Of a DNA stretch of 64,000 nucleotides, positions 1 through 64,000 are shown one piece after another. Both the position numbers and the translations under genes were made by a program. The notes under the pieces were generated by a model. It had not been told where the DNA came from. It made no database searches and saw only the letters and a list, made by a program, of their open reading frames with translations. The stretch's first letter is position 1. Each line of letters opens with the position of its first letter. The stretch is from Sinorhizobium psoraleae (lineage in GTDB: Bacteria > Pseudomonadota > Alphaproteobacteria > Rhizobiales > Rhizobiaceae), in assembly GCF_013283645.1 (NCBI RefSeq), contig NZ_JABEKV010000002.1:503798-567797 (forward strand), read 5' to 3'.

Positions 1-632
1 CGCACGCCGGCTCCTTCGATACGACCTACCTCGCCACTCTGCCGGGCTTCGTGGTGATGGCAGCCGCCGATGAGGCGGAACTGAAACATATGGTACGCAC
101 CGCTGCCGCCTATGACGAGGGCCCGATATCCTTCCGCTACCCCCGCGGCGAAGGCGTCGGCGTCGAACTCCCTGAACGCGGCGAGATCCTGCAAATCGGC
201 AAGGGCCGTATCGTCAAGCAAGGATCGAAGGTCGCGCTGCTTTCGTTCGGCACCCGGCTTGCCGACTGTCTGATGGCGGCCGAGGATTTGGACGCTGCCG
301 GTCTCTCGACGACAGTTGCCGATGCCCGTTTCGCAAAGCCCCTCGACCACGATCTCATCCGCCAGCTTGCACGGCATCATGAAGTGCTGATCACGATCGA
401 GGAGGGCGCCGTCGGCGGGTTTGGAAGTCACGTGCTGCAGTTCCTTGCGATGGACGGCCTGCTTGATGGCGGGCTCAAGGTGCGGCCACTGGTGATGCCG
501 GACATCTGGATGGAACAGGCGAAACCCGAAGCCATGTATGCCGCGGCCGGACTCGATCGGGCCGGCATCGTCTCGACCGTCTTCAAGACACTTGGCCAGA
601 AACAAGCGGTCGGCCTCGGAGCGGCAGGCTGA
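1..632 (+). CDS. dxs: 1-deoxy-D-xylulose-5-phosphate synthase, C-terminal part
   Basis: This is the 3' end of dxs, cut by the window start; the reading frame is open from base 3. DXS is the thiamine-diphosphate enzyme that condenses pyruvate and glyceraldehyde-3-phosphate in the first step of the MEP isoprenoid pathway. About 210 residues remain: the end of the transketolase pyrimidine-binding domain ([10 protein letters not shown], then [11 protein letters not shown]) and the transketolase C-terminal domain ([14 protein letters not shown]). The extreme C-terminus ends GLGAAG before TGA. Two further genes follow on the same strand (tlyA-like, 59 bases on), so they may be cotranscribed. ispE, another MEP-pathway gene, lies 44 kb away in the window. 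Identity is secure from the domain motifs. Confidence 0.95.
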
Positions 633-691
633 GACTTTCTCGGTCTTTACCCCCAAACCGAAGAGACGACGCCAAGGCGCGATGAGACAGC

Positions 692-1447
692 ATGTCCGAA
701 GAAGCCAAGATATCCCTCCGCCTTGACCAGTTGCTGCTGAACAGCGGCCTCGTTGCCAGCCGCGCTCGTGCGCGCGATGCCATCCAGCGCGGTACCGTTA
801 AGGTCGATGGCCGCACCGTCACCAAGCCCGCCGCCACCTTCGTCGAAGGCGTCGCCATTACCATAGATGATCCGGCGCAGGCCTATGTTTCCAGAGCGGC
901 GCTGAAGCTCGTCGCCGCCCTCGACCACTTCGGCCTCGACCCGTCCGGGCAGACCTGCATCGATATCGGCGCCTCGACCGGCGGCTTCACCGAGGTTTTG
1001 CTAAAGCGCGGTGCCAGCCATGTCATCGCCGTCGACGTCGGCCATGGACAGATGCATCCGCGCATCGCGGCAGATCCGCGCGTCACCAATATCGAAGGGC
1101 TGAACGCCCGGGCGATGACCATGGACGACGTCGGGGATCATGCGATCACCTTCGTCGTTTCCGACGTCTCCTTCATCTCGTTGAAACTGGCGCTCCCGCC
1201 CGCGCTCCGCATGGCCGAACCCGGCGCGCACTGCGTTCTGCTCGTCAAGCCGCAATTCGAGGCCGGGCGCGAGGCGATCAGCAAGGCCGGGCTGCTCAAG
1301 GATCCAGAGAGCGCCCCGGCCGTGGCTGAGGAGTTGGAACGCTGGCTTGTGGAGGACATGGGCTGGCAGAGCCTCGGCCTCATCCCCTCACCCATCGCCG
1401 GTGGCGACGGCAACGCCGAATTCCTTCTTGCCGGGGTGAAGCCATGA
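692..1447 (+). CDS. tlyA: TlyA family rRNA methyltransferase / hemolysin-like protein
   Basis: A 251-residue protein of the TlyA family, S-adenosylmethionine-dependent enzymes that 2'-O-methylate ribosomal RNA (C1409/C1920 in mycobacteria); the old name hemolysin is historical. An N-terminal S4 RNA-binding domain (residues ~8-60, RLDQLLLNSGLVASRARARD) is followed by an FtsJ/RrmJ-like Rossmann fold with the SAM motif DIGASTGGFTEVLL (~92-105) and LLVKPQFEAGR near residue 190. Length is normal for the family. Its stop overlaps the start of the next methyltransferase gene by ATGA (bases 1444-1447), which implies translational coupling of two RNA-modification genes. Target nucleotide in this organism is inferred only. 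Confidence 0.9.
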   Translation: MSEEAKISLRLDQLLLNSGLVASRARARDAIQRGTVKVDGRTVTKPAATFVEGVAITIDDPAQAYVSRAALKLVAALDHFGLDPSGQTCIDIGASTGGFTEVLLKRGASHVIAVDVGHGQMHPRIAADPRVTNIEGLNARAMTMDDVGDHAITFVVSDVSFISLKLALPPALRMAEPGAHCVLLVKPQFEAGREAISKAGLLKDPESAPAVAEELERWLVEDMGWQSLGLIPSPIAGGDGNAEFLLAGVKP

Positions 1448-2700
1448 GCACGCAAACGGTCACGATCACCCGTCTCGGCGCACAGGGCGACGGCATCGCG
1501 CAGACCGAAGCCGGGCCGATCTATGCGCCGTTCACGCTGCCTGGCGAAAACGTTGCGCTTGCCGTCAATAAGGCACACGGTACGCTGATCTCGGTGAGGG
1601 AGGCCTCCCCCGACCGGGCCGAGCCGAAGTGTCGTCACTTCGGCCCTGACGGGGTCAACGGCACCTGCGGCGGCTGTACGCTCCAGCACGCATCCGACGA
1701 TCTTTATCATGCCTTCAAACGCAATCTCGTCATCGATGCCCTGAAGTCGAAGGGGTTGACGCCGGAGGTGGCGCCGCTGGTCATCGCCCGTCCAGGCGAG
1801 CGCCGGCGCGTCGTCTTCACTGCGCGGCGAACCGAGAAAGAATTGCTGCTCGGCTTCAACCAGGCAGAAAGCCATCACATCGTGGCGGTCACCGAATGTC
1901 CCATCACGAGCCCGGGCATCGTCTCCCGGCTCGCGACCATTCGCAAGATCGCGGCCGCGATGGCGTTAAGCGCCGAGCCGTTCCGAATCACGGTGCTTGA
2001 AACCAATTCCGGCCTCGATCTCGCCTTTGAGGGCATCAAGCTCGGCGACAGAGAGCGTCGCCTGACAGTCGAGGCTGTGTTGGCCGAGCGGGGCATTGCG
2101 CGCGTCAGTCTCAATGGCGAGATCATCGTCGAACCCATAAAGCCGGTAATAGAGTTTGGCAGCGTTGCCGTGTCACCGCCGCCGGGAAGTTTTACCCAAG
2201 CGACGCGGCCTGCCGAAGAAGCGATGGCAAGGCTGGTGCTCGAGCATGTCGGTAAGGCCAAACACGTCGCCGATCTTTTCTCCGGCATCGGCACCTTCGC
2301 TCTGAGGATCGCGCAGAGGGCGCGCGTGCATGCCGTTGAGGGCGACGACAAGGCGCTGAAAGCGCTCGATTTTGCCGCGCGCAGCACGCAAGGCCTGAAG
2401 CCGGTGACGATCGAGAAGCGCGACCTTTTCCGCCGACCGATGATGGCACAGGAATTGAAGGCTTATGACGCAGTCGTCTTCGATCCGCCGCGCGCCGGCG
2501 CCGAGGCTCAATGCCATGAACTCGCCCGCTCTAGCGTGAAAAAGATTGCGGCCGTTTCGTGCAACCCTGTGACCCTTGCCCGCGATCTGGCAATCCTCAC
2601 CGCCGCGGGCTATCGGATCACGTCGGTGACGCCGATTGACCAGTTTCTCTGGTCGGCGCATGTGGAAGCGGTCGCGACCCTCGAAAAACCCCAGAAATAA
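1444..2700 (+). CDS. TrmA/RumA-family class I SAM RNA (uracil-5) methyltransferase
   Basis: A 418-residue protein of the TrmA/RlmD/RlmC family, which makes 5-methyluridine in tRNA or 23S rRNA. It has an N-terminal TRAM-like segment, a cysteine cluster typical of the [4Fe-4S] RumA-type enzymes (C63 region followed by GTCGGCTLQH, ~residues 74-84), a SAM-binding motif (DLFSGIGTFALRIA, ~275-288), the DPPRAGAEAQCHE loop and the catalytic-cysteine motif AVSCNPVTLARDL near the C-terminus. Starts inside the end of tlyA (ATGA overlap), so both products probably come from one mRNA. A rho-independent terminator follows directly. Whether the substrate is rRNA or tRNA cannot be decided from sequence. Confidence 0.9.
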   Translation: MSTQTVTITRLGAQGDGIAQTEAGPIYAPFTLPGENVALAVNKAHGTLISVREASPDRAEPKCRHFGPDGVNGTCGGCTLQHASDDLYHAFKRNLVIDALKSKGLTPEVAPLVIARPGERRRVVFTARRTEKELLLGFNQAESHHIVAVTECPITSPGIVSRLATIRKIAAAMALSAEPFRITVLETNSGLDLAFEGIKLGDRERRLTVEAVLAERGIARVSLNGEIIVEPIKPVIEFGSVAVSPPPGSFTQATRPAEEAMARLVLEHVGKAKHVADLFSGIGTFALRIAQRARVHAVEGDDKALKALDFAARSTQGLKPVTIEKRDLFRRPMMAQELKAYDAVVFDPPRAGAEAQCHELARSSVKKIAAVSCNPVTLARDLAILTAAGYRITSVTPIDQFLWSAHVEAVATLEKPQK

Positions 2701-2703
2701 CGA

Positions 2704-2730
2704 AGGCCCGGCGGATGCCGGGCCTCTTTT
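2704..2730 (+). terminator. Rho-independent terminator after the tlyA-methyltransferase unit
   Basis: A 9-bp GC-rich stem (AGGCCCGGC / GCCGGGCCT, tetraloop GGAT) runs straight into CTTTT, 4 bases after the stop at 2700. It separates this unit from the convergent chemoreceptor gene. The T-run is present only in the plus direction. Confidence 0.85.
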
Positions 2731-2748
2731 GGTTCATGTCTAGCCTGA

Positions 2749-4848
2749 TCAGGCTGCGCGGCGCCGATAGCTTGCGGCGCTCGGATGAGCCGCCTGCGTC
2801 TCGCCAAGATTGAACTGGGCGAGCAACGCGTTGAGCGCGGCCGCCTCCTGGGCGAGGCCGTGGCTTGCCGCCGTCTGTTCCTCGACCATCGCCGCGTTCT
2901 GTTGCGTGCCCTGGTCCATGGTGTTGACGGCAGTGTTGATTTCCTGAAGACCCGTCGACTGCTCGCGCGTCGCGGTCACGATCGCGCTTACATGCTTGTT
3001 GATCTCCTGCACCTCACCGACGATCGCTTCCAGCGCCCGGCCGGTGTCGCCGACCAGCGTCACGCCCGAGCGTACCTGGTCGCCTGATGTCGTGATCAGC
3101 GCCTTGATTTCCTTCGCAGCGTTGGCCGAACGCTGGGCAAGTTCGCGCACTTCCTGAGCGACCACGGCAAAGCCCTTGCCGGCCTCGCCCGCACGGGCCG
3201 CCTCGACGCCGGCATTGAGCGCCAGGAGGTTAGTCTGGAAGGCAATGTCGTCGATGACGCCGATGATGTTGGAGATTTCGCCGGACGACTTCTCAATCGC
3301 GTGCATGGCCTGAACGGCATTCTGCACGACTTCTCCGGACTTCTCGGCACCGGCGCGGGTGCGGGCGACGAGCGCGCCGACCTCTTCCGCCCGGTGAGCG
3401 GAATCCTTGACGGTCGTAGTGATCTCCTCGAGCGCCGCAGCCGTCTCTTCGACAGACGCTGCCTGCTGCTCCGTGCGACGGGCAAGATCGTCGGCGGCCG
3501 AGCGGATCTCGCTGGCGCCGGCATCAATGGCTCGGGCGTTGACGCCAACCGCTCGGAGCGTGTCGTGCAGCTTGGCGACCGAGTTGTTGAAATCGGCCCT
3601 CAGGCGATCAAGGCGATCGGCAAAGGGGCTGTCGATGCGGAAGGCGAGATCGCCGTTGGCGAGCCGGTCGAGGCCGGTCGCAAGCGCGTCGACCGCGTGC
3701 TGTACTTCCGCCGCATCGCGCGCCTTCTGGGCCTCGCGGTCCAGACGCTCGCGCTCGGTGAGCGACCGCGTAGTGTCCGCTTCATCCTCGAGCCGCGCCC
3801 GCTCGACGGCATTTGTGCGGAAGACGGCAACGGCCGCTGCCATCGAGCCGATCTGGTCACGACGCCCCTCGCAGGGGATTTCGACGTCGATATTGCCGGC
3901 GGCAAGCTTTTCCATGGTGCCGGTCATTTCCGTGATCGGCCGGATGACCAATCGGCTGAGCAGCGTCGCAAGGAAAGCGATCATGACACCGACGGCAAGG
4001 ATCGTCGCGACAGTAGCGGCGACGCGGAACTGGCTGATTGCCGAGTAGGCGACGTCCGCGTCCACGACGAAGCCGACATACCACTCGACCGAGGGAAGCC
4101 CCTTGACCGGGACGAAGCTGACCAGCATCGGCTTGCCGTCGAGCTCGGTGTTCATGATGCCGCTGCCGATCTTCGGCGCGTCGACGGGAAAAGCATCGGC
4201 AAGCGTCTTCGTTACCAGCTTGGCATTCGGATGGACAAGGATCTGGCCGTCCTTGTTGGCGAGAAACGCGAAGCCTTCGCCACCGACGTCGATCGCATTG
4301 ACCATGGAAACCAGGGTCTTCAGCGAGAAGTCGCTACCGGCGACGCCATAGAGCTTGCCCTCATGCTTAATCGGCACCGCCGCGCTGATGATCAGATCGC
4401 CGCTGGAGGCGTCGATGTAAGGTTCGGTGAGTACGCGGGCATCGGCCTTTACCGCCTGCTGATACCACGGACGCTGCCGCGGATCGTAGCCTTCCGGCAT
4501 CGGCGTTTCAGGCCAGGTGATGAACTTGCCGCTTTCGTTGCCGACATAGGTGGAGATGAACTCGGCGGTGAGAACATCGTTCTTCAGAACCGGCTGAACA
4601 CCGGCGTCGTCACCAACGCGGCCGACAGCGTCGGCGACCATGGCGGTCAGCGTCACGCGGCCGTTCAGCCAATTGGCGACGCTCTGGGCCGCCTGATTGC
4701 CGGACGAGGCAATGTCCTCCTCGACTGCCTTCGTCGTCGTGGCACGCTGAAGGCTGTCGATGTAGACGGAAAAGCCTGCAAAGGCGCCGACGACAACGCA
4801 GGACGCGGCAACGAGAATGCGCGTCATGAGATTCGATCGTTTGGACAA
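2749..4848 (-). CDS. mcpU: Methyl-accepting chemotaxis protein, McpU type
   Basis: A transmembrane chemoreceptor. I place the start at TTG 4848: an AGGGGAG Shine-Dalgarno site (4856-4862) sits 7 bases upstream and gives 699 residues starting [14 protein letters not shown]; longer and shorter ATG starts (4890, 4827) have weaker sites. TM1 is ~10-30, a periplasmic dCache domain ~35-270, TM2 ~276-298, then two HAMP segments and the conserved MCP signalling hairpin ([16 protein letters not shown]). Gene order and length match S. meliloti McpU, an amino-acid (proline) sensor; as I recall, its two key ligand aspartates lie 27 residues apart, and D146 (YIDASSGD) and D173 (GSDFSL) here show that spacing. 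The ligand is inferred from that match. No che genes are nearby. Confidence 0.9.
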
Positions 4849-4862
4849 GAGAGGGCTCCCCT

Positions 4863-5250
4863 GGAGTAGCCGGCATCCTTCGCCGGACATGAGCTCGTGA
4901 GATTTCCCCGCGCATGGCGGATCGGTCGCGGCACGCGACAAACGAAACTGCGGGAAATGATGAACATGCCGTGAAGGCAAGACCGGCCATGCCTCATGCG
5001 GCCGGGGCCGCCCGCACGACAAGCGCCTGCCTGTTCTGATGAACGCGCAAAGGACGCTCGGCGCTCTGGTTCCGGAACATTCTGCCCGCTTTTTCCGTGT
5101 TTCCACTTTGAAAGCAGGATGATCCAGGGAAGGCCTACTGCGGCCGCACGCTAACGGCCGCTATTTAAGAACCGATTAAAATTGACATATGCAAGTTCGG
5201 GATATCCGCCCGCAACGCGATCTTCCGGAACGCGCTGTCGGCTCGCGGAA
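4863..5250. other. Intergenic region upstream of mcpU
   Basis: About 390 bases between the chemoreceptor start and the end of the enoyl-CoA hydratase gene, both on the minus strand. It must carry the mcpU promoter and leader, but I saw no clear -35/-10 pair. Around 5160-5195 there is AT-rich sequence (TTTAAGAACCGATTAAAATTG) faintly resembling half of a RIME-like palindrome. Open frames here have no recognisable product. Confidence 0.4.
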
Positions 5251-5997
5251 TTAGCGACGCATGAAGGCTTCGAAGGCCGCACGCGCTTCGGCGCTCTTCA
5301 ACTGCGCCGCGAAATGCGCAGCCTCCTCGTCGATCCGTGCGAGCACATCGCTGCGGTCTCCGCGAACAAGGTCACGGGCGATGCGCAGCGCCTCCGGTGG
5401 CTTCCTCGCGAGGCGCGCCGCGAGTGAAAGCGTCTCCGCATCGACCGCATCGACGACCTTCCAGATCAACCCGGCCTGCAAGGCGTCGGCGGCTTCCAGC
5501 GGTTCGCCGGCAGCGAGAAGCGCGAAGGCGCGCTGGTGCCCCATAATTCGCGGCGCAATCAGGCTTGATGCCGCTTCAGGCACGAGCGCGAGATCGACGA
5601 AGGGCGTCTTGAAAACCGAGCGCGCGGAAGCAACCGTCAGGTCGCAATGGAGATGGATGGTCGTGCCGATGCCGATCGCCAGACCGTCGACGCCGGAGAC
5701 AACCGGCTTTTTCGCGCCTGCAAGCGTCCGCAGGAAATCGAGTACCTCGGTTCCCATAGTCCCGCCCATGGCAAAGGCGAGAAAGTCGGCCATGTCGTTG
5801 CCGGCGGAGAAGCATCCTTCGGTGCCGAGGAAGGCGGTAACCCGGACGGCCGGATCGGCTCCCGCCACCGCCAGTGCATTCGTCATCTTGGCGTACATCT
5901 CGCGCGTGATGGCGTTCTTCTTTTCCGGCCGGTTGAAGCGGATGACCTGGACGCCGGGATAGGCCTCCGGGCGTTCTACAAGCACGTGATCGGTCAT
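5251..5997 (-). CDS. Enoyl-CoA hydratase / isomerase family protein
   Basis: A 248-residue crotonase-fold protein, probably a 2-enoyl-CoA hydratase or delta3-delta2-enoyl-CoA isomerase in beta-oxidation. The oxyanion-hole segment CFSAGNDMADFL (~residues 62-73) and the helix after TPFVDLALVPEAASS (~125-140) are typical; the latter fits the PaaG/ECI-like subgroup more than classic FadB hydratases. ATG 5997 is chosen because GGGGAA lies just upstream; the longer frame up to 6051 would run into the upstream gene. It starts 10 bases after the stop of the acyl-CoA dehydrogenase gene, so the two form an operon for consecutive beta-oxidation steps. Confidence 0.88.
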   Translation of the reverse strand: MTDHVLVERPEAYPGVQVIRFNRPEKKNAITREMYAKMTNALAVAGADPAVRVTAFLGTEGCFSAGNDMADFLAFAMGGTMGTEVLDFLRTLAGAKKPVVSGVDGLAIGIGTTIHLHCDLTVASARSVFKTPFVDLALVPEAASSLIAPRIMGHQRAFALLAAGEPLEAADALQAGLIWKVVDAVDAETLSLAARLARKPPEALRIARDLVRGDRSDVLARIDEEAAHFAAQLKSAEARAAFEAFMRR

Positions 5998-6007
5998 AAG
6001 TTCCCCC

Positions 6008-7789
6008 TCAAACGAGAACGGCCCGCGCGGCCGCAAGACTCTCCGCCCCATTGACGACGCGATCCTTGAGCGCGGCTGTTTCGGCGAGCAGGTTTTCCGC
6101 CGCGAAACGGCAAAGCGCGATGCGGGCGTCCTCTTTTCCGTCGCCGGCGTCCGCCATGCCGCCCTTGGCGAGATAGGCGCCTGTCAGCACCAGCCCGAAG
6201 AGACGCTGATAGGCGGTTGCGCCCGAGAGCGCTTCGGTGAGCCTTCCGCCGCCCAGCGCAGCCAGCAGCCATTCGGTCGCGTCCGAGAGATCGGCGATCG
6301 CAGCGTCGAGCCGCGCCGCCGTTTCGCCGAAGCCCTTCCTGTTCGTGGACCTGACTCCGGCGGCGATCTCACTCAGTTCGGCAATGAAGCCGCGCACATG
6401 GGCGCCGTCGGCCAAAGGCAGTTTGCGAGTAACGAGATCGATCGCCTGGATGCCGTTGGTGCCTTCATAGATCGGCGCTATGCGCGCGTCGCGCAGGTAG
6501 CGTGCGGCTCCCGTCTCCTCGATGAAGCCCATGCCGCCATGCACCTGGATGCCCAGGGAGGCGACATCGACTCCGGCATCGGTTGCAAAGGACTTTGCGA
6601 TCGGCGTCAGCAGGCTGGAACGCTCCTGCCAATGACGGGCTTTCTCGCCCTCGCTGGCATGCGCCATGTCAACCGCGTGGGCGCAGGCATAGGCGATCGC
6701 CCGGGACCCTTGAGTCAGTGCCTTCATCGTCAAAAGCATCCGGGCGACGTCCGGATGCTCGATGATCGGGCTCATGCCCTCGCCGCTCCATCCCGGCGCC
6801 CTGCCCTGCGTGCGCTCCTTCGCATAGGCGATCGCCTTCTGCGTGGCCGCATCAGCGATCGCGACACCCTGCATGCCGACGGCAAGCCGGGCATTGTTCA
6901 TCATCGTGAACATGCAGGCGAGACCACGGTTTTCCTCGCCGACCAGATAACCGATCGCACCTTTTTCATCGCCGAACTTGCCGTCACCGTAGATCATCGT
7001 GCAGGTGGGCGAGCCGTGGATGCCGAGCTTGTGCTCGAGCGAATGGCAGAAAAGATCGTTGCGGGCGCCGAGCGAGCCGTCGGCGTTGACGAGGAACTTC
7101 GGCACGAGAAACAGCGAAATGCCCTTCGTGCCCGCAGGTGCGTCCGGCAGGCGCGCCAGCACGAGATGAACGATGTTATCGGTAAAGTCGTGCTCGCCCC
7201 AGGTGATGAAAATCTTCTGGCCGAAGATGCGATAGCTGCGGTCATCGCGGCGTTCGGCCCGGGTCTTGAGCACCCCCAGGTCGGAACCGGCGTGCGGCTC
7301 CGTCAGGTTCATCGTGGCTGTCCACTCACCGGAAACCATCTTGGCGAGGTACGTTGCTTTCAGCGCGTCGGAGCCGTGTCTCTCCAGGGCTTCGATGGCG
7401 CCCATGGTCAGCGTCGGGCCAAGCGCGAAAGCCATCGAACCGGCATTCCACATCTCCATCGCGGCGACGTGCAGCATGTGCGGCAGATTTTGCCCACCGA
7501 AGGCCTCCGGAGCCGTCAAACCGTTCCAGCCGCCGCCGATCCAACCGTGATAGAGATCGCGCCATCCTTCCGGCGTCTTAACTGCACCATCGACGAGTCG
7601 TGCGCCTTGCCGGTCACCGACATCGCCGAGCGGGGCCACCTCTTCCGTCGCAAAGCGCCCTGCTTCCGCAAGGATCGCATCGACCAAATCCTCACCAAGC
7701 TCACCAAAAACACCGGCGCCCAGAGCCTCGGCCATGCCGGCCACGTGCTTCAATGTGAATGCGATCTCGTCGACCGGCGCTTTGTACAT
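6008..7789 (-). CDS. Acyl-CoA dehydrogenase with C-terminal extension
   Basis: A 593-residue FAD flavoprotein that introduces the alpha-beta double bond in acyl-CoAs and passes electrons to ETF. It has the N-terminal, middle (MNLTEPHAGSDLGVLKTRA, ~residues 155-175) and C-terminal acyl-CoA dehydrogenase domains, the motif YEGTNGIQAIDL (~435) and the extra C-terminal helical domain found in 590-600 residue family members. ATG 7789 is preferred to 7795 because GGGGAGG is then 6 bases upstream. It is first in an operon with the enoyl-CoA hydratase. The promoter region holds a LiuR-like operator, which suggests induction by fatty- or branched-chain acyl-CoA substrates. Exact chain length of substrate is unknown. 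Confidence 0.92.
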   Translation of the reverse strand: MYKAPVDEIAFTLKHVAGMAEALGAGVFGELGEDLVDAILAEAGRFATEEVAPLGDVGDRQGARLVDGAVKTPEGWRDLYHGWIGGGWNGLTAPEAFGGQNLPHMLHVAAMEMWNAGSMAFALGPTLTMGAIEALERHGSDALKATYLAKMVSGEWTATMNLTEPHAGSDLGVLKTRAERRDDRSYRIFGQKIFITWGEHDFTDNIVHLVLARLPDAPAGTKGISLFLVPKFLVNADGSLGARNDLFCHSLEHKLGIHGSPTCTMIYGDGKFGDEKGAIGYLVGEENRGLACMFTMMNNARLAVGMQGVAIADAATQKAIAYAKERTQGRAPGWSGEGMSPIIEHPDVARMLLTMKALTQGSRAIAYACAHAVDMAHASEGEKARHWQERSSLLTPIAKSFATDAGVDVASLGIQVHGGMGFIEETGAARYLRDARIAPIYEGTNGIQAIDLVTRKLPLADGAHVRGFIAELSEIAAGVRSTNRKGFGETAARLDAAIADLSDATEWLLAALGGGRLTEALSGATAYQRLFGLVLTGAYLAKGGMADAGDGKEDARIALCRFAAENLLAETAALKDRVVNGAESLAAARAVLV

Positions 7790-7865
7790 GCTCATCCTCC
7801 CCGTGCAGCCGAAACGATCGTCGAACAGCGCTGCGCGTCCTTCGTCGAACGGAAGACTATTGATT

Positions 7866-7887
7866 TTTACGTAAACGTCAACGTCAA
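7866..7887. promoter_or_regulatory. LiuR-like (MerR family) operator
   Basis: The sequence TTTACGTAAACGTCAA (7866-7881), followed by a further CGTCAA, strongly resembles the operator of LiuR-type MerR regulators (roughly TTKACGTWAACGTMAA), which control acyl-CoA catabolic genes in proteobacteria. It lies 77 bases upstream of the acyl-CoA dehydrogenase start on the minus strand. No liuR gene is in the window. The match to the motif is from memory. Confidence 0.5.
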
Positions 7888-7956
7888 TTGCACTCGGTTC
7901 GAACTGCGGAGGATTGTAACAAAACTGTCATCGAGGGCGATTAGAAGCCGAGACGT

Positions 7957-8009
7957 TGGAGCGGGACGCAGGCGGAAAATCGCTCACACTTTTCCATGAT
8001 CCCGCTCCA
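7957..8009. repeat. Dispersed palindromic element (type B)
   Basis: A 53-base imperfect palindrome bounded by TGGAGCGGGA and TCCCGCTCCA. Related copies are at 16567-16617 and 29376-29423. It lies 14 bases before the transporter start, so it would be in the 5' leader. It looks like a rhizobial intergenic repeat. Confidence 0.75.
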
Positions 8010-8023
8010 GCCAAGGCGCTGCG

Positions 8024-9013
8024 ATGAACCTGTTTTCTCCCGAGATACCGGGCCTCGTCTGGGCCTACCGCTTCATACCGGGAGAAAGCCGATGCCAACG
8101 TATTGCCACCGACTCGTCGATCGACACCCTTTCTGACGGTGACGGCTGGGTCTGGCTGCATCTCGCACTCAGCGATGCGCGCACGCCCGCCCTGATCGAA
8201 CGCATCAGCAACCTTCCGCAGGCGGCGATTGCCACGCTGACCAGCCACGATACCCAGGCCGCAATCACCGTTTCCGAGGATGCCGTCCATGGAACGCTGG
8301 TGGATTTCGAGCGCACTTTCGACGCGGTCACGAAAACGATCGGCTGGCTGCATTTTGCCGTCAACGACAAGATCATCATTACGACGCGGCTGCATCCACT
8401 GCGCAGCATCGATCGCGTGAAGGCGGCAGTCGAGAAAAGCGCCAGATGCAGCCGGCCGATCGACCTCTTCGAAATGCTCGTCGTCGAGTTCCAGCGCACG
8501 TTGATCACGCTCGTGCTGGAACTCACCGAAGAACTGAACGTCATCGAGGATAATGTCTACGGAGAGATCGGGCACAGGCAGCAACCAGGGCTCGCGCCGC
8601 TGCGCAGAACCGTGGTGCGGCTGCACCGGCATCTGAGAACCATTCTCGCCCTGCTGCGCCGGGCCGGAGCGTCGGAGGAGGACGAGGTGCCGCCGGGTTT
8701 CATCGACGCGGCGGAGCGGCTTTCCTACCGATTGGAGGCGGTTGACCGGGATGTCTTCGCACTCCAGGAACGCGCAAGGCTTCTCCACGAGGAAATCGAC
8801 AGCAAGATTTCCTCGGAGACCAACCGACATCTCTACATTCTGTCGCTGATGACCGCGTTCCTTTTGCCGCCGACATTGGTGACCGGTTTCTTCGGAATGA
8901 ACACGGGAGCCCTGCCCTTCGCAGATGGAAGCGGCACGCTCTACGCGGCGTTGATCATCGCCTGTTCCATGGGCCTTGCCTGGCTCATTCTGCGCCGCAT
9001 AGGCATTTTGTAG
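8024..9013 (+). CDS. CorA-superfamily metal transporter (ZntB-like)
   Basis: A 329-residue protein of the CorA/ZntB family, pentameric inner-membrane channels for divalent cations. The long N-terminal cytoplasmic domain (~1-265) is followed by two C-terminal membrane segments (~270-290 and ~300-322), with the family signature GMN at residues ~291-293 (FFGMNTGALPF). The sequence after GMN differs from the true CorA in this window (GMNFRVMPE, bases 55642-56619), and the overall form fits ZntB-type zinc transporters better; the ion is not certain. The start has AAGG upstream, and a palindromic repeat lies just ahead of it. It appears monocistronic. Confidence 0.85.
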   Translation: MNLFSPEIPGLVWAYRFIPGESRCQRIATDSSIDTLSDGDGWVWLHLALSDARTPALIERISNLPQAAIATLTSHDTQAAITVSEDAVHGTLVDFERTFDAVTKTIGWLHFAVNDKIIITTRLHPLRSIDRVKAAVEKSARCSRPIDLFEMLVVEFQRTLITLVLELTEELNVIEDNVYGEIGHRQQPGLAPLRRTVVRLHRHLRTILALLRRAGASEEDEVPPGFIDAAERLSYRLEAVDRDVFALQERARLLHEEIDSKISSETNRHLYILSLMTAFLLPPTLVTGFFGMNTGALPFADGSGTLYAALIIACSMGLAWLILRRIGIL

Positions 9014-9197
9014 GTCGCGGCGAAGGGCCGGACGCGACCGGCTCCATCGAACCGCGCCGGTAACGCTACAATCCAGAGCCGAACTTCGCCGCCACGCTTC
9101 TGCCTGAAGTCTATGTACAGGAGCGCTCGTCTCGCGCAGGATCAATTCGGGGCTGAGATTTACGACCTTTTAACGCTAATGTCGGCAATCTCAGTGA

Positions 9198-10262
9198 ATG
9201 GAAAAGCGGGGACTCTCGATCTCGGGGACGATCTTGCGCCTGGTGGCCCTCTTGGGTCTGACCTTCGCGGCGGCGAATGCACGCGCGAGTGACCTGGAAC
9301 CTTGGAAGCAGCGGCAGAACGCCATCATTGTCGATGCCTATGAGATGAACAGCATCGACTGGGAAGTGATGCTGAAGGACAAGCGTATCGCCGGGTTCAT
9401 CGCAAAGGCCTCCGACGGCCTGCCCGAAAGCTTCTCCTGCACCGGAGACCATGGCGGCGACACGGTAGCCCACTGCAAGACGATGTGGCGCAAATACGCC
9501 GTCAGCCGCGAGCTTTACCAGACCCGCCGAATGATCGCCCGCTCGCATGGCCTGCTCTGGGGCGCCTACCATCTGGCTCGGCCCGGCAATCCTGTCGATC
9601 AGGCCAACCACTTCCTCGACTATGCCGATCCCCGCGACGACGAGGTGATGGTCCTCGATATCGAGGGGATCGATCCGGAAAAATACATGTCACTGGAAGA
9701 TGCCGCCATTTTCGCCGGGCATATCAAGGTCCGCACCGGCCGCTACCCGATCCTCTACACCAACCACATCACCGCGAAGCACATCGCCGCCAACCGCTTC
9801 AGGCACCGGCTGCTGTCGCGCCTTCCGCTCTGGTACGCCCGCTACAAGCCCGACATCCGCAAGGTGTTTCCGATGGGGAACTGGGACAGCTACGCGCTTT
9901 GGCAATTCTCGTCGTCGCACAATTGCGGCAAGCGGCGCTGCCCGTACCGAGTGCCCGGCACGCTCAACGATATCGACGTGAACGTCGCCGCCATGCCGGC
10001 CTCCGCGCTGAAGGCCGTCTGGGCGCAAGGTGCCCTGCTGCCGGAGAAGGCGCCGGTTTTGACCGTTGTCGCCGCGGCGACGCGCGGCACGGCGCCAGCA
10101 GCCAGCGCCAGGGCCGCCGTCTCGTTCGAGCGGCCGGCATTGCTCGTGAGCCGGGCAACGGCCGCGAGCAAGTCGGGCAGCGGGGTCGACATGACGGTTA
10201 CCGGCTCGATTGCCGTCAAAGCAGCCGAAGCACACCTGCCCCACCAGGCGGAGCGGCGCTAA
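9198..10262 (+). CDS. Secreted glycoside hydrolase family 25 (lysozyme-like) protein
   Basis: A 354-residue protein with an N-terminal signal peptide (hydrophobic core LRLVALLGLTFAAANARA, cleavage around residue 30) and a GH25 muramidase domain (~residues 40-265). The acid pair of the active site is seen in VMVLDIEG (~150), with an N-terminal D in IIVDAYEMN at the start of the barrel. GH25 enzymes cleave the MurNAc-GlcNAc bond in peptidoglycan. About 85 residues after the domain are Ala/Val/Thr-rich and low complexity. The gene stands alone, followed by the convergent gbcB gene. Whether it acts on the cell's own wall or on other bacteria cannot be told from sequence. The Shine-Dalgarno site is weak. 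Confidence 0.85.
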   Translation: MEKRGLSISGTILRLVALLGLTFAAANARASDLEPWKQRQNAIIVDAYEMNSIDWEVMLKDKRIAGFIAKASDGLPESFSCTGDHGGDTVAHCKTMWRKYAVSRELYQTRRMIARSHGLLWGAYHLARPGNPVDQANHFLDYADPRDDEVMVLDIEGIDPEKYMSLEDAAIFAGHIKVRTGRYPILYTNHITAKHIAANRFRHRLLSRLPLWYARYKPDIRKVFPMGNWDSYALWQFSSSHNCGKRRCPYRVPGTLNDIDVNVAAMPASALKAVWAQGALLPEKAPVLTVVAAATRGTAPAASARAAVSFERPALLVSRATAASKSGSGVDMTVTGSIAVKAAEAHLPHQAERR

Positions 10263-10291
10263 AGCCCCCTTCCGGGAAGAAGCCGCGGCTT

Positions 10292-11392
10292 CTACGCCTC
10301 GATCTGCACGTCGCCGAGCGGCCGCGAGCAACAGGCAAGGATGTAGCCTTCCTCGATCTCGTCATCGAGAATGCCGCCATTGTGATTCATCTCGACGTCG
10401 CCGGCGACCTTCATCACCCGGCATGTACCGCAGATGCCGCCCTCGCAGGCCGCACCTATCCTGACGCCATTGGCGCGCGCGGTCTGCAGGATCGTCTGGC
10501 CCGGCACGGCCGCCACGTCCTTGCCGCTCATGGTAAAGCTTACCCGCACCGCCTCGGCCGGAGCGCCCGCAGCAGGTCCAGCGCGCACAGCAAGTTCCTC
10601 GGCCGCCGGCGCGGCGGCCGGCTGGAAGCTCTCTTCGTGATAACGCGCCATCTCGAAACCGGCGCCTTTCAGCATCTCCCTGACGCCGCGCATGAAAGGT
10701 TCAGGCCCGCAGCAAAACACCGTCCTCTCCAGGAAGTCCGGCGCGAGCAGAGGCAATTTCGTCGCGTCGATGCGGCCGCGCAGTCCGTGCCATCCGTCAC
10801 GCGCCTCGTGGCCTTCCACGAGAAAGCCGAGATTGAGCCGTGGCATCTGGCGGGCGAGAACCTCCAGTTCGGAGCGGAACAGGAGATCCTCCGGCCGGCG
10901 GGCGCAGGAAATGAAGGTGACGTCCGTGTCGGGCGCGCAGTCGACCATCCACCGCGTCATCGACATCATCGGCGTCACCCCGGAACCGGCCGAGATAAAC
11001 AGATATTTCTCACCCGGATGGCGAACGAAGCTGAAATCGCCGAGCGGCCCGAGCGCCTTCAGCCTCATGCCCGGCTTCAGGTTCTCGAACATCCAGCGGG
11101 TGCCGACACTGCCCGGCTGCGCCTTGACGGTGACGGCAACCGAGAGCGGTCGCGACGGCGAAGACGACAGCGTGTAGGTGCGCATCACCGGCTCTTCGCC
11201 GACGGGCAGTTCGAGCGTGACGAACTGCCCCGGCAGATAGCGAAACCAGGAAGGCTTGTCCGAGCGGAAGGTGAAGGTCATCACATCCGCGGTCTCGACG
11301 ACGGCCGAAATGCACTCAAGCAGGTGCTGGCGATCGATCCACGGGTGCAGTTCATCGAAGTGGCGGAAGGACAGAGGCATTTCCATGGTCAT
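10292..11392 (-). CDS. gbcB: Glycine betaine demethylase, ferredoxin-reductase subunit
   Basis: A 366-residue flavin/iron-sulfur reductase that supplies electrons from NAD(P)H to the Rieske oxygenase encoded just upstream. Order of domains: FAD-binding barrel (RTYTLSSSPSRPL, ~residues 83-95), NAD-binding domain (ISAGSGVTPMMSM, ~130-142) and a C-terminal plant-type [2Fe-2S] ferredoxin domain with CEGGICGTC and a later C (ILACCSRP). The start ATG at 11392 overlaps the stop of gbcA (ATGA), so translation is coupled. The pair corresponds to GbcA-GbcB, which turn glycine betaine into dimethylglycine plus formaldehyde; the related stachydrine demethylase system is a possible alternative. A cobalamin riboswitch precedes the operon. 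Confidence 0.88.
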   Translation of the reverse strand: MTMEMPLSFRHFDELHPWIDRQHLLECISAVVETADVMTFTFRSDKPSWFRYLPGQFVTLELPVGEEPVMRTYTLSSSPSRPLSVAVTVKAQPGSVGTRWMFENLKPGMRLKALGPLGDFSFVRHPGEKYLFISAGSGVTPMMSMTRWMVDCAPDTDVTFISCARRPEDLLFRSELEVLARQMPRLNLGFLVEGHEARDGWHGLRGRIDATKLPLLAPDFLERTVFCCGPEPFMRGVREMLKGAGFEMARYHEESFQPAAAPAAEELAVRAGPAAGAPAEAVRVSFTMSGKDVAAVPGQTILQTARANGVRIGAACEGGICGTCRVMKVAGDVEMNHNGGILDDEIEEGYILACCSRPLGDVQIEA

Positions 11393-12633
11393 GCCACCCG
11401 CGAGAGAGGAGCGGCGTCGCCCTGCAGACGGTTCTGCATGAAATTGCAGTACCATTCGACGAACTGCATCACGCCGCCCTCGTGCTCGGCCGAATAGGGG
11501 CCCGGTTCATAGGCCGGCGAGCGGATGCCGAAGGCATTTTCTTCGACGATCTGGCGGTCCTGGTCGTTCGTCTCCGTCCAGACATGGGTCAAGTCCTCGA
11601 TCGTGTAATCGACGCCCTCGACCGCGTCCTTGCTGACCAGCCATTTGGTGGTGACCTGCGTCAATTCCGGTCCAAGCGGTAACACGCGGAAGGTGATCGC
11701 GTGATCGCCGAGCACATGGTTCCAGGTCGTTGGGTAGTGGAAGAGCAGCAGCGTACCGATCCCGCGCGCGTTGACGCCCGCCGAGAGCTGTTTGCGGACT
11801 GCGGCCTGACCGGACATGGTGTAGCTCTCGGCCCCGTTGATCAGCGGCATCCGCGTCATCCGGAACTGGCCGGTCGGCGCAATCCTGAAGGTGCTCGGAA
11901 GGCCCGCCGCCTCGCACTTTTCCCAATGGGCGCCGATCTCCGGGTCGTTCATCGCGCCCTGGACGCCTGTCACCGTCGGGGCTTCGGGGTAGGTGCGGCA
12001 AAGCTCCGGATGGTTGGCGGCGCAATGGTAGCACTCGCGGTTGTTCTCCCAGACAAGCTTCCAATTGCCCTTCTCGACGATGGTGCTCTCATAGGCGACC
12101 TTGGTTTCGCCGAGACGATGCGGTGCGAGATAGCCTGCGGCCATGTCGCGGAACGGCTGGAAATCCATCGGATTGTCGGCGAGGCTGATGAAGATGTAGC
12201 CGCCCACGGTTTCGCAATGGACCGGCTTCAGGCTGTGCTCAGCCGGGTCGAAGCCTTCGGGCATTTGCCGGGCGAAGAGCAGCTTGCCGTCGAGTTCGTA
12301 CGTCCACTGGTGATAGGGACAGACGAGCTTGGCCGATGAGCCTTTGTGCTGCGTGCAGACACGCGAGCCGCGGTGGCGGCAGGAATTGTGGAGCGCCCGG
12401 ATCGTTCCCTGCCGGTCGCGGACGATGACGATCGGATAGTCGCCGACCTGAACGGTGAAGTAGTTGCCGGCTCTCGGAATTTCGCAGTCGTGACCGATGA
12501 AGAGCCAGTCCTTGTACCAGATGTGCTCGAGGTCTTGCCGGTAATAATCCGGGTCGGTGTAGAAGGCCCGGTCGAGGCTATAGCCTTCACGGCGGGTTTT
12601 CAGCCGGCGCAGCATATCGTTCTGAACGTCCAT
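11389..12633 (-). CDS. gbcA: Glycine betaine demethylase, Rieske oxygenase subunit
   Basis: A 414-residue Rieske non-haem-iron oxygenase alpha subunit. The N-terminal Rieske [2Fe-2S] ligands are in CRHRGSRVC (~residues 85-93) and CPYHQWTYELDG (~104-115); the catalytic iron site follows with NNRECYHCAANHPELCR (~200-216), a segment characteristic of quaternary-ammonium demethylases such as GbcA and stachydrine demethylase rather than aromatic-ring dioxygenases. It removes a methyl group from glycine betaine as formaldehyde, using electrons from gbcB, which overlaps it by 4 bases. GAGGA lies 6 bases before ATG 12633. The mRNA leader contains a cobalamin riboswitch (12755-12931), an unusual controller for this enzyme. 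Substrate is inferred from family. Confidence 0.88.
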   Translation of the reverse strand: MDVQNDMLRRLKTRREGYSLDRAFYTDPDYYRQDLEHIWYKDWLFIGHDCEIPRAGNYFTVQVGDYPIVIVRDRQGTIRALHNSCRHRGSRVCTQHKGSSAKLVCPYHQWTYELDGKLLFARQMPEGFDPAEHSLKPVHCETVGGYIFISLADNPMDFQPFRDMAAGYLAPHRLGETKVAYESTIVEKGNWKLVWENNRECYHCAANHPELCRTYPEAPTVTGVQGAMNDPEIGAHWEKCEAAGLPSTFRIAPTGQFRMTRMPLINGAESYTMSGQAAVRKQLSAGVNARGIGTLLLFHYPTTWNHVLGDHAITFRVLPLGPELTQVTTKWLVSKDAVEGVDYTIEDLTHVWTETNDQDRQIVEENAFGIRSPAYEPGPYSAEHEGGVMQFVEWYCNFMQNRLQGDAAPLSRVA

Positions 12634-12676
12634 GTCCTATCCTCGTTCATCAGTTCGGAGAGGCAGGAAGGAACCA

Positions 12677-12698
12677 GCACCGATAAAGATACCGGCGC
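12677..12698 (-). promoter_or_regulatory. Hairpin between riboswitch and gbcA (possible expression platform)
   Basis: In the minus-strand leader, GCGCCGGTA and TATCGGTGC form a 9-bp stem (two G-U pairs) closed by the tetraloop TCTT. It lies between the riboswitch aptamer and the gbcA start. No U-run follows, so it is not a simple terminator; a role in switching is inference. Confidence 0.45.
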
Positions 12699-12754
12699 AT
12701 CAACGGCTCCGATCCGGCTGCCCGCCGCAACCAGTTACGGTCGATATTTCGTCC

Positions 12755-12931
12755 CAAGGCTGGTTTCCGGGCTCTGGAGCGGCCCCGCGAGGGACCAGCC
12801 CGGCGCCTTCCCGGACACACCGTCCAGTGGCCTTTTGCCGTGGCTTTCGCTCCACCACCGTTGCGGGGGCAGCGCCGGGATCTGACCGGCTTCCCAATTC
12901 TCCGCCTCCCTGGAGCGGCACCTTGAGTGTT
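12755..12931 (-). promoter_or_regulatory. Cobalamin (adenosylcobalamin) riboswitch
   Basis: Read on the minus strand, this leader has the conserved blocks of the cobalamin riboswitch in order: AAGGTGCCGC, GGGAAGCCGGT, a CGGCGCTGCCCCCGCAACGGT core, GGCCACTG, GGGAAGGCGCCGGGC and the 3' B12-box GAGCCCGGAAACCAGCC (about 12758-12776). The aptamer ends about 120 bases before the gbcA start, with no other minus-strand gene between them. In this class, adenosylcobalamin binding normally lowers expression of the downstream genes. Control of a betaine demethylase operon is therefore the direct reading of the arrangement. Confidence 0.96.
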
Positions 12932-13231
12932 CCTATCTAAGCGCGCACAGCAGTTCGGCATCTGCCGATTGACGACATCCGATTCCGGAAAGGCGACACG
13001 ACATTCTCGTGTTCAATCGCGAAGCAGCCATAAAGATTGTTCATTAGAAACAATGTGATAGTAGAAAATTTAAGCAACTGGCGATTTTTTTGGCAGTGCC
13101 ATCTCCGGCACGAAGTTGACTGGCCATTTTGCGACATTCGTCCCATGCGAGCGTCATCGACGAAATGGTTGAAGAATCATCTGTTAACCCTGAACGACTA
13201 GCATTCCGCAACGGATCAATTCGCGGACAGG
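12932..13231. other. Divergent intergenic region upstream of the riboswitch
   Basis: AT-richer sequence that must hold the promoter of the riboswitch-gbcAB transcript (minus) and of the following plus-strand gene. It contains the 19-base inverted repeat ATTGTT-N7-AACAAT at 13036-13054, a plausible operator, and a poly-T stretch near 13087. I could not assign a convincing -35/-10 pair. No gene or ncRNA is recognised. Confidence 0.5.
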
Positions 13232-13846
13232 ATGGCGCCGACGCCGATGGCAAAACTCAGATATTATGACGCCGCCCCGAGAGCCTCGCTGCCAGCGCCC
13301 AGGACCACACCACATGCGGAGTTCCTCCGAACCGGACGGATCGAACGCCGACGGCACTGGGTAACCGAGCAGCGGCGTTACCTGACGCATGAGGAAGTCG
13401 CCGAGCGCACGGGGCGGAAACTGGCGGCGGCCGGGGAGACCACCCACAAGCGGATCAACGCTTTCCATGCATCGATCCAGTTTCCGAAGATGATCTTCCA
13501 CCGCACGCTCCCGAACAGTCCGCATCTCGGCTACTGCCACGTGACCGCCGCAAATACGCACCTTCCCCAGTCGCGCGATCTCACCTGGGCTTTCTATTTT
13601 GCGAACTTCTTTTCCGATCTCGGTGACGAGACGCATTTCTTCGATCGGATACAGACAGGCTATTCGCGGATGTATTTCGCCGTGGCCATCGAGCCTGGAG
13701 ACGAGGAAGGCCGGATGGTCATCAACCGCGATGTCCGCGGTAACGGCCTGATCTTCCGGACACAGGACCCGAAGATCGCGCTCAAGAACGTCTTGATGCT
13801 GGGCGCGCGGGACGATGCGCTGCGCCAGATCATTCGCAGTCTCTGA
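13232..13846 (+). CDS. Conserved rhizobial hypothetical protein (DUF6656-like)
   Basis: A 204-residue cytoplasmic protein without signal peptide or membrane segments, rich in Arg and His. It resembles an uncharacterised Rhizobiaceae family that I recall as DUF6656; typical stretches are WVTEQRRYLTHEEVAERTGR, AFHASIQFPKMIFHRTLP and RDLTWAFYFANFFSDLGD. No catalytic motif is evident. The start may instead be ATG 13247 (MAKLRYYDAAP); neither has a strong Shine-Dalgarno site. It is transcribed away from the riboswitch-gbcAB operon and is followed directly by a three-unit palindrome array. GC content and codon use look native, which supports a real gene. Function unknown. Confidence 0.7.
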   Translation: MAPTPMAKLRYYDAAPRASLPAPRTTPHAEFLRTGRIERRRHWVTEQRRYLTHEEVAERTGRKLAAAGETTHKRINAFHASIQFPKMIFHRTLPNSPHLGYCHVTAANTHLPQSRDLTWAFYFANFFSDLGDETHFFDRIQTGYSRMYFAVAIEPGDEEGRMVINRDVRGNGLIFRTQDPKIALKNVLMLGARDDALRQIIRSL

Positions 13847-13860
13847 CGCGCAGCCGGTCC

Positions 13861-14035
13861 TTGTTTCCATGCATGTCGTTATCCCAAAACCGCTGCGCAC
13901 TTTTGGGCGACATGCGCTCCTTGTTTGCATGCATGTCGTTGTCCCAAAACCGCTGCGCACTTTTAGGCGACATGCGCTCCTTGTCTCCATGCATGTCGTT
14001 ATCCCAAAACCGCTGCGCACTTTTGGGCGACATGC
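13861..14035. repeat. Three-copy tandem array of a 60-bp palindromic element
   Basis: Three units begin at 13861, 13921 and 13981 with an exact 60-base period and only a few differences. Each contains a large hairpin: GCATGTCG, a 4-base bulge (TTAT or TTGT), CCCAAAA, the 11-base loop CCGCTGCGCAC, TTTTGGG, CGACATGC. Unit 2 carries G for A in the bulge and a C-A mismatch (TTTTAGG). The period is 20 codons, so both strands show spurious repetitive open frames. The array lies between the DUF6656-like gene and the Sua5 gene. Confidence 0.9.
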
Positions 14036-14109
14036 ATTGACGAAGAAAATCGTTCTGTTTTCCCCACACCTCCTTTAAGGAAGCGACGGAAAGGGCAAAC
14101 GGAACTGCC

Positions 14110-15084
14110 ATGGCCGAAATCATCGATACACGCACAGAACCGGACCGGGCGATCGAGAGAGCCTGCGCCGTTCTTTCCGAGGGCGAGCCTGTCGCGATCC
14201 CGACGGAGACGGTCTATGGCCTTGCGGCGGATGCCAGCAACCCCGATTCGATCAGCCGGATCTACGAGATGAAAGGCCGGCCGCGTTTCAACCCGCTGAT
14301 CTGCCATATCTCCGATATGGCGATGGCCGAAGCTCACGTGACGTTCGACCCGATCTCACGTCGTCTTGCCGAGGCCTTCTGGCCTGGCCCGCTGACCCTG
14401 ATCCTGCCGCAACGGCGCGAGAGCGCCGTCCACGCGCTCGCCTCGGCCGGTCTCGACACGCTCGGCATCCGCATGCCCGACGGCTTCTCGCGCCAGGTGA
14501 TCGCCCGCTTCGGACGACCGCTCGCGGCGCCGAGCGCCAACACGTCGGGGAAGATAAGCCCAACCAGCGCAGCCCACGTGCAAGCCGACCTAGGCTCCAG
14601 GCTGAAACTCATCCTCGATGCAGGCCCGGCTGAAATCGGCCTCGAGTCGACGATCATCAAGGTTGAAGACGGGGCACTGCGGCTGCTGAGGCCCGGTGGG
14701 CTGGACGCCGCGGAGATAGAGAAACTGACGGGGCGCGAGGTCCTGCGGCCCGAAAGCGCCGGCTCGACGATCGAGGCGCCGGGCATGCTTGCTTCGCATT
14801 ATGCGCCGGGCGCAGCCGTGAGGCTGAATGCCGAGGACGTTCGTGCCGGAGAAGCGCTGATCCGCTTCGGAGGCAGACCGCTTCCGGGCGAGAGCGGCGC
14901 GACGATCGTGCTGGACCTCAGCCCCGGCGGCAATCTTCGCGAGGCGGCCGCCAACCTTTTCGACTACATGAAGCAAGCGGATGCCAGCGGCGCTCGGACG
15001 ATAGCCTTCGGTCCTGTACCGGAAGAAGGTCTCGGGGAAGCGATCATCGATCGCCTGCAGCGGGCAGCAGCCCCCAGAGCTTGA
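14110..15084 (+). CDS. tsaC: L-threonylcarbamoyladenylate synthase (Sua5/YwlC type)
   Basis: A 324-residue enzyme that makes threonylcarbamoyl-AMP from threonine, bicarbonate and ATP for t6A37 tRNA modification. An N-terminal YrdC domain (~residues 15-200) shows PIPTETVYGLAADA, the KGRPRFNPLICHI lysine/arginine segment and APSANTSGKISPTSA; a C-terminal Sua5 domain (~215-320, SPGMLASHYAPGA type motif seen as APGMLASHYAPGAAV) makes this the long Sua5 form rather than the short TsaC. Length is normal for Sua5. Only 28 bases separate it from the FAD-dependent dehydrogenase downstream, so they may be cotranscribed. Confidence 0.92.
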   Translation: MAEIIDTRTEPDRAIERACAVLSEGEPVAIPTETVYGLAADASNPDSISRIYEMKGRPRFNPLICHISDMAMAEAHVTFDPISRRLAEAFWPGPLTLILPQRRESAVHALASAGLDTLGIRMPDGFSRQVIARFGRPLAAPSANTSGKISPTSAAHVQADLGSRLKLILDAGPAEIGLESTIIKVEDGALRLLRPGGLDAAEIEKLTGREVLRPESAGSTIEAPGMLASHYAPGAAVRLNAEDVRAGEALIRFGGRPLPGESGATIVLDLSPGGNLREAAANLFDYMKQADASGARTIAFGPVPEEGLGEAIIDRLQRAAAPRA

Positions 15085-15112
15085 ACAACTTGCTGAAAAT
15101 GAGAGTACGATC

Positions 15113-16552
15113 ATGACGACCCCACTTCTTTCTCCGGAATTGATCGCCTCTTTCATCGAAATCGTCGGTAGCGCCAATGCGCTGAGCAGCCCGGCGGAAA
15201 CAGCACCTTACCTTGTCGAATCGCGCGGGCTCTATCACGGCACAACCCCACTCGTCCTCAGGCCTGGTTCCGTCGAGGAAGTCTCGCGCATCATGCGCCT
15301 CGCCAGCCAGACCCGCACAGCCATCGTGCCGCAGGGAGGCAATACCGGACATGTGGCCGGCCAGATCCCGCGCGAAGGCAAGGCCGACATGGTCCTCTCG
15401 CTCGAGCGGCTGAACCGCATCCGCGACATCGATCCGGTCGGCAATATCATCGTCGCCGATGCGGGCTGCATCCTGGCGGACATCCAGAAAGCGGCTGACG
15501 ACCACGGGCGCCTTTTCCCGCTGTCGCTCGGTTCCGAAGGTTCGGCCCGCATCGGCGGCAATCTCTCGACCAATGCCGGCGGTACGGCCGTGCTTGCCTA
15601 CGGCAACATGCGCCAGCTTTGCCTGGGGCTGGAAGTCGTGCTCCCGACCGGCGAGATCTGGGACGGGTTGCGACGGCTGAAGAAGGACAATACCGGCTAC
15701 GATCTTCGCGACCTCTTCATCGGCGCCGAAGGAACGCTTGGCGTCATTACCGGCGCCGTGCTGAAGCTGCTCCCAAAGCCGCTTGGCCATCACGTCGCTT
15801 TCGCTGGTCTCGGCAGCGTCGAGGATGCACTTCGTCTTTTTGACCGGGCATCGAGCCTCTGTGGCCCGGCGCTGACGGGTTTCGAGCTGATGCCGAGGAT
15901 AGGCATTGAGTTCACCACGAGGCACATCCCGGGCGTGCGCGACCCGATGCCGACGGTCCATCCCTGGTATGCCTTGATCGATATCTCGACGTCGGACTCC
16001 GCCGAAAGCGCGGAGCGTTTGGTGCAGGGCGTGCTCGAAGCGGGCGTCAACGATGGTCTCGTCGAAAACGCCGTCATCGCGACAAGCGAGGCACAGCGCA
16101 AGGCGCTGTGGCATATGCGCGAGAGCATGTCGCCGGCGCAGAAACCGGAAGGCGGCTCCATCAAGCACGATGTTTCGGTGCCGGTATCGAGCATCCCCGG
16201 CTTCATTGCGGAGGCCGATGCCGCCGTCATGAAAGCCATACCCGGGGCGCGCATATGCTCCTTCGGCCACATGGGCGACGGCAACATCCACTACAACATT
16301 TCCCAGCCGGTCGGCGCCGACAAGCAGGCGTTCCTGAACCGTTGGCGCGAGATAAACGCCATCGTCCACGGCATCGTGCTGAGATATCGCGGATCGATTT
16401 CGGCCGAGCACGGCATCGGCCAACTGAAACGCGACGAGCTCGCGGAAATCCGCCCGGCGATCGAAATCGAGCTGATGCAACGGATCAAGCATGCCTTCGA
16501 CCCAGCAGGCATCATGAATCCCGACAAGGTGCTGCGCTCCAGCTCAACGTGA
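15113..16552 (+). CDS. FAD-linked 2-hydroxyacid dehydrogenase (GlcD/D2HGDH family)
   Basis: A 479-residue oxidoreductase with an N-terminal PCMH-type FAD-binding domain (VPQGGNTGHVAGQIP, ~residues 78-92; NLSTNAGGTAVLAYGNMR, ~148-165) and a C-terminal FAD-linked oxidase domain ending in the metal-binding HMGDGNIHYNI (~385-395) and SAEHGIGQLKRDE (~425-437) motifs. This set is shared by D-2-hydroxyglutarate, D-lactate and glycolate dehydrogenases; the absence of an extra iron-sulfur domain and length near 480 favour a D-2-hydroxyglutarate or D-lactate type. Substrate cannot be fixed from sequence. It follows the Sua5 gene by 28 bases. A type B repeat begins just after its stop. Confidence 0.88.
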   Translation: MTTPLLSPELIASFIEIVGSANALSSPAETAPYLVESRGLYHGTTPLVLRPGSVEEVSRIMRLASQTRTAIVPQGGNTGHVAGQIPREGKADMVLSLERLNRIRDIDPVGNIIVADAGCILADIQKAADDHGRLFPLSLGSEGSARIGGNLSTNAGGTAVLAYGNMRQLCLGLEVVLPTGEIWDGLRRLKKDNTGYDLRDLFIGAEGTLGVITGAVLKLLPKPLGHHVAFAGLGSVEDALRLFDRASSLCGPALTGFELMPRIGIEFTTRHIPGVRDPMPTVHPWYALIDISTSDSAESAERLVQGVLEAGVNDGLVENAVIATSEAQRKALWHMRESMSPAQKPEGGSIKHDVSVPVSSIPGFIAEADAAVMKAIPGARICSFGHMGDGNIHYNISQPVGADKQAFLNRWREINAIVHGIVLRYRGSISAEHGIGQLKRDELAEIRPAIEIELMQRIKHAFDPAGIMNPDKVLRSSST

Positions 16553-16566
16553 CCGATGCCAAAAGC

Positions 16567-16617
16567 TGGAGCGGGACGCGAGCGGGAACCCGCTACACCT
16601 TTCTTCGAATTGCTCTA
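16567..16617. repeat. Dispersed palindromic element (type B), degenerate copy
   Basis: Starts TGGAGCGGGACGCGAGCGG and ends TTGCTCTA, like the copies at 7957 and 29376. It fills the gap between two convergent genes, and its last three bases are the TAG stop codon of the minus-strand DUF1217 gene, so the repeat contributes that gene's end. Confidence 0.7.
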
Positions 16618-18792
16618 ACCGCCCATCCGCAATTGCGTCAGTTGCATCAGCGTGTCGGCGCTGATGCCGAAACCGCCGCTGCCCGACAGGACGATGGCGG
16701 CGGGCGAGACATCGGTGTTGTTTTCGACGTCATAGAGAGCGGTGAAACGCTGCAGAAGTTTCTCGAGCTTCTCCGGATCATGAAGGTCGGCGATATCCAG
16801 CACGCGCTTGATATACTCGGCCTGAACATCGATGTCGCTGCTTGCCATCTCCTGCGGGATGCTGAAGGCGGTCCTGACGACCTGCATCAAGGCGCCGTCG
16901 GCAAGAAGGTCGTAAGCCGTGTTGACGTCGGAGGCCATGCGCTTGAAATAGAGCGCCAGGCGGACACCGGCATTGTCCGCGCCGGCATTCTCTTCCAGCG
17001 TCTGGTTGAGATAGAGATCCATCGTGGCAATGATGCCGCGCCGGGTCTGGATTTCGCCTGCGGCCCCGCGAGCAAGCTTTCCGTCGATATCGAAATTGAA
17101 CGAGGCGACGATCTCGCGGTAGCGCGTGTCGCTCTCCGTGTTGATAAAGCTCTCCGGATCGTCGAGATCGGAGGCAAACATTTCCCGGAGATAGCTCGTC
17201 TCGACGGTCTCAGGATCGATGCCGGCGGCGACAAGGACGAAATCAACCAGGCGACGGTTGCCGAGAAAATCGTCAAGCGTTTCGATCTTCTCGATCTCGG
17301 CACTGTAGTACTTCGCCTCTTCCGTCGCCTTGGCCTTGTCCTCGTCGGTTCCGAAACGGCTCTTTTCGATAACGTATGCCTTGGACGTGTTGAGGATTTC
17401 GGCCTCCGACTGCGCCAGCTTCGGCGCGCCGAGCGTGCCGTCGGGCTCAAAATTGAATGCCTTGGCGAGCTTCACGTAGCGCTCGTCCCTGAGAGAGTTG
17501 GCGTAGCTGTCGGGGTCACTGAGGTCGCTGGTCAGGACTTTTCTCAATTTACGCAAGCTGTCGCCCTCCTCCTCAAGGCCGAAGGCGCGCAGCGCTAGCG
17601 TCATCATGCTGGAATCGTTGAGCAGGTTATCGACGCTCGTCAGCGTGTTGACCAGCATCTTGAAGCGTGAAATCAGTGCCTCGTCGGCAGCATCGTCCTT
17701 GTCGTTGTAATGGACCATGTAACCGTCAGATGTCGTCGCCATCTGCGCCGCCGTTTGCGCGGGATCGCTGCTGGCGAGGGTGCCGTCCGTCTGGAAATTG
17801 AAGGCGGCGGCCATCGCCTTGTAGGCGGCATTGTGCTCGCCGCCCATCGTGTTGGCGTAGCTGTTGGGGTCGTCGAGATCGCTGGTGAGGATGTTCTCGA
17901 CCGTCGTCGTCAAAGTGCTCGGCGGCAATCCAAAAGCGGTCACCACGTAGTTCAGCAAGCGGGTATTGGATTTCAAATCTGCAACCGTCGTGATGCTGCC
18001 GATCGTCGCCTCGTAATAGCTTTTGTTGAGCAGAGCCTCCGCGGAGGTCACGCGGTCGCTGGCGTTCAGGATGTAGTTCTCGTTGATGGCGCTCTTTTGC
18101 GCCGCACTCTGCGCCAGCGTGCTCGTCGGCAGGCTCCCGTCGCTCTGGAAATTGAACGCTTTCGCGAAATCCAGCGCCGTGCTGCTGCCGAGCTTGTTAA
18201 CGTAGCTGTTCGGGTCGTTGACGTCGCTAGTCAGAATCTGTCTCAAATGAGAATAGGACGTGTATTTGGGATCGAAGCCGAAGGCCTTCATCGCATAGGT
18301 CCTCAGGCGCTCGTTGCCCAGGAACTGGTCGACATCTGTCACGGTATCGATCACCGCGTTGTAATAGCTCGTCTCTGCATTGAGCACATTCGACTCGTTG
18401 GCGATCGTCTCGCTGTAGAGGCCGATCAGCGCATCTGTCTGGGCGTCGGTCTGCGCAACAGCGGTCGAGGAACCGAAACTGAATGCTTCGGCGAAATTGC
18501 GATATCGCTCGTCCGTCAAGCGGTTAGCAAAGCTATTGTCGTCCTTCAGATCGCTCTCGAGGACCTTGCGCATGAAAGCGACCGCATAAGTCATGTCCTC
18601 GAGACCGTGGGCCTTCATCGCGTAGGAATAAAGGCGGTAATCGTCGAGAAATTCGTCGACCGAAGTCACCCTGCCGATATTCGCTTTGTAATACTCGGCC
18701 TCGCGCGCAACCAGCGGCTGGATCGACACGCGGTTGAGACTGGCCCTCATGTCGCGGGTGATGAGATTGTAGTCGATATAGGTCGAAACCAT
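16615..18792 (-). CDS. Large DUF1217 repeat protein
   Basis: A 725-residue acidic protein without signal peptide or membrane segment, starting MVSTYIDYNLITRDM; ATG 18792 is preferred because AAGG lies upstream, though an open frame reaches 18858. It belongs to DUF1217, a family seen in rhizobia, some members being encoded near flagellar genes. Six related units of ~110-125 residues repeat the pattern TxVDxFLxxxRLxxYAMKAFG...LxxxLTSDLxDPxSYxNxLxDxRYxxxAxAFNFxxDG; they begin at about residues 43 and 152 and continue at similar spacing to the end. Units 1-5 are clear, the sixth is degenerate. The helical repeats suggest a structural or secreted role, but none is shown. No flagellar gene is nearby. 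Confidence 0.8.
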   Translation of the reverse strand: MVSTYIDYNLITRDMRASLNRVSIQPLVAREAEYYKANIGRVTSVDEFLDDYRLYSYAMKAHGLEDMTYAVAFMRKVLESDLKDDNSFANRLTDERYRNFAEAFSFGSSTAVAQTDAQTDALIGLYSETIANESNVLNAETSYYNAVIDTVTDVDQFLGNERLRTYAMKAFGFDPKYTSYSHLRQILTSDVNDPNSYVNKLGSSTALDFAKAFNFQSDGSLPTSTLAQSAAQKSAINENYILNASDRVTSAEALLNKSYYEATIGSITTVADLKSNTRLLNYVVTAFGLPPSTLTTTVENILTSDLDDPNSYANTMGGEHNAAYKAMAAAFNFQTDGTLASSDPAQTAAQMATTSDGYMVHYNDKDDAADEALISRFKMLVNTLTSVDNLLNDSSMMTLALRAFGLEEEGDSLRKLRKVLTSDLSDPDSYANSLRDERYVKLAKAFNFEPDGTLGAPKLAQSEAEILNTSKAYVIEKSRFGTDEDKAKATEEAKYYSAEIEKIETLDDFLGNRRLVDFVLVAAGIDPETVETSYLREMFASDLDDPESFINTESDTRYREIVASFNFDIDGKLARGAAGEIQTRRGIIATMDLYLNQTLEENAGADNAGVRLALYFKRMASDVNTAYDLLADGALMQVVRTAFSIPQEMASSDIDVQAEYIKRVLDIADLHDPEKLEKLLQRFTALYDVENNTDVSPAAIVLSGSGGFGISADTLMQLTQLRMGG

Positions 18793-19108
18793 GCCCGTCG
18801 CCTTGTCGATTGCCGGCGGGACGCGCCCCACCAAAACAGAATTCTGACGCCGCATCATCTCACGGGAGACTTGTGTGTGGCTTTTCCGGCGCTCGTTCGC
18901 GGTTGGAAGAATCGCGGCAATTTCGTTGACGAAGAAGAAACCTTGACGGGTCGGCTTTTGCTAACCATCGGGCCACGCAAAGTTTTTTTAACCGCAATTT
19001 TTAAGCTGCCCGGAAGAGCGGCTGCCTATTCTCCCGCCCATAGAGGACGAAAAAGTCCCGACGAGAAGACCGGGAACCGGCTCTCAAGGAAAACAAGGGC
19101 GATTTGAA

Positions 19109-19675
19109 ATGCGCAACACACTTTCTCAACCGGCTTGGGTTGAAAACAAGCTGAGGCTCGATCCGAAGCGTTTTCCGCAGCAGGCGACCTACGCCTTGCG
19201 CGGCCATGACGGCAATGTCACCATCAGCCTCGACGAGCGTGGCGCTGTTTTGCGCAAGGTGCTACCATCGAGCGGCCTGCCGCTTTCGATCGCCTTGCCC
19301 GCACGCGCGTTCCGGGGTGTTGCAGCGCGGGCCATCGACCATGGCGACGGGGAGGTTACAGTGACGCTAGAACTCCATCACGACGATCCGGATCTTTGCA
19401 TCCCGTTGCTCGTCGCGCACGACCTTTCCGACATTGCCGCCGACTGGCGGGCCTGGGCGGAGGCCTATCACATCCCGATGCTGATGGTCGAAGCCGACGG
19501 TGTCGCCCGTCCGCTGGAGGAACACCTCGGCGATGTCCGCACCGCTCCGGTGAAGCCACGCCGCCGCCACTCCTTTTTCGCCGAACGCCGGCCGCGCTTT
19601 CTCGTGCGCCGCTCGACCGGAGAACTCGGCGTTCACATGAAAATCAACGGGCGCGAGATTATCGCCCGGTCCTGA
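19109..19675 (+). CDS. Conserved rhizobial hypothetical protein (DUF6101-like)
   Basis: A 188-residue cytoplasmic protein, rich in Arg and His toward the C-terminus (KPRRRHSFFAERRPRFLVRR). It resembles an uncharacterised alphaproteobacterial family that I recall as DUF6101, with an N-terminal beta-rich segment (ATYALRGHDGNVTISLDERG) and a central acidic stretch (LELHHDDPDLCIPLLVAHDL). No catalytic motif or membrane segment is seen. The sequence context (AAGGGCGATTTGAA before ATG 19109) is an acceptable start. A strong stem-loop and then a RIME-like element follow the stop. It stands alone, divergent from the DUF1217 gene. Function unknown. Confidence 0.72.
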   Translation: MRNTLSQPAWVENKLRLDPKRFPQQATYALRGHDGNVTISLDERGAVLRKVLPSSGLPLSIALPARAFRGVAARAIDHGDGEVTVTLELHHDDPDLCIPLLVAHDLSDIAADWRAWAEAYHIPMLMVEADGVARPLEEHLGDVRTAPVKPRRRHSFFAERRPRFLVRRSTGELGVHMKINGREIIARS

Positions 19676-19694
19676 CCTCGATCGATCTCCAGTG

Positions 19695-19732
19695 CGAAGA
19701 CCGGCCGACCCTGCGGCTGGTCTTCGTCGTTT
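19695..19732 (+). terminator. Terminator-like hairpin after the DUF6101-like gene
   Basis: CGAAGACC (19695-19702) pairs with GGTCTTCG (19719-19726), extended inside by GCCG/CGGC across a G-T position, and is followed by TCGTTT. It starts 20 bases after the stop codon. Confidence 0.65.
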
Positions 19733-19733
19733 A

Positions 19734-19835
19734 CTGCATGTTTCCTTAAATCGTAGCCGATTTAAGGATCAAACATGCAGAAATTCAAAGTGCTACAGCG
19801 TCCTTTGCGCGTCTGATAGGACGCGCGGCGCTGTA
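19734..19835. repeat. RIME-like rhizobial intergenic mosaic element, complete
   Basis: About 100 bases made of two palindromes: CTGCATGTTTCCTTAAATCG ... CGATTTAAGGATCAAACATGCAG (19734-19780), then TACAGCGTCCTTTGCGCG ... GGACGCGCGGCGCTGTA (19794-19835), joined by AAATTCAAAGTGC. A second full copy, inverted, lies at 27935-28034 and partial copies at 29424-29488, 39448-39490 and 58177-58208. Structure and length fit the Rhizobium-specific intergenic mosaic element (RIME) class; assignment to that class is from memory. Confidence 0.8.
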
Positions 19836-19983
19836 CGCGGTCCGTTACGGATGTCGTCCGAAGGCCGATTTGTGGTGGAGCTTTATCCGCACGTTGCGGG
19901 AAATGTTACCGTAGAAACAGTGGTTTCGCCTTCTTCATGCCATATGCGCTCCATAGCGAGAGGCACGAATGAAGGAGAACCGC

Positions 19984-20088
19984 ATGCGCAAGCACCTGCT
20001 CGCCGTCCTCATCGCCATTCGGGCTGTTTTCCGCGCACGCGCTGTCGTCAAGTCGCGCACGGCGGAGAGCGAACCGAGCTGGGCGTAA
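19984..20088 (+). pseudogene. Possible decayed gene for a small exported protein
   Basis: A perfect GAAGGAGAA Shine-Dalgarno site is placed before ATG 19984. The frame reads MRKHLLAVLIAI like the start of a signal peptide, but then turns Arg-rich and stops after 34 codons. Shifting frame by one base after the isoleucine codons gives GLFSAHALSS, which completes a convincing signal peptide and cleavage site; no recognisable mature domain follows in that frame. I read this as a start region with a frameshift, or as a translated leader. It lies in a ~340-base gap before ubiA that otherwise shows no gene. Confidence 0.35.
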
Positions 20089-20178
20089 AGAGGCGCCACG
20101 ACCGAACGGACGACCCTGACCGAGATGCTCGGTCGAACCGAAGCCCACACATCCTCTGGACCCTGCCGGAGGATTTTT

Positions 20179-21138
20179 TCATATCAGGCGTACAAGCAGC
20201 GTCAGGACCAGCCCGGCGAAAACAATGAGGCCGACGACGCTGTTGAACTTGAATAATGCAAGACACTGCAGCGGATCGTGGATATTCAGCAGCAGGATCT
20301 GGTAGCCAAGCATGACGGCTGCCACCAGAAGACCGGCGTAGGCGAAGAAGCCCGCTCCGGCCGCGACGAAGGCCAGCAACATCAGCAGGACGGCTAATCC
20401 GTAGAGCCCGATCAGCCACGGCCGAGGATTGTCACCGAACCGGCGGGCGGTCGAGCGGACGCCGATCAATTCGTCATCCTCCCTGTCCTGGTAGGCGTAG
20501 ATGGTGTCGTAGCCGATGGTCCAGGCGATCGCGGCGCCGTAGAGCACAACGGAGGCAAGCGACAGTTCGCCGAACTCCGCCGACCAACCCATTATCGCGC
20601 CCCAGGAAAAAGCAAGGCCGAGAAAAAATTGCGGCCAGTCCGTGAAGCGCTTGGCAAAGGGATAGATCGCCACCAGTGCAAGCGAGGCGATACCAAGGAA
20701 AACCGTGAAGCCATTGAACTGCAGCAGGACGAGAAGACCTACCAGAGCCTGCAGCACCATGAACGCCTTCGCCTGGAAGCGCGTGACGCGTCCGGAAGGG
20801 AGGGGACGCGAGCGCGTGCGCGCCACTTCCATATCGATATCGTGATCGACGATGTCGTTATAGGTGCAGCCGGCGCCGCGCATGGCGATCGCACCGACCG
20901 TGAAAAGGAACACGTGGAACAGGAAGCGGCCTGCCGAGAAGCTGCCAAGGCTTGCCGCCGTCGCTGATGCCAGTGCAGCCGACCAGAGGCAGGGCCACAA
21001 CAAAAGCTGCCAGCCGATCGGCCTGTCCCAGCGAGCAAGCTGTGCATAGGGCCAGAGTGAGCGCGGCAAAGCGCGATAGACCCAGTTATTGGACGGTGCG
21101 TCGTGGACGCGGCCGGAATCTGCAGGGAACGTGTTCAT
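20179..21138 (-). CDS. ubiA: 4-hydroxybenzoate polyprenyltransferase
   Basis: A 319-residue integral membrane prenyltransferase that attaches the polyprenyl tail to 4-hydroxybenzoate in ubiquinone synthesis. The first aspartate-rich motif is NDIVDHDIDMEVARTRSRPL (~residues 93-112), and the second is YQDREDDELIGVRSTARRFG (~215-234); about eight hydrophobic helices surround them. CAGGAG lies just upstream of ATG 21138. Length is normal for alphaproteobacterial UbiA. The polyprenyl diphosphate substrate would come from the synthase encoded at 41626-42642. It runs alone, converging on the gap that holds a RIME-like element. Confidence 0.95.
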   Translation of the reverse strand: MNTFPADSGRVHDAPSNNWVYRALPRSLWPYAQLARWDRPIGWQLLLWPCLWSAALASATAASLGSFSAGRFLFHVFLFTVGAIAMRGAGCTYNDIVDHDIDMEVARTRSRPLPSGRVTRFQAKAFMVLQALVGLLVLLQFNGFTVFLGIASLALVAIYPFAKRFTDWPQFFLGLAFSWGAIMGWSAEFGELSLASVVLYGAAIAWTIGYDTIYAYQDREDDELIGVRSTARRFGDNPRPWLIGLYGLAVLLMLLAFVAAGAGFFAYAGLLVAAVMLGYQILLLNIHDPLQCLALFKFNSVVGLIVFAGLVLTLLVRLI

Positions 21139-21193
21139 GGCTCCTGTTTGGCTTCCCGAAGCCGGGCGGTCAAGCGGCAGCCGCCCGCGACGA

Positions 21194-21997
21194 TCAAGGA
21201 ACAGTGAAGTCGAAGCGATAGGTCGCGGAAAGCCCGACCAGAAGCTGATTGCGGCTGCCGCGTTCGCGCACCAGGCTCGAATCGGCGGCTGGCCCCATCA
21301 ATCGCCGGAATTCGGCATAAGCACTGGTCTCCAGCTTCTCGGTCGCCTGCCAGGTGATCGCGGCGCCGAGGCCCGCGGAGTGGATGCCGCCGCCGGGATC
21401 GTAGGTGCTTAGGCCGGATGCGGCCGATTCCTTATTGTTCACACCGTAATAGGCGTCGAAATAGTCGCTCGTCGCAGCCGTCAGCCGAGGACCGCCGGAA
21501 ACCCGTACCGTGCTGCTGACATCGACGAAGGCATCCGCCGCCACGTCTGCGACGACACCATGATGGCTGCGGATACCTTGGCGAACCTCGGCGCGCAGAC
21601 GCATCCAGTCGGTCGGATAGACCTCGGCGAAGCCACCGATTTCGCCGCCGAACTTGACGGGATCGAGGCCCTTAAGATCGCTAGATCTATCCTCGTCCCG
21701 TTCGAAGATCAGTTTGCCCACGACGCCCGCCCGGATCCCGCCCTGATCGAGGAGCCCGTAGGACATGTTGTCGTTGCGCGAGGAGAAGCGCACGCTGCTG
21801 CCGGCCTTGCCGAGCGAGACCAAGGGAGCCGCCTGAAACATCCGGTCCGAAGCACCTTCATATTTCGGACCGATGAAGCCAGTGGCACCGACCTTCAGAT
21901 ACCAGTCACCCGACCACATATAGCGGCCGTCTCCGGCCGAAGCCGTGCCGGCCAGCAAGAAAAAAGCTCCAGAAAGAAAAGCGATGCGGATACGCAA
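21194..21997 (-). CDS. MipA/OmpV family outer membrane protein
   Basis: A 267-residue beta-barrel protein with a signal peptide (IAFLSGAFFLLAGTASA, cleavage near residue 22). The family pattern is seen in WYLKVGATGFIGPKYEGAS near the mature N-terminus and in the aromatic C-terminus (LLVGLSATYRFDFTVP) with alternating hydrophobic strands. The likely start is TTG 21997, with CGGAG 8 bases upstream. MipA/OmpV proteins are outer membrane proteins, in E. coli an MltA-interacting scaffold; in other bacteria some are linked to antibiotic or metal response. Upstream of ubiA on the same strand with a 56-base gap. Specific role unknown. Confidence 0.85.
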   Translation of the reverse strand: MRIRIAFLSGAFFLLAGTASAGDGRYMWSGDWYLKVGATGFIGPKYEGASDRMFQAAPLVSLGKAGSSVRFSSRNDNMSYGLLDQGGIRAGVVGKLIFERDEDRSSDLKGLDPVKFGGEIGGFAEVYPTDWMRLRAEVRQGIRSHHGVVADVAADAFVDVSSTVRVSGGPRLTAATSDYFDAYYGVNNKESAASGLSTYDPGGGIHSAGLGAAITWQATEKLETSAYAEFRRLMGPAADSSLVRERGSRNQLLVGLSATYRFDFTVP

Positions 21998-22156
21998 TGA
22001 ACAACTCCGGGTGAATCATTCGCCAGGCGGGTGGATCGTACCGGGGCACGAGCGCGGGGGAAAGGTCGGATGTAACACACCGCCGCTTTATCGGCCGTGT
22101 GTTCCTACGATTCCGTTAACCAGGTCAATTCAGCTTTCGTTTCCCATGGCATCTTG

Positions 22157-22972
22157 TCAACCCGATTGGCCTCGCAGATAGAGGCTTGGCGGCGCCCCAA
22201 GCATTCGGCGAAACATGGTCGTGAACGCCGCGACATTCTCGTAGCCTGCATCCAGCGCCACGGCGATGATCGGCTCGCCGTCAGCGATGCGCGGCAGCGA
22301 ACCGAAGATGCAAGCCTGCTGTCGCCAGGTGACGAAGGTAATGCCGGTCTCTTGTCGAAAAAGGCGCGTGAAGGAGCGGCGGCTGATGCCCATCCGATCG
22401 GCCCACTGATCTATGGTGGCGGTCGCTGACGGTGCCTTCAGGAACTGCCGGCACAGCGAGGCAAGCCGCTGGTTCTGCGGGAAAGGCAAGCCCAACGGCC
22501 GCTCTGCAAGACGCGGGATCTCCGCCAGCAACAGATCCATGATCAATTGCTCCCTTCGCTCCGATGACTCTTCGCTTTCAGCACCGACGAGCGCATCAAT
22601 GAGACTGGCGACCAGCGCGGTGATCTCCAGCACCAGCGGCCGGTCCGCGGGGCTGGCGTCCGCGGAAATGTAGATTGAATGCATCCGGACATCGCTCACC
22701 ATCTCGGCCGAGTGTTCCGTGCCGGCGGGAATGAGTAAGGCGTGCCCAGGAGGAATCATCCAGCGCCCGCCCGGCGTATGCACGAGGACGACGCCGTGAC
22801 GCGCCCACCACAACTGCGTGCGGCTGTGGCTGTGCGGAGGAACCTTCAGTCCGGAACCGTAGTCCTTGCCGATCGCCAGAACGGGGGCGTTCGCTTTCTC
22901 GATCCACTCCAAGCTTCTGAAATGGTCTGCATCCGGTAATTGCGGCAGGTGATTTCTTCTCGATTCCGGCAT
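22157..22972 (-). CDS. AraC family transcriptional regulator
   Basis: A 271-residue regulator with an N-terminal cupin-like ligand domain (KVPPHSHSRTQLWWARHGV, ~residues 42-60; PGHALLIPAGTEHSA, ~75-90) and a C-terminal pair of helix-turn-helix motifs (MGISRRSFTRLFRQETGITF and IIAVALDAGYENVAAFTTMF). ATG 22972 is preferred to the GTG three codons earlier. It is divergent from the MFS pump gene with a ~110-base shared promoter region, which makes that transporter the obvious target. The ligand is unknown; this subfamily often controls a divergently encoded efflux pump. Confidence 0.88.
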   Translation of the reverse strand: MPESRRNHLPQLPDADHFRSLEWIEKANAPVLAIGKDYGSGLKVPPHSHSRTQLWWARHGVVLVHTPGGRWMIPPGHALLIPAGTEHSAEMVSDVRMHSIYISADASPADRPLVLEITALVASLIDALVGAESEESSERREQLIMDLLLAEIPRLAERPLGLPFPQNQRLASLCRQFLKAPSATATIDQWADRMGISRRSFTRLFRQETGITFVTWRQQACIFGSLPRIADGEPIIAVALDAGYENVAAFTTMFRRMLGAPPSLYLRGQSG

Positions 22973-23082
22973 TTGGCCCACTCGCGAAAGAATTGGACCA
23001 AATCACAAAAGCAGGCCAGCGACAAGCCGTCTAGAGATGACCCAAAGACTTCAGGAATGAGCCGTTCGTAAGGAAATATCTC

Positions 23083-24279
23083 ATGGCTTCGGTTACGTCG
23101 ACGGGCAGCATCAGTCCCGAAAAGACCGCCTTCTCCGTCATTCTCGCAGTCAGCTTCTGCCACATGCTGAACGATATCATGCAGTCGCTGCTGACCGCAC
23201 TGTATCCGCTGCTGAAGGCGAACTACGCGCTCGACTTCGTCCAGATCGGCCTCTTGACCTTCACATTTCAATTGACCGCATCGATGCTGCAGCCGGCGGT
23301 CGGGATCGTTACCGACCGGTGGGGCCTGCCCTATTCATTGCCCGTGGCCATGCTTTCGACCTGCTCCGGGCTGATCCTCCTCGCAAGCGCCGGCGACTTC
23401 TGGATGCTTCTCGTGGCGGCAAGCCTGATCGGTGTCGGTTCCGCGATCTTTCATCCTGAATCTTCCCGCGTCGCCCGGCTTGCATCTGGCGGCCGCCACG
23501 GGCTGGCGCAATCGCTGTTCCAGGTCGGGGGTAATGCCGGGAGCGCGCTGGGGCCGCTGCTTGCGGCCTTCATCGTCATTCCGTTCGGCCAGGGCAGTCT
23601 CGCCTGGTTCTCGATCGTTGCGATCACCGGGTTCTTCGTCCTTTCCTGGGTCAGCACGTGGTACGTACGGCACCGCCGCATGACCATGAACCGGCCCGCA
23701 CCGAACCGTGCGCTTCCCTTGCCGAAAGCTCGCGTCCTCTGGGCAATCGCGATCCTTGTTTTGCTTACCGCCACGAAGAACGTCTATCTCGCCAGCATAT
23801 CCAGCTATTTCACTTTCTTCGTCATCGAGAAGTTCGGCACGAGCGTGCAACAGGCCCAGTTGATGCTGTTCCTGTTTCTCGGCTCGGCGGCCGCCGGAAC
23901 CTTTCTCGGCGGACCGATCGGTGACCGATATGGCGCGCGCTTCGTCATCTGGTTCTCGATCCTCGGCGTCATTCCGTTCGCGCTCATGCTGCCCTATGCA
24001 AACCTGTTCTGGACGTGCGTCCTGAGCGTCCTCATCGGTCTCATCTTTTCGTCCGCCTTCTCGGCCATCGTCGTCTTCGCGCAGGAGCTCGTTCCCGGTC
24101 GCGTGGGATTGATAGCCGGCGTCTTCTTCGGTTTTGCCTTCGGCTTCGGCGGCATGGGCGCTGCGGTGCTCGGCATCTTCGCCGACCGGGAGGGCATCGC
24201 GTTCGTCTACAACATCTGCTCCTACCTGCCGTTGCTGGGCATCCTGACGGTGCTGCTGCCGAAGATCCCGGCGAGATAG
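23083..24279 (+). CDS. MFS transporter, fosmidomycin-resistance (Fsr) type
   Basis: A 398-residue major-facilitator membrane protein with about twelve transmembrane helices. The N-terminal SFCHMLNDIMQSLLTALYPL and the segment GSAIFHPESSRVARLASGGR (~residues 122-141) are typical of the Fsr/fosmidomycin-resistance subfamily of drug:proton antiporters; the loop-2 motif GIVTDRWG is present. AAGGAAA lies before ATG 23083. It is divergent from an AraC regulator that probably controls it. Fosmidomycin targets the MEP pathway, and this genome carries dxs and ispE, but the natural substrate is unknown. Confidence 0.88.
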   Translation: MASVTSTGSISPEKTAFSVILAVSFCHMLNDIMQSLLTALYPLLKANYALDFVQIGLLTFTFQLTASMLQPAVGIVTDRWGLPYSLPVAMLSTCSGLILLASAGDFWMLLVAASLIGVGSAIFHPESSRVARLASGGRHGLAQSLFQVGGNAGSALGPLLAAFIVIPFGQGSLAWFSIVAITGFFVLSWVSTWYVRHRRMTMNRPAPNRALPLPKARVLWAIAILVLLTATKNVYLASISSYFTFFVIEKFGTSVQQAQLMLFLFLGSAAAGTFLGGPIGDRYGARFVIWFSILGVIPFALMLPYANLFWTCVLSVLIGLIFSSAFSAIVVFAQELVPGRVGLIAGVFFGFAFGFGGMGAAVLGIFADREGIAFVYNICSYLPLLGILTVLLPKIPAR

Positions 24280-24440
24280 GATGTGCCATCCCTGGGGCGC
24301 CGGCGGGCCACCCGGGGAGCGCCGTCCCGTCTCGTTACCGGCCGTGTCGAAATCTGCTTCTGCCGGGGTGGCCCTCTGTAATCATTCATAAATTATTGCA
24401 GGTTACGGTCACCTAATGGGGGCTTGGGCAGAGGCAGAAA

Positions 24441-25481
24441 ATGAGAGGGCGCGCGGTTATTTCCGTCTTCCTGGCGACGCTGGTACACGCGTCCGCTGCT
24501 CGCGCCGAAACGCTCAATCTGCTCATCTGGGAATCCTACATCGACCAGGAGATCATCGACCGCTGGACGGAAAAGACAGGAGTCACGATCCGTCAGGTCA
24601 ACTATGACAGCGGCGATGCTCGCGACGAGATCCTTGCGGATCCCGGCAGCAACATAGATGTGGTCGTCGTCGGCGAAAACGGTGCGGCGCTGTTCGGCAG
24701 GAAGGGTGTGCTCGAACCGCTCACCGAGGCCAATGTGCCCTCGCTCAAGGATTATGCGCCCGAATGGCGCAAGCGCTGCGCCGGACACGGCCTGCCCTAT
24801 CTTTGGGGCACAATGGGCATTCTCTACCGCTCCGATATCGTGACGGAGCGCCCGACCTCCTGGCAGGATCTGATGCGCCCTGCGCCGGCGCTGAAGAAGC
24901 ATGTCGCCATGTTCGACGACCACAACGAGGCCTTCGTCGCGCCGTTGATGCTGCTTGGCGCCTCCATCAATGCCAACGACAACGAAACGCTGAAGGCCGC
25001 TTTCGACCTCATGAAGGAACAGGCTCCGTCGGTGCTGACCTACGACTATGTGATCACGTCCATCCAGAACCCGGCGATCGGCGAAAACATTCACATGGCG
25101 CTCGGCTACAGCGGTGACCAGCATGTGCTCAACGACAAGGCAGGCGTACCGGGTCTCTGGCACTATTCGGTCCCCGAGGAAGGAACGCTCTCCTGGCTCG
25201 ACTGCATGGCAGCGACGTCGGGTTCGCCGAACAAGCGGCGGGCATTGGAATTCCTCGATTTCATCGGTTCCGCGGAAAGCGCTGCCGCAAACGCCATGAC
25301 ATTGGCAATGCCGACGGCAAGCAGCGCGGCACTCAAACTCCTGCCCGAAGCGATGCGCTCCGACCCGGCGGTCTATCCTCCTCCGGAAATATTGGCGAAG
25401 AGCCAATATCAGCGAGAACTGTCCATCCAGTCGGTGCAAGCACGCCGGCGCATCATCAGCACGTTGGCGAATTTCCAGTGA
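24441..25481 (+). CDS. nspS: PotD-like periplasmic polyamine-binding protein (NspS type)
   Basis: A 346-residue periplasmic binding protein with a signal peptide (VISVFLATLVHASAARA, cleavage near residue 22) and a spermidine/putrescine-binding fold: NLLIWESYIDQEIIDRWTEK at the mature N-terminus and a central KRCAGHGLPYLWGTMGILYR. No ABC permease or ATPase gene is adjacent. Instead the stop overlaps the GTG start of a membrane GGDEF-EAL gene (GTGA at 25478-25481). This is the gene arrangement of NspS-MbaA in Vibrio cholerae, in which the loaded binding protein signals to the GGDEF-EAL protein rather than to a transporter. I recall a corresponding pair being described in S. meliloti. Ligand (spermidine, norspermidine or another polyamine) is inferred. 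Confidence 0.82.
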   Translation: MRGRAVISVFLATLVHASAARAETLNLLIWESYIDQEIIDRWTEKTGVTIRQVNYDSGDARDEILADPGSNIDVVVVGENGAALFGRKGVLEPLTEANVPSLKDYAPEWRKRCAGHGLPYLWGTMGILYRSDIVTERPTSWQDLMRPAPALKKHVAMFDDHNEAFVAPLMLLGASINANDNETLKAAFDLMKEQAPSVLTYDYVITSIQNPAIGENIHMALGYSGDQHVLNDKAGVPGLWHYSVPEEGTLSWLDCMAATSGSPNKRRALEFLDFIGSAESAAANAMTLAMPTASSAALKLLPEAMRSDPAVYPPPEILAKSQYQRELSIQSVQARRRIISTLANFQ

Positions 25482-27850
25482 CACTCGGCAAGCGCGCACT
25501 TTTCCTCATCTTCCCTGTGGTGCTTGCGGGCTACTTGCTCGCGGCCTTTTCGGTCCACATCGCCCAGAGCCGATCGATCCGGGCGCTCGAACACGCCAAG
25601 CTGTCGCAAAGGCTCGAACATACAGCCGCGGTGTTTCAAAGTGAGATCCGACGGAGCAGGAGCTTTCTCAACGCTTTGCTGAACGGCAATGCGCTGCGTC
25701 AGTTCGTATCTGAAACGGACCGGACCTATCGCGCCAGCGCACTCGGCGTGCGCCTGCAGGAGAGTGTAAAGTCGCTCTCGGACGATCCGATGGGCTTCGT
25801 CTCATTGATCATTCTGACCTCCAAGCTGGAAACGGAATATTACTTCGAGAACAGTTGGGATCCTTTTGCGGAAGTCGATGAGGCACAGATCGAACTGGCA
25901 AGGAAACTCATCAAGGGCACCAAGCTTACGGATTGGACCTACCTTCACGATGGCGGCGGCCGCCCCAGAATCGTCTACTCCCAGTTCATCGACCCGATCA
26001 CCCTCAGCCGTCCTTTGCCCAGCAACAAGGCGAACGCGCTTCTGATGCAAGTTGCCGTGCAGCCCGATCGGTTCCTCGAAATGCAGACCGCGCTGAAGAA
26101 AGAGTATGGCGCCGACATCGTTCTCCAGCCCTGGCCGCTCGCCGTTACCGACGATCTTTCGGCTAGCGCCCCTATCGGGCCGGCACTCCACGCGACGCTT
26201 ACGATTTCGGACTCACATTTCGAGAGGCAGATGCTGCGCCAAAAGGTGCTGCTTGCGCTTGGCGCCGTGGCCATGGGCCTTTTCTCCATCTGGCTGATCG
26301 TCGTCCTTATCCGGCGCTTCATTACCGAACCGATCGCAACGCTCGACGCCAATGTCATGGCGGTCATGGTCGGCGCGCGCGACGAGATAGCGGATCGGGA
26401 CGAAGCAGGCGAAATCGGGCGCCTGACCCGCAACATCCGGGAATTGCATCGCCAGTCGGTCCATTCGCTGGAACTCGTCCAGCGAAGCTCCTGGACGGAT
26501 ACACTAACCGGCATCAGCAATCGAGGTCACTTCAATACGCTTGCTGCCGGAGTTGTTCAGGAAGCCATCGCATCTGGCGAAAAATGCAGCTTGCTGTTCA
26601 TCGACATCGACAACTTCAAATTCGTCAACGACAAGCATGGTCACGAAGTCGGCGATGAGCTCCTGAAAGCGCTTGCCGCCCGACTTGCAGACCATGTCGG
26701 TGCCATCACCCAAAGACGGGGACAAAGGCCGGCAATCCTCGCCCGCCTGTCGGGCGACGAATTTGCCGTCCTGGTGCGCTCAAGACCGGGCGACGGCACC
26801 GTCAGGGAAATCGCTGGCGCGATTCTCGCGCTGTTCGACGATGGTTTCGAGGTTACCGGCAAGCGCTATCCGGTGACGGCAAGCATCGGCGCAGCGATCT
26901 GTCCGGACGACGCGAGCAATGTCGCCGAACTGATCTCCAACGCCGACGCCGCCATGTATCAGGCCAAGAGCGCGGGCAAGAACCGCTCCAGCCGGTTCTC
27001 CCGCGCGCTCAAAGACAAACGCACCCGATTGCGCCAGATTCAGGAGGAATTGCGGTCCCTGGACCCGGACAAGCAGTTTCACCTGGTCTACATGCCGATC
27101 GTCGACACGAGGGGCCGCGTCACCGGCTGCGAGGCCTTGCTACGCTGGCACTCCCCCGTTCTCGGCAACGTCACCCCGGACGAATTCGTCCCGATTGCGG
27201 AAAGCTCGGGTCTGTTTTCCAAGCTCGACTGGTGGGTCATCAACAAGGCAATGTCCGATTGCCGCCAGCTGAAAGCGCTTTTCGGCCCGGAGACCGTGCT
27301 GGCGATCAATATTTCCTCCGCCGAACTGCACTCGCGGTCGATCAGCGACTATTTCTCGGATTGCGTCGAACGTCATGGACTTCAGCCGCAGTCGATCGAC
27401 ATCGAGCTGACGGAGACGTTCGCGGTCCAGGTCAGCGACCAGTTGCGGCGGAACATAGAGGACCTGCGCCAGAAGGGGTTTCGGCTTTCGATCGATGATT
27501 TTGGCGCCGGCTACACGTCGGTTCAGCAGATCATCGACTATGCCGCGGATACGATCAAACTCGACCGAGCACTCGTTTCAAACCTGACCGCATCGCAATC
27601 CCTGCCGGTCCTCAAGGCCGTCGTCGCCCTGTGCCATGCGAAGGACATGGCGGTAGTCGGCGAAGGCGTGGATAGGCCGGAAAAGCTTGCGATGCTGACC
27701 GCAGCCGGATGCGACCGGTTCCAGGGCTATCTGATCAGCAAACCGCTTTCGCTCGACGATCTCGGAATCTGGGCGCTGACCCGAACAGCGCGACCCGATG
27801 CCGAAGCGGCTGAAGGCGCTGCCGAAGACCGGCGGACGGTCGTCCGCTAG
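25478..27850 (+). CDS. mbaA: Membrane GGDEF-EAL protein (MbaA type)
   Basis: A 790-residue c-di-GMP enzyme starting at GTG 25478 inside the stop of the nspS-like gene. TM1 is ~8-28, a periplasmic sensor domain ~30-255, TM2 ~257-280, then HAMP-like linker, GGDEF (~335-505) and EAL (~520-775). The GGDEF signature is SGDEF (ARLSGDEFAVL) and the upstream I-site RxxD is missing (RPAI), so cyclase activity may be weak and not product-inhibited. The EAL domain keeps GCEALLRW, ELTE, SIDDFGAGYTS, KLD and GEGVD, which predicts active phosphodiesterase. Its periplasmic domain probably docks the binding protein encoded upstream and so adjusts biofilm or motility. The net direction of activity is not predictable. 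Confidence 0.85.
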   Translation: MTLGKRALFLIFPVVLAGYLLAAFSVHIAQSRSIRALEHAKLSQRLEHTAAVFQSEIRRSRSFLNALLNGNALRQFVSETDRTYRASALGVRLQESVKSLSDDPMGFVSLIILTSKLETEYYFENSWDPFAEVDEAQIELARKLIKGTKLTDWTYLHDGGGRPRIVYSQFIDPITLSRPLPSNKANALLMQVAVQPDRFLEMQTALKKEYGADIVLQPWPLAVTDDLSASAPIGPALHATLTISDSHFERQMLRQKVLLALGAVAMGLFSIWLIVVLIRRFITEPIATLDANVMAVMVGARDEIADRDEAGEIGRLTRNIRELHRQSVHSLELVQRSSWTDTLTGISNRGHFNTLAAGVVQEAIASGEKCSLLFIDIDNFKFVNDKHGHEVGDELLKALAARLADHVGAITQRRGQRPAILARLSGDEFAVLVRSRPGDGTVREIAGAILALFDDGFEVTGKRYPVTASIGAAICPDDASNVAELISNADAAMYQAKSAGKNRSSRFSRALKDKRTRLRQIQEELRSLDPDKQFHLVYMPIVDTRGRVTGCEALLRWHSPVLGNVTPDEFVPIAESSGLFSKLDWWVINKAMSDCRQLKALFGPETVLAINISSAELHSRSISDYFSDCVERHGLQPQSIDIELTETFAVQVSDQLRRNIEDLRQKGFRLSIDDFGAGYTSVQQIIDYAADTIKLDRALVSNLTASQSLPVLKAVVALCHAKDMAVVGEGVDRPEKLAMLTAAGCDRFQGYLISKPLSLDDLGIWALTRTARPDAEAAEGAAEDRRTVVR

Positions 27851-27891
27851 ATACGCCATTCCCCTTAATCCGCCGCGGCTGCCGCTTTTTC

Positions 27892-27920
27892 CTTGACCTT
27901 ACCCCGCTTGCCGTCCTAAC
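27892..27920 (+). promoter_or_regulatory. Candidate purD promoter
   Basis: CTTGAC at 27892-27897 and CCTAAC at 27915-27920 are 17 bases apart, close to the S. meliloti sigma-70 pattern CTTGAC-N17-CTATAT; the -10 match is only moderate. The full RIME-like element lies just downstream, so it would be in the purD leader. Confidence 0.35.
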
Positions 27921-27934
27921 CGCAGCGCAGCAAT

Positions 27935-28034
27935 TACAGCGCCGCGCGTCTAATCCAACGCGCAAAAGGTCGCTGTAGAACTTTGAGTTTCTGCATGACT
28001 CCTTAAATCGATCTCGATCTAGGAAATCATGCAG
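27935..28034. repeat. RIME-like mosaic element, complete and inverted
   Basis: Contains the two palindromes of the element at 19734 in opposite orientation: TACAGCGCCGCGCG ... CGCTGTA (27935-27977) then CTGCATGACTCCTTAAATCG ... ATCATGCAG (27991-28034). It ends 21 bases before the purD start and includes the ATG of a spurious longer purD frame (28029). Confidence 0.78.
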
Positions 28035-28055
28035 CAGCTGATGGCGAGGGTGGCA

Positions 28056-29327
28056 ATGAAAGTTCTTCTGATCGGATCGGGCGGACGCGAACACGCGCTT
28101 GCATGGAAAATCGCACAATCGCCGAAACTGACCGCCCTCTATGCCGCGCCGGGCAACCCGGGCATCGCCGAAGAAGCGGCGATCGTCGCACTCGACGTCG
28201 ACAATCAACAGGCCGTGGTTGATTTCTGCCAAAGAACGGCGATCGATTTCGTCGTGATCGGCCCGGAGGCGCCGCTCGTTGCGGGGCTCGCAGACACGCT
28301 CCGCGCCGCGGGCATTCCGGTCTTCGGCCCGTCTGCTGCCGCTGCCCAGCTCGAAGGCTCCAAGGGCTTCACCAAGGATCTCTGCGCGAAATACGGAATT
28401 CCGACCGGCGCCTACAAACGCTTCACTGAAGCGGAGCCGGCGAAGGCCTACGTGCGGGAACAAGGCGCCCCGATCGTCATCAAGGCGGACGGACTTGCCG
28501 CCGGCAAGGGCGTGACCGTCGCGATGACGCTTGACGACGCCCTCGCCGCTGTCGAAGAGTGCTTTGCCGGCGCCTTCGGGTCCGCTGGTGCCGAAGTCGT
28601 CGTCGAGGCCTATCTCGACGGCGAGGAAGCAAGCTTCTTCTGCCTCTGCGACGGCAAGACCGTCCTGCCGCTTGCTTCGGCCCAGGATCACAAGCGCGTC
28701 GGCGACGGTGACACGGGGCCCAACACCGGCGGCATGGGCGCCTATTCTCCAGCACCGGTAATGACTGCCGAAATGGTCGAGCGCACGATGAAGGAGATCA
28801 TCAAGCCGACGATGCGCGGCATGGCCGAAAGCGGTTACCCGTTTACCGGCGTGTTCTTCGCGGGGCTGATGATCACCAAAAACGGCCCGGAACTCATCGA
28901 ATACAACGTCCGCTTCGGCGACCCCGAATGCCAGGTGCTGATGATGCGCTTGAAGAGCGATCCGTTGCCGCTGCTCTACGCCGCGGCGACAGGAACGCTC
29001 GGCGACATGAGCATTGAATGGCGCGACGAGGCGGCGCTGACGGTCGTCATGGCCTCCCGGGGATATCCCGGCGCCTACGAGAAGAACACGCCGATTACTG
29101 CCCTGCCTGACGAATCCGCAACCACCAAGGTGTTTCATGCCGGCACGGCGATAAAGGACGGTCGGTTGGTTGCAACCGGCGGCCGCGTGCTGAACGTCAC
29201 AGCCATGGGCGAAAGCGTCAGCAGCGCCAAGGACGCGGCCTATACGGTCCTGCGTGGTGTGTCATGGGAAAACGGATTCTATCGTCGCGACATCGGCTGG
29301 CGCGCCGTCGCCCGGGAAACCGCCTAG
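28056..29327 (+). CDS. purD: Phosphoribosylamine-glycine ligase (GARS)
   Basis: A 423-residue ATP-grasp enzyme that joins glycine to 5-phosphoribosylamine in purine synthesis. The start ATG 28056 gives [18 protein letters not shown], the invariant N-terminus, with GCGAGGGTGG upstream; the frame open from 28029 starts inside a repeat element. ATP-grasp features follow: [17 protein letters not shown] (~residues 140-156), [20 protein letters not shown] (~210-229), and [14 protein letters not shown] (~283-296). Length is exactly typical. It stands alone after the nspS-mbaA pair. The RIME-like element in its leader could form strong RNA hairpins. Confidence 0.96.
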
Positions 29328-29375
29328 ACCACGGTGTATCGACCAGAAACATAAACGTGATCGATTCTAATGAGT

Positions 29376-29488
29376 TAGAGCGGGATGCGGAGCGGAAAAC
29401 CGCGCACAGCTCGCCCCGCTCTACTGCACGTTCCTAAAATCGTAGCCACAGCGCCCTTTGCGCGTCTGATAGGACGCGCGGCGCTGTA
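29376..29488. repeat. Composite: type B palindrome abutting a truncated RIME-like element
   Basis: TAGAGCGGG ... CCCCGCTCTA (29376-29423) is a type B element. It is followed at once by a RIME-like copy whose first palindrome is cut short (CTGCACGTTCCTAAAATCG, 29424 on) and whose second is intact (CAGCGCCCTTTGCGCG ... GCGCTGTA, to 29488). The block fills most of the gap between purD and the next gene. Confidence 0.75.
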
Positions 29489-29586
29489 AGCGAAAAGCCT
29501 GCATCGGTCAATTTTTATCGATCCTCCTGACGGGAAGGTAAGGGAAAAGCCATATTGTCGTCCTCGACAGTTTCGAGGAGAATCCA

Positions 29587-30111
29587 ATGCGTTCCCTGCT
29601 CATCTCCGGTGCTTTCGCGCTTCTCGCTGGCACGGCCGCTGCATCCTCAATCGAGGATGTCGTCTCGGGCAAGGCGATGAACTCCAGTGTCGCCGCGGTT
29701 TCCTGCGCGGACTGTCCGCCGCTGCAGCCGAAGAAGAAGTCCTCCTACGTCGTCCCCGAGATCGCTCCGGGCACCGACAAGATCGAACTCAAAGAAATCG
29801 GTGGCGAGGTGAAGCTGGTGCGCACCGAAGCCTGGCTCGGCGGATCACCGGTCGTCTTCGTCAGCAAGGCACCCGAGGAGGTCGTAAGAGCCGCGGCGAT
29901 GAAGGCCGGCGGGTCGGCGATTGCGAGCGCCTCGATGGACGTCGACCTGCGCCAGCCCGCGACGGGTGGCACCATCTCCCCGCAGATCGACGAGACGGCA
30001 AAAACCGCCGCCGTTCATGCGATCTCGCATGCAGAACCCGTTGCAGCATCGATGGCCAAGGGCAACTCACAGGAATTTGATCCAGCCGCATTCGAACTTC
30101 GGCTAGACTAA
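29587..30111 (+). CDS. Secreted HPE1-like conserved rhizobial protein
   Basis: A 174-residue protein with a signal peptide (LLISGAFALLAGTAAA, cleavage near residue 20). The mature part contains AVSCADCPPLQPKKKSSYVV, with a Cys-x-x-Cys pair, and the stretch KLVRTEAWLGGSPVVFVSKA that I recall from a Rhizobiaceae family annotated as plant virulence effector HPE1-like domain. That name comes from a plant pathogen and does not show that this protein is an effector. Predicted location is periplasmic or extracellular. GAGGAG lies upstream of ATG 29587. A strong terminator closes the single-gene unit. Function unknown. Confidence 0.72.
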   Translation: MRSLLISGAFALLAGTAAASSIEDVVSGKAMNSSVAAVSCADCPPLQPKKKSSYVVPEIAPGTDKIELKEIGGEVKLVRTEAWLGGSPVVFVSKAPEEVVRAAAMKAGGSAIASASMDVDLRQPATGGTISPQIDETAKTAAVHAISHAEPVAASMAKGNSQEFDPAAFELRLD

Positions 30112-30190
30112 AACCATATAAATACAGTTCCCTGCCCCGTCCAGCTGACCCCTGACTTCACGGCTGACGGGCATTCGCTGCAATGGCGAG

Positions 30191-30228
30191 AGATTGCGCC
30201 CCTGAGAGAAGCAGGGGCGCAATCTTTT
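30191..30228 (+). terminator. Strong rho-independent terminator
   Basis: AGATTGCGCCCCTG (30191-30204) and CAGGGGCGCAATCT (30212-30225) form a perfect 14-bp stem with the loop AGAGAAG, followed by TTT. It lies 80 bases after the stop of the HPE1-like gene and before the convergent DUF523 gene. Confidence 0.85.
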
Positions 30229-30283
30229 GGGGATATACGCCAGACGCATTCCTCATGCTGCCCTCGCCTATCCTGTCCATGCC

Positions 30284-30769
30284 TCACCCAGCTTTGGCGG
30301 CCAGAAGCTCTATCTCGCTGTCGGAATAAACCTCGATGCCGTTCTGGCGCAGCAGCGCGGCGGTAACACCCATGCCCGGGTGCCGCGCGCCGCTGAAGCG
30401 GCCATCATAGATGAAGCCTGAGCCGCAAGACGGACTGCCGTCGATCAACAGCGCAAACCGACAGCCGGTGTCTAGTGCCAGCGCCAAGGCATTCTCGGCT
30501 GCCTGGACAAATTCGTCCGTCACATCCCGGCCAGTCCTTTCAACCACCCGGGCTTTCCCCGAAAGCACATCGGCACCTACCTGTCCGTGCTCGATCTCCG
30601 CCGGCGGGCGCGGAACCGGCATGCCGGCCGACATCTCGGGACAGATTGTGACAAGCCTGCCCTCCTCACGCCAGCGATCGATCGCCGGATGAGAAAGCGG
30701 CTTCGATGCGCCGTCGTAGCGCACCGCATGGCCCATGAGACAGGCGCTGACGAGGATCTTGGCAGTCAT
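30284..30769 (-). CDS. DUF523 family protein
   Basis: A 161-residue soluble protein of DUF523. Conserved features are the N-terminal ILVSACLMGHAVRYDG, the segment TICPEMSAGMPVPRPPAEIE (~residues 41-60) and LLIDGSPSCGSGFIYDG (~105-122); cysteines in these motifs (C9, C43, C114 or so) are typical and suggest metal or iron-sulfur binding. The family is widespread but its biochemical role is not established to my knowledge. It lies downstream of lysE and the cupin gene on the same strand with a 31-base gap, so it may share their transcript. Confidence 0.85.
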   Translation of the reverse strand: MTAKILVSACLMGHAVRYDGASKPLSHPAIDRWREEGRLVTICPEMSAGMPVPRPPAEIEHGQVGADVLSGKARVVERTGRDVTDEFVQAAENALALALDTGCRFALLIDGSPSCGSGFIYDGRFSGARHPGMGVTAALLRQNGIEVYSDSEIELLAAKAG

Positions 30770-30800
30770 ACCGCTTCATAGACGGTCGCCGCACGTCCTT

Positions 30801-31400
30801 TCAAGTGGCGAGCAATGGCAATGCCACGGAGGCGAGCAGAAGGGCGGCGAAGATCAGGTTGGCGATGCGAGCCTTCCATGGGTCGCGCAGGACCGTTGCG
30901 ATAGCCGCTCCGAAGGAGAGCCAGATCGTGTTAACGGCAACCGCAATGAGAGTGAGCGCGAGAACCTTCGCGATTGCGCCGTCGACGCCCTGATCCAGGT
31001 CGTTCGTGCTGCCGGCGTAAACAGCGCCGATCGCCGCATAGGCTTTGGGATTGGCGATCGCGAGCACAAATCCGCTAAGGAACGAAGGAGTGCCTGAGCC
31101 CTCTTCATGAGCGGCAACCGGCGGCGCAGTGGCGATATGCCACGCGAGATAGATCATATATGCGCCGGCGAGAACCGTCAGCGCCGTCTTCATGCCCGGC
31201 AGCTCGAGGATCAGGGCGGTTACGCCCGCAGCGATCGCGAGGACAACAGCAATTGTACCGATGTTGACGCCTGCGGCGTAATGCGCGCTTCGGCGTATGC
31301 CGTGGGCCGCCCCCATACCTGCGAGACTGAGCGTCGCCGGACCGGGACTGCCCATCAGCGGCAACGCCGCAAGGACCAGGAGAGCGAGATCGCTGGCCAT
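30801..31400 (-). CDS. LysE/RhtB family amino-acid exporter
   Basis: A ~199-residue inner-membrane protein with about six helices. The family signature is near the N-terminus: LPLMGSPGPATLSLAGMGAA, equivalent to the usual TPGPD/N motif. Start is uncertain: ATG 31400 (MASDLALLVLAALP) looks more like family members than ATG 31430, which would overlap the cupin gene by 14 bases; neither has a strong Shine-Dalgarno site. LysE/RhtB proteins export amino acids or related small molecules. Neighbours on the same strand are a cupin gene upstream and, further upstream, an AraC regulator, an arrangement common for this family. Substrate unknown. Confidence 0.85.
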   Translation of the reverse strand: MASDLALLVLAALPLMGSPGPATLSLAGMGAAHGIRRSAHYAAGVNIGTIAVVLAIAAGVTALILELPGMKTALTVLAGAYMIYLAWHIATAPPVAAHEEGSGTPSFLSGFVLAIANPKAYAAIGAVYAGSTNDLDQGVDGAIAKVLALTLIAVAVNTIWLSFGAAIATVLRDPWKARIANLIFAALLLASVALPLLAT

Positions 31401-31416
31401 GGTCGCGCCGCCGATG

Positions 31417-31797
31417 TCAGATCCAGACATCGTTACGAGCCGTGCGCTCGCCGCCCTCGTGGCCGGTGTTCAGAACGCCGCGCGGCTCGATGAGCAACAT
31501 CTTCACTTCGCCTGCCGCAAAGGGTTTGTGCTCGACTCCCTTCGGCACGACGTACATCTCGCCCGGGCCGACGGTCACAGAACCGTCGCGGAAATCGATC
31601 CGAAGCGTGCCGTCCAGCACAATGAACGCCTCGTCCGTTTCCGGATGATCGTGCCAGACGAAATCGCCTTCGATGCGAACGATCTTGACCTGGTAGTCGT
31701 TGATTTCGGCGATCACGCGCGGCTGCCACTGATCGGAAAATCGCGCCAGCTTCTCCTGAAAATTGATCGGCGCATAGGTTCGCTTCGACGCATCCAT
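31417..31797 (-). CDS. Small cupin-domain protein
   Basis: A 126-residue single-domain cupin. The metal-binding motifs are visible: DFVWHDHPETDEAFIVLDG (~residues 51-69; H, H and E ligands) and VGPGEMYVVPKGVEHKPFA (~82-100; final H ligand). Such proteins may be isomerases, dioxygenases or sensors; nothing here decides. ATG 31797 has GGAAGAGG-type sequence upstream. Placed between an AraC regulator gene and a LysE exporter gene on the same strand, it may help in handling or sensing the exported compound. Confidence 0.85.
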   Translation of the reverse strand: MDASKRTYAPINFQEKLARFSDQWQPRVIAEINDYQVKIVRIEGDFVWHDHPETDEAFIVLDGTLRIDFRDGSVTVGPGEMYVVPKGVEHKPFAAGEVKMLLIEPRGVLNTGHEGGERTARNDVWI

Positions 31798-31877
31798 TGC
31801 CTCTTCCTCCTGCCGTTTCGGCTGAGGTTAAGGCCCGTGTGGCAAGCGGTATTGAACGATCGTGCGGAGCGGAATGT

Positions 31878-32744
31878 TTAGCGGGAGACCGGCGTACCCG
31901 CCATCCGCAGCCAGCGTCCCGGCGAAAGACCGAAGGCCTTCTTGAAATGGCGGCTCATATGCGCCTGGTCCGCGAAACCGGCATCCAGCGCGGCCTCTGC
32001 GGGCGATATTCCCCGTCGCAGGTCGGTCTTCACCGCCTCCAGGCGCCGTTGAACGAGATAGCGATAGGGGCTGGTGCCGAACAGACGCCGGAAATCGCGG
32101 TTCAGCCCCCAACGATCCCGGCCACTGATCGCCTCGAGCATATCGAGCGTGACCGTGCCCTCCGGCAAATCGTGGAGGTAGAGCCGCGCGCGTTCGGCTG
32201 AGCGGTAGTCCAGCGCCCGGCCCGGCGGCGAAGTAACGCCGGCTGCCGCTTCGAGCGCATGAGCAAGTTCGAAAAGGCCGTCGTCGAACTCCAGCGCTTC
32301 GATGCGGGCGTCCGTCGCCGGAAGCAGCGCGTGAACCGCCGCAAAGAGCCGCGGATCGGGGGAAATGCCGCCCTTGATGAAGGGCAGCGGACGGCCGCCC
32401 AGAACACTCTGGATAGCCGCCGGCTCGATGTAGATCATGCGATAGCGGAAACCGTCGTCGCTGCCCGCATGGCCATCGTGCAGTTCGTCGGGATGAAGCA
32501 CCATCGTTCGGCCGGGAAGGCTGAAGCGGTCGGCGCCGCGATAGCGGAAGCTCTGGACGCCTGAAAGCGTCTGGCCGATAGCGTAGGTATCGTGCCGGTG
32601 CGGCTCGTAGGCGTGCCCGGCGAAGAACGCCTCGATGCGCTCGAACGGCACCGCGTCTTCGGCAACCGCAATCCAGTCGCCTCGCCGCCCAAGGGTCGGC
32701 GGTTCGATGATGCCTGCGCCTGCGCTCGGTTGGCCGCTCGTCAT
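31878..32744 (-). CDS. AraC family transcriptional regulator
   Basis: A 288-residue regulator. The N-terminal AraC-type cupin domain has GHAYEPHRHDTYAIGQTL (~residues 43-60) and TMVLHPDELHDGHAG (~80-94). The C-terminal HTH pair includes MLEAISGRDRWGLNRDFRRL and AALDAGFADQAHMSRHFKKA followed by FGLSPGRWLRM. This is the type often linked to LysE exporters, and a cupin and lysE gene follow 81 and ~480 bases downstream on the same strand, so they are probable targets. The effector is likely an amino acid or aromatic compound but is unknown. Confidence 0.88.
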   Translation of the reverse strand: MTSGQPSAGAGIIEPPTLGRRGDWIAVAEDAVPFERIEAFFAGHAYEPHRHDTYAIGQTLSGVQSFRYRGADRFSLPGRTMVLHPDELHDGHAGSDDGFRYRMIYIEPAAIQSVLGGRPLPFIKGGISPDPRLFAAVHALLPATDARIEALEFDDGLFELAHALEAAAGVTSPPGRALDYRSAERARLYLHDLPEGTVTLDMLEAISGRDRWGLNRDFRRLFGTSPYRYLVQRRLEAVKTDLRRGISPAEAALDAGFADQAHMSRHFKKAFGLSPGRWLRMAGTPVSR

Positions 32745-32841
32745 GCCCTACGAGATAGGGCAATTGCAGTCGATTGTCGATGCAATGTGGCCGCCGCGCG
32801 CGTGAGGCGGGTAGCGGCGACCACGAGAATGGCGATTCTTG

Positions 32842-35007
32842 TTATCCCGCGATCTTCGAGAAATCGGCGACCGCCCCGGTGGCGGATCGGATGAGCCCCA
32901 GCAACGCCAGGCGGTTAGCGCGGATCGCCGCGTCATCGTCATTCACCAGGACATCATCGAAGAATTGATCGACCGGCTCTCGCAGTCTCGACAACGCCGC
33001 CATGGCCGAGCGGAAGTCCTCTTTCACGATCGCGTCACGGGCATCGCCGGTTGCGATCTTGATCGATGCGTGAAGGGTCCTTTCGGCGTCGAGTTTGAAC
33101 AGCCGTTCGTCGACGGAAGCGGCGACCTCCGTGCCCTTTTTCTCCTCCGCCGCCAGAATCTGCGTTGCACGCTTGGTGCCAGCCAGCAGGTTCTTCCCCT
33201 CTTCGGCCGTGATGAATGCCGTCAGGGCTTCGACGCGCCGCGCGATCAGCAGCAGATCGTCGGCGTCCGATGTCAACACCGCGTCGATCAGATCATAGCG
33301 GGCTCCGAGATCGCGCAGGTAGACTTTCAATCGGTCGTGGAAGAAGGCGAGAAGGTCGGCAGAAACATCGCCGGCGACCTCCGGCCTCTGTGCCTTGAGC
33401 CCCGCGAGCGCAACATCGAAAGCCGGCCGAAGCGACAGCCGCGTTTTACCTTCCAGAATGAGGCGGATCACGCCGAGTGCGGCGCGGCGCAACGCATAGG
33501 GATCTTTCGAGCCCGTCGGCTTTTCGTCGATCGCCCAGAAGCCGACGAGGGTGTCGAGCTTGTCGGCAAGCGCGACCGTCACCGCAATGGGGTCGGTCGG
33601 CACGCGATCGGAGGGACCTTGCGGCTTGTAATGATCCTCGATCGCATTGGCGACGGCGGCCGCTTCGCCCTGCAGCACCGCATATTTATGACCCATGATG
33701 CCCTGGAGCTCAGGGAATTCCCCCACGGCCTCGGTACGCAGATCCGCCTTGGCGAGCACGGTGGCGCGGTCGACCTGAGCCACATCAGCACCAGTGACAT
33801 TGGCAAGTTCTGCGGCCAGCGCACGGATGCGGGCGACGCGTTCGCCCTGCGTTCCGAGCTTGGCGTGGAAGGTGACATTCAACGCATCGAGCTTTGCCAT
33901 GCGCTGGTCGAGCGGCTTCTTGAGGTCGAGCCCGAATTTCACCGCGGACAGCGTGAGCGTGTCGAGATCCGGCAAGTTGCCCTGGTCCCGCTTCCAGAAA
34001 TGCGCCGCATCCGAAAGGCGCGCGCGCACAACCTTGCCGTTGCCGTGGACGATTTCCTTGCCACCGTCCTTGGCCTCGATATTCGACACGAGGATGAACT
34101 TGTTCGACAGCGTTTCGGCGCCCGGCTCGCGCGTGACGAAGCACTTCTGGTTGGTTTTGATCGTCAGGCGGATGATCTCCGACGGGATTTCGAGGTAGCT
34201 CTCCTCGAAGCTTCCCATCAGCACCTGCGGCCATTCGACGAGACCCGACACTTCCTCGAGCAGGCCATCGTCCTCGACGAGCTCAAGACCGCTGGCAAAG
34301 GCAACGTTGTGGGCGTCGGCGGCGATGATCTCCTTGCGGCACTCGGCATCGAGCACGACTTTCGCCTTATCGAGCTTCTCGGCGTAATCGGCAAATCGGC
34401 GAACGGTGATCGCCTCCGGTGCATGGAAGCGGTGACCGTAGGTCACGTTGGAGGCGACGATGCCGTCGACCTCGAAGGGAATTACCGTGGTTTCCTCCGT
34501 TTCGGAACCGAAGGTGCACACGATCGACTGGAGCGGGCGAACCCAGCGCAGGCTTCCAGGTCTCGCGGAGGCGGCACCGGAGCGCATCGATTTCGGCCAT
34601 GGAAAATTGCGGATGATCGGCGGCATTGCCTCGGCGATGATCTCCTCGGCCGGCCGGCCCGGCTTGAGGATATGAGCGACGTAAAATTCCCCCTTCTTCG
34701 GGTCGCTATGGACATGGGCCTCGCTGATGGAGGAAAGACCCGCGCCACGCAGGAAGCCTTCGATCGCCTTTTCGTTCGCGTCGGTGCGCGGGCCCTTGCG
34801 CTCCTCCCGGATATCGGCGGAGCGCGCATTCAGGCCGCGGATGTCGAGCGTCAGCCGGCGCGGCGTCCAGTATTCGCGCGCGCCTTCATAGGTCAGACCT
34901 GCCTCGACCAGCGCGTCCGTCACAAGCTTCTTCAGGTCGCCCGCCGCCTTGCGCTGCATGCGAGCGGGAATTTCTTCGGAGCGCAGTTCGATAAGAAGAT
35001 CGGGCAT
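32842..35007 (-). CDS. glyS: Glycyl-tRNA synthetase, beta subunit
   Basis: A 721-residue beta subunit of the bacterial alpha2-beta2 glycyl-tRNA synthetase, needed for tRNA binding and aminoacylation. It begins [18 protein letters not shown], the conserved N-terminus, and shows [19 protein letters not shown]-type segment [20 protein letters not shown] and [19 protein letters not shown] (~residues 490-508), with the C-terminal DALR-like anticodon-binding region after ~590. Length is slightly above the usual ~690. The alpha subunit gene glyQ lies 3.1 kb upstream on the same strand, separated by lemA and a DUF2207 gene, so the two subunits are not adjacent here. Confidence 0.96.
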
Positions 35008-35108
35008 GGGACTCTAGACTTTGTTCTGTTCCGGACGGTTGCGGCGGACTTAGCAAGCTCCGATGAAAAAGTCACCAAGCCCGGCAAGAAATCGGCCGCT
35101 AATCGGCA

Positions 35109-37046
35109 CTACCAGCCGCCACCGCCGCCGCCACCACCGCCGCCTCCGGAAAAGCCTCCGCCGGAGGAAAAGCCCGAGGACGAGCTCTTGGGCGGAGGCG
35201 GCAAGGACGACGTCATGGTATCCGCCATCGAACCGGCGAAACCGCCGATCCTGTCGCCGAACGAACCCGGGCCAAAGGAGTCGCCGTGATACCAGTTCGG
35301 TTGGTAGGCAGCGGCAGCAGCACCCGCGGATGCGGCAAGCAGCCAGCGGTCGAACGTCTCCGTCCATGGCTTTTCGACGCCGAGCGCCACTGCGTAGGGC
35401 AACAGTGTCTCGAAATGGCGGGGCGACATTTCCGGCGCGCCCTGGAGGTTCATCCGATCCTTCTCGGCGAGTGTCATGTACTGCCGGAGCCCGTCGATCC
35501 CGTCCATCATCCGTGCGCCAAGCGGGGTCGGCGCGCCCATAAGGAAGAAGAAGAGCACATTGACGAGCACGATGCCGCCAACCGCGAAGAGCAACGGCAG
35601 GTCGTCCACGCCAGTCGCCGAGAAGACGATGGCAGCTAGGACTCCGGAAAATATCGTGAGGAACACGAATGCGAAGAAGGCCAGGACCACGATCGACATG
35701 ATGCGGCGTGCGAGGCTCGATCCGCGCCGGAACGACTTGCCGAACGAGACGGCGAAAATCGAGACGAAAAAGGCGATGAAAACCGGCACGATGACCAGCG
35801 GAATGCTTTCCTCGCTCAGATCTCCGAAGATGAAGAGCGCCGCCAAGGCAAGCACGGAGAGCAGAACGCCGCCGACAATATAGGCTGTGTTGGCGCGATA
35901 GTACTTGCCGCGATGCTCCCGCTCGATCGAACTGCGGAACGCGGATCCCGCCGCCTCGACTTTCGTCCCGTTCGCCCGATCAATCGTGAGCTTGCCACCG
36001 GCCGTCCCGATCGCCTTCATCAACGTGGCCTCGCCGGTGGGCAGCTTTTCCGCTCCCGCCTTGCCCGTCGCGGTGATGACGATCGCCTTCTTCAGGTCCT
36101 CGAGAACGACGTGTCCCTTGACCGCCAGGCTGAGCGCGGCGGCCGACAGCGCCGTCCACCCCTCTCCGGAGAAACCCTTGTTGTCGACGTAATTTACCAG
36201 CGCCGGCGAAATGCCGTCCGGCGCATCCCAGCGCGGCACCATCACACCGCGCGCAGGATCCCGACCGACACGCACCCAGGCGCGCCCATAATAGAGCGTA
36301 ACGAGGACAAGGCCTGCACCGGCAATGACCAGGGCCAGGTGATCACGCAGCCACCAGATGTTTTCCCGAGATGCGCTTGGCCGGTCGATGCTGCCCTTCG
36401 GCAGCTTGACCGCAATCGTCAGGCCCTCCTGCGGGCGCAGCCGGCGCGTGGTGGCGAAGAAGATTTCGTCGCCCTCCTCCACCGCCCGAGCATCCTTTCC
36501 TGTCGCGCCGTGACCGCCAGTGAATACGTCGAGCGCTTGCGACTTGACGCCTTGCGGCAACGTCACGGTGGCCGTTGCCTCCTCTATCGGGAAGGCCCAT
36601 TCGGTTCCCGTCACATTCCAGTAGAGTTCGTCGTGATCGTCGAAGAATCGTATTTGCCGACTGGTCTCGTAGGTAATCTGAAACGTGTGTTCACCACGTG
36701 GCAGAAACACGTCGGCCTTGCCCGTGTAAATGCGGATGCCGCCGGTGATGGCCTCGGTACGGTAGGCTTCTTCCTCGCCGTCGCGCTCGACCGAGACGAG
36801 GTCGAAATCCACCTTGCTGCGACGTCCGTTCGCGTCGACGAAGGTCAGCGGGAAATCGCGATAGATGCCGCGCTTTATCTGGTTGCCCTCGACATTGGCC
36901 GTGATCGTCTCGGTCACGGTGAGCGTGCCGTCCTTCGCGACCTCGATGACCGAATGGTAGGACGAGATAATCTCTTCCGCGGATGCAGCCGGCGGCCAAG
37001 CAAACACGAGAAGAACAAGCGCAAGCGCTGCGGAAAACCGCTTCAT
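35109..37046 (-). CDS. DUF2207 family membrane protein
   Basis: A 645-residue protein with signal peptide ([17 protein letters not shown], cleavage near residue 23). The N-terminal DUF2207 domain (~24-240) includes [20 protein letters not shown] and RGIYRDFPL; one TM segment follows (~247-268), then a cytoplasmic part with three more hydrophobic segments around 410-500. The C-terminus is a glycine tract ([12 protein letters not shown] and so on, ending in W), a common tail in this family. ATG 37046 has AAAGGAAA upstream. It is 22 bases downstream of lemA; LemA and DUF2207 proteins are often encoded together and may act together at the envelope. Biochemical function is not known. Confidence 0.88.
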
Positions 37047-37068
37047 CGCAATTTCCTTTTCCGCACCG

Positions 37069-37617
37069 TCAGAATTTGACCGATGGCACTGCCCGATCCG
37101 CTTCGTTGGTGATCTCGAAATAGCTGGCCTTGGCAAACCGGAAGGCGTTCGCGATCAGATTGGACGGGAAACTCTCGACCTTGACGTTGAGGTCACGGGC
37201 TGCGCCGTTGTAATAGCGCCGCGACATCTGGATCTCGCCCTCGATCGTCTCCAGCGAGCGCTGGAGTTCCGCGAAATTTTCGTTGGCCTTGAGATCCGGA
37301 TAGGCTTCGGCGAGAGCAAAGAGCTTGCCGAGCGCCTGCGAAAGCGCCCCTTCCACCGCCGCACGGGCGGTGACATCGCCCTGCGGCAACGCTTGGGCTC
37401 GATTGCGCAATGCGACGATCTCCTCGAGCGTCGACTTTTCGTGCGCCGCATACCCCTTCACAGTCTCGATCAGGTTGGGGATCAGATCGGCGCGCCGCTT
37501 CAATTGCACATCGATGCCGGACCAGGCCTCTTCGGCGACCTGCCGCGCCTTCACGAGGCCGTTATAGACAAAAACCAGATACAGGATCACCGCGACGCCG
37601 ATTGCCAGCCCAATCAT
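37069..37617 (-). CDS. lemA: LemA family protein
   Basis: A 182-residue protein with one N-terminal membrane helix ([21 protein letters not shown]) and a coiled-coil helical domain. Family motifs are [20 protein letters not shown] (~residues 18-37), [20 protein letters not shown] (~38-57) and the C-terminal [20 protein letters not shown] (~134-153). AAGGAGGGG lies before ATG 37617. Followed 22 bases later by the DUF2207 gene. LemA proteins are envelope-associated and their role is unclear. The pair sits between glyQ and glyS. Confidence 0.92.
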
Positions 37618-38131
37618 GAAAGCCCCTCCTTGAGAATCCGCCAGAGATTAGCCGCCGGCTTTTCAGCTTGAAAGGCATTTTTGCAATCAAAGCAATGGGT
37701 GAGCGCGAAGTTGGGAAGCGGCCCGTCGGCTCGACGCGGAGTGCAAAACCCGCCAATCGAGATATTCACGGCCGGCAGAAATGAAGCTGTTCCGCCGGGA
37801 ACGGCGGCGAAACCAGCGATCGGCGAAAGTCGTCTTATCGAAGAACTCAAGACGCAAAGCCCACGGCCATGAATACGCTCTCTACTCTCATCAACGCGAT
37901 CGCCTTCACAGCCCTCTTCGTTGCGTACGAGGGCGGAAGCCATAGCGACAGGCCGAGCGGCGTGCGTCGGGCGCTACAGACCTACGCCGGACAAGGATCC
38001 TCCGGTGCATTTCCAGTAACGGGTTTTCTGTGGTCGGATTCGCGCCCTTGCGAGCGATCTGATCGCTCGCCCGAATGCCCGGAGCTGGCCGCCCGCACGA
38101 ACGAGATGGACGAAATCCGGCAGCCCACCGA
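37618..38131. other. Intergenic region between glyQ and lemA, possible small gene
   Basis: About 510 bases with no firmly recognised feature. It must hold the lemA promoter. A plus-strand frame from ATG 37869 to 38228 (119 codons, start MNTLSTLINAIAFTALFVAYEG, membrane-like for ~20 residues) has no Shine-Dalgarno site and overlaps the glyQ end in antisense; I do not call it as a gene. A minus-strand frame ending at 37614 overlaps the lemA start by ATGA but has atypical codon use. Confidence 0.4.
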
Positions 38132-39094
38132 CTATGCTGCTTCCCTGCTCCAGTTGGCGCCGCCGGCGTCAGTCAGCAGGAACGCCTCGCCGCAGGCCTT
38201 TGCCAGCGTGCGAACGCGCAAGATATAGCTCTGGCGCTCCGTGACGGAGATCACGCCGCGCGCATCCAGCAGGTTGAAGACGTGGCTCGCCTTGATGCAC
38301 TGGTCATAGGCCGGGAAAACACATTTATGCAGGCGGTTATTGCTGCTGTCGCCGGGCGCGCCGGCGGCAAGCAGAGCCAGACACTCCTTTTCGGCGTCGA
38401 TGAAATGCTGGTGAAGCATCGTCGTGTTGGCATATTCGAAATTGTGCCGCGAATATTCCTGCTCGGCCTGCAGGAAAACGTCGCCATAGCTGATCTTTTC
38501 GGCACCCTCGCGGCCGTTGAAATTCAGGTCGTAAACATTATCGACACCCTGGACATACATGGCCAGGCGCTCAAGACCATAGGTCAGCTCGCCGGCAACG
38601 GGCGAGCATTCGATGCCGCAGACCTGCTGGAAATAGGTGAACTGCGACACTTCCATGCCGTCGCACCAGCATTCCCAGCCGAGACCCCAGGCGCCGAGCG
38701 TCGGGCTCTCCCAATCATCCTCGACGAAGCGGATGTCGTGCAGCAGAGGGTCGAGGCCGATCGCCTCGAGCGAGCCGAGATAGAGTTCCTGCAGGTTGGA
38801 CGGATTCGGCTTCAGAAGCACCTGGTACTGGTAGTAGTGCTGAAGCCGGTTCGGGTTCTCGCCGTAGCGTCCATCGGTCGGGCGACGTGACGGCTGGACG
38901 TAAGCCGCACGCCACGGCTTCGGCCCGAGCGCGCGCAGCGTCGTCGCCGGATGGAATGTACCGGCGCCAACCTCCATGTCGTAAGGCTGCAGCACGGCGC
39001 AACCCTTGTCGGCCCAATAGTTGTGCAGCGTCAGGATCAGGGCCTGAAAGGAGCGCTTCGGGTTCATGTGGTCCGGAAGGGAGGCGGTGGTCAT
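38132..39094 (-). CDS. glyQ: Glycyl-tRNA synthetase, alpha subunit
   Basis: A 320-residue catalytic alpha subunit that forms glycyl-adenylate and works with GlyS. ATG 39094 gives [20 protein letters not shown]; the frame open to 39148 is unlikely to be used. Class II synthetase features: [20 protein letters not shown] (~residues 24-43), [19 protein letters not shown] (~70-88, motif 2), and [20 protein letters not shown] (~165-184, motif 3). A CTTGAC at 39151-39156 on the minus strand could be part of the promoter. The beta subunit gene glyS is 3.1 kb downstream, beyond lemA and DUF2207. Confidence 0.96.
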
Positions 39095-39206
39095 GGGATC
39101 GTCCGAATTCTTCGAAATTTGCCGGACAGGTGCCATGCCGCACGGCAAGGGTCAAGCGTCTTGCCCGATCCCGTGTCCTGGTCCAGTCGGGACAAGGCGT
39201 GAACCT

Positions 39207-39398
39207 TCACTCGTCGTCGCGCTTCAGGCGGTATTCTCCGGTCTTCGGGTCCTTGACAAGGGTTCCATTGGCACCTGTCTGTTGCTCGCGGCGCAGCCGC
39301 TCGCGCTGCCGCGCCAGCTTCTCGGCGTCAGAAATGAATTTCCGATACCCGATCCAGGCGATAATACCGATAATCAGGAGCAGGATAATCTGCGGCAT
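39207..39398 (-). CDS. Small single-pass membrane protein
   Basis: A 63-residue protein with one N-terminal membrane helix (MPQIILLLIIGIIAWIGYRK) followed by a charged amphipathic segment (AEKLARQRERLRREQQ) and a C-terminal motif TLVKDPKTGEYRLKRDD. ATG 39398 is chosen over the longer frame because of a perfect AGAGGAGGAA site just upstream. Small proteins of this shape occur beside S49 protease genes and glyQ in related rhizobia. The C-terminal DPKTGEY stretch resembles conserved tails of alphaproteobacterial membrane proteins of unknown role. Confidence 0.75.
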   Translation of the reverse strand: MPQIILLLIIGIIAWIGYRKFISDAEKLARQRERLRREQQTGANGTLVKDPKTGEYRLKRDDE

Positions 39399-39447
39399 CG
39401 TTCCTCCTCTGCACGCTTCATCCGATCGAACGCGGTGCCGGCGAAGC

Positions 39448-39490
39448 AATGCAGCCTTTCAAAGTGTAACAGCGACCCTGTACGCCTGAC
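39448..39490. repeat. Decayed RIME-like fragment
   Basis: AATGCAGCCTTTCAAAGTG then TAACAGCGACCCTGTACGCCTGAC matches the centre of the RIME-like element at 19734 (ATGCAGAAATTCAAAGTG then CTACAGCGTCCTTTGCGCGTCTGAT) with substitutions. No palindrome remains intact. Confidence 0.5.
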
Positions 39491-39516
39491 CAGATGCGAG
39501 GGTGGAGGAGCCGGAT

Positions 39517-40383
39517 CTAAAGCCCGTATCGCGCCCACAGCGCCCTTTCTTCGAGTGCGTCGGCGAGGCCCGCGGCGGCCGACGCGGCCAAGGGCGCCGC
39601 GATTGCGCCGGCGACGGCCGCACCCGGTTGGCGGCGGCCGAAGAGACTGCGTGCCGGCTGGATCAATTCGAGCCGTGCTTTTGCCCCATAACGTCTCTTC
39701 ACCTCTCCGCGCATGTCGCCGAGAGCGTCGACGAGGCCGAGTTCCTGCCCCCGCCGGCCTGTCCAGAAAAGACCGGAAAAAATATCGGGATGGTCTGCGA
39801 GAAGGGTTCCCCGGCGGGTCTTCACCATCTGGATGAACGTGTCGTGGATCTCGATCTGCAAGCTCTTGAGGAACTCGACGTCACGCTCCTTTTCCGGCTG
39901 GAACGGATCAAGCACCACCTTGTTTTCGCCGGCCGTGTAGACACGCCGTTCGACGCCGATCTTCTTCAGGAGTTCCGGGAAACCGAAGCCGCCGGAGACG
40001 ACACCGATCGAGCCGACGATCGAAGTCGGATCGGCGATGATCTCGTCGCCGGCAAGCGCGATCATGTAGCCGCCGGACGCGGCCACGTCCTCGACGAAGA
40101 TCAGAACGCGTTTTTTCTTTTCTTCGGCGAGGTCGCGGATGCGCTGGTAAATCAGGCGCGACTGAACCGGCGAGCCACCAGGCGAATTGATGGAGATGGC
40201 AACGGCCGGCGCGTCCTTGAGCGAGAAGGCCTTCTCCAAAAGCGGGGCGACGGTCGCGAGATTGAGGACCGGGCGAAACTGGCCGCCGCCGGCCATGATC
40301 GCGCCGTGAAGCCGGATCGCCGGAATCGTCACCCCGTCCCTGCGAAACCGTCTCGGCATCAGCCTTTTAAAGAATCCGGCCAT
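39517..40383 (-). CDS. S49 family (SppA/SohB-like) serine protease
   Basis: A 288-residue S49-family peptidase. The signature VEDVAASGGYMIALAGDEI (~residues 115-133) includes the candidate nucleophile Ser in ASGGY; a basic partner Lys would lie in FPELLKKIGVERR (~155-167). SINSPGGSPVQSRLIYQRI (~83-101) is the preceding strand and helix. It lacks a clear N-terminal signal peptide, and length fits the short SppA/SohB form. Such enzymes degrade signal peptides or membrane proteins. GGCAGGAG lies before ATG 40383. A small membrane-protein gene follows on the same strand. Confidence 0.9.
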   Translation of the reverse strand: MAGFFKRLMPRRFRRDGVTIPAIRLHGAIMAGGGQFRPVLNLATVAPLLEKAFSLKDAPAVAISINSPGGSPVQSRLIYQRIRDLAEEKKKRVLIFVEDVAASGGYMIALAGDEIIADPTSIVGSIGVVSGGFGFPELLKKIGVERRVYTAGENKVVLDPFQPEKERDVEFLKSLQIEIHDTFIQMVKTRRGTLLADHPDIFSGLFWTGRRGQELGLVDALGDMRGEVKRRYGAKARLELIQPARSLFGRRQPGAAVAGAIAAPLAASAAAGLADALEERALWARYGL

Positions 40384-40468
40384 TTCAACTCCTGCCAGTC
40401 ACAAACCTGATCTGCATGTATGCACTGCCGTCACAAACGCAATGCCCGTTTTCGCGCCTTGCGTCTTA

Positions 40469-41242
40469 TTACCGGCGGCGATAGGCAGCGCGCCCATTGT
40501 TGAGGTCATCCACTTCCTGAGAAAAGCGGTGTGTTCCCTCGTCATGCATCACGAGCGGCGCGCGCAGGGCCAGTCGCTTGCGGCTCTGCTTGATCGCCGT
40601 CACGAGGATGCGCACGGCATTGTCGCTCGCACGTGGAAGAAGCGGCGTGATCTCTATACCGCCGAAGCGTCGACCGCATGCCGCGATGATCTCGGCGATC
40701 GATTCCGGCCGGGCAATGAGAGACAGCTGTCCGCCCGGCTTCATGATCGCCCCGGCGGTCTTGATCCACGCCTCGAAAAGATCGTCGGTCATCGCGTGAG
40801 CCTCTGCCTTGAGCCTGTCCGGCGTCTTCCGGTCCGCGGCGTCGTTGAACGGCGGGTTCATGATCACGTGATCGAAGGCGTCATCCGGCAGGCCGGCGGC
40901 GGCGCGTGCCTTGCCGCTCAGCGACACGTCGGCCTCAAGCACCGCGACTCGTGAGGCGAAGTGTGCATTCTCTGGCAATGCGAGGCTGCGGCGGGCAAAA
41001 CCGGCCATAATGGCCGAACGCTCCACCAGCAGCACTTCAGCCTCGTCGAGCCGCGAGGCGACCGCCATGCCGGCGGCGCCCGCACCGGCGCCGAGGTCTG
41101 CCACGCGGCAACGGTCGCGGCAGGACACGAGGGAGGAGAGCAGCATCGCATCCATGCCGGCTCGATGGCCCTGGCCGAGCGGCTGAATCAGGTGGAACCT
41201 GCCCCGGTGGAACGCATCCACCGTTTCCGGCATCGTCGTCAT
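40469..41242 (-). CDS. TrmN6-like SAM-dependent methyltransferase
   Basis: A 257-residue class I methyltransferase related to tRNA1(Val) A37 N6-methyltransferase (TrmN6/YfiC). The SAM-binding motif VADLGAGAGAAGMAVASRL (~residues 47-65) and the N6-adenine signature NPPFND (VIMNPPFNDA, ~123-132) are clear. ATG 41242 has TGGAGGGG upstream; the longer frame to 41326 is less likely. Next to it upstream is a DUF2007 gene on the same strand (52-base gap), and the divergent polyprenyl synthase lies beyond. Substrate is inferred from the NPPF motif and family. Confidence 0.88.
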   Translation of the reverse strand: MTTMPETVDAFHRGRFHLIQPLGQGHRAGMDAMLLSSLVSCRDRCRVADLGAGAGAAGMAVASRLDEAEVLLVERSAIMAGFARRSLALPENAHFASRVAVLEADVSLSGKARAAAGLPDDAFDHVIMNPPFNDAADRKTPDRLKAEAHAMTDDLFEAWIKTAGAIMKPGGQLSLIARPESIAEIIAACGRRFGGIEITPLLPRASDNAVRILVTAIKQSRKRLALRAPLVMHDEGTHRFSQEVDDLNNGRAAYRRR

Positions 41243-41294
41243 TGCCCCGCCCCTCCAAAGGGAAGGTCGCGAGCGGTTCGCAGAAAGGCCGAGA

Positions 41295-41516
41295 TCACTG
41301 CCGCAATTCCCTCTCCAGGCCCGCATCGATCAGGATCCGCCGCGCCCTGTCGGCATCATCATCCGCAACCAGGAAACGGCGCGGCAAAAGGCCCAGCGAA
41401 CCCTCCAGGATGCTCATGCCCTGATCGGCAATAAAGCAGCCAATGCCGGCATCCTTCATCAGGCTTTCGGCGAAGGAGAGAAGTACGGCGTCGTTCGTGC
41501 GGATCAGTTCTTTCAT
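41295..41516 (-). CDS. DUF2007 family small protein
   Basis: A 73-residue protein of DUF2007 (putative signal-transducing / DUF2007 fold). It reads MKELIRTNDAVLLSFAESLM then GIGCFIADQGMSIL and ends with ARRILIDAGLERE, the usual alternation of helix and strand. Function is unknown, but the gene is often beside the TrmN6-like methyltransferase gene, as here (same strand, 52 bases apart). It diverges from the polyprenyl synthase gene. Confidence 0.85.
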   Translation of the reverse strand: MKELIRTNDAVLLSFAESLMKDAGIGCFIADQGMSILEGSLGLLPRRFLVADDDADRARRILIDAGLERELRQ

Positions 41517-41625
41517 CCGGCTCGGTTTTCCTGTCTTATTTCAAGCAAGCGGGGCAATTCGCCTCTTGCCGCCTGAAAGCCCTCTTTCTATTGTCGAAAT
41601 CGACAACGAAACAGGAGTCCGGGCG

Positions 41626-42642
41626 TTGGGCGTAGTGATACCGCTGGAAGACAAGAAAAACAAACAGGCGTCTGTGAAGCCGCTCGTCGACCTGACCATG
41701 TCCGACATGGAACGGGTCAACCAGCTCATCCTGTCCAAGGCCGGCTCCGATGTCCAGATGATACCGGAGGTCGCCAACCATCTGATTTCGTCCGGTGGCA
41801 AACGCCTGCGCCCGATGCTGACGCTCGCCGCCGCCTCGATGTTCGGTTACGAGGGCGACGCCCACATCAAGCTCGCGACCAGCGTCGAATTCATGCACAC
41901 GGCAACGCTGTTGCACGACGATGTCGTCGACGAAAGCGATCTCCGGCGTGGAAAATCGACGGCACGCACGATCTGGGGCAACCAGGCAAGCGTGCTCGTC
42001 GGCGACTTCCTGCTCGGCCAAGCGTTCCGCATGATGGTCGATGTCGGCTCGCTCGAGGCGCTCGACGTGCTTTCGACGGCAGCCTCGGTCATTGCCGAAG
42101 GCGAAGTCCTGCAGCTTTCGGTCGCCAAGAACATGGAGACGACCGAAGACGACTACCTGCAGGTCATCCGCGCCAAGACGGCGGCACTCTTCGCCGCGGC
42201 CGCGGAAGTCGGACCGATCGTTGCAGCAACCAGCAAGGCGGACCGCAACGCGCTGAAGTCCTACGGCATGAACCTTGGTCTCGCCTTTCAATTGGTCGAC
42301 GACGTCCTCGACTACGGCGGCTCCTCGATCGATCTCGGCAAGAACATCGGCGATGATTTCCGCGAAGGCAAGATCACGCTGCCGGTCATTCTTTCCTATC
42401 GGCGCGGCACGCCGGAGGATCGCGCCTTCTGGCGGGAAGCCATCGAAGGCGGCAACAACGACGGCCCAAATCTGGAAAAAGCGCTCGGGCTCATCCGGCG
42501 TTATGGCGGGCTTACCGACACGATTGCGCGTGCGCAGCATTATGGCACGATCGCGCGTGACGCCCTTGCACCGTTGCCGGCGTCCCCCTGGAAGTCAGCA
42601 CTGGTCGAAGTGATCGATTTCTGCATCGATCGGGTAAGCTAG
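41626..42642 (+). CDS. ispB: Polyprenyl (octa/decaprenyl) diphosphate synthase
   Basis: A 338-residue trans-prenyltransferase that makes the quinone side chain. The start is TTG 41626, with AGGAG 8 bases upstream, giving MGVVIPLEDKKNKQASVKPL; longer frames run back across the divergent promoter. The first aspartate-rich motif is LLHDDVVDESDLRRGKST (~residues 97-114), and the second is QLVDDVLDYGGSS (~224-236); GGKRLRPML (~57-65) is the IPP-binding segment. In Sinorhizobium the product is expected to be decaprenyl diphosphate (Q10), so ddsA would be an equally apt name. The chain is used by UbiA (20179-21138). Confidence 0.93.
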   Translation: MGVVIPLEDKKNKQASVKPLVDLTMSDMERVNQLILSKAGSDVQMIPEVANHLISSGGKRLRPMLTLAAASMFGYEGDAHIKLATSVEFMHTATLLHDDVVDESDLRRGKSTARTIWGNQASVLVGDFLLGQAFRMMVDVGSLEALDVLSTAASVIAEGEVLQLSVAKNMETTEDDYLQVIRAKTAALFAAAAEVGPIVAATSKADRNALKSYGMNLGLAFQLVDDVLDYGGSSIDLGKNIGDDFREGKITLPVILSYRRGTPEDRAFWREAIEGGNNDGPNLEKALGLIRRYGGLTDTIARAQHYGTIARDALAPLPASPWKSALVEVIDFCIDRVS

Positions 42643-42794
42643 ACCGGCAGGCAATTCACTTTAGGAATTTCTTGCCGCATTGCGCCAAAAAAGCCATTCT
42701 GTTCCTCAAAACTTGCTTCCGGCAATTTCCGATCGATTTCCGGAACAACCAGCGATGGTGTGGCAAACGCACCGTCGGCAATGAAAGGTTTGAT

Positions 42795-44627
42795 ATGCGG
42801 CAAAATACACTCCTTCGCCTTCTTGGCGGCGCGGCACTGCTGGCCCTTGCATCGGTGACCGGCAGCTATCCGGCCTTCGCCGAGGAAAAGGCGGCGGTCG
42901 AAGACGCGAAACCTTTCGACATCAAATCCGTCGACACGTTTTCCGGCGCCTTTCTTGCCGCCCGCACGGCCGATGTGGATCGCGACTTCGCCTCAGCAAC
43001 CGAACTTTACAAGATCGCTCTGCAGTTCGAACCGAACAACAGCGACGTCAAGCAGCGGCTGATGATCACGCTGCTCATGGCAGGCAAGCTTGACGACGGC
43101 GTCAAAATCGCAGAGGACCTGAAGTCCGACCCGGCTGTCGAACGCATCACGACGGTCGTCCGCGCGATCGAAGCGATCCGCAAGCGCGAATACCGCAGCG
43201 CCCAGAAGCTACTGGCCTATGACGGCCCGAACGATCTCGACCGGCTGATGAATACGCTTCTGTCCTCATGGGCGAAGTTCGGCCAAGGCCGGCCGAAGGA
43301 GGCGCTGGCGCAGATCAAGGCGCTTGACGGCCCTGAATGGTTCCGTGTTTTCAAGAACTATCACGCCGGTGCGATCGCGCTTGCCGCCGGCGACAAGACA
43401 ACGGCCCGCGCACGCCTCAACGACGCCATTCTCGACCGCGAAGGCGGCAGCGCCGCCCCGGACACGTTCATGCGTGCGGTAGAGGCGCTCGCCCGTTTCG
43501 AAGCTCGTGAGGGCAACAAGCAAAAGGCCCTGGATACGATCGCCGTCGGCGAAGGCATGGTCAACAACTACACGCCGCTCGAGGCGCTGAGAAAGAGTAT
43601 CGAGGAAGGCAAGCCCCAGGAGCAGCAGGTTCGCAACGCCGTGCAAGGCGCCGCTGCGGTGCTCTTTTCGATCGGAGGCGCGCTCAACCGCGAAGGCGCG
43701 GAAGACGTCGTTTCGCTCTATTTGCAGACCGCACGCCAACTCGATCCGGAAAGTGCCGACATTCTCGTCATGCTCGGCGGGATTGCCGAAAACCTGAAGA
43801 AGGACGAGGAGGCGATCGCGCTTTACAAGAGCGTGCCGGAAGGCTCGCCGATGCGCCGCCTCTCCGAGCTTCAACTCGGACTTAGCCTTGCCAGCATCGG
43901 CAAGGTCGAAGAGGCAAAGAAGCACCTGAGAGCGCTGATCGATGTCGATCCCAAGAATATCCGCAGCTATCTCGCCTATGGCAGCGTTCTGTCGGACGCC
44001 AAGGACTACAAGGAGATGGGCGAACTTTACGACCGAGCCGTCGCGGCCATCGGTCCCGTGCCGAAGCGCGGCGACTGGACCGTATTCTTCCAGCGCGGCA
44101 TCGCCTACGAGCGGCAGAAGATCTGGGAGAAGGCGGAACCGAATTTCCGCAAGGCACTGGAACTCAATCCGGATCAGCCGCAGGTCCTGAACTATCTCGG
44201 CTACTCCTGGGTCGACATGAACATAAACCTCGAAGAGGGCCTCGACATGATCCGCAAGGCGGTCGAGCTCAAGCCCGATGACGGCTACATCGTCGATTCG
44301 CTCGGTTGGGCGTATTTCCGCATGAACCGGTTCGATGATGCCGTGACCGAACTCGAGCGCGCCGCCGAACTGATGGCTGGCGACGCCACGATCAACGACC
44401 ACCTCGGCGATGCTTACTGGCGGGTCGGGCGCAAGCTCGAAGCGGTGTTCCAGTGGAACCAGGCACTTGAGCTGAAACCCGAGGAAGCGGAAATTCCGAA
44501 GATCAAGGCGAAGATCGAAAACGGCTTGCCGCCGCTCAAGGCGCGGGTTCCGGCCGCGGCCGACGCGAAGGAAACATTGCCGAAGAAGACAGGTCCCGGG
44601 ACCGCGACACCGGACAAGAAATCCTGA
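42795..44627 (+). CDS. Exported tetratricopeptide-repeat protein
   Basis: A 610-residue protein with signal peptide (LLGGAALLALASVTGSYPAFA, cleavage near residue 28) and TPR helices over most of its length: clear units are ATELYKIALQFEPNNSDVKQ (~62-81), EAIALYKSVPEGSPMRRL (~350), AEPNFRKALELNPDQPQVL (~455), and DMIRKAVELKPDDGYIVDSLGWAYF (split over ~490-515). ATG 42795 is the start with the signal peptide. It ends 4 bases before ispE, so they are cotranscribed and probably coupled. Periplasmic TPR proteins act as protein-interaction scaffolds; no partner is evident. Confidence 0.88.
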   Translation: MRQNTLLRLLGGAALLALASVTGSYPAFAEEKAAVEDAKPFDIKSVDTFSGAFLAARTADVDRDFASATELYKIALQFEPNNSDVKQRLMITLLMAGKLDDGVKIAEDLKSDPAVERITTVVRAIEAIRKREYRSAQKLLAYDGPNDLDRLMNTLLSSWAKFGQGRPKEALAQIKALDGPEWFRVFKNYHAGAIALAAGDKTTARARLNDAILDREGGSAAPDTFMRAVEALARFEAREGNKQKALDTIAVGEGMVNNYTPLEALRKSIEEGKPQEQQVRNAVQGAAAVLFSIGGALNREGAEDVVSLYLQTARQLDPESADILVMLGGIAENLKKDEEAIALYKSVPEGSPMRRLSELQLGLSLASIGKVEEAKKHLRALIDVDPKNIRSYLAYGSVLSDAKDYKEMGELYDRAVAAIGPVPKRGDWTVFFQRGIAYERQKIWEKAEPNFRKALELNPDQPQVLNYLGYSWVDMNINLEEGLDMIRKAVELKPDDGYIVDSLGWAYFRMNRFDDAVTELERAAELMAGDATINDHLGDAYWRVGRKLEAVFQWNQALELKPEEAEIPKIKAKIENGLPPLKARVPAAADAKETLPKKTGPGTATPDKKS

Positions 44628-44631
44628 GGAT

Positions 44632-45543
44632 ATGCGGCTGGACGGCATTCCGGGTTTCGCGCTGACATGCGCGGCGCCTGCCAAAATCAATCTGGCGCTG
44701 CATGTAATTGGCCAGCGTGCCGACGGCCACCATCGTCTGGAAAGCCTGGTTACGTTCGCGGATTGCGGCGACCGGATCGGCCTTGCGGCGGCGGACGCCG
44801 ATCGTTTCACCGTGTCGGGGCGCTTCTCCGGCGATCTGCCGCTTTCTGCGGAAAGCAAGGACGGCAATCTGGTGCTGCGGGCACGCGACCTGTTGCGGCG
44901 GGAGCTCGCGTCGCGCAGCATCGCCGCCGGCCCGGTTCATCTCCATCTCGAAAAAAACCTGCCCGTCGCCTCCGGTATCGGCGGCGGCTCGGCAGATGCG
45001 GCAGCCACTCTTTCGGGGCTGCTGTTGCTGTGGGGAGCGTCGATCGAGCCGCTAACGCTCGATGCCATTGCCCTCGAACTGGGCGCGGATGTGCCGATGT
45101 GCCTCGATGGCGGGCCGCTTCTTGCCAAGGGAATCGGCGAAGAGATTAGCCCCATTCCCGATATGCCGTCCTTCGCGATCGTCCTCGTCAATCCGCTGAT
45201 CGCCGTTTCGACGCCGGTGATCTTTCGGACACTGGCCAACAAGACGAATCCACCGCTCATCCTACCGCAAGGAATAGCCACGGCTGCGGACTGGTTTTCG
45301 GCCATGGCCGATATGCGCAACGATCTGGAGGTGCCCGCGCGCAGGCTCGCTCCGGTGATCGACGACGTGTCGGGTGCCCTGAGCACGGCGGGCGCCACGC
45401 TTGTGCGCATGTCCGGCTCTGGCGCCACCTGCTTCGGGCTGTTCGAGAGCGACGAAAGAGCGCAGCAGGCCGCTTACCGCATTTCCGCCAGCCAGCCAGA
45501 GTGGTACGTTTGCGCCGCTCGAACCACGGGGGAAGGAGGATAA
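44632..45543 (+). CDS. ispE: 4-diphosphocytidyl-2-C-methyl-D-erythritol kinase
   Basis: A 303-residue GHMP kinase that phosphorylates CDP-methylerythritol in the MEP isoprenoid pathway. APAKINLALHVIGQRADGHH (~residues 15-34) is the N-terminal substrate segment, PVASGIGGGSADAAATL (~107-123) the phosphate-binding GHMP loop, and RMSGSGATCFGLFES (~262-276) the C-terminal motif. It starts 4 bases after the TPR gene and is followed 6 bases later by moaB, so three unrelated functions share one transcript. With dxs at the window start it belongs to the same pathway but not the same operon. Confidence 0.95.
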   Translation: MRLDGIPGFALTCAAPAKINLALHVIGQRADGHHRLESLVTFADCGDRIGLAAADADRFTVSGRFSGDLPLSAESKDGNLVLRARDLLRRELASRSIAAGPVHLHLEKNLPVASGIGGGSADAAATLSGLLLLWGASIEPLTLDAIALELGADVPMCLDGGPLLAKGIGEEISPIPDMPSFAIVLVNPLIAVSTPVIFRTLANKTNPPLILPQGIATAADWFSAMADMRNDLEVPARRLAPVIDDVSGALSTAGATLVRMSGSGATCFGLFESDERAQQAAYRISASQPEWYVCAARTTGEGG

Positions 45544-45549
45544 CACCCA

Positions 45550-46092
45550 ATGCCTGTCATCGATGAAAGCCGCCCGTTCATTCCCGTCGGCATTGCAGTG
45601 CTCACGGTATCCGACACGCGCACACGCGCGAACGACAAGTCGGGAGATACGCTCGAGGCACGCATACGCGAGGCCGGCCATCGGGTTGAAGCGCGAGCGA
45701 TCGTCCCGGACGACCGGCAGAAGATCTACGACCAAGTTAAGACCTGGACGCTGGATGAGGCAATCGACGTGGTCATTACCACCGGAGGCACCGGCTTTAC
45801 CGGCCGCGACGTGACGCCGGAGGCGCTGGAGCCGCTCTTCGAAAAGCGCATGGACGGCTTTTCCGAAGTGTTCCACCGGATCTCCTACGAGAAGATCGGC
45901 ACGTCGACGATCCAGTCGCGGGCTACTGGCGGCGTCGCCAACGCGACGTTCGTCTTCGTTCTGCCCGGATCGCCGGGCGCTTGCAAGGATGCCTGGGATG
46001 GCATCCTGAAGCAGCAACTCGACTATCGGCACATGCCCTGCAATTTCGTTGAAATCATGCCGCGCTTGGACGAGCACCTGCAGCGCGGCTGA
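45550..46092 (+). CDS. moaB: Molybdenum cofactor biosynthesis protein B
   Basis: A 180-residue MogA/MoaB-family protein involved in molybdopterin adenylylation. Conserved motifs are VLTVSDTRTRANDKSGDTLE (~residues 17-36), ITTGGTGFTGRDVTPEALE (~77-95) and FVLPGSPGACKDAWDGIL (~137-154). GGAGGATAACACC lies before ATG 45550. Last gene of the TPR-ispE-moaB unit. No other molybdenum cofactor gene is in the window. MoaB and MogA overlap in sequence; the length fits MoaB. Confidence 0.93.
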   Translation: MPVIDESRPFIPVGIAVLTVSDTRTRANDKSGDTLEARIREAGHRVEARAIVPDDRQKIYDQVKTWTLDEAIDVVITTGGTGFTGRDVTPEALEPLFEKRMDGFSEVFHRISYEKIGTSTIQSRATGGVANATFVFVLPGSPGACKDAWDGILKQQLDYRHMPCNFVEIMPRLDEHLQRG

Positions 46093-46416
46093 CGCGCTCG
46101 CCGGACCCGCCTTGAGATTTCGTCGTCCAGCCCTGAGGTTGTTCCCTTCGAAACAGCGGGCCTCAAACGGACTCGGTAAATTCCTCACCGTCAGTTGGCG
46201 CGAGATGGTCAAAGGGCACACTGATCATCCATCTCAAGCGCAGCGAAGACAAATCTTCCCGACGACGCTGGCGGGAAGAGCAGGAGGCATACGACGTGCC
46301 GTCCGTTGGATTGCATGGCCATTCATTTAGCTAGCAAGGTCATTTGAGAGCCGCTTCCGGGGGGTGCCGCTGACAAGACAGGCACCCCATTCTCGCGGCC
46401 GATAGATGGTCTGCCG
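46093..46416. other. Intergenic gap after moaB
   Basis: About 320 bases between convergent genes. It holds a perfect 8-bp inverted repeat GGGGTGCC (46361-46368) / GGCACCCC (46381-46388) with a 12-base loop and no T-run, possibly a terminator for either side. Short open frames here show no recognisable product. Confidence 0.45.
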
Positions 46417-46947
46417 CTACTCCGCAGCCGGTCTGCTGGCGGCCGCCACCCATGCGGGAACAAGCTCGGTCGCCAGTTTGCGCACTGCACGAACATTCAC
46501 CATATCGCTCAGCCGCATGTTCGCGCGGGCAACGGCGATCGCATCACGCTTTTGCATCAGAAACCCTGTCTCGAGCGGCCTGGCTCTGCGCGACAGGCGG
46601 CTTAACAGCGAGCGACGATGGATTCGCGAAGGAGAAAACCGCGCCGGGTTTTTGTTGAGCGACACATATTCGAGAAGTTCGTCCACCCATCTCCCCGTTG
46701 GCCGTGCGCCAGGCTCCAGGAACATCAGCCACTCCCCTCGGGCCGAACGGACGATGTCGCCCAAGTCCCAATTGACACAGAAGCGGCATCCGGCAGCATC
46801 CGCTACACGCAGCGAACCGTCTTTCGAACCGTGATCGAGAATGATGACGTCGCTGACGAGGCCCTCCACGGCGCCAGTAACAAGCACAGACAGCGTCTGC
46901 ACGAGTTCGGCCTCGTTGTCCTGCGTTTCCATGATGATCGTCAGCAT
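46417..46947 (-). CDS. Small family-2-like glycosyltransferase
   Basis: A 176-residue protein resembling the N-terminal half of family-2 glycosyltransferases: LTIIMETQDNEAELVQTLS at the start, VIILDHGSKDGSLRVADAAG (~residues 41-60) in the position of the nucleotide-binding acidic motif, and ARGEWLMFLEPGARPTGRWV (~78-97), in which the usual DxD-like motif reads LEPGA. ATG 46947 is chosen because TAGGAA lies 6 bases upstream. The protein is shorter than full enzymes and its acidic metal motif is weak, so activity is doubtful. It diverges from the radical SAM gene across a region with a LexA box. Confidence 0.7.
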   Translation of the reverse strand: MLTIIMETQDNEAELVQTLSVLVTGAVEGLVSDVIILDHGSKDGSLRVADAAGCRFCVNWDLGDIVRSARGEWLMFLEPGARPTGRWVDELLEYVSLNKNPARFSPSRIHRRSLLSRLSRRARPLETGFLMQKRDAIAVARANMRLSDMVNVRAVRKLATELVPAWVAAASRPAAE

Positions 46948-47048
46948 AGCCGTTCCTACCGCATTGCACTGCCAAATGCTACCCATCGGGCGTTGCCCCT
47001 TCGGCGCTCCCTGTGCCACTCCCGGTTCGCTCGACATTCTCGAGTTTT

Positions 47049-47063
47049 GTTCTTGATTTGTTC
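47049..47063. promoter_or_regulatory. LexA (SOS) box of alphaproteobacterial type
   Basis: GTTC at 47049-47052 and GTTC at 47060-47063 are separated by exactly 7 bases (TTGATTT), the known direct-repeat LexA operator of alphaproteobacteria (GTTC-N7-GTTC). It is 66 bases upstream of the radical SAM gene start and about 100 bases upstream of the divergent glycosyltransferase. Confidence 0.7.
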
Positions 47064-47128
47064 TATTTTCTGCGATAGGAAAATAATCAGGACGAAACGG
47101 AGCACCGTCTGTTTCCGAGGAGATATCG

Positions 47129-48286
47129 ATGACCGAGCTGTCTCAACTGAGGCAGGGTGCCTTTGCACCTGCCAACACCGCGGATATGGCCGAAGCAATG
47201 ATCAGGGGGACGGGCCTGAGGATCGAGGTCGATCGGCGGCGTGGCCGCGGCGCCGGATTAAATATGTCCGGACGCTTTGAACCGATAACGCGCGAGGTTT
47301 TCGACGACGGCTGGGAGAGCATCGAGGAATTGCCGCCCTTCAAGACGGAAGTCCAGGTCGAGAAGCCGCGGGCGGTCATCACGCGCAACGATTCCCCGGA
47401 TATCTCCTTCGACCGTTCGATCAATCCCTATCGCGGTTGCGAGCATGGTTGCATCTACTGTTTTGCACGGCCGACCCATGCCTATATGGGACTCTCGGCA
47501 GGCCTCGACTTCGAGTCCAAACTTTTCTCGAAGCCGGATGCGCCGCGTTTGCTGGAACGCGAACTGGCAAGGCCAGACTACAAGGTTCGACCGATCGCGA
47601 TCGGCACAAACACCGATCCCTATCAGCCGATCGAGAAGGAATGGCGCATCATGCGCCAGATTCTCGAGGTGTTGAAGGCGGCAAACCACCCGGTGATGAT
47701 CGTCACCAAATCGGCAATGGTGACCCGCGACATCGATCTGCTTGCCCCAATGGCGGAGAAGGGTCTCGCGCGCGTCGGAATTTCGGTGACCACGCTTGAT
47801 CGGAAACTCGCGCGTACGATGGAGCCGCGGGCATCTACGCCGACTAAGCGGCTGGAGGCGATCCGCGCCATCTCGGAAGCAGGCATTCCGGCCGGTGTGC
47901 TGGTTGCGCCGATCATTCCGGCGCTGAACGACCACGAGATCGAACGCGTGCTCGATTCGGCGAAGGCGGCGGGCGCATCGGAAGCGAGCTATGTGCTGTT
48001 GCGGCTGCCGCTGGAAGTGAGCCCGCTCTTTCGCGATTGGCTCCTGCGGAACTATCCGAATCGCTATCGCCACGTCATGTCGTTGATCCGCTCCATGCGT
48101 GGCGGCAAGGACTACGACGCCGAGTTCGGCAAGCGCATGAAGGGTGCCGGTCCTTACGCCTGGCAGATCGGCCGGCGTTTCGAACTTGCCGCCAAGCGGC
48201 TAGGGTTCAACCTGACGCGCCGACAATTGCGGAATGACATCTTCGTGCCGCCGCTCGGAATGGGAGTGCAGCTGTCACTGCTTTAG
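47129..48286 (+). CDS. PA0069-family radical SAM protein
   Basis: A 385-residue radical SAM protein related to spore photoproduct lyase-like enzymes. The cluster-binding motif CEHGCIYC (~residues 106-113) is followed by FARPTHAYMGLSAGLDFESK, typical of the PA0069 group, and IGTNTDPYQPIEKEWRIMR (~157-175). The N-terminus (RGRGAGLNMSGRFEP) is also typical. GAGGAG lies before ATG 47129. A LexA box in the promoter region suggests induction by DNA damage, which would fit a role in DNA photoproduct or base-damage repair; that is inference, and the family has no firmly established substrate to my knowledge. Confidence 0.9.
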   Translation: MTELSQLRQGAFAPANTADMAEAMIRGTGLRIEVDRRRGRGAGLNMSGRFEPITREVFDDGWESIEELPPFKTEVQVEKPRAVITRNDSPDISFDRSINPYRGCEHGCIYCFARPTHAYMGLSAGLDFESKLFSKPDAPRLLERELARPDYKVRPIAIGTNTDPYQPIEKEWRIMRQILEVLKAANHPVMIVTKSAMVTRDIDLLAPMAEKGLARVGISVTTLDRKLARTMEPRASTPTKRLEAIRAISEAGIPAGVLVAPIIPALNDHEIERVLDSAKAAGASEASYVLLRLPLEVSPLFRDWLLRNYPNRYRHVMSLIRSMRGGKDYDAEFGKRMKGAGPYAWQIGRRFELAAKRLGFNLTRRQLRNDIFVPPLGMGVQLSLL

Positions 48287-48480
48287 GATCGCCCCTGAGA
48301 TTTCTCGACAATACGAGCCGAGCTCTCTCCACGACAGGAACTCGATAGCATTCTTCATGCAAAATTTCGGTTCCGGCGCCCTCCCCCGCCTCAGGATGGC
48401 GCTGGTTTTCCTCCCGGTCACCGCCGCACTCGTACCGGGGGGCTTGAAGGGAATCGGGCGAATATGCGAGGGTCCCCCGC

Positions 48481-49131
48481 ATGTCACGTCGCAAATCGCC
48501 CGATTCCCCACTCTTTCCCGTCGAACTCCCGGTTCCGGATTTCGGCTTCGAGCTTGCCGCCCGCAGAGATGGCCTTTGGCCCGTCGCCGGCGCCGACGAG
48601 GCCGGCCGTGGTCCGCTTGCCGGTCCGGTCGTCGCAGCTGCCGTCATCCTCGACCCGGACTCCATTCCGGCCGGCCTCAACGACAGCAAGCTGTTGAGTG
48701 CGGAACAGCGGGAGGCGCTTTTCGAGCAAATTCTCGCGACGGCAACGGTCTCGATCGCCTCATCTTCGGCGACGCGCATCGACACGACCGATATTCTCAA
48801 GGCGAGCCTCAATGCGATGCGACGAGCCATCGATGGTCTTTCCACGTCCGCGCGTTTTGTGCTCGTCGATGGCCGTGATGTTCCTCCGGGGCTTTCCTGC
48901 CACGCCAAGGCGATCGTTAAAGGCGATTGCCGATCGATGTCGATCGCCGCCGCGTCGATCGTCGCGAAGGTCACCCGCGACCGGATGATGGCGCGTGCCG
49001 ACATCACCTTTCCGGCCTATGGCTTTGCCGTTCATGCGGGCTATGCCACGGTAAGGCATCGCGACGCCATCGACAGTCACGGTCCTTGCTCGCTGCATCG
49101 GATGAGCTTCCGTCCCTTTCGCCAGATTTAA
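48481..49131 (+). CDS. rnhB: Ribonuclease HII
   Basis: A 216-residue enzyme that cuts the RNA strand of RNA-DNA hybrids and removes single ribonucleotides from [23 protein letters not shown] (~residues 33-52) holds the catalytic DE pair; [13 protein letters not shown] (~62-74) and [13 protein letters not shown] (~126-138), [12 protein letters not shown] (~160-171) contain the remaining family motifs. Length is normal, with an extra ~25 N-terminal residues ([20 protein letters not shown]). It lies ~195 bases after the radical SAM gene; a bidirectional terminator separates it from the convergent ATP synthase operon. Confidence 0.95.
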
Positions 49132-49258
49132 CCCGAGCCTTCGGCCCCGCGAACGGCCGCCCTCCGCCTTGACAGCGTGCGCACATGCCCGATGACCGTG
49201 CGAAGTATCCGGCCCGTGTCCATCCCATTGCCGCCCGGCGACCGCCGCATAGACAACA

Positions 49259-49282
49259 AAAAAGGCCCCGCGGGGCCTTTTT
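49259..49282. terminator. Bidirectional rho-independent terminator
   Basis: A perfect 24-base palindrome AAAAAGGCCCCG / CGGGGCCTTTTT gives a G-C stem with a T-run in both directions. It sits between the convergent rnhB and atpF genes and can end both transcripts. Confidence 0.9.
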
Positions 49283-49307
49283 CGATTTCCGAGAACCAGT
49301 CGTCGTC

Positions 49308-49793
49308 TTAATTGAGCCGCGACTTGACCTCACCGAGTGCCTGCTTGAAGAGCGCTTCCTGCGCACCGGCGTCGGTCTTGGCGGTCAAGACCTTCTCGGC
49401 AGCGCTGATCGCGAGATCGACGGCAGCCGAGCGGACGGCGTTGATCGCATCGTTTTCGGCCTGTTTGATCTTCTGCTCGGAAAGTGCCGTGCGCCGCGCG
49501 ACGTAGTCTTCAGTCTTCTGCCTGGCTTCCGCCGTCAGCATCTCCGCTTCCCGTTGCGCGGCGGCAACGATGCTGGCGGCCTCCGCTTCGGCGTCCTTGC
49601 GCTTACGCTGGTACTCAGCGACCAAGCTCTGGGCTTCTTCGCGCAGGCGCTTGGCTTCCGCCAGCTCGTTCCCGATCTTGTCGGCACGTGCGTCGAGTGC
49701 CTTGCCGATCATGCCCGGAACCTTGAGATAGGCGATGAGGACAAAGAAGAGAATCAGGCCGACGAGGGCGTAGAAAGTCGCATCAAGAGCCAT
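49308..49793 (-). CDS. atpF: ATP synthase Fo subunit b
   Basis: A 161-residue subunit of the peripheral stator stalk. An N-terminal membrane helix (FYALVGLILFFVLIAYLKV, ~residues 7-25) is followed by a long charged coiled coil rich in Ala, Glu and Lys (AKRLREEAQSLVAEYQRKRK). It is the last of five Fo genes (atpI-B-E-F'-F); a paired b' gene lies 13 bases upstream, as in other alphaproteobacteria where b and b' form a heterodimer. The F1 genes are not in the window, as is usual in this group. Confidence 0.95.
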   Translation of the reverse strand: MALDATFYALVGLILFFVLIAYLKVPGMIGKALDARADKIGNELAEAKRLREEAQSLVAEYQRKRKDAEAEAASIVAAAQREAEMLTAEARQKTEDYVARRTALSEQKIKQAENDAINAVRSAAVDLAISAAEKVLTAKTDAGAQEALFKQALGEVKSRLN

Positions 49794-49806
49794 CGTTCAT
49801 TGCTCC

Positions 49807-50418
49807 TCAGTTGCCTGCAGATGCCTTGACCGCTGCAGCGATCTCGGCCTTGGTAACGGTTCCACCGATCAGTTGCTTAACGACGGCGGTTGCCGTGTCC
49901 TCGGCAATAGCGCCGACATCGGCGAGCGCCTTGGACTTGATCTCGGCAATGCGCGCTTCCGCAGCGGAGATCTTCTTCGTCAGATCGGCCTCGACGGCGG
50001 TCCGGTCAGCCGTCGCCTTTGCCTTGGCAGCCTCGCGCGCGGTATCGGCGATCGAATGGCCCTTGGCCCTGGCGCTTGCCAGTTCCTGCTCGTAGGAAGC
50101 GATGGCAGCGTCGGCTTCGCCCTTCAGGCGCGACGCTTCATCCAGATCCTGCGCGATCCGGTCGTGACGGGTTTCGAGAATGCCGCCAATGCGCGGAATG
50201 ATGACCTTCGACATCAGCAGATAGAAGAGGCCGAACGTGATCGCGAGCCAGAGCAACTGCGATGCGAAATGGGTCGAATCGAAGGGCGGGAACACGCCCG
50301 TGCCGTGTTCGCCTTCGTGGGCCACACCCGTTTCGGTGTGCACCTCGCCGGCCGCAGCGGGATCGTGTGCTTCGCCTTCAGTGGTGGTTGACTGGGCATA
50401 CGCCGCGGTCACAAACAT
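49807..50418 (-). CDS. atpF2: ATP synthase Fo subunit b'
   Basis: A 203-residue b' subunit (also called AtpG or AtpX). It starts [20 protein letters not shown] at ATG 50418, with GGAGGTGAGC directly upstream; the longer frame is not needed. A membrane helix ([20 protein letters not shown], ~57-76) lies after an acidic, Ala-rich N-terminal extension, then the coiled coil that pairs with subunit b. The length with its extended N-terminus is normal for rhizobial b'. Confidence 0.92.
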
Positions 50419-50495
50419 GCTCACCTCCAGGTGCACTCAAGAATATGCGCGGCCGCGACCCCTGAACGAGGCCGCGGCCAAAACTTCGGTCCGTA

Positions 50496-50723
50496 TTAGA
50501 CGGCGAAGAGGAGGAGCAGGGCTACGAGCAGCGAGAAGATGCCCAGAGCTTCCGTAACGGCGAAGCCGAATACGAGGCGGCCGAACTGGCCGTCAGCAGC
50601 CGACGGGTTGCGCAGCGCGCCGGACAGGTAGCTGCCGAAGATGTTGCCGAGGCCGAGAGCCGTGCCGGCCATACCAAGGCATGCAAGACCTGCGCCGATG
50701 AACTTTGCTGCTTCCGCTTCCAT
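50496..50723 (-). CDS. atpE: ATP synthase Fo subunit c
   Basis: A 75-residue proteolipid that forms the rotating ring. Two hydrophobic helices ([20 protein letters not shown] and [20 protein letters not shown]) flank the polar loop RNPSAADGQ; the proton-carrying glutamate is in AVTEALG (~residue 58). ATG 50723 has AAGGAGTT upstream; frames open further upstream are not used. Adjacent to atpB and atpF' in the Fo operon. Confidence 0.96.
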
Positions 50724-50807
50724 GATTGAACTCCTTCGAAATGGTGTTGCGGCTAGGATTTGTGCTTCCACCGGAGGACCCGGGCGGAAGCCAGCGACTG
50801 TGATTCC

Positions 50808-51560
50808 TTAGTGGCTTCCCGGATGGACAGCGTCGTTGAGGTACATGCAGGTCAGCACCGCAAAGACGTAGGCCTGGAGGAAGCAGACGAGGAACTCAAG
50901 ACCGGTAATGGCGACGGTCATGATGAGAGGCAGGATCGCACCGCCAATGCCGAGCGCGCCGAGGGCGCTCAACGAGGTGACGAAGCCCGCGAAAACCTTC
51001 AGCGTGATGTGGCCGGCGAGCATGTTGGCGAACAGTCGGACCGAAAGGCTGATGGGACGGGAAAGGAAGGAAATGATTTCGATCGCAACGACCAGCGGCA
51101 ACAATACCCCCGGCACGCCGTGCGGCACGAAAAGCTTCAGGAAGCCAAGGCCGTGTTTGTAGAAACCATAGAGAATGACGGTCCCGATGACGAACACCGC
51201 CAGGGCGAAGGTGACGATGATCTGGCTGGTTACCGTGAAGAAGTACGGAAACATGCCGAGCAGGTTCGCCGTCAGGATGAACATGAACAGCGAGAAAACC
51301 ATCGGGAAGAATTTCATGCCGTGGTTGCCCGCCCCTTCGCGAAGCATCGAGGCGATGAATTCATAGGACATTTCCGAAACCGACTGCAGGCGGGTCGGGA
51401 TCAGCCCGCGCTGCGACGTGGTCAGATAAAGAAAGCCGGCGGCCACACCGACGGTCGCGACCATGAACAGCGACGCGTTGGTGAAGGAAAAGTCAATTCC
51501 GCCAATTTCGATCGGGACAATCTTGTTGACCAGGAACTGGTGGGTCGGATCGTTTGACAC
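50808..51560 (-). CDS. atpB: ATP synthase Fo subunit a
   Basis: A 250-residue membrane subunit forming the proton half-channels. GTG 51560 is the start, with AAAGAGAAG upstream. The essential arginine is in [20 protein letters not shown] (~residues 168-187), the family signature helix; [14 protein letters not shown] (~100-113) and the C-terminal [20 protein letters not shown] (~215-234) are further conserved helices. Second gene of the operon after atpI. Confidence 0.96.
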
Positions 51561-51620
51561 CGCGCTTCTCTTTCATTTTGCCCGCCCGCAAGCGGAAATC
51601 GTGTTCTTTCAGGCGGCGCC

Positions 51621-51980
51621 TCAGGCGCCATCCCCGTCCTTCTTTTCATTTCCAGGGCCGCGTTTGCCCGATTCCGGCGTCGCCACCATTCCGGCGGACC
51701 GCAGCACGTTCAAGACGCCGGCACAAAACCCGAGGAGCAGCAAGACGATCATGCCCCACGGCCCTGTACCCGCAAAGTGATCCAAAAGATAGCCCAGAAA
51801 CGCCCCGACAAGGATCCCGGCGATGAACTCGCTCGAGAGCTTCATCGCCGCTGCGTAGCCTTGCCGGCTTTCTGCGGCGCGCGTCTCGGCATCGTCCGAC
51901 TTGTCCGTCCGCTTGGACGCGATGTCGTCGCCAAGGCGCTTCAGCCGCGCTTCCAGACTTTCTTCCGGTTTCTCCGTCAC
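51621..51980 (-). CDS. atpI: ATP synthase protein I (AtpI/AtpZ type)
   Basis: A 119-residue small membrane protein, start GTG 51980 with AGGGGAG 5 bases upstream. Two helices (FIAGILVGAFLGYLLDHFAG and GMIVLLLLGFCAGVLNVLRS) with a charged N-terminus (EKPEESLEARLKRLGDDIAS) and an acidic tail are typical of AtpI in alphaproteobacteria, which helps assembly of the c-ring or regulates the Fo sector. First gene of the operon. A good promoter lies ~100 bases upstream. Confidence 0.92.
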   Translation of the reverse strand: MTEKPEESLEARLKRLGDDIASKRTDKSDDAETRAAESRQGYAAAMKLSSEFIAGILVGAFLGYLLDHFAGTGPWGMIVLLLLGFCAGVLNVLRSAGMVATPESGKRGPGNEKKDGDGA

Positions 51981-52082
51981 ATGGCTCCCCTTTGCAGCCC
52001 CACGCGGTCTTAAACGCGATTTCGGTCATACAAACGGCCGGTGTTCAAGCCACGCTTCGGCCCCCATTTGAAGTCGCGCGCA

Positions 52083-52111
52083 ACATAGTTTTAGGCACCC
52101 TCATAGTCAAG
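52083..52111 (-). promoter_or_regulatory. Rhizobial sigma-70 type promoter of the atp operon
   Basis: On the minus strand, CTTGAC (52111-52106) and CTATGT (52088-52083) are separated by exactly 17 bases, a one-base departure from the S. meliloti consensus CTTGAC-N17-CTATAT. The implied start lies ~100 bases before atpI. The upstream stretch from 52130 to 52190 is AT-rich, as expected of a strong promoter. Confidence 0.7.
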
Positions 52112-52273
52112 GCATCAGAGCACGTTGGGCGTGGACAATATTTACGTTTAATATCATTAAGTTAGCTGTAATTTCGGCAAGCTGCGGCAAAGCGACAACG
52201 GGAATCGGCGCCGGCTGAACGAGGTTCGCCTGCTGTCCGGCACCCTTTCATTCATCGGAATCGAACTCGTCGA

Positions 52274-53518
52274 TCAGCTCCAGCCGCCGCCATAGGTGCG
52301 ATAGAAGATGTGCAATCCGATCTTGCCGACGCGTTTCATGGTTTTTGCCCAGGCCGGCTTCACGTAGGTCGCGTGATAATGCGTTGCCGACCCCACTTCC
52401 GGCAGCCAGATCTTGCCGGCAGTCACGGCCATCGCGACTTCCTTGGCGGTCTTCCAGTGCGAGCGCGAGTAGATCAGGTCGCGGATCATGTCGCAGGCGA
52501 ACGAGAATTGACAGCGGTTGCGCCAGGCCTTGTTCTGGTAGACGACGCCGCAGATCGTCTTCGGGTAAGTGGGGTTGCGGACGCGGTTGAGAATGACCTG
52601 GGCCACGGCTGCCTGACCCTTTGCAGACTCGCTGCGGGCCTCGAAATAGATACCCTCGGCAAGGCAGGTCTGCTCCTCCTTGGTGAAGACCGTCGCTGGC
52701 AAAGCCGTTGCCGCCCAAGCATGGTCGTCGGGCGCGATCTCCGGAATGAAGCGCCCCGCATTCCTGTCTTCCCGGAGGATGGAATCGAAGGGCGACTCAC
52801 GCGCATAGTCCGGCTCGGGCCGGACATAGGCGGTCGCAAGAACATCGGCCTTGTCGTTGGTGATGAGCTTGGCGAGCATCGGCGAGACGCCGGGTTCAGC
52901 CTTCGGCGGTTTCTTTCTGTAGAAAGCCGTGGCGATCTCGATCTCCTTGCCCTTGATGCGCGGTTTGGCGAAAACCATCTTCTCGGCGCCGTCGAAGCCC
53001 GGCTCAGTCAGCGAACTCGTACGCTGGAGGATCGAACCGGCGGTAAAGTCCTTCGGCGGCGTCACCGGGCTGACGGCGACGATCCGACCCTTCTTCAGCT
53101 TGCGCGTTACGCGGTCTTCGTCAGGCGTGCCACCCTTGTGCTTGGTTTCCGCAGTCAGGGCCACGTGGCTGCCGTCGGGCAAGGTGACGCCGGCGCCGCC
53201 ATCTAAGGCACCGGTGGTGCTCGGATCGGCGAACACCATCTCGACCTCGTGGAGCGAACCGGCGGGCGATTGCGTCAGATACATCCGCCAGCGCTCGCCG
53301 CCATGGTTGATGCCTGACAGAAAGGTCGCGAGGTCGGAATAGGCGACCGTGGAAGGGAAGCTCATGAAAATGGCAATGCCGATGATCGCGGGCGCAGCCC
53401 AGGCCGGCAACGACATACGAGACTTGCTACGCAACTTCTGGCTCTTACGCACCAACCGGCTCCACGCAACTCTTACTCGGGCACGCGTTCCCGCAAGCCG
53501 GCAGAGGGCCAGCGGCAA
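52274..53518 (-). CDS. Cell wall hydrolase, SleB family
   Basis: A 414-residue protein with an N-terminal membrane anchor (AAPAIIGIAIFMSFPSTVAY, ~37-56) and a C-terminal hydrolase_2/SleB domain (~275-410). The catalytic glutamate is in TCLAEGIYFEARSES (~276-290); VILNRVRNPTYPKTICGVVY and GSATHYHATYVKPAW are typical. The middle (60-260) is a low-complexity linker with lysines and prolines. The start is TTG 53518 with a weak GGAA site; ATG 53416 (MSLPAWAAP) is possible. SleB proteins cut peptidoglycan. It lies between the atp promoter and kup. Confidence 0.85.
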   Translation of the reverse strand: MPLALCRLAGTRARVRVAWSRLVRKSQKLRSKSRMSLPAWAAPAIIGIAIFMSFPSTVAYSDLATFLSGINHGGERWRMYLTQSPAGSLHEVEMVFADPSTTGALDGGAGVTLPDGSHVALTAETKHKGGTPDEDRVTRKLKKGRIVAVSPVTPPKDFTAGSILQRTSSLTEPGFDGAEKMVFAKPRIKGKEIEIATAFYRKKPPKAEPGVSPMLAKLITNDKADVLATAYVRPEPDYARESPFDSILREDRNAGRFIPEIAPDDHAWAATALPATVFTKEEQTCLAEGIYFEARSESAKGQAAVAQVILNRVRNPTYPKTICGVVYQNKAWRNRCQFSFACDMIRDLIYSRSHWKTAKEVAMAVTAGKIWLPEVGSATHYHATYVKPAWAKTMKRVGKIGLHIFYRTYGGGWS

Positions 53519-53596
53519 GATTCCGTGCAGGAAGCTAAGATTTGGAAGCGGTCGGACGGCGCACCGGAACCGCTTCGTTCGAGCCTAGAAAATGAA

Positions 53597-53623
53597 GCAT
53601 TAACCTTGATGTTTGGTTAATGC
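53597..53623 (-). terminator. Hairpin after kup
   Basis: GCATTAACC (53597-53605) and GGTTAATGC (53615-53623) form a perfect 9-bp stem with a 9-base loop. On the minus strand, TTCATTTTCT follows, so it may end the kup transcript; an operator for the cell-wall hydrolase gene is an alternative. Confidence 0.5.
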
Positions 53624-53722
53624 GGCCCCACTACAGTGCCGTGCCGGCTCCGATTTGGGGACAAAAACATGTGGTAGAGCCGGCGATGCTTGCGTGGGAG
53701 GCGGTACTTCTTCGCAGACCGT

Positions 53723-55624
53723 TCAGATGATCACGTGCGAGCCGAGTTCGACCACCCTGTTGGTCGGCAGACGGAAATAGTCCGATGGATCGATCGCCGC
53801 ACTGGCGAGAGCGATGAACAGACGATCCTGCCAGTGCGGCATGCCGGACTGGGCGTCGGGCACAAGTTTGCGGCGACCGAGATAGAACGACGTCGACATA
53901 ATGTCGAACTTGAGCCCCGACTTGCGGAAAAGTCCCAGCGCCTGCGAGACGTTCTGGGTCTCCATGAAGCCGAATTTCATCTCGAGCAGCGTGAAGCGTT
54001 CGGACAGCGGTTTCACGCTGACCCGCTCTTCCTTCGGCACTTTCGGTGTATTGGCCGTGCGGATCGTCAGGACGAAGTTCTGCATGTGCAGGACGTGATT
54101 GTGCTTGATATTGTGGAGCAGGGCGGCAGGTGTCGACTCGGGATCGCTTGTCAGGAAGATCGCCGTGCCGGGTACGGCCACCGGCGCATGCTCGCTCTTG
54201 CGTTCGATCGACTTGATGAAGCTCGCCAGCGGAATGTCGATATGCCGCGTCTTGGCATGCAGCAGTTCCGTGCCGCGCTTCCAGGTCCACATGATCACGA
54301 TGAAGGTCACGGCGATCAATATCGGCACATAGCCGCCATCGTGGATCTTCAGCATGTTGGCGCCGAGAAAGACGCATTCCAGCGCGAACAGCGGCAGCAG
54401 CGCGCCGATCGCCCACCAGACCGACCAGTTCCAACGGACACGCAGGAACTCGAAGGCGAGGATTGTCGTGACGACCATGGCACCGGTGACGGAGATGCCA
54501 TAGGCGGTCGCCAGCGCCTCGGAGGAACCGAACACGAAGACCAGAGCCATGACGCCGAACATCAGCAGCGTGTTGACGTTCGGCAAATAGATCTGGCCGG
54601 TATGGGTCTCGGATGTGTGGAAGATCGCCATGCGCGGCAGGAAACCGAGATGGATTGCCTGGCGCGTCAGGGAAAAGGCGCCGGTAATCACCGCCTGGCT
54701 GGCGATGATCGTCGCCGCGGTCGCAAGAATGACGGCGGGAAGCAGCGCCCATTTCGGAAACATGAGGAAGAACGGATCGGACATCGCGTCCGGGTTCTTG
54801 AGCACGAACGCGCCCTGACCGAGATAGTTCAAGGTGAGTGCTGGAAAGACGACGGTGAACCACGCCCATTGGATCGGTCGCCGACCGAAATGGCCGAGGT
54901 CTGCATAGAGCGCCTCCGCGCCGGTGACGGTCAGAAAGACCGCACCGAGCACGACGATACCAACGAAGCCTTCGTTAATCATGAACGTGGCGGCGTAAAG
55001 TGGATTGAACGCCGCGAAGATCGACAGATCGTCGGCGATGTGCATCAGACCGACCGCGCCCATCACCAGAAACCAGACAAGGGTGATCGGTCCGAAGAAA
55101 TTGGAAACCGCAGCCGTACCTTTCGACTGCACCGCGAAGAGCAGCAAGAGAATGACGACGGCAATCGGAACGACATAATCCGAAAGGGCCGGCGTCACCA
55201 GCTTCAGTCCCTCCACGGCCGAAAGAACCGACAGGGCCGGCGTTATCATCGCGTCGCCGATGAACAGAGCTGCCCCGGCGATCCCCATGAAGAAGAGGAT
55301 CGGCGTGTGGCCGTTGGCGGTCTTCATCAAAAGAGCAAGCAGGGAAAGCGTGCCGCCCTCCCCCTGGTTGTCGGCCCGCAAGAGAAACAACACGTATTTG
55401 ATGGTGACGATGATCGTCAGCGCCCAGATCATCAACGAGATCAAGCCGATGATCTCGGCGTCCGTGACGCCGTTATCCGAAACGGGCCGCAGCGCTTCAC
55501 GGAAAGCGTAGAGCGGGCTTGTGCCGATATCGCCATAGACGACGCCGATCGATCCGAGTCCCAGGACCAGCAGACGGCGCAAATTTTCGGACGCGGGTAT
55601 GGCAGGGGCAGACAATTGAGACAT
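53723..55624 (-). CDS. kup: Low-affinity potassium transporter Kup
   Basis: A 633-residue KUP/HAK/KT potassium:proton symporter. ATG 55624 gives [17 protein letters not shown]; the frame open further upstream overlaps corA. The signature [20 protein letters not shown] is seen at ~26-45 ([17 protein letters not shown]), with ~12 membrane helices to ~430 and a cytoplasmic C-terminal domain. Downstream of corA on the same strand (17 bases apart), so a cation-transport pair may share a transcript. Length is normal. S. meliloti has more than one Kup; this is inferred to be the chromosomal kup1. Confidence 0.95.
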
Positions 55625-55641
55625 GAGTGTCCAACAGGCTC

Positions 55642-56619
55642 TTAAAGCCAGCCTTTCCAGCGGAAGAAGAGGAAGGGGATCACGGCCGAAATCACCATAG
55701 CCGCAAGTGCCCACGGATAGCCGAGCTGCCATTCAAGCTCAGGCATCACGCGGAAATTCATGCCGTAGATGGAAGCGACGAGTGTCGGCGGCAAGAGGAC
55801 CACGGACGCTATGGAGAAGATCTTGATGATCGCATTCTGCTCGACATTGATAAGGCCAAGAGACGCATCCAGCAGGAAGGTGATGTTTCCCGAGATAAAC
55901 GCCGCGTGCTCGGAGAGCGACTGTATGTCCCGGGAGATCGAGCGGCAGAGTTCGCGGCTGTCCTTGTCCTCCTGCACGTCCGGAACAGTGTAGACGAAGG
56001 TCAGGAGCCTCGAAAGCGAAGCGAGGCTGTCGCGGGTTTTCGCAACCAGTCTGTGGTGACCCGCGACATCGCGCAGGCGAGCCTCGAGCAATTGCGGCGG
56101 GCGGCGCCTGGCTGCAGCCTTGTCACCAAAGACCTCGATCGACAGGCCATCAATCTTGTCCACGGCCTGCTCCAGAATTTCCGCTGTCCGATCGGCAATC
56201 GTCTCGAGCAACCGGGTCAGAAGCACAGCGCCGTTGCGGCAGCCGCCGGGAATCCGATGCATGCCCGCCTTGAACAGCGCGAAAGCCCTGGGTTCCGCAT
56301 AACGGATCGTCACCAGCCGTCCGCGCGAAAGAATGAAGCCGACATCGGTCAACCCGGGAATATCCGTATCGCTGCGGTAGACCAGCGATGCCGTCATGAA
56401 CACGGCGTCGTTCTCGGTATAAAGACGGCTTGACGGCTCGATATCCTTCAGGTCTTCCCGCGTCGGGATGGAAATCCCCAGCAGTTTCTCCATCATCAGG
56501 TCTTCGGCCTTACTCGGGTCGAGAAGATCGATCCAGACGACATCAGGCCGCAACGACGCTGGCGGCTCTGCCGCTGACAAGGCGACGGCCTCGCCATTGG
56601 CACAATAGCCCATGATCAT
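55642..56619 (-). CDS. corA: CorA family magnesium/cobalt transporter
   Basis: A 325-residue CorA protein, a pentameric channel for Mg2+ (also Co2+ and Ni2+). The N-terminal cytoplasmic domain is followed by two C-terminal helices with the signature [13 protein letters not shown] (~residues 288-300) in the loop, and a basic C-terminus (FFRWKGWL). ATG 56619 or 56613 is the start (MIMGYC or MGYC). It lies just upstream of kup on the same strand. A second, ZntB-like member is at 8024-9013. The Mg2+ role is supported by the GMNF motif. Confidence 0.92.
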
Positions 56620-56922
56620 GCCGCTGCCCTTTTTATGCGGCGAGCAACGGTAACCCACGAAGCTCTGGAGCGATCAACCGCCACACGAATTCCACGATGC
56701 AGATTCATCAGATGAAGCTTCCGCCCGGCACGACAAATCCTCAATCGTTTGTCTCCGGAGGCCATAGTCTCCGGTGAGAGGCACAGCGCCGATCATCGTG
56801 CACGAGTGCGGCAAGGCATATGGCGCAACGGCCACGCAAAATCAATGCACCTTTGTGCATGCCTGTCCCCACAGGATTTCATTTTCGGCGCAACCTAGCC
56901 TGCGCGGGCGAGTGAAGCAAAT

Positions 56923-58080
56923 CTATTCGAAGACGATATCGGGCATCGCCCTGCTCTTGTTCTGGCGAGCCGCGGAGACCTGCTCCCAAACCTTCGCTGC
57001 GATATCCCGGTAGATACGCGCGACCTCGCCGCGGGGTTCCGAAACCACCAACGGAGTCCCCGCATCGGAGGTTTCGCGAATGCCCATGGTCAAAGGCACC
57101 TCGCCGAGGAACGGCACCCCGATGCGCTCGGCTTCCTTGCGCGCGCCGCCGTGACCGAAGATATCGTAGCGTCTGCCGGTATCGGGTGCCACGAAATAGC
57201 TCATGTTCTCGACAATGCCGAGAACAGGGACTTCCACCTTCCGGAACATCGCAAGACCTTTGCGTGCATCGACGAGCGCGAGGTCCTGCGGTGTCGAGAC
57301 GATGACGGCGCCGGCCAGCGGCACCTGCTGGGCCATCGTCAGTTGCGCGTCGCCCGTGCCCGGCGGCATGTCCACGACGAGAACGTCAAGATCACCCCAG
57401 GCCACCTCGCGCAGCATCTGCAGCAGGGCCGACTGGATCATCGGACCGCGCCAGATCATGGCGACCTCCTCATCGACGAGAAACCCCATCGACATGACCC
57501 TGAGCCCGTAGTTCTCCATGGGGCGAATAAGCCGCCCTTCGATCTGCTGCGGTCGTCCGCTGATTTTCAAGAGGCGCGGCATGGAGGGTCCGTAGATATC
57601 GGCGTCAAGCAGACCGACCTTGAGGCCGTTCGCCTGCAGTGCGAGTGCAAGGTTCACCGATGTCGTCGATTTGCCGACACCACCCTTGCCGGAGGCAACC
57701 GCGATGATGGCGCCAACGCCCGGGATACCTGCCTTTGCCGGAACGCCGCCGGCCGGACGCTGAGCATGCCCGTGTGTCGTGGGCGGAACCTGCCGCGGTC
57801 TTTCCACCGGCGCCGCCTGCGGTGCCGCCCTACGGTCAGCCGTCAGCGCGACCATCGCCGCCTTGACGCCGGGTATTTCGCGCACGACCCTCTCCGCTGC
57901 CGCACGCATCGGCTCAAGCTCCTTCGCCCGGTCGGCCGGCACCGTGATCGAAAAATAAGCCTTGCCGTCGGAAATGAAGACATCGGAGACGAGACCGAGG
58001 TCAACGATATTGCCTTCCATATCCGGACCGCGCACGCTGCGCAGCTTTTCAAGAACCGTTTCCCTGGTTACGTCCGGCAT
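56923..58080 (-). CDS. mrp: Mrp/ApbC family iron-sulfur carrier ATPase
   Basis: A 385-residue P-loop ATPase that carries [4Fe-4S] clusters. An N-terminal DUF59 (MIP18-like) domain (~1-90; NIVDLGLVSDVFIS) precedes the ATPase domain with the deviant Walker A VASGKGGVGKSTTSVNLALA (~135-154), switch motif DADIYGPSMPRLL (~168-180) and a DMPPGTGDAQLT segment (~240-251). ATG 58080 is chosen for AGAGGGCGAT upstream. It stands alone. The conserved bridging cysteines are less obvious here than in other Mrp proteins; I did not find a CxxC near the C-terminus. Confidence 0.9.
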   Translation of the reverse strand: MPDVTRETVLEKLRSVRGPDMEGNIVDLGLVSDVFISDGKAYFSITVPADRAKELEPMRAAAERVVREIPGVKAAMVALTADRRAAPQAAPVERPRQVPPTTHGHAQRPAGGVPAKAGIPGVGAIIAVASGKGGVGKSTTSVNLALALQANGLKVGLLDADIYGPSMPRLLKISGRPQQIEGRLIRPMENYGLRVMSMGFLVDEEVAMIWRGPMIQSALLQMLREVAWGDLDVLVVDMPPGTGDAQLTMAQQVPLAGAVIVSTPQDLALVDARKGLAMFRKVEVPVLGIVENMSYFVAPDTGRRYDIFGHGGARKEAERIGVPFLGEVPLTMGIRETSDAGTPLVVSEPRGEVARIYRDIAAKVWEQVSAARQNKSRAMPDIVFE

Positions 58081-58604
58081 ATCGCCCTCTTCATCTGTCT
58101 GTTCGTGCCACCGCGCCTGGCGCCTTTCGGACGATCGCAGGCGGTAACGCTTTGAACCACCGGATAATTTTATCCTCAAATCAGAACCGATTTAAGGAAT
58201 TATGCAGTGATAATTGAGGCGGAGCGGTTCGCCAATGCGACAGATAGGAAAAAACAGAGCCGCCAGCCGATCGTCGTGTCCGTACATCCGGGATCACGAA
58301 CGATCGGCGGCGGCCCTGCCCTCGCAACCTTCTTGGGCGCTGTCTTATTGTAGTCCCCTCTGGACACGACAATGCATATGCACAAGGCGTGCCAGACTCA
58401 GACCATTCTGGAAAAGTCATTGATTTCAAGAGGATGAAGCCGCCGCGCATTAACGTTGCCGATGAAGATGGTTGCACTATTTCTGGGCAAACGTACTATT
58501 TGCGTACAAAAGGTGCGGTGCCGACAGCAATCCTTGCACGCATGAAAGACATGGGCGGAGCAGGGTCGGAATGCAGCCTCAATGTTTTTCGCTGGCGCCG
58601 GCCA
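58081..58604. other. Intergenic region between mrp and the first LuxR gene
   Basis: About 520 bases with the short palindrome GGATAATTTTATCC at 58162-58175, which may lie in the mrp promoter, and a decayed RIME-like half at 58177-58208. A plus-strand frame from GTG 58389 to 58769 reads MPDSDHSGKVIDFKRMKP but overlaps the LuxR gene in antisense and resembles no known family, so I do not call it. Confidence 0.4.
58177..58208. repeat. Decayed RIME-like half element
   Basis: AAATCAGAACCGATTTAAGG followed by AATTATGCAGTG matches the right half of palindrome 1 of the element at 19734 (AAATCGTAGCCGATTTAAGG then ATCAAACATGCAG). The left half and the second palindrome are absent. Confidence 0.5.
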
Positions 58605-59378
58605 TCAGCTGATGTAGCCCTTCTTCATCGCCTTCACGACCGCCTGCGTGCGGTTTACGGCGTCGAGCTTCTTGGTGACGTGATTGAGATAGTGATTGAC
58701 CGTGTGCTCGGAGAGGCCGAGGATCCCGGCGATTTCGGCGCTGGTTTTGCCAGCCGCCGTCCAGCTTAGGCACTGGATTTCCCGCTCGGACAGCGCGGTG
58801 TTGGTGCTCTTCCATACGGAACCGATCTCCGCCAACCGATTGTAGACGTGGATCGCGATCATCTGCAATTCCATGGCGGCCGTCATCGGCAAATCGGCTT
58901 CCGGCCCCATGAGGATCACCGCGCCCCGTCCGCCTTCGGCGTCGTGAACCGGGAAATAATTTGCCTGGAAGATGCCGTTTTCGCGCAGCATGGCGATGTA
59001 ATCCGCGGCCGTGGCCGGCTTGCCACCCTCCTTCTCCCAGTCGTCGAGCATGATCTGGAACGGCGTCGTCGTCTCCCTCAGTCGGCGCACCCCGGTGCTG
59101 AAACGCAGCATTGACAGGCTGTCGTACTTGCTGAGGAGCTCGGCCGGCATGTTGGAGATAACGGTGGTCGCCGCCAGTCTCTCCACTTCGATCGCCGGAA
59201 TCGAGCAGATGAGGAATGCCTTGAAACCAAAGATCTGCGTGACCCGCCGCATGTAGCGGATGATATCGAACTGGGTCTCAAGCTTTGCGATTTCAGACGC
59301 GAAATCACCGCCCCGGGGCAGATCGGTATCAGTCATCCCGGCCGTCATCGTATCTTGCATTCGCGCGTTCCATGGCAT
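58605..59378 (-). CDS. LuxR family solo transcriptional regulator
   Basis: A 257-residue LuxR-type regulator with an N-terminal autoinducer-binding-like domain (~residues 28-180) and a C-terminal HTH (~190-255; LSEREIQCLSWTAAGKTSAE then LSEHTVNHYLNHVTKKLD). No luxI is near. Residues that contact acyl-homoserine lactones in TraR are not kept: D70-P71 reads ST-G (MLRFSTGV), W57 is L, and W85 is I (TPFQI), so the ligand is probably not an AHL. The start could also be ATG 59360, which has GGAA upstream. Closely related to its neighbour at 59519-60313 and likely arose by tandem duplication. Confidence 0.88.
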   Translation of the reverse strand: MPWNARMQDTMTAGMTDTDLPRGGDFASEIAKLETQFDIIRYMRRVTQIFGFKAFLICSIPAIEVERLAATTVISNMPAELLSKYDSLSMLRFSTGVRRLRETTTPFQIMLDDWEKEGGKPATAADYIAMLRENGIFQANYFPVHDAEGGRGAVILMGPEADLPMTAAMELQMIAIHVYNRLAEIGSVWKSTNTALSEREIQCLSWTAAGKTSAEIAGILGLSEHTVNHYLNHVTKKLDAVNRTQAVVKAMKKGYIS

Positions 59379-59518
59379 TCATCAATTATCAAATAGCCCG
59401 AGCGGTCGACCAATGCCAACAGGTGATCGACGTTCGGCGCTATTCATGCGCAAAAGGCTGTGTATTTCCCCCGGTTGGCGGGCTGCATATTCGGTCTGCC
59501 TCTCCGAAAAAGCGAAAT

Positions 59519-60313
59519 TCAGTTGATCAGACCGGCGCGCATGGCTTTTGCAACGGTCTGAACACGATTGACCGAATCCAATTTGCGCGTTGCGCGATTG
59601 AGATAATGGTTCACCGTGTATTCGGATAGCGCCATGATCCTCGCCATCTCCATGGTCGTCTTGCCGGCAGCCGCCCAGCGCAGGCACTCGATCTCACGAC
59701 GCGAAAGGCTACCGGGTCCTCGCCTGTCACGCCCCCGCACTTCGCTCAGCCGGCTGTAGAGAAGACCCGCCCAAAGATTGAGCGCCTGCATCTCATCATT
59801 GGACACAAGCTCCCTGCTCCCGCCAAAGGCTATGGCCGCGCGGCGTCCCGAAGCGTCGTGAACCGGCAGATAGAGGCCTCTCGGCAGCCCGGCCGTTTCG
59901 AAGACGCTAACCGCGGCATCACCCTTGCCGTCAAGCCGCCTGCGCGCAAGCTGGTGGGCATCGTAGGTGAAGGGAATTGTGCTGCGCCGCAACCGCTGGA
60001 CGACAGGGCTACCGTCGATCAGGCCGGCACTGTCGTAGCGTCTCAGGAACTCCGACGGCCAGGTCGTCATCAGTGCCTGAGTGGAAAGACTGTGGCATCC
60101 GGCTTCCGGGATGGACAGAACCAGGAATCCGCGAAAGCCGTAGGCATCTGATATCTGACCGAGAACCCGCCTGATATCGTCTTCGCTGCCTAGCGCTTCC
60201 GCGATAGACCGCCCGCCAGGGAGAATCAATGACGATATGCCTGCGCTGAAATCTACCACCCGCTCGTCTCCCACATCCCGCGCCCGATCGAGCGAGGCCG
60301 CTCTCGCCATCAT
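59519..60313 (-). CDS. LuxR family solo transcriptional regulator
   Basis: A 264-residue LuxR-type protein with ligand-binding-like domain (~residues 35-185) and HTH (~200-262; LSRREIECLRWAAAGKTTME then LSEYTVNHYLNRATRKLDSV). The HTH is nearly the same as in the next gene, and both proteins end in a KAM-x-x-G-x-I tail. In the ligand domain Y61 and P71 can be aligned (RRYDSAG, DGSPVVQ) but D70 reads S, W57 is F and W85 is Y (PFTYD). No luxI gene is in the window. The 140-base gap to the second solo gene suggests cotranscription. No strong Shine-Dalgarno site is seen at ATG 60313. Confidence 0.88.
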   Translation of the reverse strand: MMARAASLDRARDVGDERVVDFSAGISSLILPGGRSIAEALGSEDDIRRVLGQISDAYGFRGFLVLSIPEAGCHSLSTQALMTTWPSEFLRRYDSAGLIDGSPVVQRLRRSTIPFTYDAHQLARRRLDGKGDAAVSVFETAGLPRGLYLPVHDASGRRAAIAFGGSRELVSNDEMQALNLWAGLLYSRLSEVRGRDRRGPGSLSRREIECLRWAAAGKTTMEMARIMALSEYTVNHYLNRATRKLDSVNRVQTVAKAMRAGLIN

Positions 60314-60459
60314 GAAATTGCGTCAATAATGCTTTCGCCAGAAAGCAAATTCCGCTCCGGCCCTTGCAACCGGCCGTAGCGGCGGGCCTGATATATCGCA
60401 AGCTAACGTTCTTGGAACACCTCGTCCAGTCGAAGTTCCTAATTTACCGTAAAGCGGAG

Positions 60460-61272
60460 TTAACGTCCATTGCGCCCGGGGCCAAGGCGCATTCGGACCT
60501 CCTCCTCGATCTTTCCCGCCGCCCCGCGCACGACCTCGGCCCAAGCCGCCAGTTGCGCCATGTTGACGCGATAGGCAGGCCCGGTGACGGACACGCCCGC
60601 AACCAGATCGTGTTCCGGAATGGCGATCGGCGCGGCGACGCAGCAGATTTCCGCCTCATGTTCCTCCCGGTCGAAAGCGTGTCCCTCACGGCGAATTTCA
60701 TCGATTTCGGCAAGCAGGGCCGCTGCCGAGCGATGCGTGTGGGCGGTGAACGGGTGGAACCTCATCCTTGCGGCTATGCGCTCCAATTCCGGCTGAGGCA
60801 GCGACGACAGCGCTGCCTTGCCTATGCCTGTGCAATAGGCCGGCGACGCCTTGCCGATCTGCGAGCTCATGCGCACTGTCTGTCGACTCTCGACCTTGTC
60901 GACATAAATGATCTCCGTCTCCCGTAGAACGCCGAGGTGAACCGTCTCGCCGGTCAGCTCGTGCAGACGCAAAAGATGGGGTTCGGCGATGTCACGAAAC
61001 CGGTTACCTGACCACGAACGATAGGCGAGCTTCAGCAAGCGGAGGCCCGGCTCGTAAGACAGGTCGCGGCCCTGCACGAGCAGGCCTTCCTCGACGAGGT
61101 GGCTGAGCAGCCGGTGCACCGTCCCGCGCGGCTGGCCGATGGACTGAACGATATCCGTGAACCTCTGGGGACTGCCGGCCGTCACCACGGCCTCAAGGAC
61201 CGCCATGGCCTTGCCGAGCGTGCCGGTGCCGGCGATTTCAATTTCTGCGTCGGTGGTCTTGATTTCGTTCAT
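60460..61272 (-). CDS. IclR family transcriptional regulator
   Basis: A 270-residue regulator with an N-terminal winged HTH (~residues 15-75; MAVLEAVVTAGSPQRFTDIV then IGQPRGTVHRLLSHL) and a C-terminal IclR effector domain (~90-260; TVHLGVLRETEIIYVDKVES and SPAYCTGIGKAALSSL). It is divergent from the SDR-dgoK-dgoA-lactonase operon, with a 132-base shared region holding a 19-base palindrome. It is the likely local repressor of that operon, with a sugar acid or KDGal as inducer by inference. Confidence 0.92.
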   Translation of the reverse strand: MNEIKTTDAEIEIAGTGTLGKAMAVLEAVVTAGSPQRFTDIVQSIGQPRGTVHRLLSHLVEEGLLVQGRDLSYEPGLRLLKLAYRSWSGNRFRDIAEPHLLRLHELTGETVHLGVLRETEIIYVDKVESRQTVRMSSQIGKASPAYCTGIGKAALSSLPQPELERIAARMRFHPFTAHTHRSAAALLAEIDEIRREGHAFDREEHEAEICCVAAPIAIPEHDLVAGVSVTGPAYRVNMAQLAAWAEVVRGAAGKIEEEVRMRLGPGRNGR

Positions 61273-61303
61273 GTCACCCAGCTTCGATCAGGGGCATCGT
61301 GCC

Positions 61304-61332
61304 TTGACAGGATAAAAGTTATGGCGCGATAA
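61304..61332 (+). promoter_or_regulatory. Candidate dgo operon promoter
   Basis: TTGACA (61304-61309) and CGATAA (61327-61332) are 17 bases apart. The palindromic operator at 61351 would overlap the early transcribed region, consistent with repression. The -10 match is imperfect. Confidence 0.4.
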
Positions 61333-61350
61333 TTCCAGATAATAAAACAT

Positions 61351-61369
61351 AGTTCCATATAATGGAACT
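61351..61369. promoter_or_regulatory. IclR-type operator palindrome
   Basis: AGTTCCAT (61351-61358), a 3-base spacer, and ATGGAACT (61362-61369) form a perfect inverted repeat between the divergent iclR and SDR genes, the usual place and shape of an IclR-family binding site. A weaker half AATTCCAG precedes it at 61331. Confidence 0.65.
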
Positions 61370-61404
61370 TCCATCAATCCCAGACTCAACACCAGGGAGA
61401 TGCC

Positions 61405-62175
61405 ATGCCACTGCCGAGCGGTCAGTTTCCCGACCTGCAAAACAACGGTGTGCTCGTGACCGGCGGCGGTTCCGGCATCGGCGCCGCCCTGGTGGAAGGC
61501 TTCTTGCGGCAAGGCGCGCGAGTGGCCTTCATCGACATCGCAGAGGAAGAGAGCCTTGCACTCTGCGAGAAGCTGGCCGCCCAAACTGGAAGAAGGCCGC
61601 AATTCATTCCTGCCGATCTCAGGCAGATCTCGACCTTGAAATCGGCGGTCGAGACCGCTGCCAGCACACTCGGCTCGATCCGAGTGCTCGTCAACAATGC
61701 CGCTCGTGACGACCGGCAGCAATTCGAATTGGTGACGGAAGAAAGCTGGGACGAAAGCCTGTCCGTCAATCTCAGGCACTTCTTTTTCATGAGCCAGGCG
61801 GTAGCGCCCCACATGCGCCGCAACGGTGGCGGGTCGATCATCAATTTCTCGTCGATCGCCTTCATGCTCAACATGCCGGACGTTCCTGCCTATGCAACGG
61901 CGAAGGCCGGCATCATCGGGCTCACCAAGTCGCTCGCCGGGAAACTCGGGCCGGACAATATTCGCGTCAACGCAATCCTTCCGGGCATGATCGTCACCGA
62001 ACGGCAGAAGCGGCTGTGGCTGGACGACGACGCGATCACGCGGATGCAAGAGAGGCAGTGTCTGAAACGCATGTTGATCGCGGATGACCTCGTGGGGCCC
62101 TGCCTCTACCTGGCTTCCGACTGCTCAGCGGCAATGACGGCCCAGACAATGATCATCGATGGAGGCGTATTTTGA
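61405..62175 (+). CDS. SDR family oxidoreductase (probable sugar dehydrogenase)
   Basis: A 256-residue short-chain dehydrogenase/reductase. NAD(P) motif VLVTGGGSGIGAALVEGFLR (~residues 17-36), NNAARDD (~95-101), catalytic Ser in NFSSIAFML (~149-157) and YxxxK in VPAYATAKAGIIGL (~161-174). First gene of a four-gene operon with dgoK, dgoA and an SMP-30 lactonase, so it most likely oxidises galactose or a related aldose to its lactone. It overlaps the dgoK start by one base (TGATG). Substrate is inferred from the operon, not from the sequence. Confidence 0.88.
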   Translation: MPLPSGQFPDLQNNGVLVTGGGSGIGAALVEGFLRQGARVAFIDIAEEESLALCEKLAAQTGRRPQFIPADLRQISTLKSAVETAASTLGSIRVLVNNAARDDRQQFELVTEESWDESLSVNLRHFFFMSQAVAPHMRRNGGGSIINFSSIAFMLNMPDVPAYATAKAGIIGLTKSLAGKLGPDNIRVNAILPGMIVTERQKRLWLDDDAITRMQERQCLKRMLIADDLVGPCLYLASDCSAAMTAQTMIIDGGVF

Positions 62176-63092
62176 TGACGGCAGCCTATTATGCCGCGGT
62201 CGACTGGGGAACCACGAGCTTCCGGCTGTGGATCATCGGGGAAGATGGAGCCGTTCTTGCAGAACGTCGCAGCGCGGAAGGCATGACGACGGCGGCAAAG
62301 GTCGGCTTTCATACGGTTCTAGACGCGCATCTCGCCGCGACAGACGCTCCCGGCCACCTCCCGATCATCATTTGCGGCATGGCCGGTGCCCGTCAGGGCT
62401 GGAGGGAGGCAGGCTATCTCGATACACCCGCCGCACTCACTGCAATTGCAGGGAGTGCTATCTCCGTTCCGGACGTCGATCGCGATATCCGGATACTTCC
62501 GGGCCTCGCCCAACGCGGCCTGCGGCACCCCGACGTGATGCGTGGTGAAGAAACGCAGCTTCTCGGCGCCGCCAGCACGCTTGGCGACGGGCGGCACCTC
62601 GTCTGCATGCCGGGCACCCACAGCAAATGGGTCCGCCTCAGCGGCGAGACGGTCGACGGTTTTTCCACCTTCATGACCGGCGAATTGTTCGATGTCGTTT
62701 CGCGCCATTCAATCCTCAGTCATGCCGTGTCGGACGGAGGTCCCTTCACCGGCAGAGAGCCGGAGTTCGTCGAGGCCGTGTCAGAAGCGACGAGGAATCC
62801 GGCGCTTGCCACAAATCTGCTTTTCTCCGTCCGCGCGGGACAGCTTCTCAACGGGACCAGCTCGACCGACGCCAAGGCACGGCTCTCCGGCACGCTGATC
62901 GGTATCGAGATCGCCGGCGCCCTTGCCACAGCCGGATCGATCGACGGAATTTGCCTCGTCGCCTCAGGCCCGCTTGGCGCACTCTACCGTGCGGCCCTGG
63001 AAAGCCAGGGTCTTAAAATTCAGCATGTTGACGCCGACGATGCGGTACGGGCGGGCCTTTCCACCGCCGCCTGCGCGATTTGGCCTCTTTGA
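62175..63092 (+). CDS. dgoK: 2-dehydro-3-deoxygalactonokinase
   Basis: A 305-residue kinase that phosphorylates 2-dehydro-3-deoxy-galactonate (KDGal) in the De Ley-Doudoroff galactose pathway. The N-terminus AAVDWGTTSFRLWIIGEDG (~residues 6-24) is the ATP-binding segment of the family; CMPGTHSKWVRLSGETVDGF (~142-161) is another hallmark. ATG 62175 is used; the ORF could start one codon earlier at TTG. Followed by dgoA, whose likely start (63107) is 14 bases after the stop. Confidence 0.93.
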   Translation: MTAAYYAAVDWGTTSFRLWIIGEDGAVLAERRSAEGMTTAAKVGFHTVLDAHLAATDAPGHLPIIICGMAGARQGWREAGYLDTPAALTAIAGSAISVPDVDRDIRILPGLAQRGLRHPDVMRGEETQLLGAASTLGDGRHLVCMPGTHSKWVRLSGETVDGFSTFMTGELFDVVSRHSILSHAVSDGGPFTGREPEFVEAVSEATRNPALATNLLFSVRAGQLLNGTSSTDAKARLSGTLIGIEIAGALATAGSIDGICLVASGPLGALYRAALESQGLKIQHVDADDAVRAGLSTAACAIWPL

Positions 63093-63106
63093 CAGAAAGA
63101 AAGAAG

Positions 63107-63742
63107 ATGAACCGCATCCCCTTGCCGCCGATGAAATATCCGCTGATCGCCATCCTGCGCGGGCTGAAGCCCGCAGAAACGGAAGGCGTCGTCGGCGCCC
63201 TGATGGAAACGGGCTTCACGGCAATCGAAATCCCGCTGAACTCGCCCGATCCATTTCGTTCCATCGAAATCGCCGTGAAGATGGCGCCTGCCAACTGCCT
63301 GATCGGCGCGGGAACCGTGTTGACGACGGCGCAGGTGGAACAACTGGCCGACGTCGGCGGGCGGCTGATGGTGAGCCCCAATGTCGAACCGTCGGTGATC
63401 AAGTTTGCCGTGACGAAAGGCATGGTGACGATGCCGGGCGTCTTCACGCCGACCGAGGCTCTTGCCGCCGCCGGCGCGGGCGCGACCGGTCTCAAGTTCT
63501 TTCCGGCAAGTGTACTCGGCCCCTCGGGCATTGCGGCGATCCGCGCCGTTCTTCCAAGCGATATCGAGATCGCAGCCGTCGGCGGCGTGGCGGAGAGCAA
63601 CTTCGCCGACTATGCCAAGATCGGCATTCGCAGCTTCGGCCTCGGTTCCAGTCTCTACAAGCCCGGCATGACCGCCGCGGAGGTCGGGGAGCGAGCGAAG
63701 GCGACGCTCGAAGCATACGATATCGTTTATGGGGGGCAATGA
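63107..63742 (+). CDS. dgoA: 2-dehydro-3-deoxy-6-phosphogalactonate aldolase
   Basis: A 211-residue class I aldolase (KDPG/KDPGal family) splitting the kinase product into pyruvate and glyceraldehyde-3-phosphate. MKYPLIAILRGLKPAETEGV (~residues 9-28) carries the conserved IAILRG motif, IGAGTVLTTAQVEQL (~65-79) and the Schiff-base lysine in GATGLKFFPASVLGP (~125-139). ATG 63107 (MNRIPLPPMKY) is preferred to the longer frame from 63080, which would overlap dgoK. Its stop overlaps the next start (ATGA at 63739-63742). Confidence 0.94.
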   Translation: MNRIPLPPMKYPLIAILRGLKPAETEGVVGALMETGFTAIEIPLNSPDPFRSIEIAVKMAPANCLIGAGTVLTTAQVEQLADVGGRLMVSPNVEPSVIKFAVTKGMVTMPGVFTPTEALAAAGAGATGLKFFPASVLGPSGIAAIRAVLPSDIEIAAVGGVAESNFADYAKIGIRSFGLGSSLYKPGMTAAEVGERAKATLEAYDIVYGGQ

Positions 63743-64000
63743 TGGTCGATCCCGTTCCCTTCTCTGGCCGCATTCTTTGCAATCTGGACTCCGCGCTCGG
63801 CGAAGGCCCGACCTTCGACCCCGGCAGCGGTACCGCCTGGTGGTTCAACATCACCGGCCAGAAACTGCACGAGCTGCATATCGAAAGCGGCCGAAAGACG
63901 GTTCACCCCCTGCCCTTTCTCGGAAGCGTGCTTGCCGTCATCGATCCCGCACGCCAGCTGATCGCGTCGGATCAGGGTCTCTTCCTTCGCGATACGAAAA
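63739..64000 (+). CDS. SMP-30/gluconolactonase family protein, N-terminal part
   Basis: The first ~87 residues of a lactonase, cut by the window end. It starts MMVDPVPFSGRILCNLDSAL with GGGGGG upstream, then LGEGPTFDPGSGTAWWFNIT (~residues 20-39), the typical first blade of the SMP-30 beta-propeller with a metal-ligand Glu (GEGP). It would hydrolyse the sugar lactone produced by the SDR, completing oxidation, lactone opening, kinase and aldolase functions in the operon; a galactonate dehydratase is not seen within the window. The start may be either of two adjacent ATGs. Confidence 0.9.
   Translation, partial: MMVDPVPFSGRILCNLDSALGEGPTFDPGSGTAWWFNITGQKLHELHIESGRKTVHPLPFLGSVLAVIDPARQLIASDQGLFLRDTK

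Follow-up and report, generated by a model that had tools for sequence, protein, structure and literature searches.

The window, a stretch of 64,000 nucleotides from Sinorhizobium psoraleae (genome of 7.43 Mb), carries on its minus strand a cobalamin riboswitch aptamer (12940-12741) followed by an oxygenase gene and a reductase gene. The closest proteins, from S. psoraleae and Sinorhizobium sp. 7-81, are both 99% identical. The aptamer was recognized by the Rfam covariance model RF00174 with 104.9 bits against a cut-off of 31.5 (E 3.4e-25) and covers the complete model (positions 1-189), which places it in this family; when the whole window was searched against Rfam using cmscan, it was the only match above gathering. 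An earlier note, made from the letters of this DNA, had claimed a complete aptamer on this strand and suggested running this model; the aptamer is indeed genuine, and the span proposed there, 12633-12931, takes in most of it as well as the leader down to the gene. Many core columns of the aptamer are invariant among 24 aligned leaders. The Rfam search of the genome returned three further cobalamin riboswitches above the cut-off: one precedes bluB, one a cbtA-like gene, and one a small ORF accompanied by an ABC-transporter ATPase. Another, below the cut-off, sits before cobP/cobU (gene names from our reading of the ORFs).

The first gene after the aptamer (11389..12633, minus strand) encodes a gbcA-like group V Rieske oxygenase of 414 amino acids (PF00355 and PF00848), and the second (10292..11392, minus strand) a gbcB-like flavin/ferredoxin reductase with FAD, NAD, and Fer2 domains. 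For the latter, we followed the annotated ortholog of S. meliloti Ak57 and took as the start an ATG that shares 4 bases with the end of gbcA; the longest ORF begins at 11455. Because of this overlap, translation of the two genes is probably coupled. The oxygenase has both group V features, the Rieske CxH...CxxH motif and a Cys-X-X-Cys pair, the latter at positions 201/204 within ECYHC, which is found in all 85 proteins of the clade described below, the window's included. In group V oxygenases, the Cys pair lies by the iron site and the substrates are described as quaternary ammonium compounds (PMC10952381).

A Rieske demethylase-type operon stands from the earlier reading, and its gene name gbcA is too firm: the oxygenase scores 516.5 bits against the NF058607 cut-off of 670 for GbcA equivalogs, and the reductase 395.5 bits, also below its cut-off of 500 (NF058606). 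The canonical label was therefore dropped, the protein falling in a separate clade from the nine members above the cut-off, to which it is about 47% identical. It is single copy in the genome, with one other, partial match (30%). In our tree, it falls in a group that we call clade A, whose sister clade contains Stc2 and 3n0q; both of these reference proteins match their PDB entries full-length (Stc2, encoded on pSymA, against 3vca), and identity to Stc2 is 56%.

The neighborhoods of close homologs point to betaine as the substrate class. The Paracoccus versutus homolog (70% identity) lies in a gbcAB-fdhA-BCCT transporter neighborhood, and that of Agrobacterium 1D1609 (63%) next to fdhA and the gene of an ABC binding protein for glycine betaine. 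In genome G238, gbcAB adjoins an fdhA-like ORF (name from ORF reading), and in G132, where the oxygenase belongs to the sister clade, it adjoins mttB and a dimethylglycine-dehydrogenase-like gene. The oxygenase probably breaks down a betaine, and glycine betaine would be the exact substrate. Since it scores below the GbcA cut-off and is closer to Stc2 than to the members above it, the substrate could be another betaine. A switch of the same logic as the one proposed below might then act on another quaternary amine, such as proline betaine, against another MttB-family methyltransferase, and the genome does have five MttB-family genes. We regard this as unlikely, as it is the close homologs that sit with fdhA and betaine-type transporters, and S. 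meliloti 1021 has Stc2 itself elsewhere, on pSymA; it would be compatible with the switch logic and differ in the substrate.

The leader between aptamer and gene has the makings of an expression platform. Within the aptamer, the L5 loop stretch TGCCCCCGC (12863..12871, minus strand) is predicted to kiss the loop L13, GCGGCGGGC (12728-12720), of a P13 hairpin that appears in folds (12714..12734, minus strand). Kissing of L5 and L13 is a feature of this riboswitch class. These elements were recognized at the level of motif and hairpin, with at most 6 ungapped pairs possible between the predicted partners. Among newly scanned Rhizobiaceae leaders, the L5 motif was found in 49 of 52 with a riboswitch versus 1 of 22 without, and an L13 motif 3' of L5 in 48 of the 52. 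Further downstream, a predicted sequestering helix (12635..12668, minus strand) pairs 12668-12660 with 12644-12635 and covers the Shine-Dalgarno (SD) sequence GAGG (12644-12641).

When L13 was blocked in the fold, mimicking the L5 kiss, the SD sequence of the window had a pairing probability of 0.95. The same value was the median for 45 leaders with a riboswitch and a recognizable SD, compared with 0.66 for 19 relatives without a riboswitch; values of at least 0.9 were reached in 25/45 and 3/19, respectively (one-sided p 0.003, which ignores the kinship of the leaders), and some of the 20 riboswitch leaders below 0.9 were as low as 0.1-0.5. In this comparison, leaders with no recognizable SD were set aside (6/51 with a riboswitch, 7/26 without), L13 was blocked solely where its motif was found, and in ten leaders of the genus the next ATG was taken as the start codon. 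Within the genus, in an alignment excluding L035 and L036 (large insertion), the helix pairs show one-sided changes and two breaks, and no two-sided changes. It should be noted that the helix also closes when the window leader is folded with L13 unconstrained; folding alone therefore does not predict an open state. Competition of L13-type elements for a sequestering strand has been proposed for other proteobacterial B12 riboswitches, and by analogy, the 3' side of L13 (GGGCAG) may compete here for the sequestering strand (CTGCC).

No intrinsic terminator was detected in 12550-13250 by a crude scan; a terminator-type platform was therefore dropped and SD sequestration preferred. Control of gbcA is thus most likely translational and OFF with adenosylcobalamin. 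A crude consensus scan of 12550-13250 detected no sigma-70-like promoter; the scan being limited to this promoter type, a transcript could still start between the aptamer and the gbcA-like gene.

The same genome also encodes a candidate corrinoid-dependent counterpart. One cluster comprises an MttB-family gene, a B12-binding MtgC-like gene, DUF1638 and DUF5981 genes, a Pterin_bind MtgD-like gene, and a betaine-homocysteine methyltransferase/MtgE (NF005718, 577 bits); an OpuAC protein gene and cob-type genes lie nearby. The MttB protein of the cluster scores 1155 bits to PDB 4yyc (nearly the same protein), 414 to 9yce, a glycine betaine methyltransferase, and 137 to 7xcl, a trimethylamine methyltransferase. 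The MtgC-like protein is under the NCBIfam cut-offs (209.9 vs 370 and 172.4 vs 310), so its label rests on Pfam, the cluster, and the description in PMC12478193. According to that description, Ruegeria pomeroyi requires mtgC and mtgD both to demethylate betaine and to synthesize methionine, and S. meliloti has MtgBCDE beside a cobalamin operon (PMC12478193). By homology, MtgB may be active in the organism of the window. The passage of that paper on S. meliloti ascribes a second betaine route to MtgBCD and names no GbcAB-type enzyme, and a S. meliloti study is cited among work on aerobic bacteria lacking GbcAB, in ambiguous wording (PMC12478193). The earlier note had held that the riboswitch target was not a B12-independent isozyme; this is not supported, given the mtg-type cluster and the way the riboswitch is mostly kept or lost with mtgC, described below.

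The leader is conserved among relatives, where the earlier note had suggested looking for it, and extends beyond the genus into diverse genera. Its DNA was matched in 31 of 32 other genomes of the genus (in G013 and G030 only in pieces). Among the 29 loci with DNA, the aptamer was recovered by Rfam in all 10 that were scored; all 29 carry at least two of three core motifs, and 28 carry all three. Of at least 594 loci in named genomes, the best 80 were surveyed; 55 of these (Sinorhizobium, Shinella, Mesorhizobium, Phyllobacterium, and others) also carry at least two core motifs, and the other 25, many from Rhizobium and Agrobacterium, have fewer. Checked against Rfam on 74 family leaders, this motif rule identified 49 riboswitches correctly, missed 3, and made no false call among the 22 leaders without one.

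In a sample of 347 genomes of the order, 75 places other than the window's own encode such an oxygenase; we scanned the 40 with an identity of about 50% or more, the other 35 having at most 48%. A riboswitch precedes the oxygenase gene at 17 of 22 clade A places. Counted by genome and including the window's, mtgC is present in 16 of 17 clade A genomes with a riboswitch, the exception being a genome that is 74% complete (G292), and in 1 of 5 without (G276). Outside clade A, riboswitches were found at 3 of the 18 places scanned (14 of these in the Stc2/3n0q clade), all three in genomes with mtgC, and 7 of the 15 places without a riboswitch also lie in mtgC genomes. An Rfam scan of the nine canonical GbcA loci above the cut-off detected no cobalamin riboswitch, and the plasmid-borne clade A loci of P. 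versutus (L147) and Agrobacterium (L148) have none.

If the oxygenase is a B12-free stand-in for MtgBCD, as we propose, the riboswitch is expected where mtg is kept. This was analyzed in 217 Rhizobiaceae genomes, of which the 85 with a clade A oxygenase were tested; four places outside clade A (L237-L240), all without a riboswitch, fall outside the test, and the riboswitch status of 3 of the 85 (G014, G021, and G028) comes from a match of the leader DNA and core motifs. Riboswitch and mtgC occurred together in 58 genomes and were both absent from 23, with two genomes in each of the mixed classes (Fisher p 2e-16). In other words, mtgC is retained in 58/60 genomes with the riboswitch and in 2/25 without it.

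The exceptions are few. Both genomes with a riboswitch and no mtgC are from one genus, and their aptamers, at 61.3 and 56.3 bits, score lowest among the family scans, which would fit decay; the next lowest, in a genome with mtgC, scores 68.8, and the remainder 84.6-118.8. The genomes with mtgC and no riboswitch are G711 and G647, from one genus; G276, of the order sample, is a further case. Genus g47 includes two genomes with both traits and one lacking both.

The association holds when the tree is taken into account. The tree of the 85 proteins requires 10 riboswitch changes, and another tree, with its well-supported branches only, at least 9. Among 10 independent pairs differing in the riboswitch, mtgC agrees in 8-9 and opposes in none (sign test p 0.004-0.008), and a Pagel-type test of correlated evolution, in our own implementation with a midpoint root and a flat root prior, gave a likelihood ratio (LR) of 43.1 with 4 degrees of freedom.

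As a control, we used bluB, which is required for aerobic synthesis of the lower ligand. Its raw table (43/17/10/15, in the order both, riboswitch only, bluB only, neither) showed a mild association without tree correction (p 0.008); on the tree, the coupling was not significant (LR 7.6, p 0.11), and the independent pairs gave on average 3.8 with the same direction, 0.5 opposite, and 5.7 without a difference. This control bears on the interpretation of the earlier note, in which B12 would repress betaine breakdown as feedback on precursor supply, betaine-derived glycine feeding 5-aminolevulinate and the corrin ring. The path from betaine to glycine to 5-aminolevulinate is ordinary biochemistry, and the raw bluB association leans the same way, as does the 6 g/L of betaine given in PMC5948670 for a B12 fermentation medium of S. 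meliloti. However, such feedback predicts that the riboswitch tracks B12 synthesis, which bluB does not significantly do once the tree is counted; bluB is present in 10 of the 25 genomes without the riboswitch; leader-less genomes retain cobalamin riboswitches elsewhere, above the cut-off (17/18 and 24/24, where G639 and G706, both among the 24, combine a degraded gbcA leader with others); and the joint loss with mtgC is left unexplained. The glycine link is therefore not supported, and we consider this explanation improbable. What remains of the earlier interpretation is the genuine riboswitch leading a conserved Rieske demethylase-type operon; its exclusion of an isozyme and its glycine/5-aminolevulinate link do not, and we favor replacing corrin-supply feedback with control of a B12-independent isozyme.

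It is important to note that tracking of mtgC does not single out betaine demethylation, because MtgC also serves methionine synthesis. In a methionine-centered explanation, low B12 would make the split methionine synthase that includes MtgC fail, and GbcAB would be derepressed for one-carbon units or relief from betaine instead of replacing the demethylase. The double role of MtgC and MtgD in R. pomeroyi (PMC12478193) fits this explanation, as do metH-like genes adjoining riboswitch-gbcAB in G138 and G149. We examined mtgB in 20 neighborhoods: an mttB ortholog (at least 68% identity to that of the cluster) lies within 10 kb of mtgC in 14 of 16 genomes with the riboswitch (none nearby in G138 and G274; G132 and G274 have a sister-clade oxygenase), versus 1 of 4 genomes with mtgC and no riboswitch (G276). 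This contrast speaks against a purely methionine-centered switch, yet it is confounded by the oxygenases of the other three (G427, G305, and G362), which lie outside clade A. The product of GbcAB is formaldehyde rather than methyl-THF, so GbcAB cannot replace methionine synthase. S. meliloti, moreover, also has MetH, SMc03112 (PMC12478193). On balance, we judge the methionine-centered explanation to be unlikely.

Some neighborhoods place the operon next to other genes of interest. The riboswitch-gbcAB operon of G342 and the genes mtgC-DUF1638-mtgD are divergently oriented neighbors. Two genomes, G238 and G149, have another cobalamin riboswitch back to back with the gbcA leader; by ORF reading, that of G238 precedes a TonB-type receptor and an ABC transporter, and that of G149 is followed at about 0.5 kb by a LysR gene with a split metH, possibly with a small ORF between.

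The aptamer upstream of the S. meliloti gene smc00982 has been listed from Rfam since 2007 (PMC2245857; also Table 3 of PMC2573895), with no function given in these listings, and SMc00982 has been mentioned as a likely dioxygenase that is reduced when hfq is mutated (PMC2848018). S. meliloti has a protein 90% identical to the window's oxygenase. SMc00982 would be its ortholog, since smc00982 follows a chromosomal cobalamin riboswitch and the window gene's counterpart in S. meliloti shares its neighborhood. Among the best matches of full-text searches of openly available papers, we found no link of a cobalamin riboswitch to gbcA, betaine, or a Rieske oxygenase and no experiment on the gbcA leader; the link may have an entry in a table elsewhere in the literature. 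This silence is what favors the view that the leader is a non-functional relic or is conserved by chance inheritance. We consider this most improbable, given that full aptamers are kept across diverse genera, that the riboswitch has been lost repeatedly together with mtgC, and that many leaders have an SD-hiding helix.

Pairs of B12-independent and B12-dependent isozymes include metE versus metH and nrdAB versus nrdJ. In the metE and nrdAB systems, a cobalamin aptamer likewise precedes the gene of an enzyme replacing a B12-dependent one. Among cobalamin regulons, PMC3766115 distinguishes a category called "Isozymes of B12-dependent enzymes"; its main text does not contain the words betaine, Rieske, or dioxygenase. 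Unlike in the metE and nrdAB systems, the target here is a catabolic Rieske oxygenase, and the exchange would be between methyl transfer to a corrinoid and O2-dependent demethylation that yields formaldehyde. The window's pair shares with GbcAB of Pseudomonas and Chromohalobacter the two-component architecture, the group V Cys pair, and, in close homologs, the fdhA/betaine neighbors, and differs in its scores, its clade, and its riboswitch. With the stachydrine demethylase Stc2 (PDB 3vca, 4qup), the oxygenase shares ECYHC, although the locus is different. MtgBCD(E), a corrinoid betaine demethylase/split methionine synthase with homologs in the same genome, would be the B12-dependent counterpart and not the riboswitch target. 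The kind of riboswitch is ordinary, whereas what it controls and the logic of that control are unusual.

With good confidence, we propose that B12 represses the O2-dependent, B12-free route of betaine breakdown when the corrinoid route can run, by means of a translational OFF switch. Plentiful adenosylcobalamin would bind the aptamer and L5 and L13 would kiss, after which the downstream helix would hide the ribosome-binding site of gbcA. The demethylase, which would use O2 to turn betaine into dimethylglycine and formaldehyde, would then not be made. With B12 at hand, the methyl groups of betaine would reach tetrahydrofolate and methionine by the MtgB/MtgC/MtgD corrinoid route. As B12 runs low, free L13 would compete for the sequestering strand, the site would open, and GbcAB would take over. 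The ligand, the direction of control, the competition by L13, the exact substrate, and an active MtgB are what we infer; the aptamer, the P13 motif, the sequestering helix in many leaders, the operon, the mtg-type cluster, and the phylogenetic coupling of riboswitch and mtgC are what this analysis supports. The logic is best read, by analogy, as that of metE/metH carried over to osmolyte catabolism.

This reading places a catabolic gene under a cobalamin riboswitch and offers a reason for the aptamer listed before SMc00982. It bears on the route by which S. meliloti demethylates betaine, as the MtgBCD account (PMC12478193, in the passage on this species) stands against the 90% identical oxygenase found there. 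Between the MtgBCD and GbcAB routes, the need for O2, the release of formaldehyde, and the supply of methionine are different, which could matter in low-O2 nodules and in betaine-fed industrial B12 strains. If true, gbcAB/mtgBCD would join metE/metH and nrdAB/nrdJ as a B12-independent/dependent pair, with a catabolic, O2-dependent stand-in. It would tie the way legume symbionts use betaine to their supply of B12. We find it fairly likely that in many Alphaproteobacteria B12 status, as read by a riboswitch, sets how an abundant osmolyte is demethylated: while B12 is present, its methyl groups would be kept on corrinoid and folate for methionine and C1 metabolism, and when B12 is absent, an oxygenase would release them as formaldehyde.

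In four genomes (loci L126, L132, L136, and L096), a cobalamin riboswitch likewise stands in front of a Rieske oxygenase gene of the sister Stc2/3n0q clade. Because this clade carries them as well, the association between riboswitch and oxygenase may have had more than one origin, or may be older than the split between clade A, to which the gbcA-like genes belong, and the Stc2/3n0q clade.

In two leaders from the same genus as the window, L035 (G016) and L036 (G014), at least about 60 bases are inserted between the aptamer and gbcA, and this insertion in the expression platform contains a long inverted repeat, which may have altered or broken the switch. The aptamers before gbcA in L177 (G639) and L178 (G706) score low (61.3 and 56.3 bits, respectively), and no mtgC was found in a search of their genus; these leaders look like riboswitch decay under way.

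The contig that carries gbcAB in the S. psoraleae genome also encodes, about 55 kb away and approximately 4–7 kb past the right end of the window, a second methyltransferase of the MttB family and, directly after it, a protein of the FMN/NADH-oxidase family (C12:571608-575249, equivalent to L047:6608-10249). The latter protein reads as demethylase-like, and the pair is perhaps another betaine route.

Genes resembling metH lie beside gbcAB in two genomes. In G138 (L161, 9771-16271), riboswitch-gbcAB is followed, after a gap of about 275 bases, by a full-length metH-like gene on the same strand. In G149, a 136-bit cobalamin riboswitch on the minus strand (L125:513-717, equivalent to L155:10413-10617) stands back to back with riboswitch-gbcAB. 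Some 0.5 kb downstream of it comes a LysR-type gene and then a split metH-like pair; a small ORF may lie between this riboswitch and the LysR-type gene. Such a riboswitch would be unusual if it acted on B12-dependent methionine synthesis.
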